Part shown: positions 1 through 20,203 of the stretch, piece by piece
Position numbering within the stretch: the stretch's first letter is position 1
Layout: every line of letters starts with the position of its first letter
Assembly (NCBI GenBank): GCA_017411235.1
Contig: JAFPMR010000235.1
Coordinates: 1 to 20,203 of the forward strand
DNA: 20,203 nt
Reading direction: 5' to 3'
DNA from: Bacilli bacterium
GTDB lineage: Bacteria > Bacillota_I > Bacilli_A > RF39 > UBA660
Translations under genes and position numbers: made by a program
The notes under the pieces: generated by a model
The model's input: the letters and a program-made list of their open reading frames with translations, nothing else
Told to the model about the DNA's origin: nothing
The model's database searches: none

Positions 1-6
1 CCTCAT
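1..6 (-). CDS. Possible start of a gene running off the left edge
   Basis: On the minus strand an ATG at 6-4 is preceded by AAGGG with a 6-base spacer and, further up, by an extended -10 box at 29-37. Only two codons lie in the window, so no product can be named and the call rests only on the promoter and ribosome-binding-site arrangement. Confidence 0.3.
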
Positions 7-28
7 ATATATCCCTTCTTTATCACCT

Positions 29-37
29 ATTATACCA
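29..37 (-). promoter_or_regulatory. Extended -10 promoter for the left-edge gene
   Basis: The minus strand reads TGG-TATAAT (ATTATA at 29-34 on the plus strand), an extended -10 box. No good -35 box is visible. It sits just past the GtrA terminator, where a new transcript would have to begin. Confidence 0.35.
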
Positions 38-50
38 TGTATACCATAAA

Positions 51-73
51 AAAAGAGATTAATTATCTCTTTT
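51..73 (-). terminator. Intrinsic terminator after the GtrA gene
   Basis: Arms AAAAGAGAT (51-59) and ATCTCTTTT (65-73) flank a 5-base loop. On the minus strand a run of U follows. The GtrA stop codon (63-65) lies at the loop and the start of the arm. Confidence 0.8.
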
Positions 74-470
74 CTTTAGCATCAATTGTACCTTTAAATA
101 CAAAGTATTTATCATATAAATATTCTAATACGAAATTAAACAACATATTAATACCTGTAACTAAGTATTCATTCCATCCATGATTAACTAATTTATCTCC
201 CAATATTGTTGATACAGGAGTAAATATAGCATAGAAGATTGCTACTTTAAACATTGCTAGTGGAACATTAGCAGTCGACTTAAAAGTAAACTCTCTATTT
301 AAAGTAAAATTCCATACTACAGATGCTACTAGAGCAGTTAAATAACAAACCCAATAAGGTAACTTAGTAAAAGTGTTTAAAATCGTAAATAAACCAATCT
401 CAATAACACCAGCAGATATAGAAAACAAAGTAAACTTTATTTTTCTTATCCATTCTTTTTTACTATTCAT
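63..470 (-). CDS. GtrA-family membrane protein
   Basis: This 135-residue protein has about four membrane segments and the GtrA-like pattern: a basic N-terminus (KKEWIRKIKFTLFS), then GVIEIGLFTIL, a middle VVWNFTLNREFTFK motif and a C-terminal NFVLEYLYDKYFVFK motif. Members of the family sit in the membrane and are linked to flipping or handling of undecaprenyl-phosphate-linked sugars for cell-surface glycosylation; the substrate here is unknown. Two ATGs are adjacent. The second (470) has the better spacing to AGGTG, so it was chosen; starting at 473 adds one Met. The gene starts only 8 bases after the stop of the kinase gene, so the two are cotranscribed. No glycosyltransferase gene is adjacent, so its partner is not evident. 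Confidence 0.85.
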   Translation of the reverse strand: MNSKKEWIRKIKFTLFSISAGVIEIGLFTILNTFTKLPYWVCYLTALVASVVWNFTLNREFTFKSTANVPLAMFKVAIFYAIFTPVSTILGDKLVNHGWNEYLVTGINMLFNFVLEYLYDKYFVFKGTIDAKEKR

Positions 471-478
471 CATTTCAC

Positions 479-1570
479 CTACTTCAATAATTTCTTAATA
501 AAACAATTAGTTTGCTTATACCATTTAAATATCTTCTTCTTTTTCTCTTTATAAGCCGCTAACTCTTCTTCTGTATAATCCTTATTATTAGCAATAAATC
601 TCTTAATGCATCTATCATAACAAGTAGAAATATTAGTTCTAATAATAACCACTTGACCCTTTAAAACACTCATATCTTTAACACAGTGGAATTGAGCACA
701 ATCTATAATAACTATTTTATTTAATAAATGACAATAATCTAATATATCATTATAAATTAAATCAAAATTTTCTCCCAAATCAGGTAATACATCATATTTT
801 TCTCTAAACATTTCACCTAATTCTCTATTAATACCAGCAGCTTTTTCAAATCTTTTATCACTAAATATATCATCAGTATCCACAATTAAATAAACCTTAT
901 TATCATAATGTTCTCTAATATATGTAGTTTTACCAGATCCACTTTGACCAGAAATATTAATAACAGGATCATCAGTTAATTTAACTTCTAAAGGATCTCT
1001 TGATATAGCAACGTTAATCAAGTCCTTTTCCATGATTTCCTTTAACATATTTTCTACTTCTATATATGAATCATTTTTATCTTCTTCTTTTAAATCAAAG
1101 AAAGTAGAAAAAGTCTTATAAACTTCTTTAACATTAAGATCATTTACTTTATCAACAATTATTCTTCTACATACTTCTAAATAACCATCAAGAGCCAAAA
1201 AAGTTAAACATTGAAAATATGAATTTAAAGGTAAATCAGATTTCAAATATAAATCCATTATCATATTCTCATCTAACTTCCTTGGATTAGATAGAATAAT
1301 TTTATTAGTTCTAAATACTCCATGTGGAGCATTAATACTTTCAATTTCTAATACATCAGCATCTATTGGTATTTCCACATCATAAATAGTATTCCCACGC
1401 AATAACCAACGGAAAATCTTGTCTTCTGAAGAAAAACTAAATCCCCCCATTGCTTTAGCTTCATCAGCTTTAGGATTCCAATTCATAGCTTCATTAACTT
1501 CATTAATCTTATACTTAAATCCTCCAGCATTAGACATCTCTCCATCTAAAACTTTCACAAATTTCTTCAT
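479..1570 (-). CDS. Two-domain protein with C-terminal P-loop kinase/NTPase
   Basis: The protein has 363 residues. The C-terminal part holds a Walker A motif, GQSGSGKTT, at 208-216, followed by a strand ending VDTDD (230-234), as in small nucleotide, nucleoside or polynucleotide kinases; a basic, Lys-rich tail closes the protein. The N-terminal ~140 residues form a separate conserved-looking domain (GGFKYK near 16-21, GGFSFSSEDKIFRWLLRGN near 42-60, APHGVFRTNKIIL near 81-93). I recognise this architecture from low-GC Gram-positive genomes, but its function is not known to me. It has no signal peptide or membrane segment and should be cytoplasmic. It lies between a HAD phosphatase (7 bases upstream) and GtrA, so a phosphate-transfer plus phosphate-removal pair is possible. 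The ribosome-binding site is weak (GTGATATT before ATG). Confidence 0.7.
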   Translation of the reverse strand: MKKFVKVLDGEMSNAGGFKYKINEVNEAMNWNPKADEAKAMGGFSFSSEDKIFRWLLRGNTIYDVEIPIDADVLEIESINAPHGVFRTNKIILSNPRKLDENMIMDLYLKSDLPLNSYFQCLTFLALDGYLEVCRRIIVDKVNDLNVKEVYKTFSTFFDLKEEDKNDSYIEVENMLKEIMEKDLINVAISRDPLEVKLTDDPVINISGQSGSGKTTYIREHYDNKVYLIVDTDDIFSDKRFEKAAGINRELGEMFREKYDVLPDLGENFDLIYNDILDYCHLLNKIVIIDCAQFHCVKDMSVLKGQVVIIRTNISTCYDRCIKRFIANNKDYTEEELAAYKEKKKKIFKWYKQTNCFIKKLLK

Positions 1571-1577
1571 AATATCA

Positions 1578-2219
1578 CTACCTTATAAAATCTTCTATTG
1601 TCTTTTTAATTAACTCCAAATCTTCACCAGTTGCTCTTAAAACATTCCAACCTCTATTCTTAGCTCCCATTACATTATCTTCTCTATCATCAATAAATAA
1701 AATGTTACTAGGTTCTATTCCTGATAACTCTTCTACCTTAGCATATATATCATCGTTAGGTTTAACTAAACCTAATTCAAAAGATAAAAAAACCTTATCA
1801 AAATAATTAAAATCAACTTGCTTATTTAATCGCTCTTTATCAAGCATTACTAAATTAGAAAGAATTCCTAAAAGACATCTTCCCTTCAATAAATGAATAT
1901 AATCTACTACATCTTTATAATAATAAATCTTATTATATTCTTCATGATAAACCTTTAAGAATTTATCTTTATCATTATCAAAGCCGTTTTCTTTAGCTAT
2001 ATAGTTAAGCCACTTATTAAATTCAATTTCATTTCCAACAGAACAAATATTTACCTTTTTATTATTATCATTTATATAACTACCCCATTCGTTGATTTCT
2101 TTAGTATTATCATTTGTTAATCGACGAATTATATTTCTAGTTAAAGCATACCAACCATACTCAGGGTCATTATGATTTTCAATTACTCCACCCCAGTCGA
2201 AGATAACCATCTTGTTCAT
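1578..2219 (-). CDS. HAD-superfamily hydrolase (subfamily IA type phosphatase)
   Basis: The 213-residue protein carries all four HAD motifs: IFDWGG with nucleophile Asp8, LSNL with Ser121, Lys153 in LVKPND, and FIDDRED with Asp177/Asp178. The residue two after the nucleophile is Gly10 rather than the usual Asp; the same replacement is known in YihX-like sugar-phosphate phosphatases (FDLGN), so it does not by itself mean loss of activity. A helical cap (residues ~15-100) lies between motifs I and II. The substrate cannot be told from sequence. It is the first gene of the HAD-kinase-GtrA operon. GGTGAT, 4-5 bases before the ATG, fixes the start. Confidence 0.85.
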   Translation of the reverse strand: MNKMVIFDWGGVIENHNDPEYGWYALTRNIIRRLTNDNTKEINEWGSYINDNNKKVNICSVGNEIEFNKWLNYIAKENGFDNDKDKFLKVYHEEYNKIYYYKDVVDYIHLLKGRCLLGILSNLVMLDKERLNKQVDFNYFDKVFLSFELGLVKPNDDIYAKVEELSGIEPSNILFIDDREDNVMGAKNRGWNVLRATGEDLELIKKTIEDFIR

Positions 2220-2234
2220 ATTATCACCATACTT

Positions 2235-2243
2235 ATTTTACCA
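2235..2243 (-). promoter_or_regulatory. Extended -10 promoter for the HAD operon
   Basis: The minus strand reads TGG-TAAAAT (ATTTTA at 2235-2240). The promoter-to-start block is almost the same as that of lepB (see findings). No convincing -35 box at 17 bases was found, and the 5' leader would be very short. Confidence 0.45.
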
Positions 2244-2264
2244 TATATTTAACATATATATGTC

Positions 2265-2292
2265 TATAAATAAAGGAAAACCTTTGTTTATA
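2265..2292. repeat. Imperfect 28-bp dyad between divergent promoters
   Basis: TATAAATAAAGG (2265-2276) and CCTTTGTTTATA (2281-2292) are inverted repeats with one mismatch, which becomes G-U in RNA, around an AAAA centre. The right arm contains the -35 box of the plus-strand promoter. It may be an operator or a chance A+T-rich hairpin. Confidence 0.5.
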
Positions 2293-2312
2293 CAAAAAAT
2301 AAATTATATAAT
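2284..2312 (+). promoter_or_regulatory. Promoter of the PrcB_C-domain gene
   Basis: TTGTTT at 2284-2289 and TATAAT at 2307-2312 are 17 bases apart. A second TATAAT lies at 2318-2323. AAGGAGATGG follows before the ATG at 2338. Confidence 0.65.
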
Positions 2313-2337
2313 ATTAATATAATAAGGAGATGGTTTA

Positions 2338-3450
2338 ATGGATTATGAATTAAAAAGTAGTAATGCTCCATTTGTAGTCTTTATTATCTTTATCTTAATC
2401 ATGGTTGGAACAGTAGGATTCTTAAAACTTAGAAAAGCTCCTACTACTAAAACCCAAGTTGAAGAAAAAAAAGAAACAATAAAAAGAGAGATAGAATACT
2501 ATACCAAAGGTTATTATTATGAAATAAGTCAAAATAATCAAAAATTTGATATAGTCATTAAATCAGATCAAGAATGTGAAGATAAAGAACATTGTAATCC
2601 TACTCGTGTAGATAATTACAAAGTTACAGAACAAAAAGAAATTGATGATTTATCTAAATTATTTGATGAATTATTTGAAAATAGAAATACTAGAGAATTA
2701 AAACTAAAACGTGAAGACATAACATTAGATCAAGCAACAGTACTAGAATATATTTTAAGAGAACCAGTTCCTGAAGTAGAAATGGAATCTAAAATACTTG
2801 AGCAAACTGAAGAAAGTGGCATAAAACAATTCGGTTATATAGTTGAAAATCAAGAAGATGGCAAAGTAATAGTAACAATAGCTATGGGTGAACAAACCTC
2901 AACTGGACACTCTATAGAAATCGAAAAAATGAAAGGAAGTTCTAATTATTTTAGAATTCAAGTAAAAGAAAATCATCCAACTGGTGAAGTAACCGGACAA
3001 GTTATGACTACACCTGCCATAAAAGTAGAATTAAATGTCTTACCTACTACATTAATGATTGTTAGTGATAGCGGAAAAATCTATAAAGAAATAAAACAAG
3101 AAGAAGAACAGCCTAAAGAAACAGAAGAATATAAAATAATTGGTAGTCAAGAATATTCTAAATTCAATACTCGAGGCTTCGTAGTTAATCAAGTTGATGA
3201 TAAAACATTAGTTACAATAGCTATGGGTGAACAAAGCACTGGTGGTTACAATATAAGTGTTACTAAAATAGATATAAAGAACAACAACGTTGTAATACAT
3301 GTTGAAGAAAAATATCCATCTAAAGATGGCGTTGTTACTCAAGCATTTTCTCAACCTATCGTCCAAATAGCATTTGCTAAAAAACCAGACAGTATCGTAG
3401 TTATAAATCAAAATGGACAAAAAATAAATCAAATAGAAAACGAGAGATAA
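2338..3450 (+). CDS. Membrane-anchored protein with two PrcB_C-like domains
   Basis: This 370-residue protein has one N-terminal membrane segment (about 11-31) and then a Lys/Glu-rich linker, so the bulk is outside the cell. Residues ~35-155 are unrecognised, with a short Cys pair in SDQECEDKEHC. The rest is two copies of a ~85-residue unit, at about 165-255 and 278-365, each with TIAMGEQ, then a TG turn (STGH, TGGY), an IEIEK-type strand, a K/Y-P segment and a hydrophobic end. This matches the PrcB C-terminal domain, named for the regulatory PrcB subunit of the Treponema PrtP protease complex. That relation is by pattern only. The second copy fits the family better (TGGYNISV). Neither copy has catalytic residues, so it is likely a binding or regulatory protein. 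It has its own promoter, faces the HAD operon divergently and stops inside a bidirectional terminator. Confidence 0.7.
   Translation: MDYELKSSNAPFVVFIIFILIMVGTVGFLKLRKAPTTKTQVEEKKETIKREIEYYTKGYYYEISQNNQKFDIVIKSDQECEDKEHCNPTRVDNYKVTEQKEIDDLSKLFDELFENRNTRELKLKREDITLDQATVLEYILREPVPEVEMESKILEQTEESGIKQFGYIVENQEDGKVIVTIAMGEQTSTGHSIEIEKMKGSSNYFRIQVKENHPTGEVTGQVMTTPAIKVELNVLPTTLMIVSDSGKIYKEIKQEEEQPKETEEYKIIGSQEYSKFNTRGFVVNQVDDKTLVTIAMGEQSTGGYNISVTKIDIKNNNVVIHVEEKYPSKDGVVTQAFSQPIVQIAFAKKPDSIVVINQNGQKINQIENER
2875..3235 (+). repeat. 22-bp exact direct repeat within the PrcB_C gene
   Basis: The stretch at 2875-2896 is identical to 3214-3235; both encode the TIAMGEQ motif of the two tandem domains, 113 codons apart. 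Third-position identity over the motif suggests recent duplication or gene conversion. The span given covers both copies. Confidence 0.7.
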
Positions 3451-3462
3451 ACCTCTCGTTTT
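3437..3462. terminator. Bidirectional terminator between convergent genes
   Basis: Arms AAAACGAGAG (3437-3446) and CTCTCGTTTT (3453-3462) enclose a 6-base loop and are followed by U-rich sequence on both strands. The stop codon of the plus-strand gene lies in the loop, and that of the minus-strand acetyltransferase abuts the right arm. Confidence 0.9.
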
Positions 3463-3947
3463 TATTTTAACTTTTTAATATCTGTAAGCATTCTTGGATG
3501 GTATCCTCTTCTACTATAGAACTCTATAGCATTTTTATTATATGCAAATACATCTACTAAGACCCATTCACATCCTTGTTCTTTAAAGTATTCCTCCATC
3601 TTTTCCATCAATGCTTTTCCTACACCTTTACTTCTTATCTTTTGTGTAACAATTAATTCTGTAATAACTCCTCTACGAGGACATTTATAATCTAAATAAT
3701 CATGTTCATCATATGGAGGAATATTACCCATTATTAAACCAATAGCTTTCTCATCTTCTATTGCTAAATAACATTCACCTTCATAGTTTTTTACATCTTC
3801 TAAATCAATTAATGCCATCTTTTCTCTATACTCTGGATGTAATTGATCTAGATTATCTTCATCTATAGTTAAAATATATTCTTCTAGTTCAACTAATAAA
3901 TCTCTAACATCTTCTAGATATTTATCTTCATACTTGATTATTTTCAC
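3462..3947 (-). CDS. GNAT-family N-acetyltransferase
   Basis: The 161-residue protein has the GNAT fold signature: the acetyl-CoA pyrophosphate-binding loop [11 protein letters not shown] at 102-112, after the beta-4 strand ITELIV, and the C-terminal [14 protein letters not shown] motif. An acidic N-terminal region ([17 protein letters not shown]) is unusual but common in this group. The acceptor substrate is unknown. The start is GTG at 3947, overlapping the ispG stop by 4 bases (GTGA), with AGGAGA ten bases upstream. Translation is probably coupled to ispG. Confidence 0.85.
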
Positions 3948-4990
3948 AATTTATCTATCTCCTCTTTTAATACTTCAACTATCTTTTCTTGAGGTATTTT
4001 TTTAATTATTTCACCCTTTTTAAAAAGTAATCCTTCTTTAATACCACCTGCAATACCTATATCAGCCTCTCTAGCTTCACCAGGTCCATTAACAGCACAT
4101 CCCATAACAGCAACTGTTATATCTTTATTGATAGTTTGTAAGTATTCCTCTACCTCTTTAACTAAAGGTATTAAATCAATTTGTGTTCTTCCACAAGTAG
4201 GACAAGCTACTAACTTAGGTAGCTTCAATAAATCACAATCTTTTAATATTTCTTTTGCTACCTTAACTTCTTCTACTGGATCATCTGCTAGTGATACTCT
4301 TATCGTATCGCCAATACCTTTTCTAAGTAAAACACCTAAACCTATAGATGACTTAATAGTACCACTGAATGCTGTACCAGCTTCTGTAATACCTATATGT
4401 AATGGATATGGAAATACTTTACTAGCTAATTCATAAGTTTTAATACATAAATCTAAATCCGAAGCTTTTAAAGATATACAAATATCATAGAAACCTAATT
4501 CTTCTAATATATCAACATGCTTCTTTGCACTTTCTATCATTGCTTCTGGAGTTGGATGTCCATATTTTTCTAACAATTCTTTTTCAATAGATCCACTATT
4601 AACACCAATTCTAATAGGAATATGTTTTTCCTTACATGCTTCTACTACCTTCTTAACATTTTCCTTAGAACCAATATTACCAGGATTAATTCTTATTTTA
4701 TCTACACCACTATTAATAGCTTCTAAAGCAATTTTATAATCGAAATGAATATCAGCTACAATTGGTATATGAATATGTTTCTTTATCTCTTTTATAGCTT
4801 TAGCATCTTCAATAGTTGGACATGCTACTCTAATAATTTCACAGCCTACATTTTCTAAAGCTAGTATTTGTTTAACTGTTGCATCGACATCAGTAGTTTT
4901 TGTATTACACATTGATTGAATAACTACTCTCTTTTGACCACCTATTAATACATTACCTACTTTTATCTGTCTTGTTTTATTTCTTTTCAT
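3944..4990 (-). CDS. ispG: 4-hydroxy-3-methylbut-2-enyl diphosphate synthase IspG (GcpE)
   Basis: IspG catalyses the penultimate step of the MEP isoprenoid pathway, the reductive conversion of MEcPP to HMBPP with a [4Fe-4S] cluster. The protein has 348 residues. Seen are the TIM-barrel start ([20 protein letters not shown]), [27 protein letters not shown] and the C-terminal cluster region with [11 protein letters not shown] and [13 protein letters not shown]. It is the compact two-domain bacterial form. The open frame could begin 14 codons earlier (5032), but AGGAGG lies five bases before the ATG at 4990 and the extra residues (FFFFYD) do not look like IspG, so 4990 was chosen. A terminator and an extended -10 box upstream make it the first gene of a two-gene unit with the acetyltransferase. 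Electrons would come from ferredoxin or flavodoxin, which fits the nearby NfnAB. Confidence 0.97.
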
Positions 4991-5006
4991 AAGTCCTCCT
5001 TTTTCT

Positions 5007-5015
5007 ATTCTATCA
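5007..5015 (-). promoter_or_regulatory. Extended -10 promoter for ispG
   Basis: The minus strand reads TGA-TAGAAT (ATTCTA at 5007-5012), directly after the terminator of the upstream gene and before AAAGGAGG. No clear -35 box was seen. Confidence 0.45.
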
Positions 5016-5021
5016 TAAAAA

Positions 5022-5044
5022 AAGAAGAACAATACGTTCTTCTT
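5022..5044 (-). terminator. Terminator after the ComEC-like gene
   Basis: Arms AAGAAGAAC (5022-5030) and GTTCTTCTT (5036-5044) have a 5-base loop, followed on the minus strand by seven U. It overlaps the stop codon of the metallo-beta-lactamase-fold gene and ends the lepB-nfn operon. Confidence 0.88.
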
Positions 5045-5879
5045 ATTGATTTATTTCAATATAATTACCATTTGATCTAACAGTAATACTTCCTTCTCTT
5101 GTTAAATAATACTTAATTCCAAGATTTCTTAAAAGATTAATAGTTTCATCATCTTCTTTTTCTTTATCAGAAGATGTAATAACAGCATATTTAGGTTTAA
5201 CTGTTTCTAACAAATCATCTAATCTCTTCATATAATGTCCATGATAAGGAATCTTAATAAAGTCATATGCATCTTTATTATCATTTAAGTATTCTTTTAT
5301 ACGAGCATTTTGCATATCACCAGTAAATAAGAAACTATTATTCTTATACTTAATACCTACTACTAAAGAAGAATTATTACTTTCATTATTATCAAAAATA
5401 GAATCAGTTCCTATTACTGTAATATCTAAACCTTCTAAAGTTACATTTCTCTTATCAGTAATATGTTCTGCTGTTATTTTATTAACAATTAAAGCACTAA
5501 TATAATCGTTATATTCTTCACTTTCTTTAGGATAAGTACTATCAAAGACTTTATCTACTTGAACACTCTCTAAGATCTTTGCAGCACCACCTACATGGTC
5601 TTTATCAAAATGAGTAATAATTAAATAATCTAATTTTTCGATCTTATTATTTTTTAAGTATTGTATTATTTCATTACTATTTTCTTTTTCACCAGTATCA
5701 ATCATCATATATTTTCCATTAATAGATATAATACAAGCATCAGCTTTGCCCGCATTAAAGAAATAGATTTTTAAATCATTATCATCTATCTTCTTAAAAC
5801 TATTAACTATTAATATAGAACCCAATATAACAATTAATAATGCAATAACAATTAAAATATATTTCCAATAATCCTTCAT
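5043..5879 (-). CDS. ComEC-like metallo-beta-lactamase-fold hydrolase, membrane-anchored
   Basis: This 278-residue protein has one N-terminal membrane segment (about 7-27) and a metallo-beta-lactamase domain. It resembles the C-terminal hydrolase domain of ComEC/Rec2: [12 protein letters not shown] and MIDTGE near the start, metal-binding [10 protein letters not shown] with His90, Asp92, Asp94 and His95, then FTGDM and IPYHGHY. Standalone proteins of this kind are common in Bacillota. They lack the competence-channel domain, so DNA uptake should not be inferred. It probably acts as an extracytoplasmic metal-dependent nuclease or phosphodiesterase. A TTG at 5882 precedes the ATG, but the ATG at 5879 overlaps the nfnB stop (TGATG) and was preferred. 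It is the last gene of the lepB-CYTH-nfnA-nfnB operon. Confidence 0.85.
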
Positions 5880-7240
5880 CAACTTAAACCCTTCATTATT
5901 TCACTAGCAGCCTTCTTACCAGCTTCCATAGCAAGTATTACAGTGGCAGCACCAGTAACAGCATCTCCTCCAGCATATACATTAGATAAAGAAGTCTTAG
6001 TTCCTTCTACAACTATTAAACCTTTATCTGATAATTCAATATCACTATTCTTTAATGCTCCATGGTTAGGACTTGTACCTAAAGCCATAACAACCATTTC
6101 ACAATCTACAACATGTTTAGAAGATTCATCTTCTTTAACACTTCTACGTCCAGATTCATCTGGTTCACCAAGAACCATATTAACAACTTCCATACCTGTA
6201 ACATTGTTATTTTCATCAGCAATAATTCTAACTGGATTAGTTAGTAAATCAAAAACAATTCCTTCTTCTTGAGCATGTTCTACTTCCATCTTACGAGCAG
6301 GTAATTCTTCCATACTTCTTCTATACATCAAATGAGCATCAATACCTAAACGTTTTAAAGAACGTACAGCATCCATTGCTACATTTCCACCACCAATAAC
6401 ATAAGCTTTCTTAACTTTCTTAATTGGTGTCTTAGATGTATCATCATAAGCTTTCATTAAATTAATTCTTGTTAATATTTCATTAGCACTAAATACTTGG
6501 TTAGCATCTTCTCCAGGAATCCCCATAAACTTAGGTAAACCAGCACCTGTTCCTAAGAAAACTGCATCATATTCTTTTTGTAATTCATCTAAACTAATAG
6601 CATTTCCAACAGGAACATCACATAAAATATTAACTCCTAATTTCTTTAAACTATCTACTTCTTTTTCCACAATAGATTTTGGTAATCTAAATTCTGGAAT
6701 ACCATAAGTTAATACTCCACCAGCTTTATGTAATATTTCATAAATAGTAACATCATAACCGGCTTTAGCTAAATCTCCAGCACAAGTAAGTCCTGCAGGT
6801 CCAGCACCAACTATTGCTACTTTCTTACCATTCTTCTTTATTTCTCCAACAGAAGAGAAATTATTCTTAATAGCTTGATCAGCAACATATCTTTCTAGAG
6901 AACCTATAGATATAGCTTCACCTTTAAATCCTCTAATACACATACTTTCACATTGTTTTTCTTGTGGACATACTCTTCCACAAACAGCTGGTAATGATGA
7001 AGACTTACTGATTACTTTATAAGCTTCTTCTAAATTACCATCTTTAATACATTGAATAAATTCTGGAATAGCTATACTAACAGGACATCCTTGCATACAA
7101 CGAGGATTAGCACAATGTAAGCATCTATTAGCTTCAGCTAATGCTTCTTCATCTGTATATCCTAATTCAACTTCTTTAAAGTTTTTAACTCTTTCTTGAG
7201 GAGCTTGTACCTTACCATGTACCTTTTTTAAATCTTCCAT
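5879..7240 (-). CDS. nfnB: NfnB: NADH-dependent ferredoxin:NADP+ oxidoreductase, large subunit
   Basis: With NfnA this flavin enzyme couples NADPH oxidation to reduction of ferredoxin and NAD+ by electron bifurcation (or the reverse), balancing redox pools in anaerobes. The 453-residue protein has the GltD-like layout: eight Cys for two [4Fe-4S] clusters (C40, C43, C48, C52 and C87, C91, C97, C101), an FAD-binding GAGPAG at 145-150, a second dinucleotide site GGGNVAMD at 283-290 and a C-terminal GGDAVTGAATV FAD motif. It could be called glutamate synthase small subunit, but no glutamate synthase large subunit is present, while a PyrK/NfnA-type subunit sits directly upstream with TAATG overlap. 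GAGGAGG precedes the ATG. Confidence 0.92.
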   Translation of the reverse strand: MEDLKKVHGKVQAPQERVKNFKEVELGYTDEEALAEANRCLHCANPRCMQGCPVSIAIPEFIQCIKDGNLEEAYKVISKSSSLPAVCGRVCPQEKQCESMCIRGFKGEAISIGSLERYVADQAIKNNFSSVGEIKKNGKKVAIVGAGPAGLTCAGDLAKAGYDVTIYEILHKAGGVLTYGIPEFRLPKSIVEKEVDSLKKLGVNILCDVPVGNAISLDELQKEYDAVFLGTGAGLPKFMGIPGEDANQVFSANEILTRINLMKAYDDTSKTPIKKVKKAYVIGGGNVAMDAVRSLKRLGIDAHLMYRRSMEELPARKMEVEHAQEEGIVFDLLTNPVRIIADENNNVTGMEVVNMVLGEPDESGRRSVKEDESSKHVVDCEMVVMALGTSPNHGALKNSDIELSDKGLIVVEGTKTSLSNVYAGGDAVTGAATVILAMEAGKKAASEIMKGLS

Positions 7241-8082
7241 TATTTTCCCTCCTCAAGTTCTTTTTTCATTTGATCCCATTTAACTTTTTCTTCTTCTTTA
7301 TAAATATTCATTCTCTTCATAGCTAAATCAAAATCAACTTTAAATCCATCAAATTCTGGTCCGTGAATGCATGCAAATCGAGGTTTACCATCAACTTCAC
7401 ATCTACAAGCTCCACACATACCACTACCATCTACCATTAAAGGATTCATACTTACTATTGTTGGTAAATTATGTTTCTTTGTTAATTCAACAATATTCTT
7501 CATCATAATAACTGGTCCAATAGCAACACACATATCATAATCTTTAATATGTTCTTCCAAAATGTTAGTTACAAAGCCTTTCATTCCAAAAGAGCCATCA
7601 TCAGTAGCATATCTAATCTTCTTAACTTCTTTTTCTATCTTATCTCTAATAAGTAATAAATCAGCACTACGAGAACCATATATAACATCAATATCAAAAC
7701 CTAAGTTCTTTAAATACTTAACTTGTGGATATACTGGTGCAATACCTACACCACCAGCTACATAAACAATTCTTTTACCTTTAAACTTCTCAGGATCAGC
7801 ACATATTTCATTAGCATTTCCTAAAGGACCACTTACACTAAATATTTCATCTTTAACATAAGTTAATTCCTCTGTAGAAGCTCCTATTACTTGATAAATA
7901 ACTGTTAACAATCCCTTTTCCTTATCATAATCATAAATAGTTAAAGGAATTCTTTCACTATCTTCTTTAGCCATTAGAATACAAAATTGTCCTGGCATGG
8001 CCTTCTTAACTACTAGAGGTGCTTCTATTTGCATCTCATAAGAATTAGGACTTATTTTTTTGTTATACAATACTTTATACAT
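7240..8082 (-). CDS. nfnA: NfnA: NADH-dependent ferredoxin:NADP+ oxidoreductase, small subunit
   Basis: The 280-residue protein is a ferredoxin-NADP reductase/PyrK-type subunit that binds FAD, NAD(H) and a [2Fe-2S] cluster. Seen are an FAD-domain motif RIPLTIYD (44-51), the NAD-binding GGVGIAP at 110-116, AIGP near 187, and the C-terminal cluster region: Asp218, C223, C226, C228 and C238. Known NfnA proteins use one Asp and three Cys as cluster ligands; the extra Cys (C228) means the exact set cannot be settled here. The start ATG has AGGTGAT five bases upstream. The stop and the nfnB start overlap by one base, which supports a 1:1 complex. Confidence 0.92.
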   Translation of the reverse strand: MYKVLYNKKISPNSYEMQIEAPLVVKKAMPGQFCILMAKEDSERIPLTIYDYDKEKGLLTVIYQVIGASTEELTYVKDEIFSVSGPLGNANEICADPEKFKGKRIVYVAGGVGIAPVYPQVKYLKNLGFDIDVIYGSRSADLLLIRDKIEKEVKKIRYATDDGSFGMKGFVTNILEEHIKDYDMCVAIGPVIMMKNIVELTKKHNLPTIVSMNPLMVDGSGMCGACRCEVDGKPRFACIHGPEFDGFKVDFDLAMKRMNIYKEEEKVKWDQMKKELEEGK

Positions 8083-8090
8083 AATATCAC

Positions 8091-8714
8091 CTATCTTATC
8101 TTTGGCATTTTACTACCAAAAGATACCTCCTTCAATATTTCTATTCCTTGTTCTTTACATAACTCACTATATTTATCATCCCATGATAATCTATATGAAT
8201 CATTTATATCTAATCCTAACATTTCTACATATTTCTTAACTATCTCTATAGGATTACTAGTTCCTTTATTTTCTATTTCTAAAGCTACTCCAAAAGGATA
8301 TTCATCAATAGATATCTCTACTTCATCATTACTATAATTAGTACGATATCTTTCATAAGATTCAACTAATTCCATATGTAAAACATTATCTAGAATAAAT
8401 ATTAAGTTATCATAATCTTCATAATTAATTCTAACTTCTTTTTCTTCTTCCTTATTTACTAAACCTTCTCTAGTATCTTTTAATCTTCTTTTCCAACTAA
8501 TCATACATTTCTTAGTTTCATCATTCTTAGATACTCTAATTCTAAATCTTCCATCTATTTCTAAACTATAGAAATTAAACCTTTGATCAGAATGATTATA
8601 TTGACTTGTTTTTTCATAAGTTCTTAAACTCTTATTTAAACCAAGTACTTCTACTCTTTCTATTAATTCTTTAATCTTTTCTTCTGAAAAATAATATCTT
8701 ACTTCGTATTCCAT
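8091..8714 (-). CDS. CYTH-domain protein (triphosphate tunnel metalloenzyme)
   Basis: The 207-residue protein carries the CYTH signature: an N-terminal EYEVR (variant of ExExK), RFRIRVS, then ISWKRR, an acidic EEEKEVRI, RYRTNY, and EISIDEYPFGVALEIEN near the end. These charged residues line the tunnel that binds inorganic or organic triphosphates with Mg2+/Mn2+. Family members include tripolyphosphatases, thiamine triphosphatases and class IV adenylate cyclases; which activity applies cannot be told. The ATG overlaps the lepB stop (TAATG), so it is translationally coupled. A CYTH gene between signal peptidase and nfnAB has no obvious functional link. Confidence 0.85.
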   Translation of the reverse strand: MEYEVRYYFSEEKIKELIERVEVLGLNKSLRTYEKTSQYNHSDQRFNFYSLEIDGRFRIRVSKNDETKKCMISWKRRLKDTREGLVNKEEEKEVRINYEDYDNLIFILDNVLHMELVESYERYRTNYSNDEVEISIDEYPFGVALEIENKGTSNPIEIVKKYVEMLGLDINDSYRLSWDDKYSELCKEQGIEILKEVSFGSKMPKIR

Positions 8715-9217
8715 TATTTAACTTTTCCTATCTTCTTAAATGGGAATAAAACTAATTCTGTCTGACCAAGTATTTGACTTTTCTTAAAAGGTCCAAAGAA
8801 ACGACTGTCCATACTATTTTCTCTATTATCTCCCATAATAAAGTATTCATCATCAGCAAGTTCTATCTTATCGAAGTTCTCTGTAATACCTTTACTATAT
8901 TCTTCTTCTTGTTTAACACCATTAACATAAATAACACCATTTTCACAAGAAATAGTTTCACCTGGTAAAGCAATTACTCTTTTAATTAATTCTTCTCTCT
9001 TACCTTGTTTATTAACTTTAGCAACTACTATATCAAAACGATCTATCTTAGCTACCTTACTAAGTATCATTAACTCTCCACCATTTAATGTTGGCTTCAT
9101 ACTTTCTCCGCTAACAACTACCGGAGTAACCAAGTACGTTCTTACAAGTATAACTACTACTAAAATAATAATATATGGAATAATCTCTTTTATTACTTTC
9201 TTTACTTTATCATTCAT
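8714..9217 (-). CDS. lepB: Type I signal peptidase
   Basis: It cleaves signal peptides from secreted proteins at the outer membrane face. The 167-residue protein has one N-terminal membrane segment (about 12-30) followed by the catalytic Ser39 in SGESMKPTL, the general base Lys79 in KRVIALPGE, and the conserved GDNRENSMDSRFFG box, so it is the short Gram-positive (SipS-like) form. The frame is open from ATG 9229, but GGTGA five bases before the ATG at 9217 decides the start; this drops four residues. It is the first gene of a five-gene operon. Several proteins in this window have N-terminal segments that could pass this pathway. Confidence 0.95.
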   Translation of the reverse strand: MNDKVKKVIKEIIPYIIILVVVILVRTYLVTPVVVSGESMKPTLNGGELMILSKVAKIDRFDIVVAKVNKQGKREELIKRVIALPGETISCENGVIYVNGVKQEEEYSKGITENFDKIELADDEYFIMGDNRENSMDSRFFGPFKKSQILGQTELVLFPFKKIGKVK

Positions 9218-9233
9218 ATCATTCACCATTCTT

Positions 9234-9242
9234 ATTTTACCA
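9234..9242 (-). promoter_or_regulatory. Extended -10 promoter of the lepB operon
   Basis: The minus strand reads TGG-TAAAAT. The sequence from here to the ribosome-binding site nearly repeats that before the HAD gene. The -35 region is weak (TTTAAG). Confidence 0.5.
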
Positions 9243-9271
9243 TTTTTCTATTTTTTCTTAAAGACTAAATA

Positions 9272-9280
9272 TGCTATAAT
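9272..9280 (+). promoter_or_regulatory. Extended -10 promoter of the 9303 gene
   Basis: TGC-TATAAT at 9272-9280, then AGGATGTGAT before the ATG at 9303. No good -35 box; the extended -10 may compensate. Confidence 0.6.
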
Positions 9281-9302
9281 CTTATATATAGGATGTGATT
9301 AT

Positions 9303-9884
9303 ATGAAGAAAAAAGGTATCTTCCTTGAAATAATAATCTTTATTACCATACTAGCATCTATATTCATTATCTATCATGTCTATAAAGAATTAACAAGTGT
9401 TACACCTGAAAATAGTAATTCTAACGAAATAAAAAACTATTCTAAAGATAGAAAACATAAAATAACAAAAGACATCACTGAAACTAGTATTTATAATATT
9501 CCTGAAAGTGAATACATTACAGAAGATAGCGTCTATAATTACTATATTAATTCTACTGATGGTTTAATAGTATCAATAGATGAAGAAATAATCATTAAAT
9601 TCAACCCTTACATAGATGAATTAACTGCCGAAAAATTAAATGAAACAGCAATAATCAATTATTGTAATGGTTATGATGAAGTAACTAGTGATTATATCTT
9701 AAAATGTACTTATAAAAACTATACCTTAAATATAAATAATTCATTTAAGTTAAAGAATATCTTTACTGATGAAATAAAAACAAAAAAACTTACTATTCCA
9801 GTAAGTATAAAATATGAAGATCGCTTAGATGAATTATTAGCCAAATTCGACGAACAAGATATAGAATATCAAGAAATACAATAA
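9303..9884 (+). CDS. Membrane-anchored protein of unknown function
   Basis: I do not recognise this 193-residue protein. It begins with a basic MKKKG and one hydrophobic segment (about 6-26), with no lipoprotein Cys, so it is probably anchored with a C-terminal domain outside the cell. The outer part is rich in Asn, Tyr, Ile and Glu. Two Cys (in INYCNGYD and LKCTYK) could form a disulphide. The strand-like repeats (YILKCTYKNYTLNI) suggest a mostly beta domain. It has its own extended -10 promoter and stands alone on the plus strand between lepB and rplS, ending at a shared terminator. Confidence 0.75.
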   Translation: MKKKGIFLEIIIFITILASIFIIYHVYKELTSVTPENSNSNEIKNYSKDRKHKITKDITETSIYNIPESEYITEDSVYNYYINSTDGLIVSIDEEIIIKFNPYIDELTAEKLNETAIINYCNGYDEVTSDYILKCTYKNYTLNINNSFKLKNIFTDEIKTKKLTIPVSIKYEDRLDELLAKFDEQDIEYQEIQ

Positions 9885-9890
9885 ACAAAA

Positions 9891-9916
9891 AAAGAAAGAA
9901 ATTAATTTCTTTCTTT
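9891..9916. terminator. Terminator between the 9303 gene and rplS
   Basis: AAAGAAAGAAA and TTTCTTTCTTT form an 11-bp stem around TTAA. Past the stem the minus strand continues as a strong U run (complement of A at 9886-9893), so it is strong for rplS and weaker for the plus strand. The rplS stop is inside the loop. Confidence 0.8.
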
Positions 9917-10243
9917 TACTTTGTATTCTTTTCTCATTCCCTTTAAGAAGTTTAACTTAGCTCTTCTTACTACACCCTTCTTAACTACAACAATTTTATC
10001 AATTGCTGGTGAGTTAACTGGGAAAACTCTTGTTACACCAATACCATAAGATTTTTTACGTACTGAGAAAGTTTCTGATACAGATCCACCTTTTTTAGCA
10101 ACTACAAGTCCTTCAAAAGCTTGGATACGTTCTTTTTTACCTTCTTTTACCCATACGTCTACTCTTACAGTATCTCCAACACGGAATTCAGGAATATCTT
10201 TTCTTACATGCTTCTCATTGATTTTATCAACTAAATTTGCCAT
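9902..10243 (-). CDS. rplS: 50S ribosomal protein L19
   Basis: L19 sits at the interface of the two ribosomal subunits. The 113-residue protein matches the family along its length: IPEFRVGDTVRVDVWV, GKKERIQAFEGLVVAKK, SETFSVRKKSYGIGVTRVFPVNSP and a basic C-terminus with RRAKLNFLKG. A TTG directly upstream (10246) is in frame, but the ATG at 10243 gives the usual MAN-type start with AAAGGA ten bases upstream. Unlike the B. subtilis arrangement, where it follows trmD directly, here two genes separate it from trmD and it has its own promoter and leader. Confidence 0.97.
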   Translation of the reverse strand: MANLVDKINEKHVRKDIPEFRVGDTVRVDVWVKEGKKERIQAFEGLVVAKKGGSVSETFSVRKKSYGIGVTRVFPVNSPAIDKIVVVKKGVVRRAKLNFLKGMRKEYKVKERN

Positions 10244-10246
10244 CAA

Positions 10247-10326
10247 TATTCATTCCTTTCTACTATAAATTACTTACCAGAAAATCATAAAAATACCTTA
10301 TTCAGCGGATTTTCCTCCTTGAAGCA
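10247..10326 (-). promoter_or_regulatory. Probable rplS (L19) leader RNA
   Basis: About 80 bases of untranslated leader separate the rplS promoter from the start. It contains an 8-bp pairing (GATTTTCC at 10308-10315 with AGAAAATC at 10279-10286, one G-U) with an inner AATA/TATT pairing. L19 autoregulatory leaders are known from low-GC Gram-positives; I assign this by position and structure, not by a verified match to that family. Confidence 0.45.
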
Positions 10327-10332
10327 ATTACG

Positions 10333-10361
10333 ATTATAGCAAAAAAAGAATATATTTGCAA
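10333..10361 (-). promoter_or_regulatory. rplS promoter
   Basis: The minus strand shows TTGCAA (10361-10356), a 17-base spacer and TATAAT (10338-10333) with an extended TGC. The -35 box lies in the loop region of the upstream gene's terminator. Confidence 0.8.
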
Positions 10362-10372
10362 GAAATATATCC
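10348..10372 (-). terminator. Terminator after the 10379 gene
   Basis: Arms GAATATATTT (10348-10357) and AAATATATCC (10363-10372) pair with one G-U around GCAAG, followed by seven U on the minus strand. It overlaps the rplS -35 box. Confidence 0.75.
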
Positions 10373-10378
10373 CTTTTT

Positions 10379-11125
10379 CTAATATTTACATCTTTTTTTA
10401 GTAGGATCAGGTACCAATGATTTACATATTACTATTAAAACAACTAGTACTCCAGCAACAATCATTGCTTTAATCATCATACTCTTATTATTTAATTCTC
10501 TTTGTTCTTTTTGTAAATACTTTAAAGCATAATTAGCGCCACTATCATTCATTGTAATCTTAGCGATATAATTATCATAATTCATACCAGGAGTTAATGA
10601 ATAACAAACACCCATTTCATCCATATAGCATTTATCAAATATTAAAGCAAATGTTTCTAATAGTTCATTCTTATGATTCTTTTTAATATAAGAATACACT
10701 GACTTATACTTATTAGACATTTCAGTACCCCAATATGGAGATAATGCTAATACTCTTTCATAGAATGGATCAGCTTCTCTTTGATCTGCAGTTCTATCAA
10801 TAGATGAAGTTAATAAATCCCCTTGTAGATCATAATGAATTGAACCTGTAACGTCATATGTTTGTTTTTTAACCTTCTCTGTTTTACCATTTATCTTTTC
10901 TTCTTTTTCTTCGACACAAGTAACATGATAATTTAAATCTAGAGAATCTATTCTATCTGTAGCACTTATTGTAGTTTTACATCCTTCTTTATCCAATTGT
11001 CTTTCAAAAGCTTTTGTAACATCACCATTATTTATGACATTAACAAAATCAGATACAGAATAAGCTTTTACAAAAGTAATTCCTAATATCAATGACAATA
11101 ATAAAAATAAGACTTTGTTTTTCAT
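10379..11125 (-). CDS. Exported protein of unknown function with C-terminal membrane anchor
   Basis: This 248-residue protein is not one I recognise. It has a clear signal peptide (MKNKVLFLLLSLILGITFVKA, with likely cleavage near residue 21, VKA/YS) and a C-terminal hydrophobic segment (about 219-240) followed by a basic KKRCKY tail, so the middle should be outside and the tail inside. Four external Cys (about 49, 70, 166 and 173) may form disulphides. A repeated acidic/basic stretch (EEKEEKINGKTEKVKK) looks exposed. It lies between the trmD operon and rplS with its own promoter and terminator, an unusual place for a surface protein. AGAGGTG precedes the ATG. Confidence 0.75.
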   Translation of the reverse strand: MKNKVLFLLLSLILGITFVKAYSVSDFVNVINNGDVTKAFERQLDKEGCKTTISATDRIDSLDLNYHVTCVEEKEEKINGKTEKVKKQTYDVTGSIHYDLQGDLLTSSIDRTADQREADPFYERVLALSPYWGTEMSNKYKSVYSYIKKNHKNELLETFALIFDKCYMDEMGVCYSLTPGMNYDNYIAKITMNDSGANYALKYLQKEQRELNNKSMMIKAMIVAGVLVVLIVICKSLVPDPTKKRCKY

Positions 11126-11148
11126 ATAAACACCTCTATCTTAATTAA

Positions 11149-11157
11149 ATTTTATCA
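11149..11157 (-). promoter_or_regulatory. Extended -10 promoter of the 10379-11125 gene
   Basis: The minus strand reads TGA-TAAAAT. The -35 region (TATTCA) is poor. It lies between the preceding terminator and the ATG at 11125. Confidence 0.4.
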
Positions 11158-11206
11158 TATTACTACTTAATTGAATAATAAAAACAAAATACCAATGTAA
11201 ATAAAA

Positions 11207-11225
11207 AGAGGAATTATCTTCCTCT
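11207..11225 (-). terminator. Terminator after the rimM-trmD operon
   Basis: Arms AGAGGAA (11207-11213) and TTCCTCT (11219-11225) with a 5-base loop, followed by U-rich sequence on the minus strand. It overlaps the end of the 149-residue gene. Confidence 0.85.
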
Positions 11226-11663
11226 GCTTCTATACATTTCTTCTTGTTGCTCTAAATAAATAGCTTTTTGTTTAATTTCAACTTGTTTCATTCGCATTTC
11301 GTTTTCTATTAAACGTAACTTTTTTAAAAACAACTGTTCTTTTTCATGATTCAAAAATTTTTGATATTTTGTTAAAAGTATTTCTCTTAATAACTCTGCT
11401 TGATCAATTACTAATTCGCAATCTCCTTCATCAGCATCATCATTATTAACTACAATCATGGCAAGTTCTACAATCCTTTTAAAAGACTTATCAAACTTTT
11501 GCGATAAAATCTTATCTATCATTGAAGGATCAACTATAGTTACTTCTTTAACTTTTACATAATCACTTTTACTTACTTTAGGACGAAATGTATACCCAGA
11601 AATATCTTTAAATCTGATTACACTATCATCTTTATGTGATTTGTTAATTAAGTAACTTGCCAT
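11214..11663 (-). CDS. Unknown protein with C-terminal coiled coil, in the trmD operon
   Basis: I do not recognise this 149-residue protein. It has no signal peptide or membrane segment, so it should be cytoplasmic. The N-terminal half (residues 1-95) looks globular, with a short acidic NDDADEGD segment, and the last ~50 residues are charged and helical (KEQLFLKKLRLIENEMRMKQVEIKQKAIYLEQQEEM), consistent with a coiled coil. It starts 12 bases after the trmD stop with a good AAGGTGAG site and ends the operon, so a link to ribosome or RNA work is possible by context only. Confidence 0.75.
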   Translation of the reverse strand: MASYLINKSHKDDSVIRFKDISGYTFRPKVSKSDYVKVKEVTIVDPSMIDKILSQKFDKSFKRIVELAMIVVNNDDADEGDCELVIDQAELLREILLTKYQKFLNHEKEQLFLKKLRLIENEMRMKQVEIKQKAIYLEQQEEMYRSRGR

Positions 11664-11675
11664 GTTCTCACCTTC

Positions 11676-12341
11676 TTACTTTAATAAATCTGGTCTTCGT
11701 TCTTGTGTTTTTTTAATACTTTGTTCTTTTCTCCATGCATCTATCTTAGCATGATCACCTGAAACTAAAACATCAGGTACTTCCATTCCTCTAAACACTC
11801 TAGGTTTAGTATAAGTAGGATAATCTAATAAATAATTATCATTAAATGAATCATCTAAATGACTTCTTTCATTAATTACCCCCGGAATTAATCTTACTAT
11901 TGAATCAACTAACACCATTGCTGGTATCTCCCCACCAGTTAGTACGTAATCTCCAATACTTATTTCCATATCTGCTAAAGTTCTAATTCTTTCATCAAAA
12001 CCTTCATAATGTCCACAGATAATAATTAAGTGTCTTTCTTTACTCAAATCATAAGCTATCTTTTGTTTATATTGTGTTCCATCAGGAGTTAATAGAATAA
12101 CTTTTGATTCATCAGTTCTTAAACTTTCTACACAATCAAATATTGGTTGTGGAGTAAGAACCATTCCAGCTCCTCCTCCATAAGGAGTATCATCAACCTT
12201 TAAATGAGGATCATCTGTAAAATCTCTAAAATTAACTACGTTAATTTCTACTTTTCCAGCTTCTTGAGCTCTCTTAAGAATTGACTCGGTAAATGCCCCA
12301 GTAAACATTTCTGGAAATATTGATACAATATCTATTTTCAT
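11676..12341 (-). CDS. trmD: tRNA (guanine-N1)-methyltransferase TrmD
   Basis: TrmD makes m1G37 in tRNAs, next to the anticodon, using S-adenosylmethionine; this prevents frameshifting. The 221-residue SPOUT protein has the expected motifs: [13 protein letters not shown] (51-62), LTPDG (84-88), [10 protein letters not shown] (109-118), [11 protein letters not shown] (128-138) and the C-terminal domain with YTKPRVFRG. It is a little shorter than the usual 230-250 residues but all active-site parts are present. The ATG overlaps the rimM stop by four bases (ATGA), as is typical of this pair. Confidence 0.97.
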
Positions 12342-12829
12342 AATATCAATCCCTTAGCATTCTTACACTCTATCTCCTTATTAAGAAAATCTACTTTAAC
12401 AATAAACTCTTTATTATTAGGAATATAGAATCTTTTAGTACCTTCTACTACGAGTAATGTACCACTTCCATTATACACAATTTCTACTACTTTTCCTAGT
12501 ATTTCAGTATCTTCTTTTATGTTTAAACCTATTAAATCTTCAAGTATATAATCATTTTCGTCAAGATTTAAATCATCTCTATTAACATATACTTCTTCAC
12601 CTTTATACTTTAATACATCATTAATATTGTCATAACCTTCAAAAGTAACCATATCAAAGCATTTATGACGTCTATAAGTATTAATTACTTCCTTACGACG
12701 AGCAGTTCCTATATAAAGATTAAAACCCTTTTTAAAAACAATATCTTTCTTATCAAAATCACTTAATATTCTTAGTTCTCCCTTAATACCATGAGTATTA
12801 ACTATTTTACCTACATATACTAAATCCAT
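12338..12829 (-). CDS. rimM: Ribosome maturation factor RimM
   Basis: RimM binds S19 and helps the 30S head mature. The ~163-residue protein has the N-terminal [16 protein letters not shown] motif and the C-terminal PRC-barrel region ([20 protein letters not shown], then [15 protein letters not shown] and a VDFLNKEI strand). Two ATGs are adjacent at 12832 and 12829; AGAGG is better spaced from the second. It overlaps the methyltransferase stop and trmD start, so it is translated in a coupled chain. Confidence 0.93.
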
Positions 12830-12831
12830 CA

Positions 12832-13566
12832 TTAACCTCTTTTATTAAATTCATAAAGAATAATACTTGTTGCAACACCAACATTTAAACTTTCTACACT
12901 ACTATTCATATCTATATAAATATAATCATCACATAGATTTAAAATACTATCCTTAACTCCATTACCTTCATTACCCATTACTAAAGCATACTTGTTACTA
13001 ATACTTATTTTATCTACACTAGTACCACCATCTACTTTAGTACCATATACTTTATATCCATTACCATGTAATTCTTCTATTAAACTAAGAATATCTCTTC
13101 TAATGATATTGATATGAAATATCATACCTTCACTACTTCTTATAACTTTATCATTATACATATCAACACTTGTTTTAGATAAAACAATACTATCTATATT
13201 AAATGCTAAACTACTACGTATAATTGTACCTAAATTACCAGGATCTTGAATATCATCTAGAATTAATACTTTATTGCCTAATTCTTTTTCTTCAATCTTT
13301 TTAACTACACCAATTATTCTTTGAGGATTAACAGTATTAGATAACTTCTTTATTACATCATATGTAACTAAAGTAGTAGGAACATCATACTCGCCTAAAT
13401 AATCTTCACATTTAACTACTTCTAAAAGTAAACCCGCTTTAAATGCTTCCTCTACTAAGTGTTCACCTTCTACTAAAAACTTACCTTCTATATCACGATA
13501 TTTTTTATCCAATAGTTTACCTAAGTTTTTAATTCTTTCATTTTGTAATGAACTAATTACTTCCAT
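12832..13566 (-). CDS. SpoU/TrmH-family rRNA 2'-O-methyltransferase
   Basis: The 244-residue protein has the N-terminal substrate-binding region of RNA ribose methyltransferases (SLQNERIKNLGKLLDKKYRD, then FLVEGEHLVEEA) and the SPOUT catalytic domain with three motifs: DPGNLGTIIR (108-117), MGNEGNGV (197-204) and SSVESLNVGVATSI (222-235). It should methylate a ribose 2'-OH in rRNA (or tRNA) with S-adenosylmethionine; the exact site is not clear. A TTG at 13575 is in frame, but the ATG at 13566 has GAGGG nine bases upstream and matches the family start (MEVISSLQN). It sits two bases from the end of the upstream gene. Confidence 0.92.
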   Translation of the reverse strand: MEVISSLQNERIKNLGKLLDKKYRDIEGKFLVEGEHLVEEAFKAGLLLEVVKCEDYLGEYDVPTTLVTYDVIKKLSNTVNPQRIIGVVKKIEEKELGNKVLILDDIQDPGNLGTIIRSSLAFNIDSIVLSKTSVDMYNDKVIRSSEGMIFHINIIRRDILSLIEELHGNGYKVYGTKVDGGTSVDKISISNKYALVMGNEGNGVKDSILNLCDDYIYIDMNSSVESLNVGVATSIILYEFNKRG

Positions 13567-13567
13567 C

Positions 13568-14203
13568 TTACTCAACCCTCAATCTTTTTCTTGCTTCTTT
13601 ATAATTTGGATATCTTAAACTAACTTGATACCAAAATCTACTACTATGATTAGCTTCATAGAAATGACACAATTCATGAACTATAACATAATCTATTAAA
13701 CTAATATCTTTTTTTAATAATTCGCTATTTAGAGTAACAATTCTTTTAGTAGTATTGTTAACACCCCATCTACTAGTCATCTTACGTATTTTTAAACTGA
13801 ATTCTGGTATATCTCTAAACTCATCTAATAAATATTCAATACGATCATTAAATACCTTTATACATTCATTCTTATACCATTTATCAAACATTTTCTCATC
13901 TTTGACATAAATCATATTATTATCAATGAATACTTTTTTAACATCTTCATTAAAACAAACTGTATACTCTTCTCCTAAATAATGAAATTTATCATTATTA
14001 CTCTTTCTTATCATCGCTCTATCATACATTTTTATAAAAGACTTTTCATTTTCTTTAATCATTTTCAATATATCTTTTTCTCTAACAAAACGATTACAAG
14101 TAACATAAAGTATACCGTCTTCTTTAAATCTAAAATAAATGTTCTTATTATTTTTTCTTATTATTTCTACATTTACTGTATTATTTCCTAGTTGTACTTC
14201 CAT
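13568..14203 (-). CDS. YgjP-like (DUF45) zinc metallopeptidase
   Basis: The 211-residue protein shows the YgjP-like pattern: a beta-rich N-terminal half with VNVEIIRKNNKNIYFRF, TSRWGVNN near 143-150, VTLNSELLKK, and the zinc motif VIVHELCHFYEANHSSRFW with His176, Glu177, His180 and the third ligand His186. The substrate is unknown. A GTG at 14212 is in frame, but AGGTGG sits five bases before the ATG at 14203, which was chosen. It opens the operon that continues with the SpoU methyltransferase, rimM and trmD. Confidence 0.88.
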   Translation of the reverse strand: MEVQLGNNTVNVEIIRKNNKNIYFRFKEDGILYVTCNRFVREKDILKMIKENEKSFIKMYDRAMIRKSNNDKFHYLGEEYTVCFNEDVKKVFIDNNMIYVKDEKMFDKWYKNECIKVFNDRIEYLLDEFRDIPEFSLKIRKMTSRWGVNNTTKRIVTLNSELLKKDISLIDYVIVHELCHFYEANHSSRFWYQVSLRYPNYKEARKRLRVE

Positions 14204-14220
14204 AAGAACCACCTATCACT

Positions 14221-14229
14221 ATTTTAACA
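14221..14229 (-). promoter_or_regulatory. Extended -10 promoter of the metallopeptidase-rimM-trmD operon
   Basis: The minus strand reads TGT-TAAAAT just after a terminator. Where a -35 would be, the sequence is the terminator hairpin and has no good match. Confidence 0.45.
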
Positions 14230-14234
14230 TAAAA

Positions 14235-14254
14235 AAGATAGTAATAACTATCTT
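14235..14254 (-). terminator. Terminator after the 14248 gene
   Basis: Arms AAGATAGT (14235-14242) and ACTATCTT (14247-14254) with loop AATA, followed by U on the minus strand. The gene's stop (14248-14250) is inside the arm. Confidence 0.82.
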
Positions 14255-14772
14255 CTTAGCATTAATCTATCAGAATCTTGTTCCTCTAATACTTCTATAT
14301 TAGTACCATCTAATCTTTCATAATCAAATGGTTCAGGAGTTAACTCTAAAGTAATAAGTTTAAAACCTTCTGGATATAAATATTCAACACCTTTATCAGT
14401 ACTTATTCTAATTGGATCATAATATTCATCAGTTTCTTCTCTATAAGCTACTACTGTTTTAAATGTACCAACTTGTACTCCATCATAAATATCAAATACA
14501 AAAGTATCATCTATTCTAACATATTTAACATCCATGTCTTCTAAAGCTGCTCTTAGATATTCTCCTTTGAAGCTTTTAATACCATAGTTTTTATCAACAT
14601 GACTAATATCAACATAATTATCCTCCGTTAAGAAATCATTTAAATAACCTTTAACTCTATTCACTTCATGAGTTTTATATAGATGCAGACTTCCACCTAC
14701 TGCACCAGCCATAAGAAGACCAGCTAATAAAGCAGAAGCAAATTTCTTTCCAAATTTCATATTCTTAACCAT
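14248..14772 (-). CDS. Exported or membrane-anchored protein of unknown function
   Basis: I do not recognise this 174-residue protein. It has a basic start (MVKNMKFGKKF) and a small-residue hydrophobic segment (about 11-30, rich in Ala and Gly) that may be a signal peptide or anchor. The rest is acidic and beta-prone, with no Cys and no known catalytic motif: FLTEDNYVDISHV, YVRIDDTFVFDIYDGVQVG and an acidic C-terminus. GAGGGGATT before the ATG fixes the start at 14772. It is monocistronic: it has its own promoter (14797-14825) and a terminator. Confidence 0.75.
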   Translation of the reverse strand: MVKNMKFGKKFASALLAGLLMAGAVGGSLHLYKTHEVNRVKGYLNDFLTEDNYVDISHVDKNYGIKSFKGEYLRAALEDMDVKYVRIDDTFVFDIYDGVQVGTFKTVVAYREETDEYYDPIRISTDKGVEYLYPEGFKLITLELTPEPFDYERLDGTNIEVLEEQDSDRLMLRR

Positions 14773-14796
14773 AATAATCCCCTCGAATTAGTGCAT

Positions 14797-14825
14797 ATTA
14801 TAAACAAATCTCCTAAATAAAGCAA
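14797..14825 (-). promoter_or_regulatory. Promoter of the 14248 gene
   Basis: On the minus strand, TTGCTT (14825-14820), a 17-base spacer and TATAAT (14802-14797). The start codon at 14772 follows after a short leader with GAGGGG. Confidence 0.8.
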
Positions 14826-14839
14826 TTTTACCTCAATAA

Positions 14840-14863
14840 AAAAGATAGTTTCAACTATCTTTT
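14840..14863 (-). terminator. Terminator after the 19-residue peptide gene
   Basis: Arms AAAAGATAGT (14840-14849) and ACTATCTTTT (14854-14863) with loop TTCA, then six U on the minus strand. It lies about 25 bases after the small ORF stop. Confidence 0.82.
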
Positions 14864-14887
14864 ATTAACTAATAAGTTTTCTTTTGT

Positions 14888-14947
14888 TTAAGAGTAACAA
14901 ATAAAAAATGAAGATATTAATAATATTAAACATAATACTTTTTTCAT
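14888..14947 (-). CDS. 19-residue hydrophobic peptide minigene
   Basis: A complete 20-codon ORF encodes MKKVLCLILLISSFFICYS. It has a basic start and a single hydrophobic helix with two Cys. AGGA lies six bases before the ATG. Upstream is a consensus-like promoter (14969-14998) with a dyad in the spacer, and downstream a terminator (14840-14863), so promoter, ribosome-binding site, ORF and terminator form a full unit of about 120 bases. It could be a small membrane protein, a type-I-toxin-like peptide, or a remnant signal peptide of a decayed gene. No antisense RNA promoter was found. The expression signals are the main argument that it is real; the peptide itself has no recognised family. 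Confidence 0.55.
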   Translation of the reverse strand: MKKVLCLILLISSFFICYS

Positions 14948-14968
14948 AACTATCCTACTCCTATTTTA

Positions 14969-14998
14969 AGTATACTTTGTGCAAAGTAAGAGTGTCAA
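14969..14998 (-). promoter_or_regulatory. Promoter of the 19-residue peptide gene
   Basis: On the minus strand, TTGACA (14998-14993), an 18-base spacer and TATACT (14974-14969). The -35 box is a perfect consensus, rare in this window. Confidence 0.8.
14973..14988. promoter_or_regulatory. 16-bp dyad, candidate operator between -35 and -10
   Basis: TACTTTG and CAAAGTA (14973-14979 and 14982-14988) are perfect inverted repeats around TG. The dyad fills most of the spacer and touches the -10 box, the usual place for a dimeric repressor (MarR- or TetR-like). The regulator is not in the window. Confidence 0.6.
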
Positions 14999-15047
14999 TT
15001 TATGAAAAAGCACGCATATAAAAATGTACATTATTTTTACAAAAAAA

Positions 15048-15071
15048 GAAGTATTAGAAATCTAATACTTC
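15048..15071 (-). terminator. Terminator after the ABC transporter gene
   Basis: Arms GAAGTATTAG (15048-15057) and CTAATACTTC (15062-15071) with loop AAAT, followed by seven U on the minus strand. The ABC stop codon is in the arm. Confidence 0.88.
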
Positions 15072-16787
15072 TGGACTATATAATTTCTTATACATTTTAG
15101 ATGATTTCATTAATTCATCATGTGTTCCTTGGTCACTAACTTTGCCTTCATCTATAACATAAATAACATCTGCATCCATAATAGTAGAGAGTCTATGAGC
15201 AACTATTATGATTGTATGTGTTTTAACTAAGTCATCAATAGTCTTCTTAATATACTCTTGTGATTCATTATCTAAAGCTGAAGTCGCTTCATCAAATAGA
15301 ATTACTTTTGTATTCTTAAGTAGTGTTCTTGCTATTGCAATACGTTGTTTCTGACCACCAGATAAATTAACTCCACCTTCACCAATCAAAGTATCATACT
15401 TATTAGGTAAAGACATAATATAATCATCTATATAAGCTTTCTTACAAGCTTCTCTAACTTCTTCTAAAGTAATATCTTCTTTAACAACTCTAAAATTATC
15501 TAAAATAGAAGAATTAAATAAATAAGGAGTTTGTCTAATAACAGAGATATTATCTCTTAAACTTTGCTCACTCAATTCTTTAATATCTATTCCATTAACT
15601 AAAATACTGCCTTCTACACTATCAAAATATCTTAATAATAAATTAAACAATGTACTCTTTCCTTGACCAGATTTACCTACAACAGCAATCTTCTTATTAG
15701 GTTCAAGTTTCATACTTAAACCTTTTAAAATTAATTCTTCATCGTCACGATATTTAAACTTAACATCCTTGAATTCTATTCTTACTTTCTTATCTTTAAT
15801 TTCTTTCTTGCCAAACTTCTCGTCTTCATATAACTTGTTATTTAGTATTTCATCAATTCTCTTTAAAGATACTGTAACTTTATTAAAGCAAACCCCAAAT
15901 TCTGATAACGATTCAACAACATCATCAATTCTCCAAATATATTTTTCTATTAAAACGAATGATGCTAGTAAAATACTTCCTTCAAATACTTGAATACCTA
16001 AAGTAAGTAATATCACAAATTGAATTACAAAATAACACAAGTTATTCAAGGCATAATAGTATGTCTCATTAACCCCTATTTTTCTTTGTTTACCAAATAG
16101 ATTTTCTATATTAACATAGATTCTTCTATTGATATTTTCTTTAATACCTAGAGCTTTAATCTCTCTAATACCTGTAATATTTTGTGTAGCAACTTTAATA
16201 TAATTGTCAGATTCTTTCTTTATCTCCTCATGTATCTTCTTAAGTTTAGGATAGTATATATTAGATAAGATAAACATAACAACAACTAATAGTAGTAACT
16301 CTAAACCTACATATAAAGACACAGTAAATGAAACAGCAACAATTATAATAGCAATAACCAATCTACAAGTTAATTTAATTAATTTCTGTAATAAATCTAA
16401 AATACGATCAGGATCTGTATACATACGATTTATAAATTCTCCAACACCAATCTCTTCAAACGCGATTGCTGGCATGTCAGATACTTTAACATATAAATCC
16501 TTATTAACATTTTCCATAAATTTCTTTTCTAATTTATTATAGATTAAATCTGTAGGTAGTTGAATAAATACCCAAGCTATTATAATTACAGCACTCCATA
16601 ATATAAGATATTTAATAAAAATTGATTTCTCACCATCAGCTAGCGCTTGAAATGCTTTCGCCCATATAAAAGCATTAGCTAATGGTTCAAAGTATTTTAA
16701 AATAGTTAAGATAAGATACAAAGATAATTCAAGTTTATCGTTTTTAAAATATCGGAACAATATTTTAAAATTCTTTAAACCTTTCAT
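15054..16787 (-). CDS. ABC exporter, fused membrane and ATPase domains (multidrug type)
   Basis: The 577-residue half-transporter has an N-terminal membrane domain of about six segments (residues ~20-300) and a C-terminal ATPase with all motifs intact: Walker A GKSGQGKS (371-378), Q-loop Gln419, signature LSGGQ (475-479), Walker B VILFDE (495-500) and switch His531. It probably works as a homodimer in the membrane; no partner half-transporter is next to it. It begins directly with the membrane domain, so there is no N-terminal C39 peptidase that would mark a bacteriocin exporter. The substrate is unknown; drugs, lipids or peptides are possible. GGAGG precedes the ATG. A 26-codon leader ORF and an attenuator-like structure lie just upstream, which suggests induction by translation inhibitors (see findings). 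Confidence 0.9.
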   Translation of the reverse strand: MKGLKNFKILFRYFKNDKLELSLYLILTILKYFEPLANAFIWAKAFQALADGEKSIFIKYLILWSAVIIIAWVFIQLPTDLIYNKLEKKFMENVNKDLYVKVSDMPAIAFEEIGVGEFINRMYTDPDRILDLLQKLIKLTCRLVIAIIIVAVSFTVSLYVGLELLLLVVVMFILSNIYYPKLKKIHEEIKKESDNYIKVATQNITGIREIKALGIKENINRRIYVNIENLFGKQRKIGVNETYYYALNNLCYFVIQFVILLTLGIQVFEGSILLASFVLIEKYIWRIDDVVESLSEFGVCFNKVTVSLKRIDEILNNKLYEDEKFGKKEIKDKKVRIEFKDVKFKYRDDEELILKGLSMKLEPNKKIAVVGKSGQGKSTLFNLLLRYFDSVEGSILVNGIDIKELSEQSLRDNISVIRQTPYLFNSSILDNFRVVKEDITLEEVREACKKAYIDDYIMSLPNKYDTLIGEGGVNLSGGQKQRIAIARTLLKNTKVILFDEATSALDNESQEYIKKTIDDLVKTHTIIIVAHRLSTIMDADVIYVIDEGKVSDQGTHDELMKSSKMYKKLYSPEVLDF

Positions 16788-16805
16788 AATCTTTCCTCCA
16801 TATAA

Positions 16806-16830
16806 AAATAACTATTTTGAATAGTTATTT
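16806..16830 (-). terminator. Weak intrinsic terminator ahead of the ABC gene (attenuator)
   Basis: Arms AAATAACTATT (16806-16816) and AATAGTTATTT (16820-16830) pair over 11 bp around a 3-base loop, followed by UUUUUAUA on the minus strand. It has only one G-C pair, so it is weak. It lies between the leader ORF and the ABC ribosome-binding site, and the arm at 16820-16830 is also needed by the competing hairpin. Confidence 0.65.
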
Positions 16831-16943
16831 ATTTAATACAAGTTTTTCTCAGAACTAAAATTCGTGAGAAAATGTATAAATAAATCTATTCTTTTCTCCT
16901 GTAATAAATTTTTGATTTTGAATTTTATTGCTCATTTTCTCAC
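16820..16943 (-). promoter_or_regulatory. Candidate ribosome-mediated attenuator (four-segment leader RNA)
   Basis: The RNA contains: segment 1, SD and start codon (16933-16943); segment 2, leader codons 16-26 (16861-16890); segment 3 (16820-16854); segment 4 (16806-16816). Segments 1 and 2 share a perfect 11-bp complement (GTGAGAAAATG). Segments 2 and 3 pair through four collinear blocks (AATAG, ATTTATTT, ATACA, TTTTCTCA) with only small bulges, 26 bp in these blocks. Segments 3 and 4 form the terminator. The pairings exclude each other. Inference: a ribosome stalled early in the leader frees segment 2 to pair with 3, preventing termination. Confidence 0.65.
16855..16935 (-). CDS. 26-residue leader peptide of the ABC transporter
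   Basis: A 26-codon ORF starts MSNKIQNQKF and ends in FSHEF. It has AGGAG seven to eight bases before its ATG, and a consensus-like promoter 34 bases upstream. Codons 16-26 form one arm of a long hairpin with the sequence downstream of the stop. No signal peptide, GG leader motif or membrane helix is present, so it is more likely a regulatory leader peptide than an exported substrate. A comparable arrangement is bmrB ahead of bmrCD in B. subtilis. No residue-level family match is known to me. Confidence 0.6.
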   Translation of the reverse strand: MSNKIQNQKFITGEKNRFIYTFSHEF

Positions 16944-16968
16944 TCCTCTCTTTCTAAAATTCAATAGT

Positions 16969-16997
16969 AATATAACACTCATCAAAAAAGATGTCAA
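16969..16997 (-). promoter_or_regulatory. Promoter of the leader ORF and ABC transporter
   Basis: On the minus strand, TTGACA (16997-16992), a 17-base spacer and TATATT (16974-16969) with an extended TGT. The -35 box lies in the downstream arm of the lemA terminator, so the two signals share bases. Confidence 0.85.
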
Positions 16998-17018
16998 CCT
17001 TTTTTGGTTGACATCTTT
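16987..17018 (-). terminator. Terminator after lemA
   Basis: A 13-bp perfect stem, AAAGATGTCAACC (16987-16999) with its complement at 17006-17018, around a six-base loop, followed by U on the minus strand. It is the strongest hairpin in the window and overlaps the lemA stop. Confidence 0.9.
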
Positions 17019-17571
17019 AAAATTGAACCTTAACGTTTTCTCTTTCTTCTGCTTGTGCTTCAAAGAATTTCTCTTCTTTGAATCCAAAAATAGAAGCTAC
17101 AAAGTTACTTGGGAACATTTGAATTTTATTGTTATAATTCAATACTGTATCACTATAGAATTGTCTTGCAGAAGATATCTTATCTTCAGTAGCAGATAAT
17201 TCACTTTGTAATTGAATAAAGTTTTCATTAGCTTTTAAATCTGGATAAGCTTCTGCTAAAGCAAATAACTTAGTTAAAGTCTTAGTTAATTCTCCATCAG
17301 CTTTCATTTGTTCTTCTGGAGTAGAAGCTGTTTGATATGCATTACGAGCATTAATAACTTCTTCTAAAGTTTCTTTTTCATGTTTAGCATAACCTTTAAC
17401 TGTTTCAACTAAATTAGGAATTAAATCAAATCTTCTTTTTAATTGAATATCGATTTGACTCCATTGATCCTTTACTCTGTTTCTCAATTGAACTAATACA
17501 TTATAAGTTCCAATGAAATAACCTAGAATTAAAACTAATACAACAATTACTATTCCAATAACTATTGGCAT
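17017..17571 (-). CDS. lemA: LemA-family protein
   Basis: The 184-residue protein has an N-terminal membrane segment (about 2-20), then the family motif region [36 protein letters not shown] and a helical domain ending in [20 protein letters not shown]. The family has a four-helix-bundle fold and is widespread; its function is not settled. The GAGTGATAAT site precedes the ATG. It lies 39 bases downstream of the FemAB-family gene with no terminator between, so it may be cotranscribed, though a -10-like box (17594-17599) is also present. Confidence 0.92.
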
Positions 17572-17593
17572 ATTATCACTCTCCTATCATTAT

Positions 17594-17599
17594 AATATC
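17594..17599 (-). promoter_or_regulatory. Possible weak promoter before lemA
   Basis: The minus strand reads TGT-GATATT; a better TATAAT overlaps at 17594-17589 but would start transcription inside the ribosome-binding site. No good -35 box. Confidence 0.25.
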
Positions 17600-17610
17600 A
17601 CATTTTTATT

Positions 17611-18885
17611 CTATTGTCTCTTTAATTTATGATAAAGTTTAAAGGCCACATTATATACCTTAAACCAGAATGGACTGATAATTAAATCAAACTCTCCAAC
17701 TAGTTCTACTACTTGACCACCAAAGTCTCTTTTAAAAGAATATAAACCATAGAATGGATTCTCTTTTTCATTAAAATTACCAGTAATACCATAGAAATTA
17801 TATCTTCTCATATTATGTTCTATAGCATATTTAACACCTGCATAATGAGTTGTATAAGCTGATTGGAACTTCATATATTTTTCATATGAACCTCCTACCA
17901 ATGATAATACTTCATCATTAGTTTTCATAAATAGAATACTTCCAAGAGTAACTAAATTTCCATTTTCTTTTTTACTCAATTCCATTTCTGCAATATTCTT
18001 TTCAAAACGTTTAATATTCTCTTCAGCTTGTTTAATTTTCTTTTCTAGTTTTTCTTTATTAGTATTCTCTTTATTATCTGCTTTTAAACCAGAAATATAT
18101 TTTCTTTCAGTTACTAATTCTTCTTTTAATTCTTTAATATAATTATCATGATCAAACTCTGCAGCCAATACCATTACTTCATCTTTTTTCTTAAAAGCAT
18201 CAAACATCTTTTGATAGTAAGACATTGGACGATTAGCAAATTCTCTTCTTGATGATGTATCTTCCATTACTGAATGGAATACACTTAATTCATCTGAATC
18301 TAATTCTCTAACCTTAACTCCCATTCTCTCGTTCTTACGAAGTATCTGTCTTGTTTTAGGATCCATTCCATTCATAATATCTTCTTCAGTTTTACCTTTA
18401 GTATTTAAGGTAAAAATCCATCTAGGTTGCATATCTTCCATCATTGTTGTTAAACCATGATGTTTACATCCTAATTCTTTCAAATTATCTACAACATATT
18501 TATTATTGAACCCATCTTCTACTACATTACCATTAATATCTCTTTGTTGATATTCTACATATGGATCAAACTTAATAAATATGGCATTATGTTTTTTAGC
18601 AAACTTAGTTAGTTCATCTAAAAAGAACTTTAATAATTCTTTGTTACCATAATCTATTAAAAAACCTCTAGGTGCATAAAACATATTCTTCTTTATTGGT
18701 GTAGATTTACTTAGTACTAATGAAGCTGCTATAACTTTATCATCTTCCTTAACACCAACTAAATAAGTAATCCATCCAGTACCACTCTTTAATTCTCCCC
18801 AAGCAGTATTTTGATGAAAACTTCCATATTCATGTTTATCTGCAAACTTAGTAAATTCTTTTTCAGTTAATTCTACAAATTCCAT
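17611..18885 (-). CDS. FemAB/MurM-family peptidoglycan bridge aminoacyltransferase
   Basis: Family members add amino acids from charged tRNA to the peptidoglycan precursor to build interpeptide bridges. The ~424-residue protein matches FemA/MurM layout: FVELTEKEFTKFADKH and SFHQNTAWGELK at the start, then YAPRGFLIDYGNKELL, FIKFDPYVE, RWIFTLNTKGKTEEDI and RQILRKNERMGVKVREL. A Lys/Glu-rich helical arm (about 247-307) follows, and the end has YAIEHNMRRYNFYGITGNF and LYSFKRDFGGQVVELVGEFDL. The amino acid added cannot be told. A GTG at 18894 is in frame, but it lies inside the AGGTGA ribosome-binding site, so the ATG at 18885 was chosen. Confidence 0.9.
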   Translation of the reverse strand: MEFVELTEKEFTKFADKHEYGSFHQNTAWGELKSGTGWITYLVGVKEDDKVIAASLVLSKSTPIKKNMFYAPRGFLIDYGNKELLKFFLDELTKFAKKHNAIFIKFDPYVEYQQRDINGNVVEDGFNNKYVVDNLKELGCKHHGLTTMMEDMQPRWIFTLNTKGKTEEDIMNGMDPKTRQILRKNERMGVKVRELDSDELSVFHSVMEDTSSRREFANRPMSYYQKMFDAFKKKDEVMVLAAEFDHDNYIKELKEELVTERKYISGLKADNKENTNKEKLEKKIKQAEENIKRFEKNIAEMELSKKENGNLVTLGSILFMKTNDEVLSLVGGSYEKYMKFQSAYTTHYAGVKYAIEHNMRRYNFYGITGNFNEKENPFYGLYSFKRDFGGQVVELVGEFDLIISPFWFKVYNVAFKLYHKLKRQ

Positions 18886-18902
18886 AATATTCACCTATTA
18901 CA

Positions 18903-18908
18903 AGTATA
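18903..18908 (-). promoter_or_regulatory. Possible -10 box of the FemAB-family gene
   Basis: The minus strand reads TATACT between the preceding terminator and the gene. A promoter is needed here, but the -35 region is poor. Confidence 0.4.
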
Positions 18909-18917
18909 CAATAAAAA

Positions 18918-18939
18918 AAGACTTAAATAAATAAGTCTT
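18918..18939 (-). terminator. Terminator after the zinc-ribbon gene
   Basis: Arms AAGACTTA (18918-18925) and TAAGTCTT (18932-18939) with a 6-base loop, followed by U on the minus strand; it overlaps the stop codon. Confidence 0.85.
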
Positions 18940-20083
18940 AATTTGTTTTCTTTGAATAAGTATCAATTTGTTCACGACAAGTTTTTAACATTCTATTATA
19001 AGAGTCATTCTTTGTTAAATTAATACTTACATAAACATTATCATATTCTAAAATAATTTGTTCAATACTTACATATCTACTTAACTTTTCATCATCTGAT
19101 AAGTCATCTAAACCTTTTTCTAACTTCTCTACATCCTTAATTAATAAGTCCATTACATTATCAACAATCCTACCCATATAGTAAACTGCTTTATCATAAT
19201 ATGTATTTTCTTTATCAATCATTTCAAAAGTTGAATAAGCTTTATTATAATCTTTAGCATTAAATAAATCTAAACTATCAAAGAAGACCATACCATCTTC
19301 ATAGATTGTTGCCAATTGATTATTCAGCAACAAATAATCGCTATCAGGAAGGGCTTTAATCTCTCTATCATCATCACTATTAGAAACAGCATAATGATTC
19401 AAGCCATACAAGAATGTTTCATATTTCTTTGTAACTTCTTCAAATTCTTCCCTATTATCTAGTTTTTCACTAGTATAAGTTAACAACCAACTATCACAAG
19501 TAATTCTTGTCTTTCTTTGTATTTCTTCTATCTTTTCATTATCGTTACGATATGTCTTTATTAGAATTATTACATCATCAATATCATCTGTTTCATAATA
19601 CTTATTTAATGCTTGATGATATTTTTCTAAATAATCTACTTCTTCTTTTTTAGTACTTTGTTCTTTTTTATTACCAGCTACTATAACAACCATTAATATA
19701 GCTGCTACGATAGTTAATAATGCGCATACACCCAAAATACTCTTTCTTGTCTTTAAACTATCTTTAGATTCCAAAACAGAATTAATACTATTATTTGAAA
19801 CACCAACATCGTCTCCAACATTAACTTCTCCTATTTCATCAATTCCATTTCCATTATCTACGAACTGAGTTTTTTTGTTAATTTCTTCATTAATATCATC
19901 TACTAATGATAATTCACTATCATGAATTGGTGAAATAGCTCTAGTTCTTTCCATGTCAAAAACATCTTCTTTTTTTAAACTTGGAAGATCTAATTCTATC
20001 TCTTCATTAGTAATCTTATGATCACAATAAGGACATACATCTACATTGTCTTCGATATCTCTACCACACTTTAGACATTTCAT
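18938..20083 (-). CDS. Zinc-ribbon membrane protein of unknown function
   Basis: The 381-residue protein starts with a zinc ribbon (C3xxC6 and C17xxC20 in MKCLKCGRDI ... VCPYCDH). An acidic, low-complexity stretch (residues ~25-110) follows, then a single membrane segment (about 115-137) and a C-terminal helical region (about 150-381) rich in Tyr, Asp and Lys. With the ribbon inside the cell, the large C-terminal domain would be outside. This zinc-ribbon plus one-TM layout is common among Bacillota proteins of unknown role. It is monocistronic with its own promoter and terminator, and lies upstream of the FemAB-family gene. The start is fixed by GGTG upstream of the ATG. Confidence 0.8.
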   Translation of the reverse strand: MKCLKCGRDIEDNVDVCPYCDHKITNEEIELDLPSLKKEDVFDMERTRAISPIHDSELSLVDDINEEINKKTQFVDNGNGIDEIGEVNVGDDVGVSNNSINSVLESKDSLKTRKSILGVCALLTIVAAILMVVIVAGNKKEQSTKKEEVDYLEKYHQALNKYYETDDIDDVIILIKTYRNDNEKIEEIQRKTRITCDSWLLTYTSEKLDNREEFEEVTKKYETFLYGLNHYAVSNSDDDREIKALPDSDYLLLNNQLATIYEDGMVFFDSLDLFNAKDYNKAYSTFEMIDKENTYYDKAVYYMGRIVDNVMDLLIKDVEKLEKGLDDLSDDEKLSRYVSIEQIILEYDNVYVSINLTKNDSYNRMLKTCREQIDTYSKKTN

Positions 20084-20106
20084 CTAACCACACCCTTATT
20101 ATCTAT

Positions 20107-20115
20107 ATAATAACA
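20107..20115 (-). promoter_or_regulatory. Extended -10 promoter of the zinc-ribbon gene
   Basis: The minus strand reads TGT-TATTAT. The -35 region is A+T-rich without a clear match. Confidence 0.4.
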
Positions 20116-20142
20116 TATTTTTAAAAAAACTAATAGATTAAA

Positions 20143-20151
20143 TGATATAAT
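20143..20151 (+). promoter_or_regulatory. Extended -10 promoter of the right-edge gene
   Basis: TGA-TATAAT at 20143-20151 is followed by a second TATAAT at 20152-20157, then CAGGTGAG before the ATG at 20170. Confidence 0.5.
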
Positions 20152-20169
20152 TATAATCAGGTGAGTAAA

Positions 20170-20203
20170 ATGAAAAAAATATCAAAAATAATACAAGCAA
20201 TAC
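20170..20203 (+). CDS. Start of a plus-strand gene running off the right edge
   Basis: The ATG at 20170 has AGGTGAG five bases upstream and an extended -10 box further up. Only 11 codons are in the window (MKKISKIIQAI), a basic start that could lead into a signal peptide or membrane segment. It is divergent from the zinc-ribbon gene. Confidence 0.6.
   Translation, partial: MKKISKIIQAI

Follow-up and report, generated by a model that had tools for sequence, protein, structure and literature searches.

An ABC exporter gene on the minus strand of the window (the whole 20,203-nt stretch of contig JAFPMR010000235.1, from a Bacilli bacterium) is preceded by a leader that we propose to be a peptide-independent, ribosome-operated attenuator, with ribosome occupancy of a short open reading frame (ORF) as its input. 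We put the probability of this reading at about 0.78. The wiring of the switch is well supported by sequence comparison: an open leader ORF, a covarying pairing of the leader Shine-Dalgarno (SD) sequence and start codon with the end of the ORF (1:2b), an antiterminator pairing (2a:3) and a terminator or its replacement all appear to be kept in relatives. That this predicted 1:2, 2:3, 3:4 logic recurs there with different sequences is the strongest evidence.

According to our proposal, the off state would prevail when the ribosome is absent or has done with the leader ORF. Segment 1 would then pair with segment 2b, and this anti-antiterminator would leave segment 3 free, so that the terminator would form in vivo and the exporter would be off. 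Were a ribosome detained on the start codon or the codons just after it, segment 1 would be covered; segment 2a would then pair with segment 3, no terminator would form, and the exporter would be transcribed. The natural signal is likely to be an inhibitor of translation by which ribosomes are trapped during initiation or early elongation, and it is reasonable to suppose that the exporter would remove ribosome-targeting antibiotics. Exporter control of this type would extend across an order of uncultured gut bacteria.

The leader and its exporter gene

The leader lies on the minus strand, in the roughly 230 bases that separate a gene at 17571-17017, which from its sequence we take to be lemA (its sole NCBIfam match, MamQ, is far below cut-off), from the exporter gene (16787-15054). 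This gap contains a near-consensus promoter, a 26-codon ORF with an SD sequence, and a weak terminator immediately 5' of the exporter SD. The promoter consists of TTGACA (16997-16992), a 17-nt spacer and TATATT (16974-16969), matches the consensus at 11 of 12 positions, carries a TG before the -10 element and is kept in relatives. Transcription would start near 16962. Promoter-like sites are as frequent in the stretch scanned as expected by chance (19 versus 17.8, no excess), and the promoter discussed here is among the two best matches. Among 73 leaders, 70 have a best-scoring promoter whose -35 element matches at least five of six positions. A GAATTT motif lies at or near the transcript start (16961-16954 in the window) and is kept in many leaders.

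Re-reading the minus strand bore out the coordinates and the element layout given in the first-pass annotation, which had described a leader-ORF attenuator working by ribosome stalling. The leader ORF (16935-16855; 26 codons plus stop, MSNKIQNQKFITGEKNRFIYTFSHEF) runs from an ATG at 16935-16933 to a TAG at 16857-16855; it has an SD sequence, is translatable by sequence and precedes the terminator. Segment 1, comprising the end of the leader SD and the start codon (16943-16933, GTGAGAAAATG), is complementary to segment 2b within the ORF (16874-16864, CATTTTCTCAC), a leader anti-SD, over the perfect 11 bp that had been claimed. Segment 2a (codons 15-21, 16892-16872) is the antiterminator arm, and its partner, segment 3 (16841-16818), overlaps the 5' arm of the terminator (16830-16820). 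The terminator itself pairs 16830-16820 with 16816-16806 in an 11-bp stem, followed by a U-run at 16808-16804. With -6.3 kcal/mol and one G-C pair this stem is as weak as the annotation had noted, and a standard terminator scan misses it because the scan needs three G-C pairs. By sequence and folding alone, the anti-antiterminator, the antiterminator and the terminator are mutually exclusive. The comparison with shuffled controls that the annotation had called for came out in its favour: the region 16787-16962 folds at -33.4 kcal/mol versus -21.3±3.1 kcal/mol for dinucleotide shuffles (z -3.96), none of 200 shuffles being as low.

The exporter has 577 amino acids, comprising a membrane domain and an ATPase (ABC_membrane and ABC_tran), and an SD of its own (GGAGG, 16799-16795). 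Its top NCBIfam match is MsbA, at 334 bits versus a cut-off of 602, and PADLOC returned partial matches only, to mad3 and mad8. One ABC gene rather than a pair stands behind the window leader; the next gene (14248-14772) has no match in NCBIfam or Pfam. In plasmid and phage collections, a 2401-base DNA query gave only partial matches, none covering 80%, and there is thus no sign of a mobile copy in them. Exporter matches at three related loci (L015, L023 and L067) span about 2.5 kb, where a second tandem ABC gene may be present.

Conservation of the switch in relatives

Related loci were taken from a scan of genome contigs, in which the best 80 of 135 confirmed exporter loci were used. They come from uncultured bacteria mostly labelled Bacilli, Erysipelotrichaceae, Bacillales, Tenericutes or Firmicutes, with a minority labelled Clostridia, Mycoplasma or just "bacterium". 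Together with the window, a leader was recognised in 59 of these 81 loci, 46 in a first pattern search and 13 more in a second, the patterns having been composed after inspection of the upstream sequences. Among the other 22 loci of the same set (window plus best 80 of 135), four are cut short (L019, L033, L063 and L077) and 18 have no recognised leader. Three loci without a recognised leader (L027, L050 and L062) carry an ACUACU-type hairpin and a T-run just 5' of the exporter, perhaps attenuator remnants. A quick tree of 92 exporters, 89 of them scored, places leaders in both deep clades, with 17 rows lacking one; it is midpoint-rooted and leaves out L067 and L130, the ten rows making up one deep clade came in via their leader, and L079 was scored as terminator-positive although no convincing terminator is present there.

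The leader is closely associated with the exporter. When 12 genomes were searched with the leader pattern, ten had a single match each, nine of which lie before the exporter; the tenth (G012) starts 4 bases from the contig end, so that the following gene is out of sight. A covariance model (R1) matched 27 of 385 genomes of the order, once each, where about four chance matches per run are expected at the E value used (up to 0.01 per genome) and the stricter filters lose weak matches. Five of the 27 are its own training leaders (L001, L003, L034, L057 and L060) and 22 are new. All 27 precede an ABC exporter, 25 directly and two with small genes between (two in G307, one in G336). The same model, run under the same settings on 395 genomes of the class, gave seven matches, all of them already among the 27. 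The intervening genes code for a P-loop kinase-like protein (AAA_18) and a 193-aa protein in L125 (604-1685), and for a 196-aa protein in L126 (4525-5115); neither the 193-aa nor the 196-aa protein has a Pfam family above cut-off.

The conservation check proposed in the first-pass annotation speaks for its wiring: relatives keep the pairings as well as the leader ORF, and the SD/start pairing shows covariation. For 1:2b, the window leader reaches z -3.7, with one of 200 shuffled targets as good. Over the 59 leaders the median z against dinucleotide-shuffled targets is -3.6; at most 2 of 200 shuffles are as good in 44 leaders, at most 10 in 47 and more than 10 in 12, segment 1 having been extended by 4 bases for 13 leaders in this test. 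Native partners pair at -17.4 kcal/mol versus -12.8 kcal/mol for partners swapped between the 59 leaders, and in 37 of them no more than 10% of the swaps equal or surpass the native pairing. Whole-leader folding gives a median z of -2.6, with 48/59 below -1.64.

When 33 of the 59 leaders are aligned with MAFFT, 93.6% of the cells at 1:2b pair. Double-change cells number 44 versus 14.7±3.3 in shuffled alignments (0/500 as high) and at most 12 in slid controls, and the covariation score is 0.408 versus 0.189±0.018 (0/500) and at most 0.162 in slid controls. Six of the 11 pairs change on both sides, a count that 82 of 500 shuffles and one slid version also reach; taken alone, it is not above the controls. 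In a set of 23 leaders, one of the 11 pairs changes on both sides, with 12 double-change cells versus 3.8±1.9. Among the new R1 leaders that were inspected (14 of 22), 1:2b is weak in L125 (12/200) and L126 (40/200).

A structured and conserved RNA with GAAUUU conserved at the 5' end of many of its copies could also be expected of a riboswitch-like leader that binds a small molecule or protein instead of sensing ribosomes. We consider this very unlikely, as the strongest conservation among the 33 aligned leaders falls on the SD/start and its complement and the frame is kept open. Furthermore, no Rfam family matches the window leader at gathering score, the two matches at E<1 within it being at chance level and far below cut-off.

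The pairing 2a:3 is strong in the window (16892-16872 with 16841-16818; -13.5 kcal/mol, z -5.3, 0/200 shuffled targets as good). Over the 58 leaders with any hairpin called, it has a median z of -2.1, with 18 leaders matched by no more than 2 of 200 shuffles and 33 by no more than 10, and is statistically weaker than 1:2b. Native partners give -9.3 kcal/mol versus -6.7 kcal/mol when swapped, and for 16 of 50 leaders they are better than 90% or more of the swaps. Terminator stems vary by group (AACUAUU, AGUCAC, ACUACU, GCCAU, GAGUC) and segment 2a varies alongside; as the stems do not align, terminator covariation was left uncounted on alignment A1. The new R1 leaders provide a cleaner test of 2a:3, having been found via a model of 1:2b. 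A hairpin resembling a terminator (-3.8 to -12.0 kcal/mol) is present in all 14 that were inspected, and in 13 of them at most 18 of 200 shuffles pair as well with 2a, the exception being L118 (72/200).

Three leaders of one clade near that of the window (L005, L007 and L072) have no stable terminator. A hairpin over the exporter SD (-6.6 to -9.0 kcal/mol) stands in its place, and segment 2a pairs with the anti-SD arm of this hairpin (z -3.4 to -3.6; 0, 3 and 3 of 500 shuffles as good). In this sub-clade the switch would thus end in SD sequestration instead of termination, the output having been swapped and the sensor part retained. L052 seems to resemble these three: the initial test of 2a missed its segment (421/500), and a later duplex, with hand-chosen ranges and no shuffle control, came to -12.4 kcal/mol.

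These observations bear on the question whether the leader regulates at all. A constitutive leader, in which 1:2b does no more than curb wasteful translation of the short ORF and the hairpin terminates in part, would suit the weakness of the terminator and the 18 of 81 loci (window plus best 80 of 135) without a recognised leader. It would not account for 2a:3, which is useless without a switch and yet kept with different sequences, nor for a sub-clade that keeps the 2a pairing with a different output, and we regard it as improbable.

Ribosome position and the leader peptide

The ribosome-operated attenuator makes predictions on where a ribosome should act, and these were calculated at equilibrium for 50 of the 59 leaders, with the ribosome modelled as a 30-nt mask at each codon. 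The mean terminator probability is 0.84 without a ribosome, 0.55 with one at codon 1 and 0.44-0.58 over codons 1-6; it rises to 0.69, 0.79 and 0.86 at codons 7, 8 and 9 and to 0.92-0.97 at codons 10-20, and is 0.50 at the stop codon. In the window leader, the value of 0.94 without a ribosome changes to 0.43, 0.42, 0.70, 0.73, 0.20 and 0.46 at codons 1 to 6 and to 0.61 at the stop codon. As long as the 3' arm of the terminator is left out, the antiterminator of the window is favoured with the ribosome at codons 1-10 or the last codons, and also without a ribosome, where it reaches 0.71 versus 0.01 for 1:2b (mean of the antiterminator over the 50 leaders, 0.54). In the window leader the antiterminator is the equilibrium state before the 3' arm is made, and the order of folding matters: the off state would require that 1:2b forms first during transcription. 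The first-pass annotation had a ribosome in the first ~10 codons release the antiterminator. This range is recovered while the 3' arm is unmade; in the complete leader it shrinks to codons 1-6, which act unevenly, and the stop codon.

Translation of the leader seems to matter, judging from its sequence, and its product does not. In all 59 leaders the leader frame stays open over 17 codons or more, compared with 10/59 for the +1 frame, 1/59 for the +2 frame and 20% of shuffles, and the ORFs range from 18 to 39 codons. In 34 pairs of similar leaders, substitutions at codon positions 1, 2 and 3 number 125, 121 and 111, and outside 2b 109, 112 and 102; the pairs share members and are not independent, and the count is no formal test. 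Purifying selection on the peptide would give an excess at position 3. As the substitutions are spread evenly, the peptide looks unselected, and with its sequence seemingly irrelevant, "stalling" would most likely mean arrest at the start codon or within the first few codons. The ribosome-stalling attenuator of the first-pass annotation thus keeps its wiring, supported by comparison, and is refined in that the peptide sequence seems not to count. The leader would provide a comparative case of an attenuator switch kept while its peptide drifts freely, separating ribosome-position sensing from arrest-peptide sensing.

Two alternatives assign a role to the peptide. In an attenuator of the ermC or cat-86 style, a particular leader peptide would stall the ribosome together with a particular drug. 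Close relatives do share peptides (MSNKIQ...FSHEF, and the ANSKQFIF group), although the shared FSHEF end is dictated by the 2b pairing; between groups the peptide differs, no motif or conserved arrest peptide was seen in common among the leaders, and the even distribution over codon positions also argues against such an arrest, which we think improbable. A secreted role for the 26-aa product, as signal or bacteriocin with the ABC protein as its exporter, is suggested by the proximity of a small ORF to an exporter gene, and is extremely unlikely given that the peptide differs between groups whereas the frame and the RNA pairings persist. Finally, no run of regulatory amino-acid codons shared by the leaders was seen, their composition being spread over F, L, I, K, S and N.

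A peptide-independent attenuator would not be without precedent. Among the systems compared, the vmlR leader of Bacillus subtilis is the closest in logic and bmrBCD the closest in target gene. The vmlR leader has an anti-antiterminator, an antiterminator and a terminator, of which the first is disrupted by a ribosome held at a short upstream ORF (uORF). Of three uORF sequence variants, two perform like the wild type; initiating ribosomes are stalled by lincomycin and retapamulin, and an SD-sequestering hairpin is present there too (PMC9226507). Its three-codon uORF lies in a bulge, with a single-stranded SD before the helix, and the target is an ABC-F ribosome protector. Here, the SD and start codon form the helix with the end of an ORF of 18-39 codons, and the target is an ABC exporter.

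The first-pass annotation had cited bmrB-bmrCD of B. subtilis as its precedent. This holds for a ribosome-attenuated ABC exporter behind a leader ORF, although vmlR is closer. The bmrB-bmrCD system is controlled by ribosome-mediated transcription attenuation and reported to be induced by 50S-targeting drugs (PMC4191407); it involves a gene pair and a terminator inside the leader coding region, in contrast to the one exporter gene and the terminator after the leader stop described here. The trp leader of E. coli, as summarised in the same paper (PMC4191407), shares the exclusive 1:2, 2:3, 3:4 pairing with the window leader, which differs in lacking a run of regulatory codons. The E. coli toiL-topAI uORF responds to antibiotics of several classes, and tetracycline and retapamulin hold ribosomes on its start codon; control there works through SD access and Rho-dependent termination, the target is a toxin-antitoxin system and some drugs act at specific later codons (PMC12121999). 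A survey of attenuators lists ABC leaders, one of them before a multidrug exporter in lactobacilli (PMC2965389). We found no earlier description of the present leader among titles and abstract starts in the open-licence literature, which is no proof of absence.

A promoter palindrome shared with rpsP

The -35 element of the window promoter is the right arm of a palindrome, TGTCAAC-N8-GTTGACA (17013-16992), which is also found at rpsP promoters of related genomes (rpsP, for ribosomal protein S16, being the name we presume from the gene's sequence). Of 14 genomes searched for the exact pattern TGTYAAC-N8-GTTGACA, 10 contain it twice, one contains it once and three lack it; the reversed pattern used as control is absent from all of them. 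In those 10 genomes, one exact site is the exporter promoter and the other the rpsP promoter. Allowing arms with at least 6/7 matches, the palindrome is present at 42 of 44 rpsP promoters (loci within L145-L189), ten of which had been fetched because of it; among the unselected ones it is present at 32/34. It is found in 34 of the 70 exporter leaders, out of 73, that have a good -35 element. The chance rate is 0.6-0.7% per promoter.

We prefer to regard the palindrome as a putative operator; more broadly, it is a candidate operator and/or part of the lemA terminator. An outer stem with a U-run, resembling a terminator, accompanies 17 exporter and 13 rpsP copies. Convergence is possible, because the left arm follows of necessity once a terminator includes a consensus -35 in its 3' arm. 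The spacer is 7 in four rpsP copies, a shortening less easily accommodated by an operator. A plain terminator was judged insufficient, since 9/34 exporter and 13/42 rpsP copies have no U-run.

Sharing of this site by the exporter and rpsP hints at a connection between export and ribosome production. Our tentative suggestion, which we hold to be possible and rather less than probable, is that in this order of uncultured gut Bacilli ribosome status would act on the exporter at two levels: through the peptide-blind attenuator, which would sense ribosome occupancy of the leader start codon, and, at roughly half of the exporter promoters, through the palindrome, whose exact form would be restricted to these and the rpsP promoter and by way of which a putative regulator would join ribosome making and export in a two-promoter regulon. 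A literature search gave no title on such a site; in a paper on Mycoplasma repeats, rpsP is named once, in a table on the repeats of that species. Beyond the exporter and rpsP promoters, sites with one mismatch to the palindrome were found three times in eight genomes (inside a gene, at a gene end and in an intergenic region). In G005, the exporter and rpsP promoters both carry the rarer right arm GTTGACT.
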